A stretch of DNA of 64,000 nt from Clostridia bacterium (GTDB lineage: Bacteria > Bacillota > DSM-12270 > Thermacetogeniales > Thermacetogeniaceae), in contig CADDZD010000001.1 of NCBI GenBank assembly GCA_902812385.1, positions 62,001-126,000 on the forward strand. Reading direction: 5' to 3'. The notes beneath the pieces are model-generated. The model was given only the letters and a program-made list of their open reading frames with translations, did no database searches and was not told the DNA's origin. A program made the translations under genes and the position numbers. Shown here piece by piece: positions 1 to 64,000 of this stretch. The number at the start of each line of letters is the position of its first letter. Positions within the stretch are counted from its first letter, which is position 1.

Positions 1-749
1 AGGTCCTCGCCGAGAGCAAGCCGTATTTTGGCTTCCAGATCTGAAAAGACTTGTGGTTCATCTGCTGCAACCTGAAGAACAATATGGACCTCACCGCCTC
101 GGGGCAGATAGTTGAATTTTGCCGAGGTATTCCGTGCTTCAGCTAAAACATCTTTTAATCTCTGCAATACTACTGTTTCACCAATACCACATACCTTGAA
201 GCAGCGGGTTAGATACGTTATCTGCGGCGGGAAATTGCGCAGGAGGAAAGGCTTTACTTCATTTAAGAACATTTGTCGGAGCTCTTCAGGAGGGCCTGGT
301 AGGGCGACGATTATTTTGGAATTATGAGTGACAATTATACCCGCCGCGGTCCCCAGGGCGTTCGGCACCGTCAGAGCCCCGTAAGGCAGATAGGCCTGGT
401 TGATATTGGAAGGAGGTGTTTCTCTCCCCCGCTTTTTAAAGAAGGACTGGATTTCTTCCCAGAGTTCGCTGCGAAATTCAAGAGGCATCTGAATTGACTC
501 GGCAATGGCATCCCTTGTCACGTCATCCGGTGTAGGGCCTAACCCCCCTGTCACAATAATCAGTTCCGCCCTGGTCAGGGCATCGCAAATAGCACCCTTA
601 ATCTCTTCCAGGTTGTCCCGTACTGTGTTCAGCCTGATGATTTCGTAACCCCAGCTCATCACCTGACTGACAAGAAAGGGGGTTGTGGTGTTCTCAACAG
701 CCCCCTTGAGTAATTCGCTTCCAGTTGCAATAATCTCCACCTTTGTCAT
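1..749 (-). CDS. cinA: CinA-like protein, N-terminal part (cut by left window edge)
   Basis: I translated this stretch directly; it runs off the left edge, so only about 249 N-terminal residues are visible. The family combines an N-terminal molybdopterin-binding-like (MoCF) domain, known in CinA as a pyrophosphatase/ADP-ribose-binding-type module, with a C-terminal nicotinamide-nucleotide amidase domain; only the first is in the window. Visible signatures are an early ATGSELL segment, GGLGPTPDD at about residues 68-76, PNALGTAAG and LPGPPEE. The ATG at 749-747 has AAGGA about nine bases upstream. It follows the FtsH-like gene by 23 bases in the same direction. In Bacillota cinA usually sits with pgsA and recA; pgsA is not next to it here. 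The C-terminal half cannot be judged. Confidence 0.93.
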   Translation of the reverse strand, partial: MTKVEIIATGSELLKGAVENTTTPFLVSQVMSWGYEIIRLNTVRDNLEEIKGAICDALTRAELIIVTGGLGPTPDDVTRDAIAESIQMPLEFRSELWEEIQSFFKKRGRETPPSNINQAYLPYGALTVPNALGTAAGIIVTHNSKIIVALPGPPEELRQMFLNEVKPFLLRNFPPQITYLTRCFKVCGIGETVVLQRLKDVLAEARNTSAKFNYLPRGGEVHIVLQVAADEPQVFSDLEAKIRLALGED

Positions 750-772
750 AGCGATTCAGTCCTTATGACAGT

Positions 773-2263
773 TTAATTTAATACCTGCCTGTTCTCCTGG
801 TCCAAGCGCTGGCGCAGGGCGTTTCCCCCGATGTACTCTTCTTCCAGCAATACCTGGGCAACCTCCTGGAGAACCTCCAGACGGGCCGTAAGGATCTCCT
901 CGACAGCCTTTTCCTGCCGGCGGATGATCTCTTGGATGGTATCATGTAATACATCCTTTGATAGCCCTTCTTCCCATATAACTCCCAGAGGAGAAAGCCC
1001 TGCCGTCACGATTTGCCTGGCCAACTGGACAGCCTGCTGGAAATCGCTTGAGGAACCTGTGCTTTGGGAACCCAGTAAGATGTTTTCAGCTCCTGCTCCT
1101 GCAAGGAACACCTGAATTTGTTTTTCAAGGTAATCCCTCGTATACAAGTAGAGATCGTCTTCAGGGATTTGACGCATATATCCCAGGGCCTTCCCCCGTG
1201 TGGTAACTGTGATGTGGGAAACGGAACCGGGTCGCAGTACCTCGCTCACAATGGCGTGTCCCGTTTCGTGCACGGCAATCCGGTAAAGCTCATCCTTACT
1301 TGGCTTGCGATCAAGCTTCTCACCCATCATCACCTTGTCAACTGCTTCTTTAAAATGTCGCTGATGGATGTAAGGGGACTCTTCTCTTAATGCCAGAATA
1401 GCTGCTTCGTTGGTAACGCTCTCAAGGTGCGCACCTGAAAAACCGAAGGTTTCCTGGGCAATCTTATCGAGATCGACGTCATCAGCCAGGGGCTTGTTTC
1501 GGCAGTGCAGCTTGAGAATCTGGTATCGCCCGGCTTTATCGGGCAAATCGACACGAACCAGGCGATCGAAACGTCCCGGCCGCAGCAACGCCGGATCCAG
1601 CATATCATCCCTGTTAGTGGCGCCGATAACGAGAATTTTGACCCGATCATCACTGCGCAGCCCGTCCATTTCTACGAGTAACTGGTTTAAGGTCTGGTCG
1701 TATTCCAGGTGCCCGGTGTTGCTCCCTCTACGGTTTCCTAAAACGTCTATCTCATCAATGAAGATGATTGCACCGTTCTTTTTTTCACGCACCGCACGTT
1801 CCTTTGCCGTCTTGAAAAGCTGTCTCACACGCTGTGCCCCTACGCCGGCGTAAACCTCAATGAACTCGCTTCCCGAAGTGGCCAAAAACAAAGAATGGGT
1901 ATACGCCGCAGCTGCTTTGGCCAGCAGGGTTTTTCCGGTCCCCGGTGGTCCGGTCAGCAGAATGCCTTTCAGGGGACGAATCCCCATTTCGGCGATCTGC
2001 CTGGCATGGATCACAAAATCCAGGGCCTCCTTAAGTTCTTGTTTTGCCGATGCCTGTCCACCGACATCGTCAAAAGTGAAGTTCACCTGCTGAACGTATC
2101 CTGAAAAATTGGCGGAACTGCCCGGCAGGCCTTTCTTATCGATCAGGATATAGAGGAAGAAACCCAGACCCCCCATTAAAAGGAGCGGCAGGACATTGTA
2201 TCCGAGTATCACGAGGAAGATCAACGCTGCTATGGATGTTCCCAAGAATAATTCTTTAATCAA
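773..2263 (-). CDS. FtsH-like membrane AAA+ zinc metalloprotease (M41), short divergent form
   Basis: 496-residue membrane-anchored ATP-dependent protease. Residues about 5-41 form two hydrophobic segments with almost no extracytoplasmic domain between them, unlike classical FtsH (600+ residues). The AAA+ module has Walker A GPPGTGKT at 105-112, Walker B IIFIDEID around 166-173 and an arginine-finger region RPGRFDR near 228-234. The peptidase domain has HETGH at 332-336, and STGSSSD supplies an Asp (407) at the place of the third zinc ligand, so it should be active. It overlaps the upstream 185-residue membrane-protein gene by ATGA (2260-2263), which implies translational coupling. It is probably not the housekeeping ftsH, which normally lies near tilS/hpt; its substrates are unknown. 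It occupies the position where pgsA is expected. Confidence 0.9.
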   Translation of the reverse strand: MIKELFLGTSIAALIFLVILGYNVLPLLLMGGLGFFLYILIDKKGLPGSSANFSGYVQQVNFTFDDVGGQASAKQELKEALDFVIHARQIAEMGIRPLKGILLTGPPGTGKTLLAKAAAAYTHSLFLATSGSEFIEVYAGVGAQRVRQLFKTAKERAVREKKNGAIIFIDEIDVLGNRRGSNTGHLEYDQTLNQLLVEMDGLRSDDRVKILVIGATNRDDMLDPALLRPGRFDRLVRVDLPDKAGRYQILKLHCRNKPLADDVDLDKIAQETFGFSGAHLESVTNEAAILALREESPYIHQRHFKEAVDKVMMGEKLDRKPSKDELYRIAVHETGHAIVSEVLRPGSVSHITVTTRGKALGYMRQIPEDDLYLYTRDYLEKQIQVFLAGAGAENILLGSQSTGSSSDFQQAVQLARQIVTAGLSPLGVIWEEGLSKDVLHDTIQEIIRRQEKAVEEILTARLEVLQEVAQVLLEEEYIGGNALRQRLDQENRQVLN

Positions 2264-2817
2264 ATTCCTCCACCTCCCTGACCGTAGTTCTTTTCATTAT
2301 CCGCTAACTGGGGTGAGCGCTGGATCACTTCATAGAGATAACCCTGCCTGTCTCGCAACTGGAGATAGATATTATATGAATCTACAGTCACCCGGTAATC
2401 CACGTGATTCGCCTCTGCGAGATTTTGAACCGACCGATGCATTTTTTGAAAACTGCCCGTAGCAATTGCCTCTTGAATGGCAAACTGGCTGTTTTCATAT
2501 ATCTCCGTTAGCTTGGGCGTGCGCCGGTCAAGGAAAACAATCTGGTAATCTGTTCCCAACTCTTGGCGAACTATTTTTTCTACTTTCTGGTAAACTGTCT
2601 GGAGATCATCAATCTCCGATGTACTGATGTATACCGTAGGAGGTTGTTCTTGTTTGGCGATTCTCAATTCATCGACTTTAACAACACTGGCGATCTTTTC
2701 TTTAACGCTTTCTTTTACATAATACTTCTCATATAAATACTGACCACTCAGCATTAAGCCAAGGCTGATGATCAGCGCAATTACTACCGTTGTGATATTT
2801 AATTGTCGCACAGGCAT
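2260..2817 (-). CDS. Membrane-anchored protein of unknown function
   Basis: 185 residues that I do not recognise. Residues about 8-29 form one transmembrane segment followed by a basic/charged region, so the bulk is either extracytoplasmic or cytoplasmic depending on topology. The body is soluble alpha/beta-like sequence and the C-terminus ends in a Gly-rich tail (GQGGGG). The ATG at 2817 follows a very strong ribosome binding site (GGAGGGGG, about 3 bases away). Its stop overlaps the start of the FtsH-like protease by ATGA, suggesting the two proteins are made in fixed ratio and may work together, for example as partner or adaptor (inference). An extended -10 promoter lies just upstream. Confidence 0.75.
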   Translation of the reverse strand: MPVRQLNITTVVIALIISLGLMLSGQYLYEKYYVKESVKEKIASVVKVDELRIAKQEQPPTVYISTSEIDDLQTVYQKVEKIVRQELGTDYQIVFLDRRTPKLTEIYENSQFAIQEAIATGSFQKMHRSVQNLAEANHVDYRVTVDSYNIYLQLRDRQGYLYEVIQRSPQLADNEKNYGQGGGGI

Positions 2818-2843
2818 ACTCCCCCTCCTTCTCCATGCCCAAA

Positions 2844-2852
2844 ATTATACCA
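2844..2852 (-). promoter_or_regulatory. Extended -10 sigma-A promoter for the membrane protein/FtsH-like/cinA unit
   Basis: Reading the minus strand there is TGG followed by a perfect TATAAT (plus-strand 2844-2849), an extended -10 element. No convincing -35 box is present, as is common for this class. The start codon at 2817 lies about 27 bases downstream of the -10, giving a very short leader. This separates the unit from rimO. Confidence 0.6.
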
Positions 2853-2916
2853 CAGCTTGGCTCTCTTTCTGATATGAAAGCATTGGAAATTGCAGCAGAG
2901 GAGGAGACTTTTTGGC

Positions 2917-4221
2917 TTAACGCTCTATGGTGCCTGTTAGATCAAAGGTATATGCATGCCCGATAGTCACGTTTATAAAATTGCCGGGACGGAGACCCTC
3001 ACCCTTAACGATGATTTTTGGGTCAATGTCGGGGGCTTCCCTGTAACTCCTGCCGGCAAACACGCTTTCACCCAGCTTCTTTTCAATCAGAACGCAGAGA
3101 TTCTTTCCCACTGCTGCCTCGTTTTTTCTTCGGGAGATCGAGCGTTGTAGCTTCAAAATTTCCCTGCGTCTTCTCCTTTTCTCAAAGAATGACACCGTTT
3201 CTTTTTCCCGGTATGAGCGCGTACCTTCCTCGTGATAGTATGGGAAAACTCCCAGTCTATCGAACTGGGCCTTTTTAACGAATTCAAGGAGTTCTTGAAA
3301 AGCCTGTTCGTCTTCTCCGGGGAAACCCGTCATCAGTGTCGTTCTTAACACCAAACCGGGTATTTGTGACCGGAGGGAAGCGATTAGTTCAAGATACTCA
3401 GCGGCGTCTCCTTTTCTCCCCATTTTCCTGAGTACTTTGCTGCTGGCGTGCTGTATGGGAATATCGAGATAACGGCAGATTTTAGGTTCGTGCTGAATTG
3501 TATCAATCAGTTCCGGCGTTATAGATGATGGGTTTAAATAAAGTATCCTGATCCATTGCAGATCGGGGATCCTGGCTAACTCTTTTAAGACAACCGCAAG
3601 GGAAAGGTTACCCGCAAGGTCTTTCCCATAGGCTCCGGTATCCTGTGCTACCAGTATAAGCTCTTTCACACCGCTGGCTACCAGTGTTGAGGCCTCGTGC
3701 CAGATCTCGTCAAGCGGCCTGCTTTTGAGACGGCCTCTCAGACTCGGTATGAGGCAGTAGGCACAGGAATGGGAACACCCCTCTGCTATTTTAAGGTAGG
3801 CGGTAAACGGTGGAGTAGTCAAAAGCCTTGGGGAATCATCAGGCGCTTTGCTTATTTTTTCTTGATGATAGGCTTTATAAAGGTAGTCAAGCACTTTATG
3901 GGGGGTATTGACTCCTAACCACAGGTCGACTTCAGGGATTTTTTCTGTTAATTCAGCAACGCCGTAGCGCTGCGTTAAACAACCCATCACGATAAGGTGC
4001 CGGCATTTACCACTTTTTTTCAGCTCAACGCACTGTAAGATCTCGTCAAGCGCCTCCTGAACGGCCGGTCTTATAAAGCCACAGGTATTAATGATGATAA
4101 TTTCAGCTTCCTCAAGGGAGGATGTTATGACGTATCCCTTTGATGCTAAGAGACCTAGGACGTTTTCGCTATCAACAAGGTTTTTAGGGCAGCCCAAACT
4201 AACCATACCGACGAGCTTCAT
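2917..4221 (-). CDS. rimO: Ribosomal protein S12 methylthiotransferase RimO
   Basis: Radical-SAM enzyme that adds a methylthio group to a conserved aspartate of ribosomal protein S12. From the chosen start it has 434 residues: an MTTase domain with cluster ligands Cys11, Cys47 and Cys81 (GCPKN, NTCGF, MGC), the radical-SAM CxxxCxxC at 149/153/156 (CSHSCAYC), and a C-terminal TRAM region ending in TFDLTGTIER. The reading frame is open for 39 more codons upstream, but that stretch overlaps rodZ and is not RimO-like; ATG at 4221 has GAAAGG upstream and starts MKLVGMVSLGCPKN as the family does. It lies 13 bases after the rodZ-like stop, so the two are co-transcribed. Confidence 0.95.
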   Translation of the reverse strand: MKLVGMVSLGCPKNLVDSENVLGLLASKGYVITSSLEEAEIIIINTCGFIRPAVQEALDEILQCVELKKSGKCRHLIVMGCLTQRYGVAELTEKIPEVDLWLGVNTPHKVLDYLYKAYHQEKISKAPDDSPRLLTTPPFTAYLKIAEGCSHSCAYCLIPSLRGRLKSRPLDEIWHEASTLVASGVKELILVAQDTGAYGKDLAGNLSLAVVLKELARIPDLQWIRILYLNPSSITPELIDTIQHEPKICRYLDIPIQHASSKVLRKMGRKGDAAEYLELIASLRSQIPGLVLRTTLMTGFPGEDEQAFQELLEFVKKAQFDRLGVFPYYHEEGTRSYREKETVSFFEKRRRRREILKLQRSISRRKNEAAVGKNLCVLIEKKLGESVFAGRSYREAPDIDPKIIVKGEGLRPGNFINVTIGHAYTFDLTGTIER

Positions 4222-4234
4222 GCTGTATACCTTT

Positions 4235-4960
4235 CTATCCAGTTTTGCGGAATTCTTTATCGACCACATCGCCATGCTGGCCCAGTGGAGGCAACTTTTT
4301 GCCGTTGTATATGACCTGTACGCCTCCGGCATTGCCAAGTCGTAGGGTGATAGAATTTTTTGCCTGATACTTTTGGGTCATTCCCGGGTAAAGCATTCCA
4401 GCAAACTTTTCTATCCCATCTGCGGTAACCCGAACCCAGCATTTTTCGGTTGCAATAAGTTCAATTTTAATAAGTTGTGGTTTTTGGGTTTTAATATTGG
4501 TATTGGTTACTTGGCTCTGCAACCGATTGGGCGGTTCCGGTGTACGGGAGGTATCTCCCTTTAAAAAGCCAAAAATAATGGCTAATATTATTAACATCAC
4601 TACTACAATACTCGTAATTATGAGGCTTAAACCTTTTCTTTTTGATAGAGCGTCGGATAATAGTCCTTCATCTGTCTCTGGTGATGGCTGTGATTCCTCC
4701 TGGTATGGTGAGGAAGTTACAGTATCGCTCGTTTTTATTTGCGATTTATAGCTATTGACAATCTGGTCTGCATCAAGCTCGAGGAAGCGGGCGTAGTTGC
4801 GGAGGAATCCTAAAACATAGGCCTCACCCGGTATTTCCTTGAAATCTTCGGACTCTAAAGCGGCCAGGTATTTTGTCCGGATTTTTGTTTCATTTTCAAC
4901 GTCGGATAAAGAGAGCCCCTTCTTTTCCCTTGCTTCCCTTAGGATTTCTCCAATACTCAT
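4235..4960 (-). CDS. rodZ: RodZ-like helix-turn-helix membrane protein
   Basis: 241 residues. Residues about 1-68 form an XRE/RodZ-type helix-turn-helix domain (GEILREAREKKGLSLSDVE). A charged linker and one transmembrane segment follow at about 110-132, then a C-terminal extracytoplasmic DUF4115-type domain. RodZ links MreB filaments to the cell-wall elongation machinery, with the HTH domain binding MreB in the cytoplasm. The location next to ftsK and rimO matches B. subtilis ymfM. The ATG at 4960 follows a run of seven G residues five bases upstream. The internal linker is short, as in other Bacillota members. Confidence 0.88.
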   Translation of the reverse strand: MSIGEILREAREKKGLSLSDVENETKIRTKYLAALESEDFKEIPGEAYVLGFLRNYARFLELDADQIVNSYKSQIKTSDTVTSSPYQEESQPSPETDEGLLSDALSKRKGLSLIITSIVVVMLIILAIIFGFLKGDTSRTPEPPNRLQSQVTNTNIKTQKPQLIKIELIATEKCWVRVTADGIEKFAGMLYPGMTQKYQAKNSITLRLGNAGGVQVIYNGKKLPPLGQHGDVVDKEFRKTG

Positions 4961-5015
4961 GACAGCCCCCCCACATAACTCAACAATACAACAACAGGCT
5001 TTATTGAACGGTTTA

Positions 5016-6071
5016 TTATAATAAATAATTATTCGGCGTTTTCTTTATTTTGAATTTTCCAGGCAAGGTCTCACCGGTGGTTCTGGAACCCATGGCACGG
5101 CGGATAGCTAAGCGAAACCCCAAACCTGAGGCCAGTCCACCGGCAATTCCTGCATTAATACTTAAATCAGACTGTACCGGCTGGAGCGGGGTATTGGGAA
5201 GGCACACGATTTCCTCTTTTGTTGCAAGGATCAGGCCCTGTTCACCCATCATCACAACCAGGGCACGCAGCCCTTCTTCAATTATGTTGCGGCATATGGG
5301 GAAATATCCTTCAGGTTCCGTTCCCAAGGTATGCCCCGCCAGTATTTCTAATTCCTGACATTGACAGACGAGAAACATCTCTGAATAGCTGAAAAAACCT
5401 TTCTCTTTATACCAGACTAGTGGACGCCCTGCTATCGAACTCATGATATTATATTGTTTGATTTTTTCTGCAAGATATTTTATTTGTGGGAGAGAAAGGG
5501 TACCGTCAATTAACAATACCCTGGTGTTTTTTATAATATCTTCCTTGGACGCAAAGTATCTTTCATTAATGCATTCAATTACATCCATTTCCTCGACGGA
5601 GGAAATGGTCTGCTCTCCATTTCTGACAATGACGCGCTTGGCGGTTGGAAAGTCTTTACTGCGAATGATGTGTTGTGCTTTAATCCCTTTTTGAAGCAAG
5701 TGGTTGTGTATTTGATCACCTATTTCATCTTGTCCCAGAACGGTTAACAGAATTGGCTCTGCCCCAAACTTGAGGAGTTCCAGGGCAAGCCGGTAGCCCA
5801 ACCCCTGGTAAGAAACATCCACTTTGCCCGAAGTTTTAAAGGGATCTGAGCATACCTCTAGCCAGGTTTTCCCTATCACAACAACCCCGCTCCGCTCATC
5901 AAAAATGTAACCCCTTCCAAGAATATAACCTTTCTTCATCAGGTTTGAGATATGCACAGCAGCAGCAGAGCGGGAGATATTCATTCTTGCTGCCAGTTCG
6001 TCCTGGGAGATCATGGGATCTTTTTTCAAGCAGTCCAAGATTTCTTTTTCTCTTTTCGTAATGTTGTTCAT
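5016..6071 (-). CDS. Winged-helix/PfkB-fold regulator with degenerate kinase active site
   Basis: 351 residues. Residues 1-57 form a winged helix-turn-helix of the kind fused to ribokinase-like proteins (TKREKEILDCLKK then SQDELAARMNISRS). Residues about 60-330 follow the PfkB/ribokinase fold: YQGLGYRLALELLKFGA resembles the substrate-binding GG region, and VVMMGEQGLILA the ATP-side strand. The catalytic GAGD signature is replaced by NAGI at 306-309, so the catalytic Asp is Ile and kinase activity is unlikely. I infer a sensor-regulator that kept sugar or nucleoside binding. A promoter and an inverted repeat lie directly upstream, suggesting autoregulation. It occupies the place of the GntR regulator that follows spoIIIE in B. 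subtilis. Confidence 0.8.
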   Translation of the reverse strand: MNNITKREKEILDCLKKDPMISQDELAARMNISRSAAAVHISNLMKKGYILGRGYIFDERSGVVVIGKTWLEVCSDPFKTSGKVDVSYQGLGYRLALELLKFGAEPILLTVLGQDEIGDQIHNHLLQKGIKAQHIIRSKDFPTAKRVIVRNGEQTISSVEEMDVIECINERYFASKEDIIKNTRVLLIDGTLSLPQIKYLAEKIKQYNIMSSIAGRPLVWYKEKGFFSYSEMFLVCQCQELEILAGHTLGTEPEGYFPICRNIIEEGLRALVVMMGEQGLILATKEEIVCLPNTPLQPVQSDLSINAGIAGGLASGLGFRLAIRRAMGSRTTGETLPGKFKIKKTPNNYLL

Positions 6072-6091
6072 GCCTGATATTTCCTGTACTT

Positions 6092-6122
6092 AACAATGTT
6101 TAAGGTGATATTAAATATTGTT
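6092..6122. promoter_or_regulatory. Inverted repeat, candidate operator of the winged-helix/PfkB gene
   Basis: Two 12-base arms, AACAATGTTTAA (6092-6103) and TTAAATATTGTT (6111-6122), are reverse complements at 11 of 12 positions and separated by 7 bases. They lie between the predicted promoter and the start codon at 6071. No U-tract follows on either strand, so this is not an intrinsic terminator. The natural candidate binder is the winged-helix protein encoded just downstream (inference). Confidence 0.55.
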
Positions 6123-6132
6123 CGTTTTCGCC

Positions 6133-6162
6133 ATAATAAAATCCTGCTTAATTACCTGCCAA
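6133..6162 (-). promoter_or_regulatory. Sigma-A promoter for the winged-helix/PfkB gene
   Basis: Minus-strand TTGGCA (-35, plus 6157-6162), an 18-base spacer and TATTAT (-10, plus 6133-6138). The -35 box overlaps the ftsK stop region (stop at 6152-6154). The predicted start near 6126 places the inverted repeat at roughly +4 to +34. Confidence 0.65.
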
Positions 6163-8359
6163 AGTATCTGTAAAATTGTTCCGGAGTCATTAATACTCCC
6201 CGGGGTTTAGCCCCTTCGTAGGGCCCCACCACACCCTTTTCCTCAAGAATATCCATAATCCTGGCTGCCCTGGAATAACCTACCCGGAAACGGCGTTGGA
6301 TTAACGAAACAGAGGCGTGTCCCACCTCCATCACCAGCCTTGCCGCATCGCGAAAGAGTGGATCGCCGAAATCATCTTGCTGCGGCGCAGCCTCTTCTTC
6401 AACGGAAAAATCAGAAATGTATAATGGCGTACCCTGTTTGACTATATAAGCAACAATGTCCTCGACTTCGCTCTCAGTAACCAGTGCGCCCTGCACCCTG
6501 ATCGGTTTAATCGCTCCTACTGGAAGGAAGAGCATGTCTCCTTTGCCCAGCAGTTTCTCCGCTCCATTTAAGTCAAGGATGGTACGGGAATCCGTCTGGG
6601 ACGAAACTGCAAAGGCGATTCTAGAAGGGATATTCGCTTTGATTACGCCTGTGATCACGTCGACTGAAGGCCGTTGAGTCGCAACAACCAGATGAATTCC
6701 AGCGGCACGAGCCATCTGTGCAAGCCGGCAGATGGCGTCTTCTACTTCAACAGGAGCAATCATCATAAGATCGGCCAACTCGTCTATAACTACCACAATA
6801 AAAGGAAGAGGCCGGTAATTGTTCTGATCTCCGGAGCACAAATGAGAGTTGTAACGGGTGATGTCACGCACTCCCAGTGAAGCGAACAATTCATAGCGGT
6901 TTTCCATCTCGTTCACGACCCACTTTAATGCCGACGCTGCCTTCTTGGGATCAGTCACCACAGGAGCGATTAAATGCGGGATACCATTATAAGTTATCAA
7001 CTCAACCATTTTGGGGTCGATCATCAAAAACTTGACCTCGTTAGGGGTAGCCTTGAATAGAATACTGCAGATGATCGTGTTTAAACACACGCTTTTACCA
7101 GAACCGGTGGCTCCTGCAAGAAGAAGGTGCGGCATTTTCACTAAATCAGTAACGATCGGATTTCCGCCTATGTCTTTTCCTAAAGCTACGGTAAGCTTTG
7201 ATGCCGCTTCCTGGAATTCGGTGCTTTCCAAAATATCCCTCAGGTAGACGATGGCCACTTCCTTATTCGGCACTTCAATTCCGAGAGCTGCCTTGCCGGG
7301 AATAGGTGCTTCAATCCGAACATCGGGGGCCGCCAGGCTCAGGGCGATGTCGTCTGCTAGACGGACAATTTTGCTGACTTTAATGCCTGGAGCCGGCTGG
7401 ATTTCGTACCTTGTAATTGCAGGGCCAAGGTGAACCTGGCTGACGGATACCTTTACACCGAAACTCTCCAAGGTCTCCTCAAGAATGCGCACATTTTCTA
7501 TGATTTCTTTATTCAGGCGGTTGCTTCTGACTTTTAAGGGACGTGTTAGCAGGGATAGTGGGGGCAAACTATAGCTCTGCGGTGTGTCAGAAGAACTTTT
7601 TGCCGGATCCTGTTCTTTCTCTGGGTCTGTTTGAACTGGTTGCGGCTTGCTTTCTTCCCTGTTACTCACTTCAGCCTCTGTGTTGTAGTTAATAATGACG
7701 GGAACAGAGGATTCCTCCTCCCTGTTAATGTTTCTTTTTATTTCTTGTTTTGGTTCGGTTTCTTCCTCGATAAAGAGGAAATCCGTCAGTTTCGTTTTTA
7801 CGTAGAAACCAGCCTTTCTGCACCCGTTGCCGATATACTTGAATATTTTGCGTATTGGGATACCTGTTAGCATCACGAGATCAATAATACATAAAGTGAT
7901 CAACAGAACAAGAGTACCGATGGGGGCAAAGAGGTAAACTGCAGACATGCTTAACAGTGCGCCTGCAACACCTCCCCCTGCTCCTTTTAGCCCGGCCCTC
8001 CATAAAAAACCGATAATCTCATTCCTGGGCATGTTATAAGAAGGGATAATTAGAAAGTGAAGCATTGTAACAATTACAAAAGGCAGCAAAAACACCCCGG
8101 CATTTTGCCGGTTCAGTGAGGGGGGGTTACGGTTCCAGCATAAAATCAGCCCAAAATAAACAAGTAAAATTATGGCAGCGTAGATTCCCTGCGTTCCTAA
8201 GACAAGGGTCAGGACTCGCACAAAAGCCCTCCCAACAATTCCGGTTTGGGTGAATAAACTGATAAAGAGGAAGGCTGCCAAAGCCAGCAACAACATGCCT
8301 GTTATTTCGTATTTTAAGCTCTCATTTTTTGCGGTTACCTTTCTACTTCTGCCTGCCAT
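6152..8359 (-). CDS. ftsK: DNA translocase FtsK/SpoIIIE
   Basis: Membrane-anchored ATP-driven DNA pump that clears chromosome from the division or sporulation septum. 735 residues from the ATG at 8359, which has GAGGGG about seven bases upstream; a TTG ten codons earlier is rejected because it falls in that ribosome binding region. The N-terminus has four or more hydrophobic segments (about 17-170), then a charged, proline-rich linker (about 200-265). The alpha/beta motor has Walker A GATGSGKS at 416-423 and Walker B in [14 protein letters not shown]. The C-terminal winged-helix gamma domain, which reads orienting DNA sequences, ends the protein ([18 protein letters not shown]). Context near tepA and cinA matches spoIIIE. 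Confidence 0.95.
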
Positions 8360-8389
8360 CGTTTCACCCCTCAGATCCGTTCCTCCCAA

Positions 8390-8395
8390 ATTATA
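8390..8395 (-). promoter_or_regulatory. Possible -10 element for ftsK
   Basis: A perfect TATAAT on the minus strand in the divergent ftsK/tepA gap, 31 bases upstream of the ftsK start. The -35 region at the usual spacing is weak (TTTTCC), so this is a candidate only. No clear promoter for tepA was found in the same gap. Confidence 0.35.
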
Positions 8396-8481
8396 ACACT
8401 TCCCCGCATGGAGGAAAATGAATTATTTAGCCTTGAGAGAACATAATAAACCCAGGAAACTATTTAAGAGGGGAATGTTTT

Positions 8482-9237
8482 ATGCCGCTCGATCAAGAAC
8501 AGGAGTTTCCGGATACGACAAATCCTCAGGAGACCGGAACCCGGAAAAGAAGACGAGGGGTAAAGAAGATCGACGCCATCAAAGAATACGGCCAGACAGA
8601 TATACCGGAAACCAAATCAAATATTCATTGTCTGCCGATCGTGGGACAGATAGAAGGGCACCTGGTGCTCCCCCCGCAAAACAAAACCACGAAGTATGAG
8701 CACATCATTCCCCAATTGGTGGCAGTGGAACAAAACCCGGATATAGAGGGACTTTTGGTGATACTGAACACTGTAGGGGGGGATGTGGAGGCCGGACTTG
8801 CCATCGCAGAAATGATTGTGAGCATGTCCAAGCCGACAGTCTCTCTTGTATTGGGAGGTGGTCACTCCATCGGTGTTCCTGTTGCGGTAAGCGCGCAATA
8901 CTCCTTTATTGCAGAGACTGCCACCATGACAATCCACCCTATAAGGCTGTCAGGGCTTGTAATCGGGGTACCCCAAACATGGGAATACCTTGAAAAGATG
9001 CAGGACCGGGTGATCCATTTCGTAACGAAACACTCTAATATCACAGAGGAAGAATTCAGGCAGTTGATGTTCAGGACAGGTGAACTTGCCCGTGACATCG
9101 GTACGGTCCTGCTCGGAAATGAGGCCGTTGATGTCGGTCTCATCAACGCCGTAGGGGGGCTCAGCGCAGCGGTCAATAAAGTACAGGAATTGATTAATAG
9201 ACAGAAAGCACAAAATAAGAAAGGGAAGAAAAAATGA
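8482..9237 (+). CDS. tepA: TepA-type ClpP-fold serine protease
   Basis: 251 residues in the ClpP/crotonase fold. In B. subtilis TepA (YmfB) is linked to protein export and degradation of small acid-soluble spore proteins. Residues 1-50 are a charged N-terminal extension. The core starts around [11 protein letters not shown]. The nucleophile is probably Ser129 (GGGHSIG, equivalent to the ClpP GxASMG serine) and the base His152 (TIHPIR, equivalent to ClpP MIHQP). AGAGGGG lies about eight bases before the ATG. It overlaps ylzJ by ATGA and is the first plus-strand gene in an otherwise minus-strand window. Adjacent ftsK and rnj are the same neighbours as in B. subtilis but in opposite orientation. 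Confidence 0.92.
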
Positions 9238-9464
9238 TTTTATACACTCCAATGCCGCTTGAATCCGTCATGGCATCAGACAAAGATGCTACTCCGGCTT
9301 ACCGCGAAGTGCAGTACTGCGGTATCAGTTTCCTGGTGGAACCCGGCGATAAGGGAATGGGTAAAATCGTTCAGGTCAGAAGCACAGATCCATACGTTTA
9401 CCTGAGACCGGAGTTCCAACCCGGTAGAGAAATCCCCTTATTAAATGGGGCAAATCTACCCTGA
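9234..9464 (+). CDS. ylzJ: YlzJ-like small protein
   Basis: 76 residues, start codon inside the tepA stop (ATGA, 9234-9237), so the two are coupled. Sequence features ([10 protein letters not shown] start, central strand-rich region, C-terminal [12 protein letters not shown]) and the position after tepA fit the YlzJ-like family, whose function is not known. No signal peptide or membrane segment is seen. Confidence 0.85.
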
Positions 9465-9839
9465 AAATACATCAAGTTCACCCGCCGGGTATTTTCATAC
9501 TCTGTTGGTGCCGCCGGAGGCGGCGTGATGGTCTGCCCTGAAAATATGTTCCGGTTTATCCTTGCGCTTGTTCCCCGGCACTCAACAAAGATTCACCGAC
9601 TGAACCATTCCAGAACGAATTATGAGACCGAGTTGTTTATTTTATGGCAATGAGGCAGTGATTTTGAGTGCCGGGTTGAACTCGCTTATAACGCCTCTCT
9701 GACGGCAGCCGACCGCCTCCTATGACGCCATCCATGGCGCATAGTCGCCTATCTCCCCCGCACTCAATGGCACTTTCCCTCTGTAACGAGATAATTAATG
9801 CCAGCCAGTTCCGAATGAATGTTAATAATAAAAAATAAA
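9465..9839. other. Gene-free structured intergenic element between convergent ylzJ and rnj
   Basis: About 375 bases with no supportable gene. It contains a GCCGCC/GGCGGC hairpin (9510-9524); a perfect 12-base inverted repeat CCCGGCACTCAA/TTGAGTGCCGGG (9574-9585 and 9664-9675); a hairpin at 9720-9744 with arms CTATG-CGCCAT and ATGGCG-CATAG; and the motif CCCTGAAAATA twice (about 9461 and 9536). A third GCACTCAATGG copy lies near 9770. None of the hairpins is followed by a U-tract. It may be an interspersed repeat or an undescribed RNA. Confidence 0.5.
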
Positions 9840-9865
9840 ATCGGCTCGTTCTAGATGGAGCCGAT
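9840..9865 (-). terminator. Intrinsic terminator of rnj
   Basis: On the minus strand the 8-base stem ATCGGCTC/GAGCCGAT with a 10-base loop is followed directly by TTTATTTTTTATTATT. It starts six bases after the RNase J stop codon (9871-9873). Confidence 0.85.
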
Positions 9866-9870
9866 AGTAG

Positions 9871-11535
9871 TTACACTTCTATGATGATCGGAAGTATCAT
9901 CGGTCTTCTTCTGGTCCTTTCATACAGGAACTTTCCGACAGCCTCCCTCACGTAAGATTTGATTGCCGCCCATTCCGTGGTCTGCTGCAACTCGCACTGC
10001 TTGAGGATCTCGCGTACCCGCTCTTTCGCTTCTTCAAGCAGTTCCTCGGATTCGCGGACGTATACAAAGCCTCTTGAAACGATGTCCGGACCGGCTACAA
10101 CCGTACCATCATCCTTATCGATGGTGACAAAAACGATAAATATCCCGTCTCGCGAAAGCTGCTTGCGGTCGCGCATGACAATGTTTCCAACGTCTCCGAC
10201 ACCCAAGCCGTCGACCAGGACATTCCCTGCCGTAACCCTTCCCGTAATCGCACCCCTGTCGGGGGTAAATTCCAGAACCTGGCCGTTCTCTACTATAAAA
10301 ATATTTTTCGGTGGAATTCCAACCTCCCTGGCAAGCTGGGCATGTTTGATGAGATGGCGGTACTCTCCATGTACCGGGATGAAAAACTTGGGTCTTACCA
10401 GGTTTAACATCAGTTTGAGTTCTTCCTGGCTGGCGTGGCCAGATACGTGTACACCTGAGAAAGACTCGTAAATCACCTCTGCCCCCTGCCGCAAGAGATT
10501 GTCAATCGTACGGTGCACCATTTTTTCATTTCCCGGAATCGGACTGGCAGAGATGATCACCGTGTCACCCGGCATGATCTCCACCTGTTTGTGATCGCAC
10601 ATTGCCATCCTGGTAAGAGCGGACATCGGCTCGCCCTGGCTTCCCGTAGTCAGGATAACGATCTCCCGTTTGGGTAGAAACTGAATCTCATCTAAATCAA
10701 CCAAGGTATCTGGGGGGATCTCGAGATAGCCCAACTCCCTGGCAATGTTCACAACGTTGACCATGCTCCTGCCCGCAACCGCGACCTTTCTCCGGTATTT
10801 ACTGGCTGTGGTGATCGCTTGCTGAATTCGGTGGATGTTTGAGGCAAAGCTTGCAATAATAATCCTTTCCTTTGCTTTATGGAAGGTTTCGTTGAAGGTT
10901 TCACCGACAACCCGTTCCGATAAGGTATAGCCTGGCCTTTCCGCATTAGTGCTGTCTGAAAGCAGCACCAGAACACCCTCTCTTCCTAATTCTGCAAACT
11001 TATGATAATCAATCTTTTCATTGTCCACAGGTGTCTGATCCAGTTTAAAATCTCCCGTATGGACAATCGTTCCTACAGGTGTTTTGATTCCCAGGGCAAC
11101 GGAATCGGGAATACTGTGACTGACCCGGATAAACTGGATCTGAAAAGCTCCCAACTGGATAGAATCGCCAGGCCGCACGCATCTTGTTTTCACCTTCTGA
11201 TCAAAATTGCTCTCTTTTAGCTTTGCGTCCAATAAACCGAGGGTCAATTTGGTGCCGTACACAGGCGCCGAGATCTCCCTTAAAATGTAAGGCATTGACC
11301 CGATGTGATCCTCATGGCCGTGAGTTAGAACAAAACCACGAATCTGGTCCCGGTTTTCAATCAGGTATGAGATATCTGGAATCACCAGGTCGATCCCGAG
11401 CATTTCATCTTCCGGGAACATGAGGCCGCCGTCGATGACAATAATGTCTTTGTTATACTTCAAGACCATAATATTTTTTCCAATCTCGCCAAGGCCCCCC
11501 AGCGGAATTATTGTAAGTGTATTGCCTTCTTTCAT
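9871..11535 (-). CDS. rnj: Ribonuclease J
   Basis: 554-residue metallo-beta-lactamase/beta-CASP nuclease, the usual RNase J length. It has 5'-3' exo- and endonuclease activity in mRNA decay and rRNA maturation. The zinc-binding HGHEDH lies at 72-77 (H72, H74, D76, H77), followed by the beta-CASP insert, the SGHAS-type motif (HVSGHASQEEL) and a C-terminal domain ending in PIIIEV. ATG at 11535 has GGGGTGA nine bases upstream. Gene order dapA-rnj-tepA matches B. subtilis rnjB, but only one copy is visible here, so J1 or J2 cannot be assigned. It has its own promoter, with a terminator hairpin in the leader. Confidence 0.95.
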   Translation of the reverse strand: MKEGNTLTIIPLGGLGEIGKNIMVLKYNKDIIVIDGGLMFPEDEMLGIDLVIPDISYLIENRDQIRGFVLTHGHEDHIGSMPYILREISAPVYGTKLTLGLLDAKLKESNFDQKVKTRCVRPGDSIQLGAFQIQFIRVSHSIPDSVALGIKTPVGTIVHTGDFKLDQTPVDNEKIDYHKFAELGREGVLVLLSDSTNAERPGYTLSERVVGETFNETFHKAKERIIIASFASNIHRIQQAITTASKYRRKVAVAGRSMVNVVNIARELGYLEIPPDTLVDLDEIQFLPKREIVILTTGSQGEPMSALTRMAMCDHKQVEIMPGDTVIISASPIPGNEKMVHRTIDNLLRQGAEVIYESFSGVHVSGHASQEELKLMLNLVRPKFFIPVHGEYRHLIKHAQLAREVGIPPKNIFIVENGQVLEFTPDRGAITGRVTAGNVLVDGLGVGDVGNIVMRDRKQLSRDGIFIVFVTIDKDDGTVVAGPDIVSRGFVYVRESEELLEEAKERVREILKQCELQQTTEWAAIKSYVREAVGKFLYERTRRRPMILPIIIEV

Positions 11536-11552
11536 AATAAATTCACCCCGAA

Positions 11553-11594
11553 CATAAATAAAAAACCTACCTCACAAATTCCTGAAAGGTAGGT
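11553..11594 (-). terminator. Intrinsic terminator inside the rnj leader (dapA terminator or attenuator)
   Basis: Minus strand: 8-base stem ACCTACCT/AGGTAGGT (plus 11565-11572 and 11587-11594) with a 14-base loop, followed by TTTTT and an A/T-rich tail. It lies between the predicted rnj promoter (11627-11655) and the rnj start codon at 11535, so any rnj transcript from that promoter must pass it. Confidence 0.75.
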
Positions 11595-11626
11595 ACCATA
11601 AAGTCCATGCAATCCCTTTCGCTTTT

Positions 11627-11655
11627 ATTATACTGAAAAAAACGCTAATAGACAA
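11627..11655 (-). promoter_or_regulatory. Sigma-A promoter of rnj
   Basis: Minus-strand TTGTCT (-35, plus 11650-11655), 17-base spacer, perfect TATAAT (-10, plus 11627-11632). Predicted start near 11620, giving a leader of about 85 bases before rnj. Confidence 0.7.
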
Positions 11656-11672
11656 GGGAGTGCAAATCAACG

Positions 11673-12560
11673 TTAAACCATTTTGATTCCCGTTTCCGCC
11701 ATAACCCTTCGAATTGCTTCCACTTCTTGCTCCGTGGCGGGGACAAGGGGAAGCCTCGGTTCTCCGGCATTTAAGCCTATGAGCCTAAGGGCAGCCTTGA
11801 CCGGAACAGGATTTGTCGTTATAAACAGAACTTTGTAAAGAGGGAAAAGCTTTAAATGCAGTTCTGCTGCTTCTTTTATCTTTCCTGAAAAGAAGCTTTC
11901 GATCATTTCTTTGATCATTTTACCGGCAACATGGGATGCCACGCTGATAACACCGCAGCCGCCAACTGCAAGCATCGGTAGCGTTAATGAGTCGTCCCCG
12001 CTGTAAATTAAGAAATCCTCAGGGGCCCCCCTTTTAATTTCTGCTACCTGATCAAGATTCCCGCTTGCTTCTTTGAAGGCACAGATGTTTTTAATTTGGG
12101 CCAGTCTAACCACGGTTGCCGGCAGCAGGTTGACCGATGTACGGCCGGGAACGTTATACATGATGATGGGCAGTTCGGTTTCCTGTGCAACCGCTTTAAA
12201 GTGCTGGTACAGGCCTTCCTGGCTGGGTTTGTTGTAATAAGGAGTTACCAGCATGATGCCATCTACGCCGGTTTCTGCAGCCTTTTTCGTCAAAGAGATC
12301 GTATCCGCAGTGCTATTTGAACCTGTTCCGGCAATGACGGTTCCCTTCTCACCAACTGCCTCTTTTACTACAGAAAAAAGCTTAAGCTTTTCTTCCTTGG
12401 TGAGAACCGGCGACTCGCCGGTCGTTCCGGCAACCACAACACCATCGGACCCGTTCTCTATTAAGAACCGGGCTAAGTTAGCTGCTTCGTCGTAGGCAAC
12501 TTCTCCATCCTTGGTGAAAGGAGTGACCATTGCTGTCAAAAGACTACCAAAGTTTACCAT
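11673..12560 (-). CDS. dapA: 4-hydroxy-tetrahydrodipicolinate synthase DapA
   Basis: Condenses pyruvate with aspartate semialdehyde, the first committed step to diaminopimelate, lysine and, in spore formers, dipicolinate. 295 residues, standard length. Schiff-base Lys163 (FKEASGN), Tyr135 and Arg140 (YNVPGR), the TTGES motif at 46-50 and Tyr109 are all present. The frame is open 32 codons further upstream into asd, but ATG at 12560 has AAGGAGG eight bases before it and gives the typical N-terminus, so the extension is rejected. It follows asd by 13 bases and is the last gene of the dapB-dpaA-dpaB-asd unit. Confidence 0.96.
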
Positions 12561-12573
12561 CACTGTCGCCTCC

Positions 12574-13587
12574 TTATAATAAATTTCTATTAATAAGTAT
12601 CTCGGCGATTTGTACGGCATTTGTCGCCGCGCCTTTTCGCAGTTGGTCGGCCGCAACCCAGAGGTTTAAACAGCCCTCGTGGGAAAGATCCGCTCTAATC
12701 CGGCCGACAAAAACCTCGTCCCGGTATGAAGTAAATAACGGCATCGGGTATTTTAAACCGGCAGGATCGTCCTCTACCACAATCCCGGGTGACTTTGCGA
12801 GAATTTCCCTGGCCTCCGCCGGTGTCAATTTTTTCTCAGTCTCGATATTGATCGACTCGGAATGGCTGCGAATTACAGGTACTCGGACCGTCGTGGCACT
12901 GATTTTAATTTCTTCATCGTGTAAAATCTTCTGGGTTTCCAGCACCATCTTCATCTCTTCTTTAGAGTAACCATTTTCCCAGAAAACATCTATATGTGGT
13001 ATGAGGTTGAAAGCGATCTGATAGGGAAATACCTGGGGCCGTACAGGCTCCCCCGCAAGTACCTGCTTGGTTTGCAACAACAGTTCGTCAATCGCCTCTC
13101 TTCCGGCACCCGATACGGCCTGATAAGTAGAGACGATGACTCTTTTTATACGCCCCGCGTCATGTAGAGGTTTTAGGGGTACTACCATAATGATTGTGGA
13201 ACAGTTTGGGTTGGCTATTACTCCCCTGTGGCCCTCTACATCCTCCGGGTTTACTTCCGGAACAACGAGCGGCACCCATGGTTCCAGCCTGAAGGTGCTG
13301 CTGTTGTCGATAGCTACCGCTCCTTTTTTCACCGCTTCGGGTACAAGCTCTTTGCTAACAGGTCCACCGGCGAAGAAGGCGATCTCTATTCCCTCAAAAG
13401 CTTCTGGTTTTGCAGTACGAACCGTTAATTCTTCGTTTTTATAAGCAATCTTCTTCCCTTCTGACCGGGAACTGGCCAGCAACCTTAAATCAGAAACAGG
13501 AAATTTCCGCTCCTGGAGGACATTGAGAATCTCTTGACCAACTGCACCGGTTGCCCCGACTATTGCAACTGAAAAGCCTCTTCCCAT
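12574..13587 (-). CDS. asd: Aspartate-semialdehyde dehydrogenase
   Basis: NADPH-dependent reduction of aspartyl phosphate to aspartate semialdehyde, the branch precursor for DapA. 337 residues with the Rossmann motif GATGAVGQE at 11-19 and the catalytic Cys129 in NPNCST. The later [10 protein letters not shown] region supplies the active-site His. ATG at 13587 has AGGAGGGG upstream. Between dpaB and dapA, as in B. subtilis, except that the aspartokinase gene dapG is absent between asd and dapA. A weak hairpin near the dpaB end does not look like a terminator, so read-through from dapB/dpaAB is expected. Confidence 0.96.
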
Positions 13588-13668
13588 GGAATCTGCCCCT
13601 CCTGTTTATGTTTGACGTATAAATTCACTAAAAATCTGCCATGTCCTCTTTAACAGTAAAAGAAATTT

Positions 13669-14253
13669 TTAATACTGTAGCAAAACAGGCTGAATCTGCT
13701 TGCCTTCTAATGCCAAAAAGATTGTGTCCCGCATTTTGTCCAGGTGAGCTACGAGGGAGTTCGGTTTAACACTTGGGTTGTCCTGGCCAAAGGGAACCAG
13801 ATAGATGTTCTTTGTGTTCAAGAGGGTGGCGATATTTTTTGCATTTAGCCCGAGGCCATCGTTCGTGGATACGGCGATGACTACAGGTAGCTGGTTACGC
13901 AGGTGGGCTTTGATGGCCATCAAGGCGGGTGTATCTGTGATCCCATTAGCCAGTTTTGCCAGGGTGTTACCCGTGCAAGGAGCAACCACAAGAATATCAA
14001 ATAGTTTATTTGGCCCGATCGGTTCGGCATCCACAATGGTCTTAATCGGTTCATGCCCGGTAATTTCCTGCAATTTAGCACAAAGGTCCGATGATTTTCC
14101 GAACCGGGTATCGGTGGTGCTTATAGAATAAGAAACGATAGGGTATACCTCTGTCCCCTCTTGCACCAGTTTAGTTATTTCATTGAAGACGGCCTCCATG
14201 GTGCAGTGGGAACCTGTTAACACAAATCCCAGGCGTATCCCTCTGAGGTTCAT
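13669..14253 (-). CDS. dpaB: Dipicolinate synthase subunit B (SpoVFB)
   Basis: 194-residue flavoprotein-fold (PF02441-type) subunit which with DpaA oxidises the DapA/DapB branch intermediate to dipicolinic acid in the mother cell, later loaded into the spore core. Motifs seen include GFVLTGSHCTMEAVF near the N-terminus, PIGPNKLFD and VVAPCTGNTLAKLANGITD, typical of the family. ATG at 14253 has GGGAGGG about ten bases upstream, and 27 bases separate it from dpaA. It shows the organism makes dipicolinate by DpaAB rather than through the Etf route used by many clostridia. Confidence 0.95.
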   Translation of the reverse strand: MNLRGIRLGFVLTGSHCTMEAVFNEITKLVQEGTEVYPIVSYSISTTDTRFGKSSDLCAKLQEITGHEPIKTIVDAEPIGPNKLFDILVVAPCTGNTLAKLANGITDTPALMAIKAHLRNQLPVVIAVSTNDGLGLNAKNIATLLNTKNIYLVPFGQDNPSVKPNSLVAHLDKMRDTIFLALEGKQIQPVLLQY

Positions 14254-14280
14254 ATGCTTAAAACCCTCCCTACCTATTCC

Positions 14281-15180
14281 CTAAAAGTACTCCTGTGGTA
14301 TTTCCCGGAGAATAAGTTGGGGAATAACCTGGGCAAGGATCTTTCCACTTGTTTTAGGTGCTACGATGCCGGGCAAGCCGGGTGCAAGAACGGCATTTAC
14401 TCCTAACCTGTTTGCCGCAACAAAGTCTGTCCCTCCTGGTGCTGCGGCAAGATCGACGATGAGGACATCCTTTTTCATTGCAATAAGCATTTTTTCATCA
14501 AGCACCAGGGCCGGTACCGTATTAAATATTATGTCTGCCTCAGACACATGCTGCTGCAATCGGGTAAACACCAAAGGGCGGTACCCCATTTCGAAAGCCC
14601 GGGCGAGATCGGAGCGTTTTCTGGCGACAACTGTTACATGGGCGCCGATACCGCGCAGCATCCGTGCAAGAGTTTTGCCGAGCCGTCCAAAGCCGAGTAC
14701 AAAGGAATTGCTGTCATGAATGGTTATCGGAAGCTTTTCCATCGCAATTTGTATGGCGCCTTCTGCTGAAGGAATTGCGTTTAAGATAGCAACGGAATCC
14801 ATTTCTCCTATTTCGACCAGTTTCCATCTGTATTTATCGGCCCAGTTCCGCATCAAATCTCTGGCGAATCCAATGATCACAAGTGTTCCCGGCGGAATAA
14901 GCTCCGCAACGGAAGCGGTCAACTGGATGTGACAGTTATCGTCCAGTGTTTTTATATTTCCATTAGGGTCACTGCCAGACATCGGAAAAATAACAACCTG
15001 GGCATTTTTTAAAGCAGTTTTGATGTTCTGAGCCAAATGCACCTGTTCTAATTCAGGACAAGCAGGAAACCCGACCGCTGTGACGTCAGCGCCCATTCTG
15101 ACAAGATCTTGCATAAAATAGATATCGCGTTTATCCCCACCAATAACAGCAACCTTGATTCCTCTTAAATCCAAGCCCAT
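14281..15180 (-). CDS. dpaA: Dipicolinate synthase subunit A (SpoVFA)
   Basis: 299 residues. N-terminal domain (GIKVAVIGGDKRD, residues about 7-19) and a C-terminal NAD(P)-binding Rossmann domain with GFGRLGKTLARML. It forms dipicolinate synthase with DpaB. ATG at 15180 has AGGAGGGG seven bases upstream; an upstream TTG/ATG extension of seven codons runs through that site and is rejected. The Shine-Dalgarno lies in the 3' arm of a long inverted repeat, with a sporulation-type -10 in the 5' arm (see separate entries), so translation from read-through mRNA should be blocked. In B. subtilis the operon is sigma-K dependent and transcribed in the mother cell. Confidence 0.95.
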   Translation of the reverse strand: MGLDLRGIKVAVIGGDKRDIYFMQDLVRMGADVTAVGFPACPELEQVHLAQNIKTALKNAQVVIFPMSGSDPNGNIKTLDDNCHIQLTASVAELIPPGTLVIIGFARDLMRNWADKYRWKLVEIGEMDSVAILNAIPSAEGAIQIAMEKLPITIHDSNSFVLGFGRLGKTLARMLRGIGAHVTVVARKRSDLARAFEMGYRPLVFTRLQQHVSEADIIFNTVPALVLDEKMLIAMKKDVLIVDLAAAPGGTDFVAANRLGVNAVLAPGLPGIVAPKTSGKILAQVIPQLILREIPQEYF

Positions 15181-15186
15181 CCAATT

Positions 15187-15240
15187 CCCCTCCTTTCCCA
15201 CATATTACTGGCTTTAACAGTATATGAAGGGAAAGAGGGG
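15187..15240 (-). promoter_or_regulatory. Long hairpin covering the dpaA ribosome binding site
   Basis: On the minus strand the 5' arm (plus 15240-15218) and 3' arm (15210-15187) pair over CCCCTC/GAGGGG, TTTCCC/GGGAAA, CATAT/ATATG and ACTG/CAGT, about 21 base pairs with three small bulges and a 7-base loop (15211-15217). The 3' arm contains the dpaA Shine-Dalgarno AGGAGGGG (15194-15187). No U-tract follows, so it is not a terminator. Confidence 0.7.
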
Positions 15241-15245
15241 ATGGT
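15218..15245 (-). promoter_or_regulatory. Candidate sigma-K (or sigma-E) promoter inside the dpaA leader hairpin
   Basis: Minus-strand AC (plus 15244-15245), 17 bases, then CATATACTG (plus 15218-15226), one base from the sigma-K pattern CATAnnnTA and 6 of 8 with a sigma-E -10. Transcription would begin in the hairpin loop near 15211 and so omit the 5' arm. Confidence 0.5.
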
Positions 15246-15276
15246 GCAAGATTGGCCCATCAAGAAAAAGGATAAG

Positions 15277-16080
15277 CTAGTCCAGGATTTTTTCTAACCC
15301 CACCACCACTCCTTGCAAAGATCTTGCCTTGCGTATAGCGTAAACAACCCCCGGCATGAATGACTCCCTGCTTAAAGAATCATGGCGTATTGTGAGCACC
15401 TGACCTAAGCCCCCGAAAATAACCTCCTGGTGTGCCACAAACCCGGGCAAACGGACGCTGTGAATTCTTATGCCTTCCAGTTCACCTCCCCTCACTCCCT
15501 TGATTTTTTCATATTCGTCGGGGTGACCTTGACGAACTGGCAGCCTTTCTTCTTGAATCATCTGAGCGGTTTTTAACGAGGTGCCTGACGGAGCATCGAT
15601 CTTCTGGTCATGGTGCATTTCGATAATCTCTACATGCTTAAAGTGACGAGCGGCACGGCGTGCAAAATCCATCATTAAAACTGCTCCCAGAGCAAAATTT
15701 GGAGCGATCAAAACACCGAGTCCGGTTTTGCTTGCAGCCTTTCTCAGTTCATCAATTTCCACATCATCAATACCTGTCGTACCGATAATCGGGATTACAC
15801 CGTAATGGAGAGCTGTTATGCCATTACTAACCGCAGCCTCTGGATTGGTAAAATCAACCAAAACGTCTGCATCGTTATTTTCTAATACTTTCTGGAGATC
15901 ACTTGATACAACAACTCCGCAGGCGTTTAGGCCCACCAGCGCTCCGACGTCCACCCCGTTTTCTTTACTATCAATTGCCCCGACGAGCACCAGATCGCTT
16001 TCCTTGAGAACTGCTTTAATCACTTCTCTTCCCATTTTACCCGCGGCTCCAGTGACAACGACATGTATCTCCCCAGCCAA
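15277..16080 (-). CDS. dapB: 4-hydroxy-tetrahydrodipicolinate reductase DapB
   Basis: Reduces the DapA product with NAD(P)H on the way to diaminopimelate. 267 residues: Rossmann motif TGAAGKMG at about 10-17, the NFALGAV segment, and the active-site region EMHHDQKIDAPSGT with His, Lys and the PSGT loop. The only in-frame initiation codon consistent with the family is TTG at 16080; AAGGG lies about 11 bases upstream, a long spacing, so the start is slightly uncertain. It leads the dapB-dpaA-dpaB-asd-dapA unit and has its own promoter region. In B. subtilis dapB is elsewhere; here lysine and dipicolinate synthesis are merged in one operon. Confidence 0.94.
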   Translation of the reverse strand: MAGEIHVVVTGAAGKMGREVIKAVLKESDLVLVGAIDSKENGVDVGALVGLNACGVVVSSDLQKVLENNDADVLVDFTNPEAAVSNGITALHYGVIPIIGTTGIDDVEIDELRKAASKTGLGVLIAPNFALGAVLMMDFARRAARHFKHVEIIEMHHDQKIDAPSGTSLKTAQMIQEERLPVRQGHPDEYEKIKGVRGGELEGIRIHSVRLPGFVAHQEVIFGGLGQVLTIRHDSLSRESFMPGVVYAIRKARSLQGVVVGLEKILD

Positions 16081-16135
16081 CCGGACATCATCCCTTCACC
16101 CATGCTGTATTCTCTTTGCTTCGTTCTTGGATAAT

Positions 16136-16164
16136 ATTCTCGTATAAATGGCTCTTTATGTCAA
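16136..16164 (-). promoter_or_regulatory. Sigma-A promoter candidate P2 of the dapB operon
   Basis: Minus-strand perfect TTGACA (-35, plus 16159-16164), 17-base spacer, then GAGAAT (-10, plus 16136-16141; 4 of 6). Lies 56 bases upstream of dapB. Confidence 0.5.
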
Positions 16165-16173
16165 TAATAACGC

Positions 16174-16179
16174 ATTATA
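16174..16179 (-). promoter_or_regulatory. Sigma-A -10 candidate P1 of the dapB operon
   Basis: Perfect TATAAT on the minus strand with only a weak -35 (TTACTT) 17 bases upstream. Either this or P2 would start the dapB operon downstream of the ymxH terminator. Confidence 0.4.
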
Positions 16180-16210
16180 CCCAATTTCAGCGGAAGAAGT
16201 AATTACAGTA

Positions 16211-16237
16211 TAAAAAAAGAACCCCGTCAAAAGGTTC
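16211..16237 (-). terminator. Intrinsic terminator after ymxH
   Basis: Minus strand: GAACC/GGTTC stem (plus 16233-16237 and 16219-16223), 9-base loop, followed by seven T. The stem is short, but the U-tract is good and it sits between ymxH and the dapB promoters. Confidence 0.65.
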
Positions 16238-16269
16238 GTTGATAGATGGTACCTTCTACCTTATATTGT

Positions 16270-16530
16270 TTATCTCTTATATTGGGAAAAGGTGCTGTCG
16301 AGATCCACGATAATGACCTCATTACCGATTTTCTTCACTGTTTCCCAGGGAACAACCATTTCCCTGCGATCCATCCAGAAATTTAGAAAGTTTGACCTCT
16401 GCGGCAATATAATTGACACTATTTCTCCGGTTTCAGGGTCAATAACCAGATCCGAGTTTGCGATAGTGCCCAAGCGCATACCATCAAAAATATTGATGAT
16501 TTCTTTTCCCACCAGCTCACCCAAGCGCAC
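16270..16530 (-). CDS. ymxH: YlmC/YmxH-family PRC-barrel protein
   Basis: 86 residues, a single PRC-barrel domain (MRLGELVGKEIINIFDG, then GTIANSDLVIDPETGEI). Members accompany sporulation genes; the exact role is unknown. GTG start at 16530 with GGGAGGG seven to eight bases upstream. Located between the M16 protease and the dap/dpa genes exactly as ymxH in B. subtilis. Confidence 0.9.
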   Translation of the reverse strand: MRLGELVGKEIINIFDGMRLGTIANSDLVIDPETGEIVSIILPQRSNFLNFWMDRREMVVPWETVKKIGNEVIIVDLDSTFSQYKR

Positions 16531-16584
16531 CGATTTCCCTCCCTGATATCCTCTTCTATATCATCTAACTTATGTATCAACCTG

Positions 16585-17856
16585 CTAGGATATGTTAGCT
16601 GAAAGGCTTCCCCAAGGCAGTGATATTCCATCCTTTTCAACATCTCCTAAAACAACCAGTGTGTATCGAGATGGTTCCAGAAGTTCAGCAGCTAAATTTC
16701 GAACATCGTCCGGTGTAACTAAAGATATTTTCTGCAAGATCTCTTCTGGCGTGATCAAACGGTGATGTATTAATTCGGATTTTCCAAGACGGTGCATGCG
16801 GTGAACCACGCTTTCAGATGCAAGCAGCAAGCTTCCTTTAATCTGCTCTTTCGTACGTGTGAGTTCCTCCTCTGTAATTCCTACCCTAACAATATGATTG
16901 ATTTCATGCCAGATCAGGTCTAAGACTTCAGAAATGCTGCTCGGATTCGTTCCGGCGTAAATAGTAAATAATCCGGTATCGTGAAAGGTTGTATAATAAC
17001 TGTAGACCGTATAAACAAGCCCGCGCTCTTCCCGGATTTTTTGGAAAAGCCGTGAACTTGCCCCCCCTCCCAAAATATTGTTTAACACCTGAAGAGGATA
17101 AATCTTTTCATCGTATTGGGATACAGCCGGTACTCCCAGACACATTTGTGCCTGCTCCAGCGGCCTAACAAAGGTTTTAAAAGCAGCTTTAGTCTCAGGA
17201 GGTTCCATTGCAGGTATTAATTGTCCGGAATTGCTTTCACTGAAGTTGGCTTCAACCAGTTCCAGCACCTGCTCATGGCGAAGGTTGCCTGCAAACGCCA
17301 GTACCAGATTTGACGGGTTGTAATATTTATGGTAGAAATTGAGAATTTTCTCTTTCGTTAAACCCGAAACAGATTCCATCGTACCGATTACAGGGCGGCC
17401 GAGGGGGTGACCGTCCCAGATCGTCTGGGAGAAGAGATCATGGATAATTTCATCCGGTGTATCCTCATACATTCTAATTTCTTCTTGAATCACCTTTTTT
17501 TCACGCTCTATATCCTCGGCCCTGAAGAGGGAAGAAAAGTACATGTCAGAGAGAACATCCACTGCAAGCGGCAGGTGTTCGTCGAGCACCCGGGCATAAT
17601 AGCAGGTATATTCCTTACTGGTAAAAGCATTAAGCTGGCCCCCAAGAGATTCGATAGATTCAGCAATCTGCTTGGCCGTTCGCCTTTTTGTACCTTTAAA
17701 AAGAATATGCTCGATCATATGAGAAATCCCGGCATCTTCTTTTTTCTCAAGACGGGAGCCGGTACCTATCCAGAAACCAACAGCTACCGAGCGGACACCC
17801 GGTATTTCTTCGCTGACAATCCTGACACCATTTTTTAAAACTGTTTTGTTATACAT
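16585..17856 (-). CDS. mlpA: M16-family zinc protease (MlpA/YmxG-like)
   Basis: 423 residues, pitrilysin/processing-peptidase family. The inverted zinc motif HxxEH is HMIEH at 46-50, with the third acidic ligand expected about 77 residues later in the EEIRMYEDTPDE-containing helix. The second half contains the typical R/Y substrate-binding region (GGGASSRLFQKIREERGLVY). ATG at 17856 has AGGGG about five bases before it. The neighbourhood pnp-ylxY-mlpA-ymxH matches B. subtilis, where MlpA has been linked to control of protease gene expression. Likely cytoplasmic: no signal peptide. Confidence 0.93.
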   Translation of the reverse strand: MYNKTVLKNGVRIVSEEIPGVRSVAVGFWIGTGSRLEKKEDAGISHMIEHILFKGTKRRTAKQIAESIESLGGQLNAFTSKEYTCYYARVLDEHLPLAVDVLSDMYFSSLFRAEDIEREKKVIQEEIRMYEDTPDEIIHDLFSQTIWDGHPLGRPVIGTMESVSGLTKEKILNFYHKYYNPSNLVLAFAGNLRHEQVLELVEANFSESNSGQLIPAMEPPETKAAFKTFVRPLEQAQMCLGVPAVSQYDEKIYPLQVLNNILGGGASSRLFQKIREERGLVYTVYSYYTTFHDTGLFTIYAGTNPSSISEVLDLIWHEINHIVRVGITEEELTRTKEQIKGSLLLASESVVHRMHRLGKSELIHHRLITPEEILQKISLVTPDDVRNLAAELLEPSRYTLVVLGDVEKDGISLPWGSLSANIS

Positions 17857-17869
17857 TGTAACCCCTGTC

Positions 17870-19006
17870 TCATTTTAAAAATTCAGTCGGAGCAAATATT
17901 CTCCTGTAGAATGGCAACTTTGCTTTTACTGCTTCAAGTGTTACCAAGGAACAATTATATAGCAAGTGATCACCCAAATAAACTTCAATTTTTCCAACAT
18001 TTGTTCCCTTAGCAAGGGGTGCCTTTAAATTTGGGTTGATAATATACCGTTTTTCAATGGAGTTTAGTTCGCCACTTTTAACAGCTATTTCCTCATCCTT
18101 AATGGTCCCAACCTTAACCTTTGCAATATGGCCATTACTGACCGGTACGGAAAGGATGAGATGCTGCTGTCTTGCAACTTTATACCATCTGCATCGGTTA
18201 AAACCGTAATTAAAAAGTTCTAGCGTATCATTATAACGATCACTGCTGTTAAGCACTACACTGATTAATACCCTGCCTTTTTTTTCTGCAGCAGCAATCA
18301 AACACTGGCCGGCAGCGGCTGTCGTTCCAGTTTTAACTCCGATCACGCGCATGCCGCGATTGTACAGCAACCGGTTGGTATTGCTCAAAGGAATCGGCTC
18401 ACCGGTTTTTATTTCGTGGATGATCATATCCTTGGTGCGCACGATCTGGCGAAAATCCTTGTTTTTTAAGGCATACCGCGTCATCAGGGCCAGATCGTAA
18501 GCAGTTGCTATATGCTTAAAATCTGTCAAGCCATGCGGATTACGAAACCGGCTCCGGTAAGCGCCAAGGGTCTTTGCCTTATATGTCATCAATGAAGAAA
18601 AGAGTTCTTCATTTCCTCCTAAATATTCCGCGATGGCGGTTGCGGCGTCATTTCCCGAATTGATTAATGCTCCTCTGATGAGGTCGAACAGGCATAACCG
18701 GTCCCCGGGGTTTAAATAAAGGCTGGTGCCTTCTGTATAGGCGGCATACCGGCTTATTGTAACAACATCCTTTTTTTTACCTAACTCCAAACCCAAAAGA
18801 GCAGTAAGTATTTTAGTCGTGCTGGCGGGATGCATTTCGCGGTCGGCGTTCTGGCTGTACAGCACATGACCCGTCAGACCATCTATCAGAATTGCCGCTT
18901 CTGCGGACAATTGGGATGGGGATATATTTTCTGCCGCAACAGGCGGCGGGGCACTGCTCAATATCAGGATAGCTAAAATAATCACAAGAAAAGGACGCTG
19001 CTGCAA
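17870..19006 (-). CDS. D-alanyl-D-alanine carboxypeptidase (DacF-like)
   Basis: 378 residues from the TTG at 19006. Penicillin-binding low-molecular-mass carboxypeptidase that trims the terminal D-Ala of peptidoglycan stems outside the membrane. A signal peptide covers about residues 1-25 (hydrophobic core then PPPVAAEN). SxxK is STTK at 62-65, SxN is SGN at 117-119, KTG at 225-227. The C-terminal domain is the usual membrane-associated beta-rich part. The start is uncertain: the best ribosome binding site (AAGGAGAG) fits a CTG five codons upstream (19021), which would add FKKK and give a more typical signal peptide. It is inserted between ylxY and mlpA. Confidence 0.93.
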   Translation of the reverse strand: MQQRPFLVIILAILILSSAPPPVAAENISPSQLSAEAAILIDGLTGHVLYSQNADREMHPASTTKILTALLGLELGKKKDVVTISRYAAYTEGTSLYLNPGDRLCLFDLIRGALINSGNDAATAIAEYLGGNEELFSSLMTYKAKTLGAYRSRFRNPHGLTDFKHIATAYDLALMTRYALKNKDFRQIVRTKDMIIHEIKTGEPIPLSNTNRLLYNRGMRVIGVKTGTTAAAGQCLIAAAEKKGRVLISVVLNSSDRYNDTLELFNYGFNRCRWYKVARQQHLILSVPVSNGHIAKVKVGTIKDEEIAVKSGELNSIEKRYIINPNLKAPLAKGTNVGKIEVYLGDHLLYNCSLVTLEAVKAKLPFYRRIFAPTEFLK

Positions 19007-19050
19007 CTTTTTCTTGAACAGGGGTGCTCTCTCCTTGTCATAACTGTTTA

Positions 19051-19749
19051 TTAATCCGTAATTAGATTTTCCAAAGGTACCATCTGATAACCCTGTTCGG
19101 ATAAACCTCGAAATATATCCGGCAGAGCTTGATTGACTTGGGACGTAGGATGCATCAGGATGATTGCGCCGTTATGTACATTTTCTAAAACGCGCGAGGT
19201 GATCACTGCCGGGTCGGGTTTTTGCCAATCTATCGTGTCGACGGTCCATAAAACGGTTTTATGGTTGGTTTGATGTGCGGCCTTCAAAACAGTATCGTTA
19301 AATTCACCAAAGGGTGGTGCGTACAACTTTGTGCGTCTTTTTATTATTTTCAGGATAATATCAGATGTCTTATTAATTTCCTCGATGTTTTCACTTAAGG
19401 TTAAATTATTGACGTGGGGATGAGAGTAACCATGATTCCCAATTTCGTGCCCGCCGTTGGCTATTTTTCTGACATAATCGGGGTTAGCTTCCGCCCACCT
19501 CCCGGTTATGAAAAAGGTTGCCTTAATCCTGTTCTTGGCAAAAATTTTGAGCATCTCATCCAGATACTCTTCTCCCCAGTCAACATTAACCGTAAACGCA
19601 ACCCATTTTTTAGCGTTGTTTCCCTGGTAGATCGGCTTAAAAACCTGTTGGTAGGCAACGTAACGGCCAATAGAGCAAATGGAGGCAAACAGTCCAATAA
19701 CCACAATAAAAAATAAGAGCAACTGTTTTTTTCTATAAATAACAAACAC
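19051..19749 (-). CDS. YlxY-like polysaccharide deacetylase with altered catalytic motif
   Basis: 232 residues, one N-terminal membrane anchor (about 9-31), then a NodB-fold domain. The zinc-type histidines are present in HGYSH (106-110), as are the later YAPPFGEF and LMHPT motifs. The first motif, normally TFDDG with the catalytic Asp, reads VNVDWGEE at 54-61, with Asn where the catalytic base usually is, so activity is doubtful. GTG start at 19749. Directly downstream of pnp, the position of ylxY in B. subtilis, a putative sugar deacetylase of unknown role. Extracytoplasmic, peptidoglycan-related function is inferred. Confidence 0.88.
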   Translation of the reverse strand: MFVIYRKKQLLLFFIVVIGLFASICSIGRYVAYQQVFKPIYQGNNAKKWVAFTVNVDWGEEYLDEMLKIFAKNRIKATFFITGRWAEANPDYVRKIANGGHEIGNHGYSHPHVNNLTLSENIEEINKTSDIILKIIKRRTKLYAPPFGEFNDTVLKAAHQTNHKTVLWTVDTIDWQKPDPAVITSRVLENVHNGAIILMHPTSQVNQALPDIFRGLSEQGYQMVPLENLITD

Positions 19750-19824
19750 TCCCTTACCCCCTATTTTCTATCATTTTTCCTTATTTTATATATTCAGGAG
19801 GCGAGGAAGTTATTAAAGCTGCTT

Positions 19825-21945
19825 TTATTTTTCTTTTTTCTTGGACTGCAGCGCCCGGAGGGCCTCTTTACGAGATAAATTAACACGTCCCTGTTTATCT
19901 ATTTCAATCACTTTGACAATAATCTCGTCACCTTCTTTGAGAACATCCTTGACCCGGCTTACCCTTCGTTCGTCAAGCTGGGAAATATGAACCAGGCCTT
20001 CTTTGCCCGGTAAACCTAAAGCACCTGGTATGATTTCCACGAAGGCCCCGAAATCCATAAGGCGGACCACTTTCCCCATGTATATTTTACCAACTTCAAC
20101 CTCCTGGGTCAGGCATTCAATGATATGCACGGCCTTTTTCCCGGCTTCTGCGTCTGCTGCCGCAATAAAGACACGGCCATCATCTTCGATATCGATCTGG
20201 ACCCCTGTCTCCTCGATGATCTTGCGAATTGTTTTTCCGGAAGGCCCGATCACATCCCGGATCTTTTCAGGATCGATAGTCATGGTGATAATACGCGGGG
20301 CGTAGGGTGAAAGTTCCTTGCGAGGTTCAGGTATCGCTTCAAGCATCTTATTCAAGATAAACAGCCTTCCTTCTCTTGCCTGAGCAAGGGCATGCCTCAG
20401 TATTTCCTGAGAAATCCCTTTTATTTTTATATCCAGTTGTAATGCCGTGATCCCCTTTGCTGTTCCTGCCACCTTGAAGTCCATATCCCCCAGTGCATCC
20501 TCGATCCCCTGGATGTCGCTTAGAATTGCAAACTTGTCACCGTCCATGATCAGGCCCATGGCGATTCCTGCAACAGGCGCTGAGATCGGGACCCCTGCGT
20601 CCATCAAGGCCAGCGTGCTTCCGCAAACACTTGCTTGGGATGTTGAGCCGTTGGATTCTAGAACCTCCGACACCAAGCGGATCGTGTAAGGAAACTTATC
20701 TTCACTCGGCAAAACCGGTAGAAGGGCCCGTTCAGCAAGGGCGCCATGTCCTATCTCACGGCGGCCGGGGCCCCGCATGGGCCGCGTCTCACCGACACTG
20801 TATGGGGGGAAGTTGTAATGGTGCATGTACCTTTTTGATTCTTCAATCCCAAGGCCGTCAAGGATCTGTTCATCGCTTACGGCCCCAAGTGTTGCGACGG
20901 TAAGCACCTGGGTTTGCCCTCTAGTAAAAAGTCCGCTCCCATGGGTGCGCGGAAGAACTCCCACTTCACAGGTAATTGGTCTGATCTCATCTAAAGCTCT
21001 CCCGTCGGGCCTGCTGCCTTCGTTGATTATCATGCAGCGTACGGTTTCCTTGAGAACCTTGGTAAATACCTCTTTTATCGCTTTTTCCTGCTCGGGGTAG
21101 ATTTCCACAAAATGCTCCACTGTCTCTTTTTCCAGTTGATCAATAGCTTCCTGCCTTGCCAGCTTATCCGGATTCCTTACCGCATTATCGATTTTATCAA
21201 GGAGGTAGGAACGAACGGTTTCTTCAATCTCAGGTTCAATCTTATAAACGGGGACAACCAGCTTTTCTTTTCCGACTGCTTCGATTATTTTCTCCTGAAA
21301 CTTGATAATCTCCTTGATAGCGGTATGCCCAAATTCAATTGCATCGAGTATTATCTCCTCTGGCACTTCCTGAGCGCCGGCTTCCACCATGAGTACGGCG
21401 TCTTTGGTTCCGGCCACCACCAGGTGCATCTCGCTTTTCTCTGATTGTTGAACCGTTGGGTTTATTACAAATTCACCGTTTACTCTGCCCACAATGACTC
21501 CACCAATGGGTCCTGCAAACGGTATGTCAGAAATTGACAGTGCAGCCGACGCCCCGTTCATCGCAGTTATATCAGGGGCACAGTCCTGATCCACCGACAA
21601 AACTGTGGCTACCACCTGAACATCGTTGCGAAATCCTTCAGGAAACAGTGGGCGAATTGGTCTATCTATAAGTCTCGCCGATAGGATTGCTTTTTCGCTA
21701 GGCCGTCCTTCTCTTTTAATGAACCCCCCTGGTATTTTGCCAACTGCATACAATCTTTCCTCGTAATCTACGAGAAGAGGGAAAAAGTCAATTCCCTCAC
21801 GGGGTTCTTTTGCAAGGGTTGCTGTAACGAGAACGACCGTGTCCCCGTACTTTACCCATACTGCTCCGTTTGCCTGTTTAGCAACCTTACCTATCTCCAT
21901 GATTAGGGGTCGCCCACCGAGATCCATTTGAAACTTCTCGTGCAT
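19825..21945 (-). CDS. pnp: Polyribonucleotide nucleotidyltransferase
   Basis: 706 residues, typical length. Phosphorolytic 3'-5' exoribonuclease in RNA turnover. Two RNase PH domains (about 1-220 and 310-540) joined by a helical linker, with GRGRRE-like [11 protein letters not shown] in the second, then KH (about 555-610, [15 protein letters not shown]) and S1 (about 620-695, [14 protein letters not shown]) RNA-binding domains. ATG at 21945 has GGAGGG upstream. It follows rpsO, separated by a hairpin that resembles a terminator, an arrangement also seen in E. coli rpsO-pnp. Confidence 0.97.
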
Positions 21946-22021
21946 GGTTTCCCTCCTGTTTTACGAAAATAACCCTGACAAAAGTATTCTTTGCTAAACG
22001 ATCAGCTAGGTATTAAATGTA

Positions 22022-22053
22022 AATTAATTAGAAAGAGCGGCTACCCGCTCTTT
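22022..22053 (-). terminator. Terminator or attenuator between rpsO and pnp
   Basis: A 9-base perfect stem AAAGAGCGG/CCGCTCTTT (22032-22040 and 22045-22053) with a 4-base loop. On the minus strand it is followed by CTAATTAATTT, a weak U-tract, so partial read-through into pnp is likely. On the plus strand it has TT after the stem, but no plus-strand gene ends here. Confidence 0.65.
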
Positions 22054-22075
22054 TTGAGAAAAATAACGGATTGGA

Positions 22076-22345
22076 TTACCGGCGCAACCCAAGTTTGTCT
22101 ATAATAACTCGGTACCGCACGGGATCACTTCGTTTCAGGTAATTCAAAAGAGAGCGCCTTTGACCGACCATCTTCAAAAGACCGCGCCGGGAATGATGGT
22201 CTTTCTTATGAACCTTAAGATGCTCGGTCAGGTAATTAATTCTTTCCGTAAGGAGCGCGATTTGAACTTCAGGAGAGCCGGTATCTCTCTCATGAACCTG
22301 GAATTTTTGAATAATTTCTTTCTTTACGGCCGGATCGAAAACCAA
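22076..22345 (-). CDS. rpsO: 30S ribosomal protein S15
   Basis: Binds 16S rRNA and nucleates the small-subunit platform. From TTG at 22345 the protein is 89 residues, the family length, starting [12 protein letters not shown] longer reading from an ATG six codons upstream is rejected because that ATG is part of the GAGGAGG ribosome binding site lying nine bases before the TTG. Conserved features [24 protein letters not shown] and the C-terminal [10 protein letters not shown] are intact. Last gene of a small unit starting with two unknown short genes. Confidence 0.96.
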
Positions 22346-22387
22346 TTGACTAAACCTCCTCATTTATTCGCTATTGCCTTTTTTAAA

Positions 22388-22609
22388 TTATTTACCGATA
22401 ACGGTTATTACAAGGCGTCCCGCTGGGATATCCTTGACTACTAAATCAAAGATGCGGCCTGATTTTGCTAAAAAACCACGAAATCGCGCTGCGCTTGGGA
22501 CCTGTGCCGGAATCTCTCTGGCTGCCTGTATTATATCATCTATTGTTATTTTCTCTTGACGGAGGTTATTTAATCTTTTTTTAGCATGCTCAGTGATGAT
22601 CACTTTCAT
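22388..22609 (-). CDS. Small protein with DUF4258-like pattern
   Basis: 73 residues. The N-terminus (VIITEHAKKRLNNLRQEKITIDDI) resembles the HAxxRxxxR pattern of DUF4258/BrnT-like RNase-fold small proteins; the C-terminus ends in two strands (IFDLVVKDIPAG, LVITVIGK). ATG at 22609 has AGGAG ten bases upstream. It lies between a 71-residue unknown and rpsO. No antitoxin-like partner is recognised, so a toxin role is not claimed. Confidence 0.65.
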   Translation of the reverse strand: MKVIITEHAKKRLNNLRQEKITIDDIIQAAREIPAQVPSAARFRGFLAKSGRIFDLVVKDIPAGRLVITVIGK

Positions 22610-22637
22610 CTGCTGTTATTCTCCTCGCCCTTAGCCC

Positions 22638-22853
22638 TTATAAATTACTTAACTCCACCCCTTCTTGAGCAATGATGGCATATAGCGCATCTTGAAAAGC
22701 AAGAATGGAAGCCTCCTCTACATTATACTGGTTATAAATGCCTTCCAATTCTTTTTTTAGGGCAAGGAATTCACCGCTCATGCAAATTTCAGAAATCCGC
22801 TGAACAAACTTATTAAGGTCCTGGTGATACTCATCTATCACCGGCAGTCCCAA
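22638..22853 (-). CDS. Small protein of unknown function
   Basis: 71 residues, predicted mostly helical and acidic, not recognised. TTG start at 22853 preceded by an optimal AAGGAGGT at seven bases, which supports translation; a promoter candidate lies just upstream. It heads a short unit with the 73-residue protein and rpsO, and is separated from ribF by about 107 bases. No signal peptide, cysteine motif or known domain is visible. Confidence 0.65.
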   Translation of the reverse strand: MGLPVIDEYHQDLNKFVQRISEICMSGEFLALKKELEGIYNQYNVEEASILAFQDALYAIIAQEGVELSNL

Positions 22854-22899
22854 GTGGATACCTCCTTCTTTGTAAAACCAGGTTAATCATATTAAATTC

Positions 22900-22928
22900 A
22901 TCTTATCATAGTTTAATGTATGTGTAAA
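22900..22928 (-). promoter_or_regulatory. Sigma-A promoter of the small-gene/rpsO unit
   Basis: Minus-strand TTTACA (-35, plus 22923-22928), 17-base spacer, TAAGAT (-10, plus 22900-22905), 47 bases upstream of the TTG at 22853. Confidence 0.5.
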
Positions 22929-22960
22929 TCTTCTACATTTTCGCCATTTCCTTTAATATA

Positions 22961-23929
22961 TTATATCCGTTGTTTGCTCGAAAAAGCCAGACTAACCCTT
23001 TCTCGCCCGCAAATCCTGAGGGCATCCTGAACGTCTTTTTTTATCTGCCTGACCAGTTCCTCAACTACCGGGAATTTTTTCTCTTCTCTAAGCTTTTGGT
23101 ATAATTCTATTTCTATCTTCTTGCCGTAAGCAGAGCCCTGGTATCCTAAAAGGTGAGCTTCGATCAATTTGTCTTTTGTATTATAAAAGGTTGGATGGTA
23201 GCCTATATTAACTACGGCAGGATACCGTTTCCCCTCCAGTAATGCCTGCCCTGCATAAACCCCGGAGCAGGGGACAATCAGGTCATCGGGTAAATCAATG
23301 TTCGCGGTTGGAAATCCGAGTGTTCTTCCACGCTGGTCACCTCTTATAATCTTTCCTCTGAGTAGGGGCCAGTATCCTAACAATTCTCTGGCTTTCTGGA
23401 TATCACCAGAATTTAGCAAATCCCTGATCCGGGTACTGCTCACCAGTGTTCCGTGCAGTGTAATCGGGGGTATTACCTTCACAGTAAAGTGGTATTTATT
23501 ACCATATTGAATGAGCAGCTCAGGAGTTCCGGTTGCACCGCGACCAAATCTGTAGTTGAAACCAACAAAAACACCCTGAACTCGGAGCTTTCTCAGCATT
23601 ATTTCCTCCACAAACTCCTCCGGAGTAAAGGAGGCAATCTCCATGTTAAAGGGAATGATAAAAGCAATTTCAATATTCAAAGATTCGAAAATCTCTATCT
23701 TTTTCTCAAGGTCCAGAAGTAGCTTGGGAGCGTTTGCAGGGTCAAGCACCTTCTGGGGGTGTGGGTGGAAGAGAAAAACTGCAGGTACTGTATCGGTCTG
23801 CAGTGAGAAGTCTATCATTTCCTTTAACAAATGCCGATGGCCAATATGGACGCCATCGAAGTTTCCCAATGCAACAACAAGTTTATTATCCAAAAGGGGT
23901 ATATTTTCCAGGCTTTCGATTACCTTCAT
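22961..23929 (-). CDS. ribF: Bifunctional riboflavin kinase/FAD synthetase
   Basis: 322 residues. The N-terminal nucleotidyltransferase domain (GNFDGVHIGHR, then SSTRIRDLL) makes FAD from FMN; the C-terminal riboflavin kinase domain (RGDQRGRTLGFPTANID, VNIGYHPTF) makes FMN. ATG at 23929. It follows truB in the rbfA-nrnA-truB-ribF series, the standard order in Bacillota. No riboswitch is visible upstream because it is an internal operon gene. Confidence 0.95.
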   Translation of the reverse strand: MKVIESLENIPLLDNKLVVALGNFDGVHIGHRHLLKEMIDFSLQTDTVPAVFLFHPHPQKVLDPANAPKLLLDLEKKIEIFESLNIEIAFIIPFNMEIASFTPEEFVEEIMLRKLRVQGVFVGFNYRFGRGATGTPELLIQYGNKYHFTVKVIPPITLHGTLVSSTRIRDLLNSGDIQKARELLGYWPLLRGKIIRGDQRGRTLGFPTANIDLPDDLIVPCSGVYAGQALLEGKRYPAVVNIGYHPTFYNTKDKLIEAHLLGYQGSAYGKKIEIELYQKLREEKKFPVVEELVRQIKKDVQDALRICGRERVSLAFSSKQRI

Positions 23930-23955
23930 AGCAAACCTCTTTTGTGTTTCTAGTT

Positions 23956-24876
23956 TTACAGAGTTCGAAAGACTTTTTGGGGTTTATACAACCAGGTTCC
24001 TCCCTGCTGTACTTTGTAAGCCCCCAATGCCAATAATCTCCCGCTCGGGGCGTAAAGCCGCACAAATTTCGGAAGATTGCTGTTGCCAACGCCGCCCATG
24101 ATACCCGAGGGTGCTACCGGCAGTCCGTTTAATATGCCGGCGACAGCCTTATCCTTGACGGTGAAAGCAGGTATATCCTGTAAAGCAAAGTCTACCGGCA
24201 GTAAAAAGGAATAGTCCTGCTGCTGCCAAAGCTGGTTGACCTCATCAAGTGTGAAGGAATGTTCTAGTTTAAATGGGCCGGTGGCCGTTCTGATCAGGAA
24301 CGAAAGATATGCACCACATCCCAGGGCTTTTCCTATATCTGCACAGAGGCTTCTGATGTAGGTGCCTTTTGAACAGGAAATATCTAACAGAGCACGCGGG
24401 TGCGGATAAGTGTCATAAAATGAAAGAAGTTCCAGTGAATATATAACAACCCTCCGGGCTTTGCGTTCGACAGTCTTACCCTCTCGGGCCAACTCATAAA
24501 GCCTTTTGCCCTTATGGTGAATTGCAGATACCATCGGAGGAACCTGCTTGATTTCGCCATGGTATTTCTTTAAAACATTTATTATTTCGGGCAGTTCAAG
24601 TCGGCAGGGTTGTTCCCGGACAATTGATCCACCTGCATCATAGGTGTCGGTTTCAATACCGAAGGTGATCTCGGCACGGTATCCCTTCGGCTTTTCCATC
24701 ATAAATTCCGATACCCGTGTCCCCTGTCCCACACATATGGGCAAAACACCCGCGGCTCCGGGATCGAGCGTCCCGGCATGGCCGATCTTCCGGATCTTGA
24801 AAAGACGCCGTAAATATAAAACAACATCATGAGATGTTACGCCAGGCTCTTTGAGTACATTAATTAAGCCATCCAT
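23956..24876 (-). CDS. truB: tRNA pseudouridine-55 synthase TruB
   Basis: 306 residues. Makes pseudouridine at position 55 of the T-loop. Catalytic Asp38 lies in GHAGTLDPGAAG; the KPxGxTS-like start is KEPGVTSHD. A C-terminal PUA-like region follows (FVRLYAPSGRLLALG). Its ATG directly abuts the nrnA stop codon (24877-24879), so translation is coupled. Confidence 0.95.
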   Translation of the reverse strand: MDGLINVLKEPGVTSHDVVLYLRRLFKIRKIGHAGTLDPGAAGVLPICVGQGTRVSEFMMEKPKGYRAEITFGIETDTYDAGGSIVREQPCRLELPEIINVLKKYHGEIKQVPPMVSAIHHKGKRLYELAREGKTVERKARRVVIYSLELLSFYDTYPHPRALLDISCSKGTYIRSLCADIGKALGCGAYLSFLIRTATGPFKLEHSFTLDEVNQLWQQQDYSFLLPVDFALQDIPAFTVKDKAVAGILNGLPVAPSGIMGGVGNSNLPKFVRLYAPSGRLLALGAYKVQQGGTWLYKPQKVFRTL

Positions 24877-25866
24877 TTAAGTACTGGCTGCCCCCTTGGC
24901 GTCAAGCAGGAAATTCACAGTTGCTGCTAAAACTCTCCTTTCGACATCCTTCAATGTCCCGTGAACCGTACAACCTGCTGCCCGTTCATGTCCGCCTCCT
25001 CCAAAACTGGCAGCAAGACTATTTACATCAACATAGTTTTTCGAGCGAAAACTCACTTTAACTTCATTATTGCTGACCTGTTTGAAAAGAATACCTACCT
25101 CAACCCCGCTTATTGACTTTGGATAATTGACAAGATCCTCACATTCCTCTATGCCGCACCCCGTTTCAATTAAATATTTTTGAGGAACGGCCATCCAGGC
25201 GACTAACCCGTCCTCACTGACAGACAGTGTCCTGAGACACTTTTCCAGAAGCCGCAAACTTTTTAAGGAACGCTCTTCGTATAGCAACTGATAAGCCCTG
25301 CTGTGTGCTGCCCCAAATTGTAAAAGGGACGCCGCATTCCGGTGACACCTGGCAGTTGTATTCTGGTGTTGAAACGAGCCTGTGTCTGTGACGATGGCAA
25401 CGTATAGGTTTGTGGCGATTTCCGGCGTAATGGAAACCCCCATATCTTCGAGGATTTCAAAAATCAGTTCACCGGTGGCAGCAGCATCCGTATCCACTAA
25501 ATTTAAGTTTCCGAAATTCGTATTGCTCACATGATGATCAATATTCAATAGAGTATTGCAGTTGTTGAGCAACCCTTCAATTTCTTTGCCTGTGCGTTCT
25601 ACTTCCGTACAGTCCAACACAACTCCTACGTCAAAGGCTGAACTGTTTAAGTTACCGGGTTCCTGAATCAACTCATAACCGGGTAAAAAAGAGAAGGTAC
25701 GGGAAACAGGATGTGGACAGGTGATGGTAACGTTCTTGCCCAGTTCTCTTAATGTCAAACCCAACCCCAGTAATGATCCCACTGCATCACCATCGGGATT
25801 GAGATGAGAGGCAAGCAAAAAATTATTACCCTTTCTGAAAATATTTTCCACATCCCTTTTTATCAT
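24877..25866 (-). CDS. nrnA: Bifunctional oligoribonuclease/pAp phosphatase NrnA (DHH family)
   Basis: 329 residues. Degrades nanoRNA (2-5 nt) and dephosphorylates 3',5'-pAp. The DHH domain has [11 protein letters not shown] (H21, D25, D27) and the NIDHH motif; the DHHA1 C-terminal domain carries GGGHERAAG. Overlaps the rbfA stop by ATGA (25863-25866). Position between rbfA and truB is typical. Confidence 0.94.
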
Positions 25867-26222
25867 AATTCTTCCTTCTTTTCATCACAGACTTTATCAA
25901 TAATCTGGCTGATTCTGATCCCCTGTTCGATCGAGGTATCAAGATTAAACGTAATTTCCGGAAGATAGCGCAAACGGATCCTCTTCCCCAATTCCGATCG
26001 TATAAACCCGTTTGCTCGTTGAAGGCCTTCCAGTGTTCTGGCCTGTTCTTCATCAGATCCGTAAACACTAACGAATATTTTAGCATAGCGCATATCCTTG
26101 GAGACTTCTACATCCGTCACACTGGTGAGATGGCTGATCCGGGGATCTTTCAAGTGGTTACGGACAATATCTGTCACTTCACGTTTAATTTCTTCCGCAA
26201 GACGGTTTACGCGAAAGCCCAT
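25863..26222 (-). CDS. rbfA: Ribosome-binding factor A
   Basis: 119 residues from ATG at 26222, which has AAGGTG six bases upstream; a GTG three codons earlier lies inside that site and is rejected. KH-like fold that helps 30S maturation near the 16S 5' end. Family start [15 protein letters not shown] and the [15 protein letters not shown] region are present. Follows infB by 14 bases; ylxP, present between them in B. subtilis, is absent. Confidence 0.95.
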
Positions 26223-26236
26223 TTTCTTCACCTTTC

Positions 26237-28489
26237 CTAAGGCTCGAGCGCCCTTTTTACCTCTTCTATATAATAACCTTCCAGTATGTCTCCTTGCTTG
26301 AGATCCTGAAATTTGTCAAGACCAATTCCGCATTCGTGCCCCTGCACCACCTCACGGACATCGTCTTTATACCGCTTGAGTGAAGCAATACTGCCTTCAT
26401 AGATAACAACACCGTCGCGAATAACTCGTACCCGGGCGTTTCTGACGACTTTTCCCTCTGAAACATAACAACCGGCGATTGCTCCGACTTTCGGTATATG
26501 AAAGACATTCCTTACCTCGGACCGTCCCATAACAACTTCTCGAAGTTCCGGCTCCAGGAGTCCTTCCAGGGCAGCCTTGATGTCGTCAATTACCTCGTAA
26601 ATTACCCTGTAAAGCCGGATTTCAACCTGCTGTTGCTCGGCAGCTCTTTTGGCATTGTTATCAGGACGTACGTTGAATCCGATGATCAGTCCGCCCGAAG
26701 CGCTAGCAAGCATGACGTCGGTCTCCGTGATGGCGCCTACACCAGAATGGATGAGGTTAATCCTTACCTCGTCGGTGCTCAACTTTGTAAGCGCCTGGAT
26801 CAGGGCTTCAACCGATCCTTGTACATCGGCTTTGATAATGAGGTTTAACTCTTTAACTTTACCCTGCTGGATTTGCTTAAAAAGATCATCCAGCGTTACT
26901 TTCTCTCGGGTTGCCATATCATGCTGCCGTTTTTGCTGCAGGCGCTCCTCTACAATTTGACGTGCAAGTTTTTCGTCCTGGCAGACCGCAAAAGGATCTC
27001 CCGGATTCGGAACCTCAGAAAGACCGAGAATCTCTACAGGCGTTGCAGGTAGAGCCTTTTTAATACGCCTGCCTTTGAAATCCAGCATGGCTCTGACTCT
27101 TCCATGCGCGGTACCGGCTATAACATAATCCCCGATTTCCAGTGTGCCTTTTTGGATTAATACCGTTGCCACCGGGCCTCTACCTTTGTCCAACTGGGCT
27201 TCTATTACTGTTCCGCGGGCAGGACGGTTCGGGTTTGCCTTCAGTTCCTCCATTTCTGCGACAAGCAAGATCATTTCCAGCAGTTGATCTAAACCTTCTT
27301 TTGTTTTAGCAGAAACGGGTACGCAAATTGTGTCTCCTCCCCATTCTTCCGGAACAAGGCCGTACTCGGTTAGCTGCTGTTTCACATGATCGGGATTCGC
27401 CTGTGGTTTGTCAATTTTATTAATTGCGACAATGATGGGAACCCCGGCTGCTTTAGCATGGTTAATGGCCTCTACCGTTTGAGGCATAACCCCATCATCG
27501 GCAGCAACCACCAGAACTGCGATATCTGTTACTTCGGCTCCGCGGGCCCGCATTGCTGTAAAGGCCTCGTGACCGGGGGTATCGAGAAAGGTTATCTTTT
27601 TACCTTTCACATCAACCTGGTAGGCACCTATGTGCTGGGTAATTCCTCCTGCCTCTGTCGCCGTTACGTTTGTATGGCGAATTACATCCAATAAGGATGT
27701 TTTCCCATGGTCAACATGACCCATGACGGTGATTACAGGCGGTTTCGGTTCAAGCTGATCGGGATCGTCCGGTGTATCCTCGATGAATGCTTCAAATTTT
27801 CCAACCTCGGTTTCAACTTCTGCCTCTATCCCGAATTCCCCGGCAACGAGAATTGCAGTGTCATTATCAATCTCTTGATTTAAAGCGGCCATGACGCCAA
27901 GCTCGATTAATTTCTTGATTACATCGCTTCCTTCGACTTGCATGCGATTTGCCAGTTCCTGAACAGTGATCTTTTCTCCGATCACTATCTTCGTGGGCCC
28001 AGCGTTAGAAGTCGCATGGGCTGATCCTTTCCGCTTCCTTTTTCCGTGGCCGTGGGTGGAAATATTAGCCACCTTGGAAAGCAATTTGCGTTGGTTTTGT
28101 TCTTGCGAGCGCCGGATTTCCTCTTTACGGGCTAAAACTTTTTTCCTGTATTCCTCATGTTCCAGGTTGTGTTTTCTAGACTCATCCTCAAAAACTTCTT
28201 GTGGTCTCTTTTTTGTCACTGCATGTTCTTTCTTGGACTCTTTCCGGCGTTCCTTTTTTAGCTCCTTTTGGGGTTCCTTATGCTCCTTACCGAGTTCTTT
28301 CTTTACCGCTTTCGGGGTATTAGGAGTTTCTTTCTTGCTGAACAATTGTCTTATCCTTTTAACCTCGTCTTCTTTCAGAGTACTCATATGATTTTTTACT
28401 GAAAAACCCATTTGCTGTAAACGGGCAGTAAGGTCTTTGCTGTTTAGCCCAAGTTCCTTGGCTATTTCATGAACCCGAGTTTTTGCCAT
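26237..28489 (-). CDS. infB: Translation initiation factor IF-2
   Basis: 750 residues. An N-terminal IF2 helix domain and a highly charged Lys/Glu linker (about 50-160), then a second IF2_N motif (about 170-225) and the GTPase with G1 GHVDHGKT at 257-264, DTPGHE and NKID. Two beta-barrel domains and the C-terminal fMet-tRNA-binding domain follow. ATG at 28489 has GGGGGTGA upstream. The linker is lysine-rich, as is usual in this gene. Confidence 0.97.
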
Positions 28490-28502
28490 TTAATCACCCC
28501 CA

Positions 28503-28814
28503 CTATTTTGTGTCAATCTTCCCGTCTTTTATTTGGGCCAAGAATCCTTGACTCAATTCTCTCGATAAGATCGCCCAAAAGCATGACGGACTGCCGAGTA
28601 TTCTTTTGTACTCATCTTTAGTCCCATATTCCACATATTTGATTCTTTCTGCAAGACAGACCCTGATTATCTTTTTTTTGCTAACTCCCGCATCTTTAGC
28701 GATAATAATTAGCTTTGCCTGTTTATTTCGGATCGCATGTAAACAGTTGGTCATCCCCAAAGCAAGTTTTCCGGCCCGCTTTGCAAGTCCCAACAGAGCG
28801 AGCGGTGAATTCAA
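28503..28814 (-). CDS. ylxQ: YlxQ-type L7Ae-family RNA-binding protein
   Basis: 103 residues, ribosomal L7Ae/L30e fold (LLGLAKRAGKLALGM, then KAKLIIIAKDAG-like strand and helix). Such proteins bind kink-turn RNAs; the cellular target is unclear. The TTG start at 28814 overlaps the rnpM stop (TTGA), so it is translationally coupled. Confidence 0.9.
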   Translation of the reverse strand: MNSPLALLGLAKRAGKLALGMTNCLHAIRNKQAKLIIIAKDAGVSKKKIIRVCLAERIKYVEYGTKDEYKRILGSPSCFWAILSRELSQGFLAQIKDGKIDTK

Positions 28815-29092
28815 TTCGCCTCACCCGAAAGGGATTTGATCAAGTCCTCGACCACTTCAATAGGGACTTCGGATTTTAAAGCATGCTGCAGGTGCTTGCC
28901 TGACAGGGCCGCCCGCAAGCAGGCAATATTCCTACAGATGTAGGCGCCCCTTCCCGAACGTTTCCCTGTGGGATCAATGACAACCTGCTGTTCTGGTGTC
29001 CGGACTATCCTGATTAATTCCTTCTTTCCCCTCGTCTGCCGGCACCCCACGCAGATACGCTGAGGAACTTTTTTAATCCTAGCCATTATCAT
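28811..29092 (-). CDS. rnpM: RnpM/YlxR (DUF448) RNA-binding protein
   Basis: 93 residues with the YlxR signature CVGCRQTRGKKELIRIVR and GRGAYICRNIACL. YlxR has been reported to modulate RNase P in B. subtilis and is always linked to nusA-infB. Its start overlaps the 3' end of nusA; ATG at 29092 has GAGGTGG upstream, and the ATG two codons later (29086) is equally possible. Confidence 0.92.
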   Translation of the reverse strand: MIMARIKKVPQRICVGCRQTRGKKELIRIVRTPEQQVVIDPTGKRSGRGAYICRNIACLRAALSGKHLQHALKSEVPIEVVEDLIKSLSGEAN

Positions 29093-30167
29093 CGACCACC
29101 TCTTGTTCCTCAGTTAATTCCTCGCTGCTTTCATGGATCTGAGACTCGCTTTTGATATCTATTTTCCACCCGGTCAGTCGCGCAGCGAGACGGGCGTTTT
29201 GGCCTTCTTTTCCGATAGCTAAAGAAAGCTGGCTGTTTGGAACAACTACTTTCGCTATCTTTTCTTCCTCATTTATAGCAACAAGAATAACTTTAGCAGG
29301 GCTTAGTGCATTGGCTACAAATTCTTTGGGATTGCTGCTCCATTTAATAATGTCTATCTTCTCGCCTCTAAGTTCGTTAACGATCGCCTGTACGCGCATC
29401 CCCTTGGGGCCGACGCAGGCTCCAATGGAGTCAACATTCTCGTCTTTTGAGTAGACGGCAATCTTGGAGCGCGTCCCGGGCTCTCGGGCAACTGCTTTCA
29501 GTTCAACAATTCCTTCATAAATTTCGGGCACTTCCAGTTCAAACAGGCGCTTTAACAGTCCTGGATGCGTCCGTGACACAAGGATCTGGGGGCCTTTTGT
29601 GGTTTTCTTTACTTCGGTTACGTACGTCTTGATGCGGTCACCCCGGTTGTATTTTTCCGTCGGGATCTGCTCAGATGGCGCCAGCAATGCCTCAGCGCGC
29701 CCCAGGTCGATATAAATATTCTTTGCCTCCTGGCGACGGACTACACCTGTAACGATATCCCCTTCGCGACTTAAGAACTCCTCGTAGATAAGCCCTCTTT
29801 CCGCTTCGCGAATTTGCTGTACAACTACTTGTTTCGCTGCTTGTGCAGCTATCCGTCCGAAATTACTGGGTGTTACCTCTACTTCAACCGTATCGGAACT
29901 GCCGTCGTAAGCCGGATTAAGTCTTTTGGCTTCCTCAGCTGTGATTTCAAGCCTGGGATCTGTTACGGCCTCTACAACATTCTTTTTGGCAAAAACCTTG
30001 ATCTCTCCCGTATCCCTCTCTATTTCTATGCGGGCGTTTTGAGCTGAACCGAAATTCTTTCTGTAAGCGGTCAAAAGGGCGTGTTCTATGGCTTGTAACA
30101 AAACCTCGGCACTTATACCCTTTTCTTTTTCAATCTCCTTAAGAGCATTGATAAATTCTAGATTCAC
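29079..30167 (-). CDS. nusA: Transcription factor NusA
   Basis: 362 residues. Binds RNA polymerase and modulates pausing, termination and antitermination. N-terminal polymerase-binding domain (MNLEFINALKEIEKEKGIS), S1 domain (about 130-200), two KH domains (VGPKGMRVQAIVNEL, IGKEGQNARLAARLTG). GTG at 30167 with AGGAGGTG six bases upstream gives the family N-terminus; the in-frame ATG seven codons earlier overlaps that site and is rejected. Confidence 0.96.
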   Translation of the reverse strand: MNLEFINALKEIEKEKGISAEVLLQAIEHALLTAYRKNFGSAQNARIEIERDTGEIKVFAKKNVVEAVTDPRLEITAEEAKRLNPAYDGSSDTVEVEVTPSNFGRIAAQAAKQVVVQQIREAERGLIYEEFLSREGDIVTGVVRRQEAKNIYIDLGRAEALLAPSEQIPTEKYNRGDRIKTYVTEVKKTTKGPQILVSRTHPGLLKRLFELEVPEIYEGIVELKAVAREPGTRSKIAVYSKDENVDSIGACVGPKGMRVQAIVNELRGEKIDIIKWSSNPKEFVANALSPAKVILVAINEEEKIAKVVVPNSQLSLAIGKEGQNARLAARLTGWKIDIKSESQIHESSEELTEEQEVVDDNG

Positions 30168-30200
30168 AAATTTCACCTCCTCATTCAAAACTCCAAAACA

Positions 30201-30659
30201 TCAGAAAACTTTAAGTTTAGCTTTTGCGATCAAATTAATCGATATTTTGATAGGACCTGATTTTGTTTCAAGAAGCACCTGGTCCTCAACATAGTCGACA
30301 AGCTTTCCACAGAAATTTTTCTGACCTTGAATTGGTACATTGGTTCGCAGTGTGATATCCCTTCCGCGAAATCTGATAAAATCCCCAGGTTTCCTAAGCG
30401 GCCTTTCAATACCAGGTGATGAAACCTCCAGATAATACTGGTGAGGAATCAAGTCAACAGCATCCAGCTTTTCACCTAAAAAACCGCTGATTTCTTCGCA
30501 GTCATTAAGCTGTATACCCCCGGGTTTGTCGACATAAATACGCAAAAACCATTTGCTTCCTTCTTTTTCATAGACTGCATCTACCAGTTCAATTCCCCGG
30601 GTACCTGCCAGAGGCTCAAGAAGTTCTTCTAAAATTTTATATATCTTTTCCTTTTTCAA
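30201..30659 (-). CDS. rimP: Ribosome maturation factor RimP
   Basis: 152 residues from TTG at 30659, which has GGGGTG seven bases upstream; an ATG five codons earlier has no ribosome binding site. Two-domain 30S assembly factor: GIELVDAVYEKEGSKWFLRIYVDKPGGI and the SSPGIERPLRKPGDF motif are diagnostic. First gene of the rimP-nusA-rnpM-ylxQ-infB group; polC, which lies before rimP in B. subtilis, is absent here. Confidence 0.94.
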   Translation of the reverse strand: MKKEKIYKILEELLEPLAGTRGIELVDAVYEKEGSKWFLRIYVDKPGGIQLNDCEEISGFLGEKLDAVDLIPHQYYLEVSSPGIERPLRKPGDFIRFRGRDITLRTNVPIQGQKNFCGKLVDYVEDQVLLETKSGPIKISINLIAKAKLKVF

Positions 30660-30689
30660 AAAAACACCCCGCATTAAACGTTATCAATA

Positions 30690-30736
30690 ATATGAAAGAG
30701 TGGGCATCAACCCACTCTCAAGGAACAACCTCCTTG
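30690..30736 (-). terminator. Terminator or attenuator between proS and rimP, with a second small hairpin
   Basis: Minus strand: AGAGTGGG/CCCACTCT stem (plus 30697-30704 and 30711-30718) with a 6-base loop, followed by TTCATATTATT, a modest U-tract. Just upstream in the transcript is a second hairpin, CAAGGA/TCCTTG (30719-30724 and 30731-30736). The pair lies about 31-77 bases before the rimP TTG. Confidence 0.55.
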
Positions 30737-30794
30737 CAAGCATTTCCCGTTACATCATCTGAAATTATAACAAAACTTAAATTTTTCTGCAACA

Positions 30795-32531
30795 TCAGGT
30801 AAGATTATTATCCTTTCTCAATCTGTTTAAAACTTCACGCAGATAACTAATCGCATCACCTTTTTCTTTATAAATAATTTCTCCCGTTGAACGCAGTTTA
30901 ATCTCAAGCAGATTATCTGTTATGGCCCGGTTGCCAACCACCAGACGGATGGGATACCCGATCAGGTCGGCGTCCTTGAATTTTACCCCAGGGCGTTCGG
31001 TACGGTCATCATAGATGACATCAATGCCGGCATTCCTTAAATCTTGGTAGATTTTTTCGGCAATCTCGGTTTGTAAGGAATCCCGTTGATTTACGGCCAT
31101 TATAACGACCTCGAAAGGTGCTATGTCAACCGGCCAGATAATTCCGTCCTCATCATGTCCCTGCTCGACCGCTGCAGCCATCGTCCTGGTAATGCCAATA
31201 CCATAACATCCCATAACGATCGGGATCTCGTTTCCCTGTTCGTCCAGGACCGTTGCACCTAATGCTTTGCTATACTTGGTGCCCAGTTTAAAGATCTGCC
31301 CCACTTCAATACCCCGCCTCATTTTAAGCGGCTGATTGCAACATGGGCACAAATCCCCTTCCTCCGCAACCCTGAAATCTCCGTAATTATCAACTACGAA
31401 GTCCCTATTCGGGTTAACATTGCGGTAATGGAAACCCATTCGGTTCGCTCCAACTGCGGCGTTTCTCAAATACATGACTTCTTCGTCTGCTAAAATCTTA
31501 ACTACACCTTTTTCTTTCAAGCCAACCGGACCCACATAACCGAACGGCAACCCGTACCTTTCCTCAGATTCATTTTCTAATGCTATTTCCATTTGATTGA
31601 CGCCAAGAAAGTTCTTTACTTTAATCTCATTTACGTTGCGATCCCCTCTGACGAGAACCGCCACAAGCTCACCATCGGCTTCATAGAGCAATGTTTTAAT
31701 GATCCGATCGGGTGTTACATTGAGATATTCTGCCACTTCCCGGACGGTGCGGGCACCCGGTGTTGCAACCAGTTCGGTATCCAGCATCTCCTCGCAAACA
31801 TCTTTGGTTTCGGCTCTACAAGGTGCCTTTTCTACATCCGCTGCATAATCACAACCTGTACAGTAAACAATTTCTGCCTCTCCTGTATCGGCCAGCACCA
31901 TAAACTCGTGTGTATCACTTCCGCCGATAGCACCGGAATCCGCTTCAACAGCCCGAAAGGTGAGCCCGCAGCGGGTGAATATCCTGGTATAGGCCTCGTA
32001 CATTTTGCGGTAGCTGATCTCCAACCCCTCTTCATCTCTGTCAAAAGAATAAAGATCCTTCATGATAAATTCCCGCCCCCGCAACAAGCCGAATCGCGGG
32101 CGCCGTTCATCTCGGTATTTATTCTGGATCTGGTAGAGAAGGAGAGGAAGTTGGCGATACGACTTCACTTCCTGGCGGACGAGGTCGGTAATCACCTCTT
32201 CATGAGTGGGTCCCAAACAGAATTCACGGTCGTGCCGGTCCTTTAAACGGAACAATTCGGGTCCGTAGACGTTCCATCTCCCTGACTCATACCACAGCTC
32301 GGCGGGCTGGATAATGGGGAGCAACATTTCCACACCGCCCGCGCGGTTCATTTCCTCCCTAACGATCCGTTCGATCTTTTGCACAACACGGTATCCCAGC
32401 GGAAGAAGTGTATAAACACCAGCGGCCACTCTCCTCAACATACCGGCTCGAAGTAATAGTTGATGGCTAATGGTATCCGCCTCAGCCGGAACTTCTCGAA
32501 GTGTCGGTATCAGCGCTTGAGTTACCCGCAT
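30795..32531 (-). CDS. proS: Prolyl-tRNA synthetase
   Basis: 578 residues, bacterial-type class II synthetase with the editing insertion (about 225-400) between motifs 2 and 3. Motif 2 region is [16 protein letters not shown] and motif 3 [14 protein letters not shown]-terminal anticodon-binding domain follows. ATG at 32531 has AAGGGAG nine bases upstream and the family N-terminus [15 protein letters not shown]; an 18-codon upstream extension is rejected. The first 50 bases overlap the 3' end of ispG in another frame. Confidence 0.96.
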
Positions 32532-33603
32532 TGTTGTTCTCCCTTTCCTCCAGTATTTTATCAATCTCTGTAATAAGGGCGTCAACTAATTCCTCTTCAG
32601 GAACCTTACGAACCAGCTTTCCCTTTTTGAACAGGAGCCCGCAGCCTTTTCCTCCGGCAATGCCCACATCCGCTTCTCTCGCCTCACCGGGTCCATTGAC
32701 AGTACAGCCCATAACGGCAACCTTCAGATCATGCCTGGTCGGAGGCAGGCGCCGCTCAACCTCCCGGGCGATGGACATCAGGTCTATCCGGCAGCGGCCA
32801 CAGGTGGGGCACGATATCAGATCGACTCCCCCAGGACGCAGCCCCAGAATCCTTAATATCTCCAGGCCTGCTTTAACCTCCTCATGCGGTGGGCCTGTCA
32901 GTGAAACGCGTATGGTATCCCCAATACCTTCCGCCAGCAATGTCCCGATTCCGATTGCCGACTTGATTGTACCCGACAGCCCCCCCCCTGCTTCGGTAAC
33001 ACCCAAGTGCAGGGGGTATTCCACACGATCCGCAAGAATGCGATACGCCTCGATCATCATGGCAACATCTGGGGCTTTCACCGATATTTTAATATTATAA
33101 TAATTTTCTTTTTCAAGCAGCTTCACGTGTGACAGGGCACTTTCAACCAAACCGGCGGCGGTCCTCCCGTATTTACCTAGAATATCAGGGGGAAGCGAAC
33201 CGCTGTTAACCCCAATCCGAATAGGGATGCCTCTTTCCGAAGCTGCTCTGACTACCGCACGTACCCGTTCTTGATTTCCAATATTACCGGGGTTGATCCT
33301 GAGCCCATCTACCCCGTTCTTGATAGCCAGGAGAGCCAGCCGGTAATCGAAATGGATGTCTGCTACCAGTGGAATAGAGATCTGCTTTTTTATTTCTTTG
33401 AGTGCCTCGGCGGCCTCCTCATCGGGAACCGCAACCCGGATGATATCGCAGCCCAATTCCTCAAGCTCATGGATCTGGCTTACGGTTGCATTAACGTCCC
33501 GCGTATCGGTTTTTGTCATCGTCTGAACTGAAATCGGAGCACAACCACCGACCGGCACGTCTCCCAACATGATTTGTTTTGTTAGCCGCCGCCTTATACC
33601 CAT
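32482..33603 (-). CDS. ispG: 4-hydroxy-3-methylbut-2-enyl-diphosphate synthase IspG
   Basis: 373 residues, Fe4S4 enzyme of the MEP isoprenoid pathway. TIM-barrel domain first, then the cluster domain with Cys265 and Cys268 (SCPTCGR), Cys300 and Glu307 (GCTVNGPGE). ATG at 33603 lies two bases after the rseP stop codon. The last about 16 residues are a hydrophilic Asn/Ser/Asp tail overlapping the proS start, probably arising from overprinting. With dxr and uppS nearby, isoprenoid and undecaprenyl synthesis are clustered. Confidence 0.95.
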
Positions 33604-33604
33604 T

Positions 33605-34639
33605 CTAACCACCGGCCAGTATCCGAACGAGATCGTTATAGGTTATCAAAAGGAATAAAACCATTAGCAATGCGAACCCAACCAGATGGATGAAATTTTC
33701 TTTCTCGGGATCAATTGGTTTACCTCGAATTCCCTCAATGCAGAGAAACATCAACCTGCTCCCATCCAGCGCAGGAATTGGTAGCAGGTTAACCAGGGCT
33801 AAATTAATTCCCAGAATTGCGGTAAAGCTCAACAAATAACCCAGTCCTCCGCGGGCGGCATCACCGATCATCTGGGTAATACCTACCGGGCCTGTAATCT
33901 CGCTGGGGGGAACAGCTCCGGTTACCATCCCGAGAATTCCCACAAGGATCAACTTAGAAAAGCCGAAGGCGCGATCCATGCCCAACCTGACTGCCTGAAA
34001 GAAACCCTGTTTCTCCCATATAATACCCTGCCGGATACCGATCTGGCTGACCTGCATTTGTGGATCATACTGGGGAGTAACGTAAAATGTGTAGGTGTGC
34101 CCACTACGTTCGATCACCAGCCTTACTTTTTGTCCACCGCTTTTATGTATCTTATTGGCAATATCATTCCACCTTGGCGTGTTGACATCATTGACTTTTA
34201 TTATCCTGTCACCGGTTTTTAATCCCGCCCGGTCGGCGGGGCTGCCGGAAATAATATCGCCAATTATATTGGCGTTGGAAGGGGTAGGAATGCCAATCAG
34301 GCTGAAAACGATAATGAACAGCACTATCGCCACAAGAAAGTTCGTCAGGGATCCGGCCGAAATAACCGCGAAGCGATCTTTCAGGGGCTTTTTGTTAAAG
34401 CCATTGATGCGATCATCGTTCGGTTCCATTCCTGCCATTTTAACATAACCCCCTAGCGGCAAGAGGCGAAAGGAATACCTTGTCTGATCCCGCTGAGATT
34501 TGATACTCAATAATTTAGGTCCAAAGCCGATACTGAATTCGTCCACCTGAATTCCAACCATTCTGGCAACCACAAAATGGCCGAGTTCGTGAACCACAAT
34601 CAGGAATCCTAGCACCAATAGAGATATGATGATAAACAC
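33605..34639 (-). CDS. rseP: RseP/RasP-type site-2 zinc metalloprotease
   Basis: 344 residues from GTG at 34639, preceded by GAGGGGG at six bases; a TTG five codons earlier sits at the edge of that site and is rejected. Intramembrane protease that cleaves anti-sigma factors and remnant signal peptides. Zinc motif HELGH at 17-21 in the first membrane helix, one PDZ domain (about 120-190, SPADRAGLKTGDRI), and the C-terminal membrane motif NLLPIPALDGSRL with the third zinc ligand. Confidence 0.95.
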   Translation of the reverse strand: MFIIISLLVLGFLIVVHELGHFVVARMVGIQVDEFSIGFGPKLLSIKSQRDQTRYSFRLLPLGGYVKMAGMEPNDDRINGFNKKPLKDRFAVISAGSLTNFLVAIVLFIIVFSLIGIPTPSNANIIGDIISGSPADRAGLKTGDRIIKVNDVNTPRWNDIANKIHKSGGQKVRLVIERSGHTYTFYVTPQYDPQMQVSQIGIRQGIIWEKQGFFQAVRLGMDRAFGFSKLILVGILGMVTGAVPPSEITGPVGITQMIGDAARGGLGYLLSFTAILGINLALVNLLPIPALDGSRLMFLCIEGIRGKPIDPEKENFIHLVGFALLMVLFLLITYNDLVRILAGG

Positions 34640-34650
34640 CGCAATCCCCC

Positions 34651-35805
34651 TCAAGATCTTGTATTAATGATTTGTTCTGCGTATTGGCGCGCCCACCGGT
34701 CTGCGGCCAAAATATCATCAAGTTCGGTGACCTGCTTTCGATCGTGCCGGGACATAACACCTGAGATAATTTCAGGGATGTCCAAAAATTTAATCCTCCC
34801 ATTCAGAAAAGCATTGACGGCTATTTCATTAGCCGCATTCAATACAACAGGCATTGTGCCGCCGGCCTTTCCCGCTTCACGGGCTAAACTCAAACTTGGG
34901 AAGTTTTCAAGATCAGGAGGTTCGAAGGTCAGCTGGCCTGCTTTGACCAGGTCCAGCGGCTCCAGGTTATTGCTTTTTCGCACCGGATAAAGCAGTGCAT
35001 ATTGAATTGGCAAACGCATATCTGGCCAGCCAAGCTGAGCAAGCATCATCCCGTCCTTGTATCTCACAAGGCTGTGAATAATGCTTTGAGGATGAATCAC
35101 GACACTTATTTGATCGTAATCAACACCAAACAACCATTTGGCCTCAATCACCTCGAGCCCTTTATTCATTAGGGTTGCCGAGTCGATGGTGATTTTCGGC
35201 CCCATTTTCCAGGTTGGGTGCTTTAAGGCCATATCCGGCCTTACATGTTGCAGCTGATCCCTGGTGAATTTCCTGAACGGCCCCCCGGAACCGGTTATTA
35301 TCAATTCTGCCACGTCTTCGACTTTATCTAAGCACTGAAAAATTGCCGAGTGCTCACTGTCCACCGGTATAATTTTTGCTCCGTTGCGGCGCACTGCATC
35401 CATTACAAGTTTTCCGCCGGCCACCAAGGTTTCTTTATTGGCTAACGCAATATTTTTTTTACATTTGATTGCTTCAAGTGTCGGTTTCAGCCCGGCAACA
35501 CCGGTTACTGCCACCAGGATAAGCTCGGCCTCGGGCAGCCTGACGAGTTCTAAAATGCCCTCAGCCCCTTTAAGGCATTTGCATTTAGTTCCAGCCAGGC
35601 GATCCTGCAAAATCTCAGCAGCCTGGTCGTCCATTACGGCCGCGTAAGGTACATCAAAGAACCTGATCTGTTCTTCTAGTAAATCAATGCTGCGGTTGGC
35701 AGCCAGCCCTACTATTCTAAAGTCCTCGGGAAACAAGCTGATTACTTCTAGAGACTGGATTCCAATGGAACCGGTGGAACCGAGGATGACAACGTTTTTT
35801 TTCAT
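34651..35805 (-). CDS. dxr: 1-deoxy-D-xylulose 5-phosphate reductoisomerase
   Basis: 384 residues. Converts DXP to MEP with NADPH. NADPH motif LGSTGSIG near residue 8, substrate-loop and metal-binding motifs NKETLV, PVDSEHSAIFQ, GSGGPFR and KHPTWKMG are all intact. Its ATG overlaps the stop of the upstream membrane protein gene by one base (TAATG), so translation is coupled. Confidence 0.96.
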   Translation of the reverse strand: MKKNVVILGSTGSIGIQSLEVISLFPEDFRIVGLAANRSIDLLEEQIRFFDVPYAAVMDDQAAEILQDRLAGTKCKCLKGAEGILELVRLPEAELILVAVTGVAGLKPTLEAIKCKKNIALANKETLVAGGKLVMDAVRRNGAKIIPVDSEHSAIFQCLDKVEDVAELIITGSGGPFRKFTRDQLQHVRPDMALKHPTWKMGPKITIDSATLMNKGLEVIEAKWLFGVDYDQISVVIHPQSIIHSLVRYKDGMMLAQLGWPDMRLPIQYALLYPVRKSNNLEPLDLVKAGQLTFEPPDLENFPSLSLAREAGKAGGTMPVVLNAANEIAVNAFLNGRIKFLDIPEIISGVMSRHDRKQVTELDDILAADRWARQYAEQIINTRS

Positions 35806-36908
35806 TACTGAGTTCCTGCCTTTTGTTCATCGAAAAATGCCTTATAAGCTATAACCAGGGCGGGACCCAGGATAATACCCCAAAACCCTAAAAGTGAGAG
35901 TCCAAAATAGAGCGCCATTAGGGTCGTAAGGGGATGAAGCCCAATACTTTGGCCAACTATCTTTGGTTCCAGGAGTTGCCTTACCACTACGATTATACCA
36001 TATAGAACCAGGAGACCGATCCCAAGCCGCAGGTTTCCCGATATAAACAACCAGATACTCCAGGGAATGTACAGGGAGCCGGGTCCCAAAACCGGTAAAA
36101 GGTCAAACAATGCTATTATAACTGCCAGAATATGAGCGTAACTGACACCGAGAATTGTCAATCCTATTAAACTAATAAAACCTGATATGCTGATTAAAAC
36201 CAGCACCGCTTTCAAGTAGCCGGACAAAGCCTTGTTCAGGCTTGCCACCACCCTGACGAAATGGGGCTGCCACTTAACAGGTATGAATTTTATTGTACTC
36301 TTTTTGATGAGATCGAAATCGCGTGCGAAAAAGAAGCTCGCAATTACCGTAATAATCAAAAGGATAAAGTAGTTTGGTAGTGATGTTACAATATGAAGGA
36401 GTTGAGTCAAGAACATTTTGGTTAAATTCTTGATTACGTCGAAAACCTGCCAGACGTTCCCGACGGTGTTCTGCACGATATCCGGAGGCAGATGCAGGTT
36501 GACCAATAAAATGCGGAACCTTTCCAACAGCAGATTAATGTTCAGATTCCCGATATTTTCAGAAAGTGTACCAAGAACCGCTGAAAGCTGGATCAGTTCA
36601 CGGATCAGGTTGGAAACAAGAAGATATAACAACCCTCCAATTATGGATAAGAAAACGACCAGAGAGATCAGTGCTCCCCAGGTGCGGGAAAGATGAAGCT
36701 TCTTTTGTAAAAGAGTGATGATCGGGTTAAGCAGGGTTCCGAAGAGATAGGCAACTAAAAAAGGAAGCGCAACTTTGATCCCCGCCGTAAGCGAATGCTC
36801 AAAAAGCGGCCAGAAGTATTTCACGAAAAAGTACAGCCCCGCCACAGCCAGGATTGTAATTGCGATTTTTAAGAGCCATAAGAGCATTTTCTCTATAGCT
36901 TGGGACAT
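35805..36908 (-). CDS. AI-2E-family (YtvI/PerM-like) membrane protein
   Basis: 367 residues with about seven to eight hydrophobic helices and the family region FDLLPVLGPGSLYIPWSI followed by EPKIVGQSIGLHPL. Members include the sporulation protein YtvI and putative permeases; substrate unknown. AAGGAGAAG precedes the ATG at 36908. It is inserted between cdsA and dxr, which are adjacent in B. subtilis, so a role tied to envelope or sporulation is possible but not shown. Confidence 0.9.
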   Translation of the reverse strand: MSQAIEKMLLWLLKIAITILAVAGLYFFVKYFWPLFEHSLTAGIKVALPFLVAYLFGTLLNPIITLLQKKLHLSRTWGALISLVVFLSIIGGLLYLLVSNLIRELIQLSAVLGTLSENIGNLNINLLLERFRILLVNLHLPPDIVQNTVGNVWQVFDVIKNLTKMFLTQLLHIVTSLPNYFILLIITVIASFFFARDFDLIKKSTIKFIPVKWQPHFVRVVASLNKALSGYLKAVLVLISISGFISLIGLTILGVSYAHILAVIIALFDLLPVLGPGSLYIPWSIWLFISGNLRLGIGLLVLYGIIVVVRQLLEPKIVGQSIGLHPLTTLMALYFGLSLLGFWGIILGPALVIAYKAFFDEQKAGTQ

Positions 36909-36919
36909 GTTTCTTCTCC

Positions 36920-37729
36920 TTAGGGGTTTAAAAAGAACTTTAAGTACAAGTATGCCGCAGGTGCGCTAAAAAGAAGACTGTCAAAACGGTCCAGGATGCC
37001 CCCATGACCGGGAATCAAGTCTCCGGAATTTTTAACCTTGCCCAATCTTTTAAAGGCCGATTCCACCAGGTCACCTATCTGGACAACGCTCCCTATCAGG
37101 ATACCAAGCATCAGGGCATCAAACAGGGAAAACAGCCTGCGATATATTGCTTGCAATAATAGAGCCGATCCTATACAAAGGATTAAGCCTCCGATGGAAC
37201 CTTCGAGGGTTTTATGAGGACTTACCCTGGGCCACAGCGGTTGACGTCCGAACAGCCGTCCTGAGAAATAGGCCCCTATATCGCACGACCACGTTAAAAT
37301 CAGGACAAGAAGCAGGTATGGAAATCCATAGGGAACCATCTTTCTGATGAGAATAAGGTAACTTAAAAGCATTCCGATATAACAACTTCCCAGATAAGAA
37401 GAGGCTAAATCGCCTACTGAATACTTTGGGAAGGTAATCATCAAAATTATAAGATGTATCATTAAAATTAATGTAAGACCGATGTAAAAGGCCCCGCCGC
37501 TTTTGTCGTTTGAAGTAAAATAGGCAAGAAGAGGAAAGACCAAGCCGCTCCCATATAACAGAAAGGGTATTATCTTCAGCTTCATGCGCAACAAAATCCG
37601 GCGCAACTCGAAAAGGCCGGTAACCGTTAGAAAAATCACTCCGGTAAGAAAGAGCAGTCTTCCCTCATAGACAAGGTAAACAAGGATTGGTATACCTATC
37701 ACTGCACTTAAGATTCTCTTTAATAACAT
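36920..37729 (-). CDS. cdsA: Phosphatidate cytidylyltransferase
   Basis: 269 residues, about eight transmembrane helices, makes CDP-diacylglycerol for phospholipid synthesis. The C-terminal signature is present (SPHKTLEGSIGG, GDLVESAFKR, then PGHGGILDRFDSLL). ATG at 37729 has AGAGAGG about ten bases upstream; the open frame continues ten codons into uppS and is rejected. Eleven bases separate it from the next gene. Confidence 0.94.
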   Translation of the reverse strand: MLLKRILSAVIGIPILVYLVYEGRLLFLTGVIFLTVTGLFELRRILLRMKLKIIPFLLYGSGLVFPLLAYFTSNDKSGGAFYIGLTLILMIHLIILMITFPKYSVGDLASSYLGSCYIGMLLSYLILIRKMVPYGFPYLLLVLILTWSCDIGAYFSGRLFGRQPLWPRVSPHKTLEGSIGGLILCIGSALLLQAIYRRLFSLFDALMLGILIGSVVQIGDLVESAFKRLGKVKNSGDLIPGHGGILDRFDSLLFSAPAAYLYLKFFLNP

Positions 37730-37745
37730 AGGACTGATACCTCTC

Positions 37746-38555
37746 TCAAAGTCCGCCAAAGCGCCGTTCCCGTTTCTGAAAATCCACCAATGCCTGTAAA
37801 AAATGTTTGGGGCGAAAATCTGGCCAATAGACGGAGGTACCCCAAAACTCCGTATAGGCTGTCTGCCAGAGTAAAAAGTTGCTGATTCTAAGTTCTCCCG
37901 CCGGCCTGATTAAAAGGTCGGGATCGGGGAGGTCCGCAGTATACAAATACTGTTTGAAGAGGGATTCGTCTATGTCGAGAGGATCAATCTCCCCCTGCTT
38001 GACGCGCATTGCAAGCTTGCGGGCGGCATCCACAATTTCCAGCCGTCCACCATAATTTAAGGCTATGTTCAGGATCAGTTTTTCGTTATTAGCTGTCAGC
38101 TTTTGGGCTTTTTCCAATTCTCTTTGAGCAGGTAGAGGAAGCTCGTCTATATGTCCAATTGCCCTAACCTGTACGTTGTGCTCGTGAAGTTCATTAAGTT
38201 CCTTTTGAATATACTCGCATAATAAATTCATTAAGATACTGACTTCTTCTTGTGGTCTTTTCCAGTTTTCTGTGGAAAAAGCATATACGGTCAAAACCTT
38301 AATACCGAGTTCTAAACAAACGGATACAATGTCTTTGAGGGATTCCACACCTGCACGATGGCCTAACCCCCGGGGGAGGCCTCTTGCCTGGGCCCATCTC
38401 CCGTTTCCATCCATGATAATAGCGACATGACGGGGGAGGCGCGCCGGATCAAGCATTTTTCGTAAACGATTGGTTGTTAAGTTATCTACGTTTCTTCCCT
38501 GTCTTATTTTATTAAAAAACCCCAAGATGTGCTGAAACAAGCTGTACTCTCCCAT
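37746..38555 (-). CDS. uppS: Undecaprenyl diphosphate synthase (isoprenyl transferase)
   Basis: Cis-prenyltransferase making the C55 carrier for cell wall synthesis. Motifs HVAIIMDGNGRWA, STENWKRP and the C-terminal RPAGELRISNFLLWQ-type region are present. I use ATG at 38555 (269 residues) with AAGGA almost touching it; TTG at 38540, with GGGAGAG six bases upstream, is an equally good start. The frame is open farther upstream, but that part runs through a terminator stem. The terminator lies only about 10 bases before the ATG. Confidence 0.93.
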   Translation of the reverse strand: MGEYSLFQHILGFFNKIRQGRNVDNLTTNRLRKMLDPARLPRHVAIIMDGNGRWAQARGLPRGLGHRAGVESLKDIVSVCLELGIKVLTVYAFSTENWKRPQEEVSILMNLLCEYIQKELNELHEHNVQVRAIGHIDELPLPAQRELEKAQKLTANNEKLILNIALNYGGRLEIVDAARKLAMRVKQGEIDPLDIDESLFKQYLYTADLPDPDLLIRPAGELRISNFLLWQTAYTEFWGTSVYWPDFRPKHFLQALVDFQKRERRFGGL

Positions 38556-38564
38556 ATCCTTGGA

Positions 38565-38593
38565 ATTAAGAAAAACCCCCTCCTTGAGGGGGA
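38565..38593 (-). terminator. Intrinsic terminator between the ferredoxin gene and uppS
   Basis: Minus strand: CCCCCTC/GAGGGGG stem (plus 38586-38592 and 38576-38582; 3-base loop) followed by TTTTTCTTAATT. Very strong for its size. No room for a promoter remains between it and uppS. Confidence 0.85.
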
Positions 38594-38610
38594 AGAGAAC
38601 TAACCTAATT

Positions 38611-38781
38611 TTACTCTTCAGTGATCGCCTCGTTCGGGCAGACATCGATGCAGGTTCCGCAATCCTCGCACTTATCAGGATTAATCCTGTACTTGCCGTC
38701 TACCTCTTCAATGGCCTCATTCGGGCATTCATCCATGCAGCTGCCACATGCTTCACATTTATCTGTAATCTTGTAAGGCAT
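38611..38781 (-). CDS. 2[4Fe-4S] ferredoxin, 56 residues
   Basis: Too short for ordinary gene listing but unambiguous: I translated 56 residues with two CxxCxxCxxxCP motifs (CEACGSCMDECP and CEDCGTCIDVCP), the clostridial 8-iron ferredoxin pattern. ATG at 38781 has AGGAGGTG about eight bases upstream. The start lies inside the 3' end of the PASTA-protein gene (23-base overlap). Electron carrier for anaerobic redox enzymes such as hydrogenases or pyruvate:ferredoxin oxidoreductase; IspG, which needs low-potential electrons, is in the same gene cluster (inference). Confidence 0.93.
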   Translation of the reverse strand: MPYKITDKCEACGSCMDECPNEAIEEVDGKYRINPDKCEDCGTCIDVCPNEAITEE

Positions 38782-39004
38782 TCTTTTTCACCTCCTTTTC
38801 TATGAGACTCGGGTCATTATATATTTCACTGGCTAAGGTTAATTCGACTGTTTTTTCCCCAACTGTCCGCTGGCGTATAACCCTAATCTGCCCCTTTAAA
38901 GGCAATCCTCTCGGGTTAAGCTGCACCCGGAAACCTGCTTCCTCTAAGATGCGCTGTGCTTCTTTAAAAAGATAACCTACTGTGTCTGGTATGGATACGG
39001 TCAT
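38759..39004 (-). CDS. Small single-PASTA-domain-like protein
   Basis: 81 residues. The first half (IPDTVGYLFKEAQRILEEAGFRVQ) fits one PASTA repeat; the rest is beta-strand-like with a charged C-terminus. PASTA domains normally occur in extracellular parts of PBPs and PrkC-type kinases, but no signal peptide or membrane segment is present, so this appears cytoplasmic. ATG at 39004 with GAGGG three to four bases upstream. It lies between frr and the ferredoxin gene and overlaps the latter by 23 bases. Function unknown. Confidence 0.75.
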   Translation of the reverse strand: MTVSIPDTVGYLFKEAQRILEEAGFRVQLNPRGLPLKGQIRVIRQRTVGEKTVELTLASEIYNDPSLIEKEVKKNALQDYR

Positions 39005-39026
39005 CTGCCCTCACTTTTTACCAACA

Positions 39027-40326
<1,300 letters not shown>

Positions 40327-40374
40327 TCATATCTTCTACAGAACCCACTGAATTCCTTTTTAGATTTATAGGAT

Positions 40375-40971
40375 TTATGTATTTTCTCCCAGACGAAACC
40401 TGGTGAACCGACGGACGACAATATTCTCTCCCAGTTTTGCGATGTATTCGTTGATCAATTCTTTGACTGTTTTCCCCGCATCCCTGATATAAGGCTGCTC
40501 CAGGAGACAAACATCCTGATAAAACTTTTCCAACCTCCCGGCAACAATCTTTTCTACAACCTTTTCTGGTTTACCTTCTGCAAGAGCCTGGTTGCGGAGA
40601 ATATTTGCTTCCTTTTCCACCTGCTCCTGAGGAACATCTTCCCTGCTAACGTAACTGGGACTTGCGGCTGCGACCTGCATAGCAAGTTCACGGCAAAGAT
40701 GCTTGTAATCTTCGGTATTTGCAACAAAATCTGTTTCGCAAGCAACCTCGATAAGCACCCCCAGTTTTGCACCAGGGTGAATATAGGCTTCAATTCTGCC
40801 TTCTTTAGTGGTTCTCCCGGCCTTTTTAGCGGCTGCCGCAAGACCATGTTCCCGCAGGTAGATAATTGCCTTTTCCATGTCGCCGCCGGTTTCTGTAAGG
40901 GCCTTTTTACAGTCCATCATACCGGCCCCGGTCCGCTCTCTTAGTTCCTTTACAAGTTCGGCCTTAATCAA
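40375..40971 (-). CDS. tsf: Elongation factor Ts, short form
   Basis: 198 residues from TTG at 40971, which has GGAGGGG six bases upstream. Nucleotide exchange factor for EF-Tu. [15 protein letters not shown] and CETDFVA are intact. The open frame continues 52 codons upstream over rpsB, but that part is low-complexity and unrelated. The protein is about 100 residues shorter than E. coli EF-Ts, like the Thermus form with a reduced core domain. Confidence 0.95.
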
Positions 40972-41005
40972 AAATATCCCCTCCGTCTTCTGTGCACGGT
41001 CACAA

Positions 41006-41734
41006 TTATTCCTCAGCCTGTTCTTGTGGCTGTGGTTCTTCTTGTTGCTGTTCTCCTTGCTTCGCTTCAAGCACCGCATCCGCCATTTTGGATGTAAGCA
41101 GGCGCACTGCCCTGATGGCGTCATCATTTCCGGGTATCACATAATCAATCTCATCAGGGTCACAATTAGTATCAACAATTCCAACTGTAGGTATTCCCAG
41201 TTTACGGGCCTCTAAAACAGCAATTCGTTCTTTGCGGGAATCTACAATAAAAAGGGCACCCGGCAACTCTTTCATATCCTTAATTCCCCGCAGGAACCTT
41301 AACAATTTTTCCTTTTCAGCTCTTAACTTAGTTACTTCTTTCTTCGGAAGTAGATCAAAGTGGCCCGATTCCTCCATCTGTTCAAGTTCACAAAGGCGGT
41401 CCACCCGTTTGCGGATTGTTGCAAAGTTAGTTAGTATTCCGCCAAGCCAGCGTTCATTAACATAAAACATGCCGCATCTTTCTGCTTCTTCGCGCACCGA
41501 TTCCTGAGCCTGTTTCTTGGTACCAACAAACAAAACACTTTTTCCTTCCTGTACCACATCCTTGATAAAAGCATAAGCCTCGTCAATCTTTTTTACCGTC
41601 TTCTGCAGATCAATGATGTAAATGCCATTCCGCTCAGTAAAGATATAGGGCGCCATTTTAGGATTCCACCGCCTGGTTTGGTGACCAAAATGAACGCCAG
41701 CCTCGAGCAATTGCTTCATGGAAATTACCGACAC
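41006..41734 (-). CDS. rpsB: 30S ribosomal protein S2
   Basis: 242 residues; GTG at 41734 with AAGGAGG eight bases upstream (an ATG five codons later is possible). Conserved [27 protein letters not shown] and [20 protein letters not shown] regions. The C-terminal 17 residues are Gln/Glu-rich. It starts a new unit from a strong promoter and has a structured leader of about 100 bases. Confidence 0.96.
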
Positions 41735-41762
41735 AAAAAATTCCTCCTTAAGGTTTTTCCTC

Positions 41763-41818
41763 CGCTACCTCATCGACAACCAGGACCCAAAGGGGACCTT
41801 CTGGTGTCTTCAGTAGCG
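41763..41818 (-). promoter_or_regulatory. Structured rpsB leader
   Basis: In the 5' UTR an outer stem CGCTAC/GTAGCG (plus 41763-41768 and 41813-41818) encloses an inner stem GACAACCAG/CTGGTGTC (41775-41783 and 41801-41808). Position and nested shape suggest an autoregulatory S2-binding leader; not matched to a known family. Confidence 0.5.
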
Positions 41819-41839
41819 TGTGTTTTTACGCCATCGGTT

Positions 41840-41869
41840 AGTATATCATAAAAAGCTAACAACTGACAA
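41840..41869 (-). promoter_or_regulatory. Sigma-A promoter of rpsB
   Basis: Minus-strand TTGTCA (-35, plus 41864-41869), 18-base spacer, TATACT (-10, plus 41840-41845). The start lies near 41833, about 100 bases before the rpsB GTG. Confidence 0.75.
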
Positions 41870-41870
41870 C

Positions 41871-41903
41871 AAAAAGGCGCCTGCTTTTTAAACAGGGCCT
41901 TAT
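41871..41903 (-). terminator. Imperfect intrinsic terminator before rpsB
   Basis: Minus strand: AAGG-C-CCTG pairs with CAGG-CG-CCTT around an A/T-rich loop, followed by TTTTTG. It closes the fapA-linked genes and abuts the rpsB -35 box. Confidence 0.55.
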
Positions 41904-41908
41904 CCATC

Positions 41909-42463
41909 TTAAGAAAGCTTTTTCCCCTTTAATTCCAGCACGAGTTCTACCTCATCATGGCCTAAATTTAGTTTCTGGGCAATTTCCTGGGTGTTTAAAC
42001 CTTTTTCAGCCATTTCATAGATTCGTGCGTATTTTTCCCCATCATTGATTTTTATAATCTCACCTGTTTTCTGGGACTGGTGTTTTGGATCCCGGCTGCC
42101 TCGAGATTTTCCTTTACCTTGAGTTTTGTGGTTTCTCTCCCGTTCCCTGCCTGTCTCCTTTTTATCCCCGCTCAAGCCAACAAGCGGGAGACGCTGCTCG
42201 ATATGCGTCAGGGTATTCTTGATCTGCTTGATCTGCCCTTCTACCTGTGAAATGGCGTTGTCGGTGTATCTTTTCGCACTGTCGAGCATTTTGTCAAATT
42301 CCTGCTTATTTTGATAGAAATCATTCAAGATTTCTTCTACCCGATTGATTTCAATGGCGATTTGTTTAAGCTTCAATTCCCGTCTGTCCCGCCAAACAAT
42401 CAGAGAAACCAATGCAATAATACCGGTCGTAAGCAGTCCTAAGACAATAATCAATACTTCCAT
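41909..42463 (-). CDS. DUF6115-like membrane-anchored protein
   Basis: 184 residues. One N-terminal membrane segment (about 3-24), a helical probably coiled-coil region (about 30-95), a basic low-complexity linker (about 100-132) and a C-terminal helix-turn-helix-like segment (IYEMAEKGLNTQEIAQKLNLGHDEVELVL). Similar proteins follow fla/che operons in clostridia; function unknown. Tentative assignment by architecture and position. Confidence 0.65.
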   Translation of the reverse strand: MEVLIIVLGLLTTGIIALVSLIVWRDRRELKLKQIAIEINRVEEILNDFYQNKQEFDKMLDSAKRYTDNAISQVEGQIKQIKNTLTHIEQRLPLVGLSGDKKETGRERERNHKTQGKGKSRGSRDPKHQSQKTGEIIKINDGEKYARIYEMAEKGLNTQEIAQKLNLGHDEVELVLELKGKKLS

Positions 42464-42482
42464 TTATTTTTACTCCTCTAAA

Positions 42483-42818
42483 CTAAATTTTTAGATCAAT
42501 ATGGCGCCCTACGTTTGCATTATCGGTCTTTTCTATAGTTTCGTCTGACGTTTCAAATGATGCATTTTCTTTCTTTTCGAAGGATTTTTCCTGCTGGTGT
42601 TGCAACGACTGTTGCTGTTTGCGTTCTTCCTCCTTAATCCTCGCTTCCCTGGTCTGAGAAGGATTTTGCACGGTTCTTTGAGCTATTTCCGTATCATGTG
42701 CAAGATGTGCGGCAAAACATTGCTGTTGAGTCTGCTCATTTGTCTGTTGGATGTGCTGAATCCTGCTAACATCCTGTGCCCTTGGAAGAAGTATCTGGAA
42801 ATCAACCGCCTGAGTCAT
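42483..42818 (-). CDS. Gln/Glu-rich protein of unknown function
   Basis: 111 residues from ATG at 42818 (a run of six G residues lies five bases upstream). Strongly hydrophilic: a Gln-rich N-terminal half, a charged helical middle and a Ser/Glu/Lys-rich end finishing GRHIDLKI. No known domain recognised. It lies between fapA and the DUF6115-like gene, downstream of sigD, so a link to the flagellar cluster is only positional. Confidence 0.6.
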   Translation of the reverse strand: MTQAVDFQILLPRAQDVSRIQHIQQTNEQTQQQCFAAHLAHDTEIAQRTVQNPSQTREARIKEEERKQQQSLQHQQEKSFEKKENASFETSDETIEKTDNANVGRHIDLKI

Positions 42819-42845
42819 AGTAACCCCCCACATGGTATGTGCTTC

Positions 42846-44462
42846 CTAGGAGCAAGGCATTGCCCTAACTTCTCCTTCCTGTATTGCAAATACCACACAT
42901 TTCATCTCATCACGCACATAATAAGTTAGATTGCCAATTCTAATAATAACACCCGGATGGACATGGTTGTTAACTTTTACTTTTCCTTTTCCGAGCATAC
43001 TAAGGCTTCTAAACAGGTTTTCTTCCGCTTGCATAACCTCTTCCATTTTTGATTTAAGTTCCCGTCGAGTATGCTCCAACTTGCTTAAGAGTGCTTCCTT
43101 CTCCGGCGGCAAAGTCTTTCCTTCTTCCACCAATACTTTCAGCAAGTGCAGTGCTTTCTCTACTTTATCCAGGTTTTTTTCGATTTCCTTTCTTGCCGCT
43201 ACAATCTTGTTATAAGCCACCCTTTGCTCTGGATCTACTCCCACTTCCAGTTCCGTAACCGTCGCCATGTTTGACCCAATTGTCTTCGCTTCAATCTCTT
43301 CACCGGCTCTGCAAATTCCTCCAACCAGGAATCCTTTTCTGCCATCAACAATGATTTTGCCTCCAGCACTTACATTGCTGTGCATGACTGACTCTCCTAC
43401 TACGACGTTCTCCCCTGCCTGTACCTTTGCATTTTCTAAGAACTTTGCAAAAACAGATCCCTTAGCGACAACACTCCCCTTTTCTAGTCCGCGAATTCCC
43501 TCCTTTGCTATAACGTTGCGCCCGGCGATAATGGAACCCCCTTCCACGGTTTCTCCCACTTCCACATCTCCGTCGGCTTTTACCGTAAAACCGGATTTAA
43601 TGCTTCCGATGATTCGAACACTGCCAACATATTCGATATTGCCGGTCGAGAAATCCACATCACCGGGTATTATATATGTTGTATAAACATTAATCCTTCC
43701 GTCCTGTATCACTACATGACCGTTTGTTGTTGCTTTGAGGCTCATGCCGTCAGCGGTCAGTTGGGTGTTTTTACCCGCTCTAATCGGCAAGTCTCTCCCG
43801 GCGCGTGGCAAGAGTTTATTCCCTCTAACCGTGTAACCTGCTTCTCCCTGAGTTGCCGGGGTTTTTGTAGCCAGAACCTGGCCTTCCTTTATATTATGAA
43901 CCAGGTTTAAATTATAGTAATCAACCCTGCCGTTTTCCAACTCAACAGGTTTAAGAGGTGTGTTTTCAACGGGAAAACAATAATTTATTTCCGCATCTTT
44001 CCCATCTACAGCCGGTTTTCCACGAGCAACAACAACTCTAACATATGGATTGGCTTCCTGGATGGCCTCGTCCAGTTTGGCATAGTCGATTCCAAAAACA
44101 ACTCCTTCTTTCTCAAGGGCTTTAAGAACTGCTTCCCTGGTAACCGGGTTTCCGTTAATGGGTGGAAAAACGGTGAGATAGGCTTCCATTTCATCCTGGC
44201 TGATACCAACAATAACTTCCCCATCTTTTTTTGCAACTTCCTGGGGTGGCGCAATGAGCCAACGGGTTGATCTTTCCTGCAACGCTTGGTTTACAGCATT
44301 CCAATCCACATCCGTTACAGACAGGGTGTTAAGCTCGTGTTCCAGATCCGAAAACTTCAATGTACTGGAGGGAGATACGGTTAAATATACACCCTCCGGG
44401 GTAAATTCCAATATACGGAATAGATTTGTGTTTTTATACTTCTTTTCATTGTAGCCGGGCAT
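42846..44462 (-). CDS. FapA-family (DUF342) polymer-forming protein
   Basis: 538 residues. N-terminal alpha/beta region, then a central beta-helix-like DUF342/FapA domain of short Gly-rich repeats (GDVDFSTGNIEYVGSV, GDVEVGETVEGGSII, then VIAKEGIRGL), and a C-terminal coiled-coil (about 410-500). FapA is described as a flagellar assembly protein in Vibrio; in clostridia it commonly follows sigD. ATG at 44462 has AGGGGA six bases upstream; the longer frame to 44483 lacks a ribosome binding site. Confidence 0.85.
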   Translation of the reverse strand: MPGYNEKKYKNTNLFRILEFTPEGVYLTVSPSSTLKFSDLEHELNTLSVTDVDWNAVNQALQERSTRWLIAPPQEVAKKDGEVIVGISQDEMEAYLTVFPPINGNPVTREAVLKALEKEGVVFGIDYAKLDEAIQEANPYVRVVVARGKPAVDGKDAEINYCFPVENTPLKPVELENGRVDYYNLNLVHNIKEGQVLATKTPATQGEAGYTVRGNKLLPRAGRDLPIRAGKNTQLTADGMSLKATTNGHVVIQDGRINVYTTYIIPGDVDFSTGNIEYVGSVRIIGSIKSGFTVKADGDVEVGETVEGGSIIAGRNVIAKEGIRGLEKGSVVAKGSVFAKFLENAKVQAGENVVVGESVMHSNVSAGGKIIVDGRKGFLVGGICRAGEEIEAKTIGSNMATVTELEVGVDPEQRVAYNKIVAARKEIEKNLDKVEKALHLLKVLVEEGKTLPPEKEALLSKLEHTRRELKSKMEEVMQAEENLFRSLSMLGKGKVKVNNHVHPGVIIRIGNLTYYVRDEMKCVVFAIQEGEVRAMPCS

Positions 44463-44541
44463 TTCCGTTCCCCTTGTACCCATTTTTCTGTAAATATAAC
44501 TTCTACCTTTCCGAGCCTTTTCCTGCTCTTGTATCTTCTAA

Positions 44542-45336
44542 TCATACAATCAGGCTCTTTTTCTTCCTGCTTAAGCGCCCTCTTAACCGCAAAATTGCTT
44601 TTGTGTGCAACTGTGAAATACGCGATTCCGAAAGCCCCATTACCTGACCAATTTCCTTCAGAGTTAAGCCTTCATAATAGTACAAACCAACTACCAGCTT
44701 TTCTTTTTCTGGAAGCTTCTCAATAGCATCAGCAAGGGTTTGTTTAATTTCTTCAAATTCAAGGTGTGCAAGGGGGTCATCAGCGTTGGGATCCGGTATC
44801 AGCTCTTCCGGAGACAATCCTTCACTGTCCAAACCAGGTGAACGCCAGCATTCCTCAAGAGACACAAGGGTTAATGGGGTGACTTCATGCAAAAGCTGGT
44901 TCAGGCTTTTTAGACCAAGACCGAGGTATTCAGCCAGTTCCGGCTCTTCGGGGGGTCGACCCAGTTTCTGTTCCAGATCGGCAAAAGCGCTTTCCAGTTT
45001 TCTCGCCTTGGCGCGCACCGATTGTGGTATCCAGTTTAAAGAGCGTAGCCAGTCAAGGATTGCACCTTTTATCCGAGCCAGTGCGAATGTCTCAAACTTG
45101 ATACCTTTATCCGGATTGAAGCGGTCAACAGCATTGATTAAACCGTATACCCCCGCACTGATCAGATCGTCAATCTCTAAATACCCTTTAAGTCCGATTG
45201 CCATCCTTCCCACCAGATATTTTACAAGAGAAATATAATGAAGAATCAACTGTTCACGGGCTTCCGGATCTTTTTTGTTTTTATATTTATACCAAAGTAA
45301 TGTTATTTCCTGTTCCTGAGTATTTAACTCCTTCAA
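44542..45336 (-). CDS. sigD: Flagellar RNA polymerase sigma factor (SigD/FliA/WhiG type)
   Basis: 264 residues, sigma-70 family lacking region 1. Region 2 (LVKYLVGRMAIGLKGYLEIDDLISAGVYGLINAVDRF, of which DDLISAGVYGL is the core), region 3 and region 4 with GLTLKEIGQVMGLSESRISQ. Directs transcription of late flagellar and chemotaxis genes. TTG start at 45336 with GGAGG eight to nine bases upstream. Last gene of the fla/che operon as in B. subtilis. Confidence 0.95.
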   Translation of the reverse strand: MKELNTQEQEITLLWYKYKNKKDPEAREQLILHYISLVKYLVGRMAIGLKGYLEIDDLISAGVYGLINAVDRFNPDKGIKFETFALARIKGAILDWLRSLNWIPQSVRAKARKLESAFADLEQKLGRPPEEPELAEYLGLGLKSLNQLLHEVTPLTLVSLEECWRSPGLDSEGLSPEELIPDPNADDPLAHLEFEEIKQTLADAIEKLPEKEKLVVGLYYYEGLTLKEIGQVMGLSESRISQLHTKAILRLRGRLSRKKKSLIV

Positions 45337-45379
45337 TGAGTTAACCTCCGGCAGAATTGATTTATTTTAATTTAAATTA

Positions 45380-45865
45380 TTATATATACCTTTCTCCATG
45401 CTCAATGGTTCGAATATATAACTTCCCGGTCGTTGTACACAGTTCAATGGTGCGTCCGTAATTGCCTCCGGTATCCTGAGCAGCCAAGGGAATTTTCTCC
45501 ACGGCTAATGCTTTCTTTGTGGCATCGACGTTGCGTTCTCCAATCCGCATGAAGTCTGATGCGCCGGGGAAAACAAACATTTGGGCACCTCCGGCAATTT
45601 TTGCTATAATTCTTTCTTTTACTGCGCCAAGTTTCAGCATCTCAGAAACCAGGACCGGGACGGCGGTATCGGCAAACTTTGCTTTGTTGACTGAATTTCT
45701 TGCTTGATTTGAATCGGGGAGCATGATGTGCGCCAGTCCCCCGATTCTCGCACGAGGATCATAAAGGCAGATTCCGACACATGAACCAAGCCCTGCACTG
45801 GAAAGGTTAACGGGGGCTTTAGCTACCTTAAGTTCAGCAATTCCGACCTTTAATACTTCCCCCAC
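45380..45865 (-). CDS. cheD: Chemoreceptor glutamine deamidase CheD
   Basis: 161 residues. Deamidates receptor Gln residues and binds CheC. Catalytic Cys29 in GLGSCVG and His46 in GGLAHIMLP. GTG start at 45865 overlaps the last base of the cheC stop codon (TAGTG). Confidence 0.95.
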   Translation of the reverse strand: MGEVLKVGIAELKVAKAPVNLSSAGLGSCVGICLYDPRARIGGLAHIMLPDSNQARNSVNKAKFADTAVPVLVSEMLKLGAVKERIIAKIAGGAQMFVFPGASDFMRIGERNVDATKKALAVEKIPLAAQDTGGNYGRTIELCTTTGKLYIRTIEHGERYI

Positions 45866-46488
45866 TAACCGCTCACCCCAAGTGTGTTCAAAATCGTTTC
45901 AAGGGATTCAGCTTCAGGCAGGAAAAAAAGATATCCCCCGACATGCTTGGTTGCTTGGAAATGGAGGTCTGTTTTTATGTACAGAACGTGATCGCCCATT
46001 ATTCCAACATCATGGAGAACAGCGCCCAGTATCGCCCCGGCCATATCGGCACAGAAACCAGGTACGGAGGGAATGTATTTCAGGGAAGTAATGGTGGCCA
46101 GAGCATTTAAAAAGGAGCCGGCTAAAATATTTCCCACTTCCATTAAGGCGGAAGATTCGAGCGGATCGAAAGTCTGCCGGGACAAGATGGAATGCTCCTT
46201 TAAAAGAATGCAGAGCAACTGTTTGGCGTCTTCAACCGGAAACAATAACAATATTTCACCAGGCGCCGAACCTGATATTTTTATATAAATGCTGGCAACG
46301 AAGCTTTCAGATCCTCCTACGATTTCAGGAACTTCAGAGAAATGGCGAACATCAATATGGGGGACTCCCATATCTACCCTCTCACCAATGAGCTCGGAAA
46401 GCGCAGTGGCAGCATTTCCCGCTCCGATATTGCCCATCTCTCGCAGAGCATCGAGTTGAAAGTTGGTCAGTGATTGAAAATCTTTCAC
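45865..46488 (-). CDS. cheC: CheY-P phosphatase CheC
   Basis: 207 residues from GTG at 46488 (AAGGGG eight bases upstream; a TTG seven codons earlier is rejected). Two active-site helices with the ExxN pattern: DALREMGNIGAGN and SALMEVGNILAGS. Both look intact, so it should dephosphorylate CheY-P and bind CheD. Confidence 0.95.
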   Translation of the reverse strand: MKDFQSLTNFQLDALREMGNIGAGNAATALSELIGERVDMGVPHIDVRHFSEVPEIVGGSESFVASIYIKISGSAPGEILLLFPVEDAKQLLCILLKEHSILSRQTFDPLESSALMEVGNILAGSFLNALATITSLKYIPSVPGFCADMAGAILGAVLHDVGIMGDHVLYIKTDLHFQATKHVGGYLFFLPEAESLETILNTLGVSG

Positions 46489-46712
46489 CGTTGTATCCCC
46501 TTTAATCAAATGTAAACATTCACCATCGGTATAGTTAAAGGGTGCTATCTGGTAAAGAGAAGCCTTACTCTAATTGCATCTTCCAGGATAACTGCATATT
46601 TTCCGAGGTAGGACATCATGCAGATTGCAGATAAGGGATCGAAAAAGGTATGGAGGCTTCCCACCCTAAAGAGCAACACTGTTCATTTAAAAGGAGTATT
46701 CTTTCAGGAGCC
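46489..46712. other. Gap between cheW and cheC with no supported gene
   Basis: About 220 bases, long for this otherwise tightly packed operon. A minus-strand open frame of about 44 codons has no ribosome binding site and no recognisable similarity. No convincing promoter, terminator or known riboswitch was seen. Confidence 0.4.
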
Positions 46713-47180
46713 CTATGAAACTGCTTCAGCTTTATTGAGGTAAAGCAGTGATTCCAGATCCAGCAGCAGGATCAGGCGGTCACTGAGTTTACCAATTCCC
46801 TTTATAAAGGCCACATCGTTCACACTGCCTGCTGATGCGGGTGGTTCCAATGCACTGCGGGATAAATAAAACACTTCCAAAACTTGATCAACGATTAGGC
46901 CAACGGCCATTCCCTGAACTTCAGCAACAATGATCCTGGTTCGAGCGGTGTCTTTCCGTTGCTCCAATCCCAACCGGTAGTGCAGGTTAACAACTGGAAT
47001 TACATTCCCCCGGAGGTTGATTACCCCTTCAATATAAGCAGCGGCACGCGGTACTCGCGTAATCGGCAGCAGCCTGATAATCTCTTGAACCTGGCTTACT
47101 TCAAGCCCATACTCTTCGGCGCCTATCGAGAAAACTACCAACTGCACCTCGTCTTTTGAAATTGTTTTCTCTTCTGACAT
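46713..47180 (-). CDS. cheW: Chemotaxis coupling protein CheW
   Basis: 155 residues, links receptors to CheA. CheW-fold core with VVFSIGAEEYGLEVSQVQEI, IEGVINLRGNVIPVVNL and VGLIVDQVLEV. ATG at 47180; a GTG three codons earlier (47189) is an alternative because the ribosome site GAGGG lies between 3 and 12 bases from the two. Confidence 0.95.
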   Translation of the reverse strand: MSEEKTISKDEVQLVVFSIGAEEYGLEVSQVQEIIRLLPITRVPRAAAYIEGVINLRGNVIPVVNLHYRLGLEQRKDTARTRIIVAEVQGMAVGLIVDQVLEVFYLSRSALEPPASAGSVNDVAFIKGIGKLSDRLILLLDLESLLYLNKAEAVS

Positions 47181-47203
47181 TTCCCACACCGTCCCTCATT
47201 AAA

Positions 47204-49225
47204 CTAAACTAAACTGTTAACGTCAAGAATAAGGGAAACCTGCCCATTTCCTAAAATAGTGGCTCCGGCAATGCCGCGGATTCCGGTTAACAACTCCCCA
47301 AGCGACTTGATAACAATTTCTTGCTGGCCTACCAACAGGTCGACCACAAGCCCGACACGGCGTTCTCCCTTTCTCACAACCACAACAAACAGTTCCCCGT
47401 TACTTTTATTGCCAGCAGGAATGTCGAGCAGCCGGTCAAGCCTCAGAAGCGGTAAGACTGTTCCCCGTAGGAGCATAACCTCCTGATTCTTTACAGTCTT
47501 GATCTGCTCGGGAAGAATGAAAGTTGTTTCATCAATGGAACTCAACGGAATTGCGTACTGCTCGCCACCGACACCTACCAGTAGTGCCTGAATAATTGCC
47601 AACGTCAAGGGGAGGCTGATGATCACTTTCGTTCCGACATTCTTCTTTGTTTCAATTGATATATTTCCGTTCAAAGACTCGATTTTAGACTTTACAACAT
47701 CCATTCCAACCCCGCGGCCTGATAAGTCAGTAACCACCTCTGCGGTGCTGAAGCCGGGCTGAAAGATAAGCTTTAGAATCTCGCCTTCATCGGCATACTC
47801 TCCTTCTTTTCCGGTTAGCAATCCTTTTTCAACCGCCTTTCTGCGGATCTTCTCAATATCAATACCCCGTCCGTCATCTTCAACCATAATAATTACGTTA
47901 TTGCCATCGTGACGGGCGGCAAGCCGCAGTAACGCCGTTTTTTCTTTACCTGCTTTAATCCTCTCTTCCGGCTGCTCAATGCCGTGATCGAGGGCGTTCC
48001 TGATCAAATGAACAAGGGGATCGCCGATCTCGTCAATAACGGTCCTGTCAAGCTCTGTATCCTGCCCTTCCATGATAAATTGAACCTCTTTATTTAATTC
48101 ACGGGCAAGGTCCCTGACCATGCGCGGGAACCTGTTAAAGACCTGCTTGATAGGAACCATTCTTACTTTCATTACCAGGTTCTGAAGATCTGTGGTCAGC
48201 CGCCCCATTTGTTCGATCGCTTCGAGGAGATCTGTGAGGCGGTGGGTCAATCCGATCTGCTCAAGCCGGGTTTTATTGATTACCAGTTCGCCCACAAGAT
48301 TCATCAAATTATCAAGGCGCCCGATGTCCACCCGAACAGTTCTGAAGGCCGCTCCCCCGGCCGAGTCATGATCTACGGGAACATGGCCGGCGGGCTTTCC
48401 AGACATTGCGGTTTTTTCCGGCTCTGCTGTTTCTGCCCGGTTGCTGTCATCTCCTCCAAGCCGGTCGGCATCAATCGACTGTAAGGACAACACGGAAACC
48501 TCGGCAATTTTCTCCAGGCTCTGTAATATTTTCTCGGCAGGTTCCTGGGTAAGAAACACTACTTCGAAACTGTCATCAAATTTTTCCTCTTCTAAATCCT
48601 GAGCAGGCGGCTGGCATTTAATGATTTGGCCGTATTCCTCAAGGGCTCGAAACACCATAAAAGCCCGCACCGATTTCATAACTGTTCCCGGAGCCAGTCC
48701 AATCTTAATGTAATAAGAGGAATACCGGCTTTTTGCCGCAGCATGCATTACCGATATATCAAATTCATTAAACTCCATTGGCTGTTCCTGCTGTGCTTCT
48801 TCCTGTTGCACTTCTGCTTCGGGTAAGCCGGGGGCTTGTTCACCTCTCATCCTGTCGAGCTTTCGCAGATCCTCAATCAGCGGCTGGTAATTGTAACTCT
48901 GTTCACCCTGTTCTGTTATGTTTTCTATCATCATCTCCAATGTATCCAGGCACCTAAAGAGGACATCCACGACTTCTGGAGTGACCGCTACCTTGCCCTC
49001 TTTAAAAAGCATCAAAGCGCTTTCCATTTCGTGGGTTAACTCGGTAATTCCTTCAAAACCCATGGTCGCCGCCATTCCTTTTAAGGTATGAGCGGAACGG
49101 AATATTTCATTTAAGACCTTTATATCACCTGGTTCCTTTTCCAAAGCAAGGAGATTCTCATTAAGAGAATCGAGGTGCTCTTTAGCTTCCGCTAAGAACA
49201 GATCCATGTATTGAGACACATCCAT
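47204..49225 (-). CDS. cheA: Chemotaxis histidine kinase CheA
   Basis: 673 residues. HPt domain with phosphorylated His46 (SAHTLKGMA), P2 response-regulator-binding domain (about 160-265), dimerisation domain (about 300-365), HATPase with NALDHGIE, DDGRGID and GRGVGMDVV motifs, and the C-terminal CheW-like domain (about 540-673). Phosphorylates CheY and CheB. ATG at 49225 with AAGGGGG eight bases upstream. Confidence 0.97.
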   Translation of the reverse strand: MDVSQYMDLFLAEAKEHLDSLNENLLALEKEPGDIKVLNEIFRSAHTLKGMAATMGFEGITELTHEMESALMLFKEGKVAVTPEVVDVLFRCLDTLEMMIENITEQGEQSYNYQPLIEDLRKLDRMRGEQAPGLPEAEVQQEEAQQEQPMEFNEFDISVMHAAAKSRYSSYYIKIGLAPGTVMKSVRAFMVFRALEEYGQIIKCQPPAQDLEEEKFDDSFEVVFLTQEPAEKILQSLEKIAEVSVLSLQSIDADRLGGDDSNRAETAEPEKTAMSGKPAGHVPVDHDSAGGAAFRTVRVDIGRLDNLMNLVGELVINKTRLEQIGLTHRLTDLLEAIEQMGRLTTDLQNLVMKVRMVPIKQVFNRFPRMVRDLARELNKEVQFIMEGQDTELDRTVIDEIGDPLVHLIRNALDHGIEQPEERIKAGKEKTALLRLAARHDGNNVIIMVEDDGRGIDIEKIRRKAVEKGLLTGKEGEYADEGEILKLIFQPGFSTAEVVTDLSGRGVGMDVVKSKIESLNGNISIETKKNVGTKVIISLPLTLAIIQALLVGVGGEQYAIPLSSIDETTFILPEQIKTVKNQEVMLLRGTVLPLLRLDRLLDIPAGNKSNGELFVVVVRKGERRVGLVVDLLVGQQEIVIKSLGELLTGIRGIAGATILGNGQVSLILDVNSLV

Positions 49226-49238
49226 GATCTCAACCCCC

Positions 49239-50336
49239 TTAATTCTTTTGTGGGTCCAAGAGGCGAACGATCTCTTGCGCTATTAAAGGAAGCGGGACAA
49301 TATGATCGGCCAAATTTGCTTCGATGACAGCTTTTGGCATCCCATATACAACGGCAGTAGTTGCATCTTGTGCGATTATTTTGGCTTGCTTTTCCTTTAA
49401 AGCACGAACACCTTCTCTCCCATCATGCCCCATTCCTGTCATAATAACCCCTACAAAATCACAGCAGTCAATCCTTGCTGCTGATTTCATCAGCACATCC
49501 ACGGAAGGCCTGTGCCCGTTTACCGGCGCATCCTTGTTCAAACGCAGTAGCAGTTCCGTCTTTTGACCTGGTGAACACTCAACAACCAGGTGATAATCAC
49601 CGGGGGCAATATAAGCCGTTCCTGCCACAACCCGCTCTCTATCCTCCGCTTCCTTTACATGGATTTCCGCAATTTGATCAAGACGCTCAGCAAGGGATCG
49701 GGTAAACCCTGGTGGCATATGCTGTACAATAACAATTGCAGCCGGTATCTTTCTGGGCAGTTTTGACAGGACAGTATGCAGTGCCTGCGGCCCTCCGGTT
49801 GAGGTACCAATCAAGACCAACTTCTTTGTCTCCTGTACTTTCCTGGTTGTAACAATACTTTTTGTAAGGCTCTCAGATAGATCGCAGTTTGCCACAGGCT
49901 CACGCTTGAGCGTCTTGCTTACCTCCACCGTTGCGGCGATTTTGATCTTGCTTATGAGTTCCTCCTTTACCTCAGCCAGATCGAGCGATATAGTACCGGA
50001 GGGTTTGGCAACAAAATCTACAGCACCCTTTTGCAGAGCCTTAATAGTGATCTCGGCATCTGCCTGAGTCAGGCTGCTCAGCATGATCACCGGCAAAGGC
50101 TTTTCCTGCATTATTTTTTCGAGGGTGGTCAGGCCGTCCATAACCGGCATTTCAATATCTAGTGTAACAACATCAGGATGCAGTTCAGCAATTTTCTTTA
50201 AAGCCTCAATTCCATTGCGAGCAGTTCCAATTACATTGATTGACGGGTCCGAATTCAGCAGATCGGTGATAACCTTTCTCATGAAAGCAGAATCGTCAAC
50301 CACGAGCACATTGATTTGCTTATAAATATTCTGCAA
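49239..50336 (-). CDS. cheB: Chemotaxis methylesterase/response regulator CheB
   Basis: 365 residues. Receiver domain with Asp60 (VVTLDIEMPVMDG), linker, and methylesterase domain with Ser179 (GTSTGGP), His206 (VQHMPPG) and the Asp in GMGHDGREG. Removes methyl groups from receptors. The TTG at 50336 touches its ribosome site (AAGGGAG); an ATT three codons later has better spacing, so the exact start is open. Confidence 0.95.
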   Translation of the reverse strand: MQNIYKQINVLVVDDSAFMRKVITDLLNSDPSINVIGTARNGIEALKKIAELHPDVVTLDIEMPVMDGLTTLEKIMQEKPLPVIMLSSLTQADAEITIKALQKGAVDFVAKPSGTISLDLAEVKEELISKIKIAATVEVSKTLKREPVANCDLSESLTKSIVTTRKVQETKKLVLIGTSTGGPQALHTVLSKLPRKIPAAIVIVQHMPPGFTRSLAERLDQIAEIHVKEAEDRERVVAGTAYIAPGDYHLVVECSPGQKTELLLRLNKDAPVNGHRPSVDVLMKSAARIDCCDFVGVIMTGMGHDGREGVRALKEKQAKIIAQDATTAVVYGMPKAVIEANLADHIVPLPLIAQEIVRLLDPQKN

Positions 50337-50343
50337 CTCCCTT

Positions 50344-51003
50344 CTAAATCAAACCTTTTCTTCTCATATCTCTCTGTAATTCAAAAACATACTGAATAAT
50401 TTTATCCCGGTCCGATTCATCAATCACCAAAAAATCTATGCCAATCAAATATCTTATCCCATATTCGCTTCTCGTCTCTTCAACCCGCGCAACTCTTCCC
50501 ACAACCCGAATAGTACCCCTGCGGGGTATGTCTAATTCCATATCCAAACAGTCTTCCCGGGAAAGCTTAACGGGAGAGATGATCGCCGCTCCTCCGCCGC
50601 TGATATCAATCGTTTCAGTACAGTAAACATCCGAACTGGCTGGCTGCTTCTTATCGTCTAAGATAAGGAAACGGACAGGTATGCGGGTGGAAATCCGTAT
50701 ATATTTTCTTCTCTGGATTTTGGTAATTTCTTGAGGCTTTTGTACTGCAATAAGCGGCAGCTTTTGATAGTTGGTACCAATTACCTTTGTAGTGAAACTA
50801 TAGCCAGCCGTTTGACCAAAATAACTGACAGTAACGGTGTCACCTACCCTTAAAGGTACAATCACTCCTCTTTTTAAAGGAGCAGCCAAGATTATGGTGT
50901 CGGGAAGAATTTCCTCGACCCTGCTGGAATAATTACCGGCGTAATGCGAATCCTGGATTTTGATTTCCACTCTTTTGTTTATTTTAAGCTCTTCTGCCGT
51001 CAA
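50344..51003 (-). CDS. YcgR/YpfB-like PilZ c-di-GMP-binding protein
   Basis: 219 residues from TTG at 51003, which has AAGGGAGG seven bases upstream and overlaps the flhG end by 20 bases; the open frame upstream lies inside flhG and is rejected. N-terminal YcgR-type domain (about 5-95) and C-terminal PilZ domain with the RxxxR motif in RRKYIRIS and the DISGGG motif, so c-di-GMP binding looks intact. Such proteins brake the flagellar motor. Inserted between flhG and cheB, which are adjacent in B. subtilis. Confidence 0.9.
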   Translation of the reverse strand: MTAEELKINKRVEIKIQDSHYAGNYSSRVEEILPDTIILAAPLKRGVIVPLRVGDTVTVSYFGQTAGYSFTTKVIGTNYQKLPLIAVQKPQEITKIQRRKYIRISTRIPVRFLILDDKKQPASSDVYCTETIDISGGGAAIISPVKLSREDCLDMELDIPRRGTIRVVGRVARVEETRSEYGIRYLIGIDFLVIDESDRDKIIQYVFELQRDMRRKGLI

Positions 51004-51919
51004 GGTCCATCCTCCCTTCCCGAACGCTTCCCCTCCCCTGTAAAAAAGAAATGATTTGTTTAATAAAACCCTGCATGCCGTGCGGCGATTCCGGCGGTGT
51101 AAAATCGCCGAGTGAAGATGCAATTTTTATTACGTTCAGCGAGGCCGGAGCCCGTGGAAAGGCGGTAATAAAGGATTGGTTTCTTCGGACCGCTTCCTCC
51201 ACTGCACGATCAGAGGGAATATAGCCGGCCACATCAATTTCAAACTTCAGGAACTGACTGACGACTTTTGCCAGCCTTTGGGCGACTTCCCGGCCTTCCT
51301 GCTCGCTCCTCACCATATTGACGATCAACCTCAAGCGACCTTTACCATGATGCTTTTTAAACACTTTGATCAAGCCGTAAGCATCCGCAAGGGCGGTCGG
51401 GTCAGGGGTGGTAACCAACAGGATGTCCTCCGCCGCCAGAATAAAAGCCATTACTTGCCTGGAAATACCGGCACCCGTATCAATAATAAGATAATCAAAG
51501 CTACGCTCAAGGACGGCAATCTCATCGAGCAATTTGGTCAAAAGCGTTGCATCAAGATTCGCCAGTTCTTCAACCCCCGATGCACTGGGTATTATTTTGA
51601 GTCCTCCGGGGCCCTCATGAATAATATCCCTGATCGTCTTTTCTCCACGGATAACATGAGACAGGTTATGCTTTGGTACGATTCCCAGAATCACATCAAC
51701 ATTTGCCAACCCCATGTCCGCGTCCATCAAAATGACGCGATATTTCTGCATTGCAAAGGCCAGAGATAACGCCAAAGCAAGGTTGGTTTTGCCAACCCCT
51801 CCCTTTCCGCTTGTCACTGTGATCACGCGGCAGGGCGTAGGGGGGCTAAATATTTGCTTGTGGATTTTTTCCTGAAGAGACTTCGCAAGTAATCTTAGCT
51901 TTTCGGCCTGATCGTTCAT
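50984..51919 (-). CDS. flhG: Flagellar number regulator FlhG (MinD-like ATPase)
   Basis: 311 residues. Deviant Walker A KGGVGKT at 39-45, DADMGLANVD, and the ParA/MinD core. Controls flagellum number and position with FlhF. N-terminal about 30 residues include the DQAEKLR segment typical of FlhF-activating FlhG. Overlaps the flhF stop by ATGA. A C-terminal amphipathic helix (FIKQIISFLQGR) is consistent with membrane targeting. Confidence 0.94.
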   Translation of the reverse strand: MNDQAEKLRLLAKSLQEKIHKQIFSPPTPCRVITVTSGKGGVGKTNLALALSLAFAMQKYRVILMDADMGLANVDVILGIVPKHNLSHVIRGEKTIRDIIHEGPGGLKIIPSASGVEELANLDATLLTKLLDEIAVLERSFDYLIIDTGAGISRQVMAFILAAEDILLVTTPDPTALADAYGLIKVFKKHHGKGRLRLIVNMVRSEQEGREVAQRLAKVVSQFLKFEIDVAGYIPSDRAVEEAVRRNQSFITAFPRAPASLNVIKIASSLGDFTPPESPHGMQGFIKQIISFLQGRGSVREGRMDLDGRRA

Positions 51920-53052
51920 CTCTTACTCACCTGGAGGAGCAATTTGGCAATTTTATCAGGATCAGGCACCTCAATATCGTCAGGTACATTCTGCCCTGTG
52001 GTAATATAAGCCACTGCCTTGCGTGTCTTACTGACGATGTTCAAGATGGAGCCGTAATGTTGGGTCTCATCAAGTTTTGTAAAAACCAGTTGTTTAATCG
52101 GGAGCTGGCTGAAGCGCATTACGGTTTCCATTAAATCGGCATATTTCGTCGTCGCGCCCAGCACAAGAAAGATCTCCACCTCGCTGCAGGGTTCGAGGAA
52201 TGATTTAAGTTCGGTCATTTGCAGTTCATTCAGGGGGCTTCTCCCCGCCGTGTCAATCAGGATCAGGTCCTTATCCTGGTGTTTCTTCAATGCATCCCCC
52301 AGTTCACCGGGTGTGTAAGCAACCTCAAGGGGCACCGAGATAATGTCCGCATAGGTCTTTAACTGATCAACTGCGGCAATGCGGTATGTGTCGACGGTTG
52401 CAAGGGCAACACGCTTTTTTTCCAAGATCGCAAAGATTGCTGCAAGCTTGGCGATTGTTGTGGTCTTGCCCACACCGGTAGGGCCAACCAGTGCTATCCG
52501 CTTTTTTTCATCCCCCTTTTTAAAGACAATTGGTCTGGTACGAATGTGCTCCACGATCAGTTTTGCAACTGTTCTGGATACCTCGTCATAGTCCTGCCAA
52601 AGGGAAGGGGTTATCGATTCAAGGGCGTCAGAAATGATTTTGCGGGCAAGCTTTTCCTCCACCTCGTTTTCTATCAGGATCTTGTATATGCGCTGGAAGT
52701 TTTTCGGGTAAGTGACAGCGGTAGCTGTGCGGTTCTCTAATCCGTCGAGCATCTCCCCGAGCAGTGCCTTCAGTTCATTGATTTCCTTTTTAACATCCAT
52801 CTCCACTCCTGTTTTTGATGCAGCGGAAGCAGTGTTAACAGGTGGAACTGACAGATTGGCCTGTGGTTTAGGAGGACGAACCTCCTCATCAACGGCTGCT
52901 GTTACTTCAACCATGTAATGTCCGAACAAGCCAAGCAAACCGCCCTCGCGGAATCTCCGGGTTTGCAGGATAATGGCATCGTTACCCATAACGGACTTGA
53001 CTTTTGCCAGGGCTTCTTGCATATTGTTAGCAACAAAACGCCTAATCTTCAA
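51916..53052 (-). CDS. flhF: Flagellar biosynthesis SRP-type GTPase FlhF
   Basis: 378 residues. N-terminal basic domain, linker, then NG domain with G1 GPTGVGKTTT near 190-199, DTAGRSP and TKLDET. Sets the flagellar site at the membrane. TTG start at 53052 overlaps flhA by 11 bases; the ribosome binding site is weak. Confidence 0.94.
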   Translation of the reverse strand: MKIRRFVANNMQEALAKVKSVMGNDAIILQTRRFREGGLLGLFGHYMVEVTAAVDEEVRPPKPQANLSVPPVNTASAASKTGVEMDVKKEINELKALLGEMLDGLENRTATAVTYPKNFQRIYKILIENEVEEKLARKIISDALESITPSLWQDYDEVSRTVAKLIVEHIRTRPIVFKKGDEKKRIALVGPTGVGKTTTIAKLAAIFAILEKKRVALATVDTYRIAAVDQLKTYADIISVPLEVAYTPGELGDALKKHQDKDLILIDTAGRSPLNELQMTELKSFLEPCSEVEIFLVLGATTKYADLMETVMRFSQLPIKQLVFTKLDETQHYGSILNIVSKTRKAVAYITTGQNVPDDIEVPDPDKIAKLLLQVSKR

Positions 53053-55105
53053 GCATGCTCACCATCCCAACCGATTCCACCTGTAGATTTGGCTGCAGTT
53101 CATTAAAGGAGAGAACCACAAGAGCCGGCAAGATTCTTTCAGTTAAGCGCTTAAGGTGTAACCTCACCACCGGTGCGCACAAAATGATAGGTTGATGCCC
53201 CGCCTCCATCATTCGCTGTGCGCCTTCTTTTAATTTTCCAAGAAGACGCTGGGCCTTTTGCGGTTCCAGCACAAGGTACGAAGCATGTTCACCCTTCTGT
53301 ATCCCTTCCTTTAAAAGCTGTTCTGTTTCCGGGTCCAGGGTTAATACGTAAAGCCTGTTGTTTTCTAAATACTGGCTGACAATTTGCCTTCCAAGGGCTT
53401 GACGTATATATTCGGTAAGGAGATCCAGATCCCTTGTCAACCTTGCATAATCTGCCAGGGTCTCCAGAATAGTAACCAAATCTCGAATCGAGACCCTCTC
53501 CCGCAGGAGGTTCCCCAGGACTTTCTGAATTTCTCCCAGGCTGATCAGATCTGGAGAAAGTTCATTTATCACCGCCGGGTTGGTCTTCTTAATATGGTCA
53601 ATAAAATTCTGAACATCCTGCCTGGTGAGCAGTTCATGGGCATATTTTTTAATTACTTCGGTGAGGTGAGTGGCAATCACAGATGTTGGGTCAACAACCG
53701 TAAATCCGGCAAGTTCCGCATCATCCTTGCAGTGCGCCGGAATCCAGAGGGCGGGGAGACCAAAAGTGGGTTCCTGTGTTGGTATTCCCTCAAGCCTCTC
53801 CTGAACATCCGGCCCAAGTGCCAGGAAGTGATCCAGCATCAGGTCGCCGTGAGCCACTTCCACCCCTTTTATCTTGATCACGTAGGAATTGGGATTCAAC
53901 TGCATATTATCCCTTAGACGCACCGGAGGAACAATAAAACCCAGCTCGAGGGCGCACTGGCGCCTGATCATCACCACCCTGTCCAGGAGATCACCTCCCT
54001 GTTTGGCATCGACAAGAGGTATCAAGTTGTACCCGAGTTCGATTTCAAGGGGATCAACCTGAACGAGGGATAAAATGTGCTCCGGTTTCTTTGACTCTTC
54101 AAATTCTTGTGCCCGCTGTCTTTCCTCTTCTTTAAGTTTGTTTTCTTTAGAGGAACGGTTCAGAGAATAAGCCAAACCGCCCAGCAGGCCGGACATGATA
54201 AGAATAGGCAGTGGTGGCAGGCCGAGAAAAGCCAGTATTAAGAGTATCCCGCCGGCGACGCCTAGGGCTTTTGGATAGCTAAACAGCTGTTTGGAGAGAT
54301 CAAAACCAAAGCTGGATTCCGAGGCAGCACGGGTTACAATGATACCCGCCGATGTAGAGATCAGCAGGGCCGGTATCTGCGTGACGAGGCCGTCTCCAAC
54401 GGTCAAAAGCGTATAGGTCTGAAGCGCCTCTTGAAAAGACATTCCCTTTTGTACTAAACCGATAATAAATCCGCCCAGGATATTGATAACAATAATCACC
54501 AATGCAGCAATGGCATCTCCCCGGACGAACTTGCTGGCACCGTCCATGGCGCCGTAAAAATCGGCCTCTTGCTGGATTTTTCTTCGTCTTTTCTTTGCTT
54601 CTGCTTCAGTGATGATGCCTGCGTTGAGATCGGCATCGATACTCATCTGTTTGCCCGGCATGGCATCCAGGGTAAAACGGGCGGCAACCTCCGAAACCCG
54701 CTCCGCACCCCTTGTGATTACGATAAACTGGATCACCACTAAAATTAAGAAAATAACAAAACCAACCGCCGGGTTTCCCCCTATAACAAAGCCGCCAAAT
54801 TTTTGGACTACCTCACCGGCATAGGCATACAGGAGGATTAACCGGGCTGTGGATATATTTAAACAGAGCCTGAACAAAGTCATAATCAGAAGCAGCGATG
54901 GAAACACGGAAAACTCCAGGGGCTCCTGGGTAAAAAGTGAAACCAGCAAAATAAGAAGGGACAAAGTGATATTCAGAATAAGAAGAAAACTCAAGAGGTC
55001 TGGCGGAACCGGTACGATCATCATCACCACCGACAGGATCACGGCAACGGCAACGGTGATGTCGCTATACCTGAAAAACTTTCCGCCCACCGGCACACCG
55101 GCCAA
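53042..55105 (-). CDS. flhA: Flagellar export gate protein FlhA
   Basis: 687 residues. About eight N-terminal membrane helices (to about 320) with the FHIPEP-type cytoplasmic loop (FTLDAMPGKQMSIDADLNAG), then the four-subdomain cytoplasmic ring domain that binds chaperone-substrate pairs. TTG start at 55105 with GGGGGGTGA about eight bases upstream, one base after the flhB stop. Confidence 0.95.
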   Translation of the reverse strand: MAGVPVGGKFFRYSDITVAVAVILSVVMMIVPVPPDLLSFLLILNITLSLLILLVSLFTQEPLEFSVFPSLLLIMTLFRLCLNISTARLILLYAYAGEVVQKFGGFVIGGNPAVGFVIFLILVVIQFIVITRGAERVSEVAARFTLDAMPGKQMSIDADLNAGIITEAEAKKRRRKIQQEADFYGAMDGASKFVRGDAIAALVIIVINILGGFIIGLVQKGMSFQEALQTYTLLTVGDGLVTQIPALLISTSAGIIVTRAASESSFGFDLSKQLFSYPKALGVAGGILLILAFLGLPPLPILIMSGLLGGLAYSLNRSSKENKLKEEERQRAQEFEESKKPEHILSLVQVDPLEIELGYNLIPLVDAKQGGDLLDRVVMIRRQCALELGFIVPPVRLRDNMQLNPNSYVIKIKGVEVAHGDLMLDHFLALGPDVQERLEGIPTQEPTFGLPALWIPAHCKDDAELAGFTVVDPTSVIATHLTEVIKKYAHELLTRQDVQNFIDHIKKTNPAVINELSPDLISLGEIQKVLGNLLRERVSIRDLVTILETLADYARLTRDLDLLTEYIRQALGRQIVSQYLENNRLYVLTLDPETEQLLKEGIQKGEHASYLVLEPQKAQRLLGKLKEGAQRMMEAGHQPIILCAPVVRLHLKRLTERILPALVVLSFNELQPNLQVESVGMVSMLED

Positions 55106-55106
55106 C

Positions 55107-56225
55107 CTAGCTCACCCCCCTTTCGCGGAAGTACCCCTGACGGAGCCTGTAAACGAAGGCTAAGACGTGTGCCACTGCTTCATAAAGCTCCGGGGGAATC
55201 ATCTGTCCAATCTCTACGGTTTTATACAGGGTTTGGGCGAGGGGCGGATCTTCGAAAATGGTTATGTTATTCTCTCTGGCAACCTCCCTGATTCGCAATG
55301 CCAATTCGTCTACCCCCTTTGCGATGACAACCGGGGCTTTCATTTCGTCCGGTACATACCTTAGCGCTACCGCATAATGGGTCGGGTTTGTAATAACCAC
55401 ATCGGCCTTGGGAAGCTCCTGCATCATCCGGTGGAGTGAAATCTGTCTTTGAAGCTGCCTTATTTTAGCCTTTACCTGAGGGTCCCCCTCGTACTGACGG
55501 TACTCTTCCTTCAATTCCTGTTTTGTCATTCTGATCGATTTTTCATATTCCCAGTATTGAAAGAGGTAATCAACAATTGCAAGGACCAGGAGAAGAATGC
55601 CGATCCGTAAGATAATGGTGCTGCTCAATTCCCCGATCTCCCCGACGGCCCGGGCTACGCTCATATCCAGCAGTCCGGGAAATAAGTCCACGTTGGCCTT
55701 TACGGTGGTATAGGCGAAATACCCGACCATTCCTACTTTGATAACTGCTTTAACGAGTTCCATAACAGCACGCCGGGAGAAGATCCTTTTAAAACCCTCG
55801 ACCGGGTTCAGGCGATCAAATCTCGGCGTAAGCGGATGGCCTGTAAAAAGCACTCCCACTTGCAGGTAGTTCGCCACCAGCCCTGCTCCCAGGGCAATAC
55901 CCATAATGGGGAGGCAGATCTGAAAGAACGCAATAAAAGTGAACAGGATGATGCTGTACAGGTTTTTCATTCCAAGATCCTGCCTGCCCAACTCGCCGAG
56001 AATTTGACTGGTGAAATTTCCTATCTGAACTCCCAACCAGGGACTGAATATTTTCAGGAAGAAAAAGGTGCACAAGAGGATTACAGCCGAATTGATTTCC
56101 ATGCTGCGTACTACCTGTCCTCTTCTGCGAGCCTCTTCCCGCCGGCGAGGAGTTGCTTTTTCAGTTCGATCCTCTGCAAACAGCTGCAGGTTTAGCCTTT
56201 CAAGACCCTCAACCAACACTGTCAC
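55107..56225 (-). CDS. flhB: Flagellar export switch protein FlhB
   Basis: 372 residues. Four membrane helices and a cytoplasmic domain with the autocleavage site NPTH at 280-283, which controls the change from hook to filament export. GTG start at 56225 overlaps the fliR stop (GTGA). N-terminus FAEDRTEKATPRRREEARRRG is the family motif. Confidence 0.95.
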   Translation of the reverse strand: MTVLVEGLERLNLQLFAEDRTEKATPRRREEARRRGQVVRSMEINSAVILLCTFFFLKIFSPWLGVQIGNFTSQILGELGRQDLGMKNLYSIILFTFIAFFQICLPIMGIALGAGLVANYLQVGVLFTGHPLTPRFDRLNPVEGFKRIFSRRAVMELVKAVIKVGMVGYFAYTTVKANVDLFPGLLDMSVARAVGEIGELSSTIILRIGILLLVLAIVDYLFQYWEYEKSIRMTKQELKEEYRQYEGDPQVKAKIRQLQRQISLHRMMQELPKADVVITNPTHYAVALRYVPDEMKAPVVIAKGVDELALRIREVARENNITIFEDPPLAQTLYKTVEIGQMIPPELYEAVAHVLAFVYRLRQGYFRERGVS

Positions 56226-57004
56226 CTTCTCAGGATGATCAGCAGCCTGTTCAAATCTTCAAACAGCCCTGTAAAGATCCAATAAAATATCCAGATGAAC
56301 AGCGGCATCATCAGCATCAACATTCCCAAACCGACGCCGATCTTTAGCGGCAATCCCACAAGAAAAACATTCATTTGGGGCACTGTACGGGCGATGATGC
56401 CCATCGCCAGGTCGGCTATAAAGAGAGACCCCAGAATGGGAAGTGCTATTTTAAATGCAGAAACAAACATTTCAGCTGCCAGTGAAAAAATGAAGGAGTA
56501 GAATCCTCCGCTAATGTGAATATTGCCGATCGGCAGGAAGTAGTAGCTGCGTTCAAGGGCCAGCAGCAGATAATGGTGCCCGTTAATCGCCAGAAAAAAG
56601 AGCAGGGCAAGCAGGTTTTTAAAATTTCCCAAGATGGGAACCTGGATCCCGTACTGAGGATCAATCACATTTACGATGCCAAAACCGATCTGCATATCCA
56701 TCATCTGCCCGGCAAACTGAAAAATCGCAAAGGTGATCTGGGTAAGGAACCCCATGATTGCTCCTATTAAGAATTCTCCGCCGAACTGCAACAGATAGCC
56801 GATTAAATCCCCTGAAACCGCAGCTGTATTACGCGGGTAAACCATAAAAATAAGATAACTAAACAGTGCTGCCAGCCATATTTTCGCCTGCAGCAAAAAA
56901 TTCCTGCTGCTGAAGGGAACCGCAGTCAGAAAGAACCCGGCCACCCTACCGAACACCAGAAAAAAGAGATCGAAATGCTGAAAAACATAGTTCGTGAAAG
57001 CCAT
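56222..57004 (-). CDS. fliR: Flagellar export gate protein FliR
   Basis: 260 residues, about six membrane helices, part of the FliPQR export gate. Conserved VFGRVAGFFLTAVPFSSR at the N-terminus and the VGLPLKIGVGL region. The ribosome binding site is weak; coupling to fliQ (12 bases away) is likely. Confidence 0.93.
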   Translation of the reverse strand: MAFTNYVFQHFDLFFLVFGRVAGFFLTAVPFSSRNFLLQAKIWLAALFSYLIFMVYPRNTAAVSGDLIGYLLQFGGEFLIGAIMGFLTQITFAIFQFAGQMMDMQIGFGIVNVIDPQYGIQVPILGNFKNLLALLFFLAINGHHYLLLALERSYYFLPIGNIHISGGFYSFIFSLAAEMFVSAFKIALPILGSLFIADLAMGIIARTVPQMNVFLVGLPLKIGVGLGMLMLMMPLFIWIFYWIFTGLFEDLNRLLIILRR

Positions 57005-57016
57005 GGGAGCCAGATG

Positions 57017-57289
57017 CTAACCTCCTATCAGGCGCGGGAGATTCAGGTACAGGCCCTGGGTAAAAGAAACCAGTATTTTTAACATCCAAGGTGCGAATAT
57101 AACAGCAGTTACGAGCACTGCAACAATCTTCGGTATAAAGCTCAACGTCTGCTCCTGAATCTGGGTAGTAGCCTGAAAAATGCTGACGAGCAAACCCACC
57201 AGCAGACTCGCTCCCAGGAGCGGGGCAGAGACCAGAAGGATTGCGTATAAGGCCTCACGTCCCAGGGTAATAATATACTGCTCTGTCAT
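57017..57289 (-). CDS. fliQ: Flagellar export gate protein FliQ
   Basis: 90 residues with two transmembrane helices, the family size. Conserved LLVSAPLLGASLLVGLLVS and FQATTQIQEQTLSFIPKI regions. Between fliP and fliR as usual. Confidence 0.94.
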   Translation of the reverse strand: MTEQYIITLGREALYAILLVSAPLLGASLLVGLLVSIFQATTQIQEQTLSFIPKIVAVLVTAVIFAPWMLKILVSFTQGLYLNLPRLIGG

Positions 57290-57300
57290 TTCACGACTCC

Positions 57301-58080
57301 TTAATGGAAACTCATTATTAAAGAGCGAACAAGCAAGTTCCAGCCGTCCACCATGATAAACAAAAGAATCTTTAAAGGTAAAGAGATCATCATGGGAGGC
57401 AGCATAAGCATACCCATTGACATCAAAGTGCTGGCAACTATCATATCGATAACTAAAAAAGGAATGAAAAGCACAAATCCCATTTGAAAGGCTGTTTTCA
57501 ACTCACTTATCGAAAACGCCGGAATCAAGACGTAATTGGGAATGTCATTGTAATTATGCGGCCTGGGAATATGAGCCAGTGATACAAAAAGGGCAAGATC
57601 CTTTTCCCTGGTCTGTTTGAACATAAACGACCGGATAGGTTCCATCCCGCGCCGGAAGGCCTCTTCCTGTGTTATCTGGCCTTTTAAATAGGGCTGCAAT
57701 GCATCACTGTTCACCGTCTGCCAGGTGGGTGCCATCACGAAAAAGGTAAGAAATAAAGCCAGCCCAATCAGTACCTGGTTGGGGGGCATTTGCTGAGTTG
57801 CAAGAGCACTCCGCATAAAGGAAAGGACGACAATGATGCGCGTGAAGGAGGTCATCATGATCAGGATTGCAGGAGCGAGAGACAACAGAGTAATCAGCAG
57901 AAGTATTTGCAGGCTCTGAGATACTTCTTCCGGTTTCTGGGCAGTGTCAATGCCGATATTCAAGCGCGGGACGGGAACGGGTTGCGCACTGGCATGCCGG
58001 ATGAAAACGAAACAGCAGACAATGCCAAGCAGTACGGTGACGGTGATCAGGATGCCGACAGCCTTCTTCCTCTCCCTCAT
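57301..58080 (-). CDS. fliP: Flagellar export gate protein FliP
   Basis: 259 residues with a cleavable signal segment (about 9-32), then four membrane helices. Family signatures MMTSFTRIIVVLSFMRSAL and IDMIVASTLMSMGMLMLPP are clear. ATG at 58080 with GGAG and AAGG nearby, three bases after fliO. Confidence 0.95.
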   Translation of the reverse strand: MRERKKAVGILITVTVLLGIVCCFVFIRHASAQPVPVPRLNIGIDTAQKPEEVSQSLQILLLITLLSLAPAILIMMTSFTRIIVVLSFMRSALATQQMPPNQVLIGLALFLTFFVMAPTWQTVNSDALQPYLKGQITQEEAFRRGMEPIRSFMFKQTREKDLALFVSLAHIPRPHNYNDIPNYVLIPAFSISELKTAFQMGFVLFIPFLVIDMIVASTLMSMGMLMLPPMMISLPLKILLFIMVDGWNLLVRSLIMSFH

Positions 58081-58083
58081 CCT

Positions 58084-58614
58084 TTATTCTCCCTCTCTGG
58101 CATCAAAAGGATCGTCCTTTTTTTCAATAAACATTTGCTGGAACGGTTTTCTCCAAAGTTTAGGCAAAATTCCGCCTTTCCACGGAGAAATACCGGCTTC
58201 CAGGCTTTCTTCTAAAATTGCCGCTACTTGTGAAGTTTCTTCAATTTCCAGAAGTTTCGAGATGCTGTGATCCGTAACCCCCAGTACATATATCCTTCCG
58301 GCTATTTCCGACAGCAGCAATGCCTTGTTGGGACCAATACCAACCTGATCTATGATTCTGATCCAGCGTCCGGTTTGCGTAATGAAGGCCCGTTTTTGTA
58401 AAAACTTGATGCCTATGATGGCCAGCCCAATCACAACTATTAAACTGATGATCAAACGGAATAGAAGTCCACCAATACTTGGCGGTGCCACAGGTTCCGG
58501 TTCCTGGTATTCCAAATTAGTTAAAGGAGCGGCCCAGGCCGGGGGTGCGATAATAAGGAGTATCAGGTATGTTTCCACGATTTTTAACAGGTTTTTTAGT
58601 GCTGAAGTTGTCAT
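58084..58614 (-). CDS. fliO: FliO/FliZ-like flagellar export protein
   Basis: 176 residues. Two hydrophobic segments, the first a probable signal peptide or anchor (about 10-28) and a second around 48-68, then a cytoplasmic FliO domain (ALLLSEIAGRIYVLGVTDHSIS). Aids FliP assembly. ATG at 58614 is chosen over TTG at 58620 because the G-run lies about ten bases from it; both are possible. Confidence 0.88.
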   Translation of the reverse strand: MTTSALKNLLKIVETYLILLIIAPPAWAAPLTNLEYQEPEPVAPPSIGGLLFRLIISLIVVIGLAIIGIKFLQKRAFITQTGRWIRIIDQVGIGPNKALLLSEIAGRIYVLGVTDHSISKLLEIEETSQVAAILEESLEAGISPWKGGILPKLWRKPFQQMFIEKKDDPFDAREGE

Positions 58615-58632
58615 AACCAAGTGGCCCCCCGG

Positions 58633-58995
58633 TTATCCCAATACCTTAGCGACTGCTTCCAATACCCTGTCGGGTTGAAAGGGTTTTACAATAAAATCCT
58701 TCGCTCCTGCCTGAATCGAGTCGATGACCATCGCCTGCTGGCCCATGGCGCTGCACATGATGATCTTCGCATTAGAATCTATTGCACAGATTTCCTTTAC
58801 AGCCGTGATACCATCCTTCTCTGGCATGGTGATATCCATCGTCACCAGATCGGGACGCAATTCTTTAAACTTTTCTACGGCAACTGCTCCGTTTTCAGCT
58901 TCACCGGCTACGATATAGCCGTTCTTGGTCAGGATGTCCTTCAACATCATCCGCATAAAGGCCGCGTCATCAACAATTAAAATACGCTTACCCAA
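58633..58995 (-). CDS. cheY: Chemotaxis response regulator CheY
   Basis: 120 residues, single receiver domain. Acidic pair D9/D10, phosphorylation site Asp54 (VTMDITMPEKDG), Thr/Ser switch in MCSAMGQ and Lys104 (VKPFQ). CheY-P binds FliM/FliY and changes motor direction. TTG start at 58995 with GGGAGGGAG upstream. Confidence 0.95.
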   Translation of the reverse strand: MGKRILIVDDAAFMRMMLKDILTKNGYIVAGEAENGAVAVEKFKELRPDLVTMDITMPEKDGITAVKEICAIDSNAKIIMCSAMGQQAMVIDSIQAGAKDFIVKPFQPDRVLEAVAKVLG

Positions 58996-59015
58996 TCTGT
59001 CTCCCTCCCGGATTA

Positions 59016-60095
59016 CTATTGAAGCTTATCAAGCCGCTCAGCGGAGCTTAAGATTTCGGTTATGCGCACCCCATAGTTCTCATCTATTACTACGACCTCC
59101 CCCTTGGCGATAGGTTTGCCGTTAACCAGGACATCGACAGGTTCCCCGGCAAGCTTTTCCAGCTCAACGATCGACCCCGGCCCCAGTTCGAGTATTTCCT
59201 TGATGGTCTTGTGCGTTCTCCCCAGTTCCACCGAAAACTGCAGCGATACGTCTAAGATCAAAGTTAAATTCGCAGTCTCTTTAGGCGGTGACGAAATAGT
59301 ATCAAAGGGAACAAACTGTACCGGTTGGATTTGGACTCCCTCAACGGCACTGACCGGCTGAGATCTAACCTGAGGAGGTGGTTCCTTTGATGCAACCCCT
59401 GTTAATTCCTCTTGTGCAGGAGAAGGGCTTTCTTCTAACTGACCAAGCAGCCCCCGGCTGATCTCCTTGGCAAAACTCACGGGTAAGAGCTGCATCATCT
59501 CGCTGTCGACCAGGTCCTCAATAAACATCTTGAAGGTTACCAGTATTAATCTTTCATCTCCATTATCCAACCCGTCAATCTGTTCTTCGGCTAAATTAAC
59601 CAATCTCAACGAGGGGGGCGAGATGTTGACGGTTTTATTGAAAATTGTTGACATCGAGGTTGAAGCAGAGCCCATCATCTGGTTCATCGCTTCACTGATT
59701 GCGCTGAGATGAAGCTCATTCAATTCCTTTGGAGGTTCGCTCCCGTTTCCCCCCATCATAAGATCAACAATCACAGCAGCGTCATGCTCTTTAATGACAA
59801 AAAGATTCTCGCCTCTTAAACCAGAGGTATACCGAACATTAACTACAACGTAAGGCATAGGATAATCCACTTGGAACTGGCTGCGGGTTGTAATCTTGAC
59901 CCGGGGCGTGGTTATCTCAACCTTTTTACCGATTAAATTGGAAAGAGTCGTAGCAGCCGTCCCCATTGAGATGTTACAGATTTCGCCGATAGTATCTTTT
60001 TCCAGGTCCGAGATCGTAGTTGTGTCTTGAGACTTGCCGCTCTCTCCCTTAAGCAGAAGGTCTATCTCTTCTTGTGATAAAATGTTTTCACTCAG
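59016..60095 (-). CDS. fliY: Flagellar switch phosphatase FliY (CheC-like plus FliN domain), CTG start
   Basis: 359 residues from CTG at 60095. N-terminal SENILSQEEIDLLLKG resembles the CheY-binding motif of FliM, then two CheC phosphatase helices with ExxN (DTIGEICNIS and SAISEAMNQMM), and a C-terminal FliN/SpoA domain (LELGPGSIVELEKLAGEPVDVLVNG). No ATG, GTG or TTG is in frame before an ATG 43 codons in (59966), which would delete the motif and the first catalytic helix. CTG overlaps the fliM stop as CTGA, and GGGGGAG lies seven bases upstream. Removes phosphate from CheY-P at the motor. Confidence 0.85.
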   Translation of the reverse strand: MSENILSQEEIDLLLKGESGKSQDTTTISDLEKDTIGEICNISMGTAATTLSNLIGKKVEITTPRVKITTRSQFQVDYPMPYVVVNVRYTSGLRGENLFVIKEHDAAVIVDLMMGGNGSEPPKELNELHLSAISEAMNQMMGSASTSMSTIFNKTVNISPPSLRLVNLAEEQIDGLDNGDERLILVTFKMFIEDLVDSEMMQLLPVSFAKEISRGLLGQLEESPSPAQEELTGVASKEPPPQVRSQPVSAVEGVQIQPVQFVPFDTISSPPKETANLTLILDVSLQFSVELGRTHKTIKEILELGPGSIVELEKLAGEPVDVLVNGKPIAKGEVVVIDENYGVRITEILSSAERLDKLQ

Positions 60096-61087
60096 GCCAG
60101 GTCTCCCCCTTTCTTTTGAAAACCGGTGATTTGAATTGCCAACCTTTTATTTAAAATGCCGGGTTTCGCATAAAACTTCTGGGAATTCCCTATAAGCACA
60201 TCTAAATCCTGTTCGACCTTCTTATCTAAGGGGACAACATCACCAACCTGAAGATCAAGGAGTTCTCTCACGGTGATGGTTGTAGTCCCCAAGAGCACGT
60301 GAAGAGGTATTCGCGCTGTTTCTATTCGCTGCTGTAAAGAAAGACGGTGAGCCGGGTTTTGTTCGCTCGACGTCCTGGAAAACCAGAAGTGCAGGCTCAG
60401 CTTGTCGATAACAGGCTCCAGCACTATGTAAGGGAGACAGAAGTTGATCATTCCTTCAATCTCTCCAATCTTCGTCTCCAGAGAAATCAAAATCACCATT
60501 TCCATCGGGGAGACTATTTGAGCGAACTGGGGGTTGGATTCAATAAACTCCACCTTTGGATTGAGTTTAGTGATGTTTTCCCAAGCCTCGCCTAAAAGAT
60601 CCAGCATGCGCTGGCTCACCCGTTCTATAATGGCACGCTCTATTTCCGTTAAGGCACGGGTTTTGTTCGGCACCCCCCCGGAACCACCGAAAAGCCGGTC
60701 AATCATTCCAAAGGCAAGAGGAGCCTGAATCTCGAAGATCCCGTTACCCTCGAGAGGGGCCATATTGAAGATGACGATAATTGAAGGATCGGGAAGCGAA
60801 CGGATGAATTCGTCGTACGTCAGCTGTTCCACCGACAGCACAGACATCTGGACTATGTTCCTTAGTTGTGCAGACAGAAAGGTAGCCAACGTCCTGGCAT
60901 AGTTTTCATAAATAACCTGCATGCTGTTCATCTGTTCCTTGGAGAACTTGTTCGGTCTCCGGAAGTCATACGTTCTAACCTTTTTAGTTTTTTCTTCTTC
61001 TTTTAATTCGTTCGGGTTTACCTCTCCCGACGTGAGGGCAGCAAGCAATGCGTCGATTTCCGATTGGGATAAAATATCTGTCATCAT
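60092..61087 (-). CDS. fliM: Flagellar motor switch protein FliM
   Basis: 331 residues from ATG at 61087 (GGGAG five bases upstream; the next codon is also ATG). N-terminal CheY-P-binding motif LSQSEIDALL, a CheC-like middle domain lacking phosphatase residues, and the C-terminal SpoA/FliN-like domain. Conserved FGGSGG and KVRTYDFRRPNKFSKEQM regions. Forms the C-ring. Confidence 0.95.
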   Translation of the reverse strand: MMTDILSQSEIDALLAALTSGEVNPNELKEEEKTKKVRTYDFRRPNKFSKEQMNSMQVIYENYARTLATFLSAQLRNIVQMSVLSVEQLTYDEFIRSLPDPSIIVIFNMAPLEGNGIFEIQAPLAFGMIDRLFGGSGGVPNKTRALTEIERAIIERVSQRMLDLLGEAWENITKLNPKVEFIESNPQFAQIVSPMEMVILISLETKIGEIEGMINFCLPYIVLEPVIDKLSLHFWFSRTSSEQNPAHRLSLQQRIETARIPLHVLLGTTTITVRELLDLQVGDVVPLDKKVEQDLDVLIGNSQKFYAKPGILNKRLAIQITGFQKKGGDLA

Positions 61088-61105
61088 AACCACTCCCGCA
61101 GGAAC

Positions 61106-61609
61106 TTACTGCATGACCAGATCCGAGAAATAGATGTTCTTAATCTTGCCCTTTGTTAGATAGCGGTTTAGGTCATTCAACATTTCAGTTTTCAATGCGG
61201 TGCGTTGCGCCGCACCCAGTTCGTCGCTCGTTCTACTGTTCAAAAAGTAGAGCACCCGATCCTGCAGCACCGGTAATTTTTCCGTGATTTCCTTTTCCAA
61301 AGACTTGTCGCTTAATTCAAAAACAATTTTAATCTTGATAAATTTTTTTTCCCCGCCCGGCGCCAGATTCGTTGCGTATTCGCCGGCATCGAAGAGAGGG
61401 CCTACTTGGGAAATTTCGCTTTTAGCGGTTCCCGAACCGCGCGCAGCAGCAATATTATTTGAATTCCTGACAACAAGCAAAGCCACTAAAAGCGCTGCCA
61501 CGGCACAGATGACAATGGCCGCCACCCCCACCACCAGAATCCTTTGATCAATGACAATACCCTGCTTGAGCTGCTTCTGGGTTTCCCCACTAGATGCTTC
61601 CGGAGCCAT
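61106..61609 (-). CDS. fliL: Flagellar basal body-associated protein FliL
   Basis: 167 residues. One membrane helix (about 20-45) and an extracytoplasmic FliL domain (KFIKIKIVFELSDKSLEKEI, LNRYLTKGKIKNIYFSDLVMQ). Stabilises the stator-rotor contact. ATG at 61609. Confidence 0.92.
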   Translation of the reverse strand: MAPEASSGETQKQLKQGIVIDQRILVVGVAAIVICAVAALLVALLVVRNSNNIAAARGSGTAKSEISQVGPLFDAGEYATNLAPGGEKKFIKIKIVFELSDKSLEKEITEKLPVLQDRVLYFLNSRTSDELGAAQRTALKTEMLNDLNRYLTKGKIKNIYFSDLVMQ

Positions 61610-61644
61610 GAGCTCTACCTCCCGTCAACCAAAATTGTTTTCCA

Positions 61645-61890
61645 TCAACCTTCGGGCAAATCCCCGGCATCCCCCTCCTGCCCGCTTTCCCCACCTTCCT
61701 TGCGCGGACCCTGAGCAATTAACCGGCGAAAATCTATAATGCGCCTGATTATCTCTGCAACATCTTCCTTTACCACGATCTTTTTGCTCGTGGTGAGCGA
61801 GAGGACGGTATCGGGCGTTTCCTCGATGAATTCAATCAGATCAGAGTTGACGTAAAACCCTTCTCCGTTTAACCGGGTAACTTTAATCAT
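61645..61890 (-). CDS. flbD: FlbD-family flagellar protein
   Basis: 81 residues: MIKVTRLNGEGFYVNSDLIEFIE then PDTVLSLTTSKKIVVKED is the FlbD/SwrD family pattern. SwrD in B. subtilis raises motor torque. The C-terminal 18 residues are Gly/Glu-rich. motA/motB, which follow flbD in some clostridia, are absent; as in B. subtilis they must be elsewhere. Confidence 0.92.
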   Translation of the reverse strand: MIKVTRLNGEGFYVNSDLIEFIEETPDTVLSLTTSKKIVVKEDVAEIIRRIIDFRRLIAQGPRKEGGESGQEGDAGDLPEG

Positions 61891-61965
61891 TTTTTCTCAC
61901 CCGCTTTCCTATAGGGTGGGGCCCGCTCCCCGGCGGGCCGCATCCCCAAACTCCAACCGTTTACA

Positions 61966-63198
61966 CTAGCGCTTCAGGTTAACAAGGTCCTGAAGCATTT
62001 CATCAGAAGCCGTGATCACCCGGGAGTTCGCCTGGAATCCCCGCTGGGTGGTGATCAGGTCGGTGAACTCCTGGGCCAGTTCGACATTGGACATCTCCAG
62101 GGAGCCGGGCTTGATGGTGCCCCGGCCTCCCTTACCGGCAGCATCGAATTTTGCCGCCCCGGAGTTGCTGGACTCCGAGAAGAGGGTGTTTCCCTCTTTA
62201 AAGAGCCCGCCCGGGTTATTGAACGAAGCCAGGGCGACCTGGGCCAGCGCCCGGGTAATCCCGTTGGAAAAGACTCCGCTCAAGGTGCCGGTGGTGTCAA
62301 AGCTGACGCCCTGCAGGCTCCCCGCCGGGTAGCCATCTTGGCTCGCAGTGGCGGTGGTCTCCCCATAAAATTGGGTCATTTGCGAAAAATCAGGAGCAAA
62401 GGACACTTGATCAGCACCGTTGTTTGGGGTGAAAGAAAAATTAACATTAGAAGAAGAAGAATCAAATGTACCATCACCCTTAAAAGTTAGAGTTGGGGTT
62501 GGAGTTGGAGTTATATCACTACCATCCACCTTGCAGGACACGCTCCAGGTATTTGGATTAGTATCGCTCTTCGTGAATGTGAATTCAGCAGTGTGCTTAC
62601 ATCCCAGGCTGTCATAGACGGCCTGGGTGACTGTTATTGAATTACCACCGGCGGTGCTGGCATCCAGGTTGCCGCTAAAACGGATCTCTTCGGTTTGCTT
62701 TGCTTTTTCAGTCGTGTTCAAATCAATTTTAATTTCAGCCATGCTGCTAGAACTTGTGTCTTTTATAATGCCATTTTCTGCCCGCCACCCCATGACGTGC
62801 ATTCCGTTGGCGTTGACCAGGTACCCATCCCGGTCGAAGTCGAATGCTCCCGCCCGGGTGTAGTAGTTCCGGCTGCCGTCGGAAACCACAAAGAATCCAT
62901 CCCCATCAATGGCCAGGTCGGTGTTTTTCCCGGTGTCCTGGGGGCTGCTGCCGGTCATGATGGTATCGATGCTGCCTGTACTCACCCCCAGGCCGACCTG
63001 CATCGGGTTTGTTCCGCCGCGTCCCCCATCCACCGGGCGGCTTGCACCCCTGATGGTCTGGTTGAGCATATCCTGAAAGGTGACCCGGCTCTTCTTGAAG
63101 CCCGGGGTGTTGACATTGGCAATGTTGTTGCCGATCACATCCATCCGCTGCTGGTGGGCCTTTAGGCCCGAAACAGCGGAAAAAAGAGAACGCATCAT
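61966..63198 (-). CDS. flgE: Flagellar hook protein FlgE
   Basis: 410 residues. N-terminal rod/hook motif (SLFSAVSGLKAHQQRMDVIGNNIANVNTPGF, quoted here as SGLKAHQQ and NNIANVNTPGF), DLAIDGDGFFVV, and the C-terminal SNVELAQEFTDLI...QRGFQANSR segment typical of flagellar rod/hook proteins. The central domain (about residues 140-275) is of lower GC than the flanks and carries a TPTPTPT run. ATG at 63198 with GGAGG about 11 bases upstream; the next codon is also ATG. Confidence 0.93.
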   Translation of the reverse strand: MMRSLFSAVSGLKAHQQRMDVIGNNIANVNTPGFKKSRVTFQDMLNQTIRGASRPVDGGRGGTNPMQVGLGVSTGSIDTIMTGSSPQDTGKNTDLAIDGDGFFVVSDGSRNYYTRAGAFDFDRDGYLVNANGMHVMGWRAENGIIKDTSSSSMAEIKIDLNTTEKAKQTEEIRFSGNLDASTAGGNSITVTQAVYDSLGCKHTAEFTFTKSDTNPNTWSVSCKVDGSDITPTPTPTLTFKGDGTFDSSSSNVNFSFTPNNGADQVSFAPDFSQMTQFYGETTATASQDGYPAGSLQGVSFDTTGTLSGVFSNGITRALAQVALASFNNPGGLFKEGNTLFSESSNSGAAKFDAAGKGGRGTIKPGSLEMSNVELAQEFTDLITTQRGFQANSRVITASDEMLQDLVNLKR

Positions 63199-63287
63199 TT
63201 TTGTCTTGACCTCCTTTTTTCGGGTGGTTTACTTCCATCGTTCTGTAAACCGGGGCCCCCTCGGAGAGGTCCGGCCCCATCAGCCCT

Positions 63288-63656
63288 TTAAATAATCACG
63301 GCGCTGTCGATATTGGTAAAGACGTTCCCCCGCAGGCTTGATTCATCCACGGCTGTGACCACGGTGCGGTTCTTGACGCTCACCACAAAGGCGAGATTGT
63401 CCAGCAGGATCAGTGAATCCCTCGCCCCTTTGGCCGCCGCCTTATCCACCGCCTCCTGGATGCGCTGCAGCCGTCCCGAATCCAGGGGGATCCCCCGCCG
63501 GGCGATTCTCTCCTGGGCGTGCCGGGAAAACTTCAGCGACTGCCGGGAGAGGATTTCTGCAAAGGATATTTCCTTATTTGTTTCCTTCTGCTTCCCGGCC
63601 TGGCCAACCTGCGCAGGAGGCAGGATCGGCTGCGGGAAATAGACCCGTTCGGTCAT
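63288..63656 (-). CDS. Flagellar operon protein (TIGR02530 family)
   Basis: 122 residues from ATG at 63656, which overlaps the flgD stop by one base (TGATG); the longer frame upstream lies inside flgD. Family pattern LKFSRHAQERIARRGIPL and ALGARDSL-like region GARDSLILLDN, ending VVTAVD...FTNIDSAVII. Always between flgD and flgE in Bacillota; role in hook assembly suspected, not established. Confidence 0.9.
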   Translation of the reverse strand: MTERVYFPQPILPPAQVGQAGKQKETNKEISFAEILSRQSLKFSRHAQERIARRGIPLDSGRLQRIQEAVDKAAAKGARDSLILLDNLAFVVSVKNRTVVTAVDESSLRGNVFTNIDSAVII

Positions 63657-64000
63657 CACACACCACCCTGCCCTCCGGATACCGTTGCCCTGTAAACCCA
63701 ATCGAGGGGAATCTCATGCTCCGCGCAGCTCAGCCAGATCTCCCCGTCCTTCTGGTAATACCCCTTGACCAGATCCCTGTATGTTTCATTCGTTTCCGGG
63801 TTCCTGGCCTCGACTTCCCGCCCCAGCAAGCTCGCTGCATAGAGCAGGTCCTGCCTCCCCTTATTCTGCTCCTGGAGTTCAACCAGTTGGTTGACATTTT
63901 TGTTTAGCTCCTGCAGCTGTTCGAGGGATGTCAGCTGGGCCATCTGGGCGATAAATTCCGTATTTTGCACCGGCGACAGGGGATCCTGCTGCTTCAGCTG
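63656..64000 (-). CDS. flgD: Flagellar hook assembly protein FlgD (cut by right window edge)
   Basis: About 114 C-terminal residues are visible. The sequence to the edge remains in frame and reads LKQQDPLSPVQNTEFIAQMAQL, the conserved FlgD N-terminal core, so the real start is outside the window; a GTG at 63970 would be inside that motif. The form is short, lacking the long Fn3/tudor-like domain of proteobacterial FlgD. It serves as the hook cap during FlgE polymerisation. Confidence 0.92.
   Translation of the reverse strand, partial: QLKQQDPLSPVQNTEFIAQMAQLTSLEQLQELNKNVNQLVELQEQNKGRQDLLYAASLLGREVEARNPETNETYRDLVKGYYQKDGEIWLSCAEHEIPLDWVYRATVSGGQGGV

Follow-up and report, generated by a model that had tools for sequence, protein, structure and literature searches.

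A sigma-K-like promoter inside a Shine-Dalgarno-masking hairpin: a probable promoter-choice translation lock at dpaA

How can a gene for a spore-only enzyme be kept between genes that serve growth? The question is raised by the dpaA locus of the window, by which we mean the whole 64,000-nucleotide stretch of DNA analysed here, taken from a 2.7-Mb draft genome whose recorded relatives are Syntrophomonadaceae, Syntrophaceticus and Thermacetogenium. The gene order on the minus strand, on which all features of this locus lie, is ymxH, dapB, dpaA, dpaB, asd and dapA; these gene names were confirmed, the first being YlmC/YmxH. dapB (15277–16080) encodes 4-hydroxy-tetrahydrodipicolinate reductase, and dpaA (spoVFA; 14281–15180) and dpaB (spoVFB; 13669–14253) encode subunits A and B of dipicolinate synthase. 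Downstream follow the growth-phase genes asd (12574–13587) and dapA (11673–12656, an ORF whose true start is probably internal). For dpaA the ORF finder offers a GTG at 15201 as an alternative start, while the ATG at 15180 is the start that aligns across the family. The dipicolinate synthase operon spoVF (dpaAB) depends on sigma-K in B. subtilis and C. difficile (PMC3789822).

A candidate source of a growth transcript is the sigma-A-like sequence TTGACA-17-GAGAAT (16136–16164) ahead of dapB, with 10 of 12 consensus matches; because matches of equal quality are no more frequent than in shuffled sequences, this growth promoter is putative. Behind ymxH lies a terminator-like stem-loop (16219–16237), GAACC..GGTTC followed by the T-tract TTTTTTTATA. 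The same terminator scan detected no such site in the dapB-dpaA and dpaB-asd gaps, and no sigma-A-like promoter was seen on the minus strand between dapB and asd.

The original prediction had placed a hairpin, the dpaA Shine-Dalgarno (SD) sequence and a sigma-K-like promoter between dapB and dpaA, and we recovered all three where it had put them. The promoter is an exact match to GCAC (15247–15244), 17 bases and CATATACTG (15226–15218). Its -35 element GCACC (15243–15247) is conserved in most dapB-linked loci. The spacer (15227–15243), with the anti-SD CATCCCCTCTTTCCC, forms the main part of the hairpin's 5' arm, and the -10 element (15218–15226) forms its upper part. A loop of 7 nt (15211–15217) holds the sporulation start expected from promoter spacing, at about 15212, and the 3' arm (15181–15210) includes the SD AGGAGGGG (15187–15194). 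The predicted stem comprises about 25 pairs with small bulges, in which 15244–15229 and 15226–15218 face 15210–15181. Folding of the 91-nt RNA gave -37.2 kcal/mol (z -3.3), a stability that was reached by 3 of 200 shuffled sequences. Among the 41 SD-bearing ORFs of the window, dpaA has the strongest pairing between the SD and upstream sequence (-30.7 kcal/mol, the next being -23.4); a comparable pairing at position 2817 was attributed to chance (z +1.0). The hairpin lacks a U-tract, being followed by ATGGGC, and is absent from the terminator scan, and neither the window nor five dpaA loci contained an Rfam family match at gathering score. The SD is predicted to pair with upstream sequence in a longer RNA, and the position of the promoter within the 5' arm implies that RNA from this promoter would be devoid of that arm.

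A -35 AC, a gap of about 15–17 nt and a -10 of the form CATAnnnT are the hallmarks of a sigma-K promoter that this sequence displays; in C. difficile, the -35 is AC for sigma-K and ATA for sigma-E (PMC3789822). A second exact GCAC-N17-CATATAYTG, the sole one besides that of dpaA in the genome of the window (L171; G000:C63:1855-1884), precedes a cotJ-like spore coat operon; this supports assigning the dpaA promoter to the mother cell. At this cotJ-like operon, the same promoter occurs without an SD hairpin.

We consider it likely that the dpaA hairpin is a promoter-choice translation lock, closed on growth RNA and open on sporulation RNA. A growth RNA initiated in front of dapB and continuing towards asd and dapA would include both arms, so that the dpaA SD would be paired and dpaA poorly translated. 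In the mother cell, sigma-K polymerase would initiate in the loop and produce an RNA without the 5' arm, in which the SD would be free and DpaA made. Since the spacer within the sigma-K-like promoter doubles as the anti-SD, the sequence that would switch the gene on would also lock the read-through RNA.

The layout is conserved far beyond the genus. Sequences upstream of dpaA were sampled in the family, in 299 genomes across the phylum, in the Bacilli-type class and in one additional order. Of 136 loci from the first round, about 110 have dapB immediately ahead of dpaA. Most dapB-linked dpaA loci across Bacillota carry GCACC, 16 or 17 bases and CATATA[C/T]TG, a promoter of the sigma-K type, and the spacer often starts with CACCTCC, the anti-SD motif of the 16S tail, which is complementary to the SD. 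In the 299 genomes, the exact pattern GCACCTCC-N12/13-CATATAYT occurs 29 times, 25 times at dpaA, and the reversed control once. In relatives, the check that the original prediction had proposed, promoter and SD-complementary spacer are kept together, and each locus has a complement of its own.

Fixed-column covariation gave no signal. We therefore compared native spacers with shuffled ones of the same composition and with spacers swapped in from other loci. For 16 loci of the family, folds with the native spacer were more stable than those with shuffled (p 3e-5) or swapped spacers (p 1.5e-5), and the same held for 82 dapB-linked loci outside the family (p 2.6e-10 and 6e-8, respectively); no such effect was found in 10 unlinked dpaA loci. 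Reduction to 41 loci with less than 60% DpaA identity left the complementarity between spacer and SD intact (p 1.8e-8 against shuffled, 1.3e-6 against swapped spacers), and stem positions beyond the SD are complementary as well (p 2.7e-3 and 1.1e-3). Partners of the SD are located in the spacer (70%) and the -35 box (9%), so that 79% of SD pairing involves sequence absent from the would-be sporulation RNA. Predicted SD openness in the family is 0.12 in the long RNA vs 0.84 in the short RNA, and in the 82 linked loci outside the family 0.30 vs 0.52 (p 2e-11). Pairing is far weaker in the upstream regions of dapB and asd from these loci, of dpaA of Bacilli, and of unlinked and terminator-insulated dpaA; among the controls the contrast was weakest for dpaB (p 1e-3). 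Unlike the window, the Bacilli loci examined do not have dapB ahead of dpaA, and their spacers show no excess of SD complementarity.

A terminator between dapB and dpaA would insulate dpaA from read-through, and such loci differ from exposed ones. Where this terminator is strong, promoter and SD are retained and pairing is mostly lost (mean 0.07 in 7 loci vs 0.58 in 87). Pairing was found in 5 of 48 insulated loci, i.e., those with a terminator or with dapB not adjacent, vs 44 of 85 exposed loci. Once near-identical proteins had been removed, the hairpin was present in 5 of 43 loci with a terminator and in 53 of 107 exposed loci (Fisher p 1e-5); for representatives with less than 70% identity the numbers were 2 of 19 and 35 of 72 (p 0.003). 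Within one order, nearly all loci of family f16 have terminators and z values mostly around zero, with exceptions such as L271 and L278, and those of its sister family f66 have no terminator and z values of -1.6 to -4.6; a further family, f155, has a different promoter and was left unscored for that reason. A tree-based test on 11 independent pairs yielded on average 4.6 pairs in the expected direction, none in the opposite direction and 6.4 without difference (median p 0.06), and the tree-corrected association is thus no more than suggestive. Relatives that keep the operon without the pairing had been named beforehand as evidence against the lock. They form a minority: among exposed representatives, 13 of 43 (about 30%) have neither a terminator nor convincing SD pairing. 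Examples of such dapB-linked loci, each with a sigma-K-like promoter, are L091, L092, L099, L107 and L109.

Complementarity could also arise from promoter and SD constraints alone, if the -35 GCACC and pyrimidine-rich spacers just happened to match purine-rich SDs. The sigK gene, which has the same promoter type and the SD GGAGGGG, illustrates the point: its SD pairing was 0.66 with native and 0.65 with shuffled spacers, hence no excess, even if fold stability was mildly elevated (z -0.84, p 0.02). High pairing probability by itself is no evidence, because a G-rich SD finds partners in many pyrimidine-rich spacers. Moreover, fixed-column covariation within the family did not exceed that of shuffles, which we ascribe to an SD arm that is nearly invariant and a 5' arm that varies mostly by C/U. 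For dapB-linked dpaA, however, the composition-preserving shuffles and the swaps reject this explanation, it does not account for the complementarity of the stem beyond the SD, and terminator-insulated dpaA genes possess promoter and SD mostly without pairing. We therefore regard it as unlikely.

The inverted repeat might instead be a DNA operator for a mother-cell regulator of the SpoIIID or GerE type, with SD pairing being incidental. It overlaps the promoter, and GerE acts on mother-cell genes, as does SpoIIID (PMC517825). Yet arm sequences vary widely between families while complementarity is retained, the pairing partner is the SD, and few loci in which the same promoter stands behind an insulating terminator show the pairing. 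One would expect an operator to be conserved in sequence and indifferent to a terminator upstream, and this reading is thus most improbable. A hairpin with some other effect on the long RNA, by processing or stability (an RNase III-like cut or protection of the dapB 3' end) or by partial termination, is very improbable too as the explanation of the conserved element. Intergenic hairpins often set RNA stability, and a cut in the hairpin could even free the SD; however, the absence of a U-tract speaks against termination, and what is conserved is specifically SD complementarity contributed by the spacer. Such a role could exist alongside the lock. The conserved layout, the locus-specific complement and the scarcity of pairing at insulated dpaA genes or those without an adjacent dapB favour the developmental translation switch that had originally been postulated, and the proposed lock at dpaA is well supported by this comparison of sequences.

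Related arrangements were seen at other genes. In the window's family, the sigG SD pairs with the promoter region at a probability above 0.5 in 11 of 12 loci (spacer shuffle p 0.003). In family genomes, promoter spacer and -10 sequences upstream of sigG (L311-L330), e.g., ACATCCCCGGTAATAATGA, pair with the sigG SD GCTGGGGAGGA, and on RNA from the sigG promoter this pairing is predicted to be lost. One of the four pattern matches outside dpaA stands at the head of a separate dpaB-asd cluster, where it folds over the SD. At this site (L174 1500-1600, genome G090), dpaB lies away from dpaA, with a spore-permease-like gene before it and asd after it; its promoter, GCACCTCC...CATATATT, is the same as that of dpaA and folds over dpaB's own SD. 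The pattern matches L185, L200 and L201, the last being antisense inside an ORF, were not judged real.

A second lock, over dpaB and formed by the dpaA 3' coding end, was considered and discarded, as it is confined to some genera of the family (z -1.7, p 2e-4), has a z of -0.4 in the window and was not seen outside the family. At the junction of dpaA and dpaB (14330–14253 in the window, and family loci), several genera show pairing of the dpaB SD with the 3' end of the dpaA coding sequence, weak in the window; such pairing would couple dpaB to dpaA translation. Likewise, a 17-bp lock at sigK in the Thermacetogenium-like genome G019 was dismissed, being absent from relatives. The sigK gene of G019 is split (L173 1300-3030), with a site-specific recombinase gene after the N-terminal part, and in the window's genus sigK is found in two parts about 4.3 kb apart (G011:C5:34744-39472), as with a skin-like element.

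Promoter-choice control of this kind has precedents. The original prediction referred to the lysozyme gene e of phage T4, for which the logic is established: in the long early RNA the SD is covered by a fold, the DNA encoding the 5' strand of this fold contains the late promoters, and late RNA without that strand is well translated, an effect of about 100-fold (PMC3014915). Gene e and, by prediction, dpaA share the folded SD in the long RNA and an own promoter within the 5' arm. They differ in that the former is a phage gene with a phage late promoter, whereas the latter is a cellular biosynthetic gene with a sigma-K-like promoter, conserved across many bacterial families. The T4 comparison holds for the logic, but a closer precedent, as far as it is described in PMC5942855, is sigG of B. 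subtilis, where a hairpin of 20 or more base pairs was proposed to block read-through translation (Masuda 1988) and, according to the same description, cannot form on RNA from sigG's own promoter. Like dpaA, sigG is a sporulation gene behind an earlier-expressed gene (spoIIGA-sigE in B. subtilis). Its promoter, however, is of the forespore sigma-F/G type and its upstream genes are themselves sporulation genes, whereas dpaA has growth genes on both sides. The comparative support for the lock at dpaA is broader than that found for these two cases. A search of the open literature, outside which fall most older subscription papers including the original ones on spoVF and the dap operon, retrieved no published report of this mechanism for dpaA.

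It is tempting to speculate that spore-forming Bacillota follow a general rule of 'terminator or lock', in which developmental genes open to read-through of earlier-expressed neighbours carry an anti-SD in the spacer of their own developmental promoter and dpaA, sigG and the relocated dpaB are cases of one recurrently evolved device; we put this forward tentatively and consider it rather doubtful. The contrast between terminator and lock at dpaA amounts to a natural experiment. If the lock operates as proposed, it would extend one proposed case, B. subtilis sigG, and a phage example to a device kept across many families. It would also explain how a spore-only enzyme is kept between growth genes, with a promoter spacer that does two jobs.
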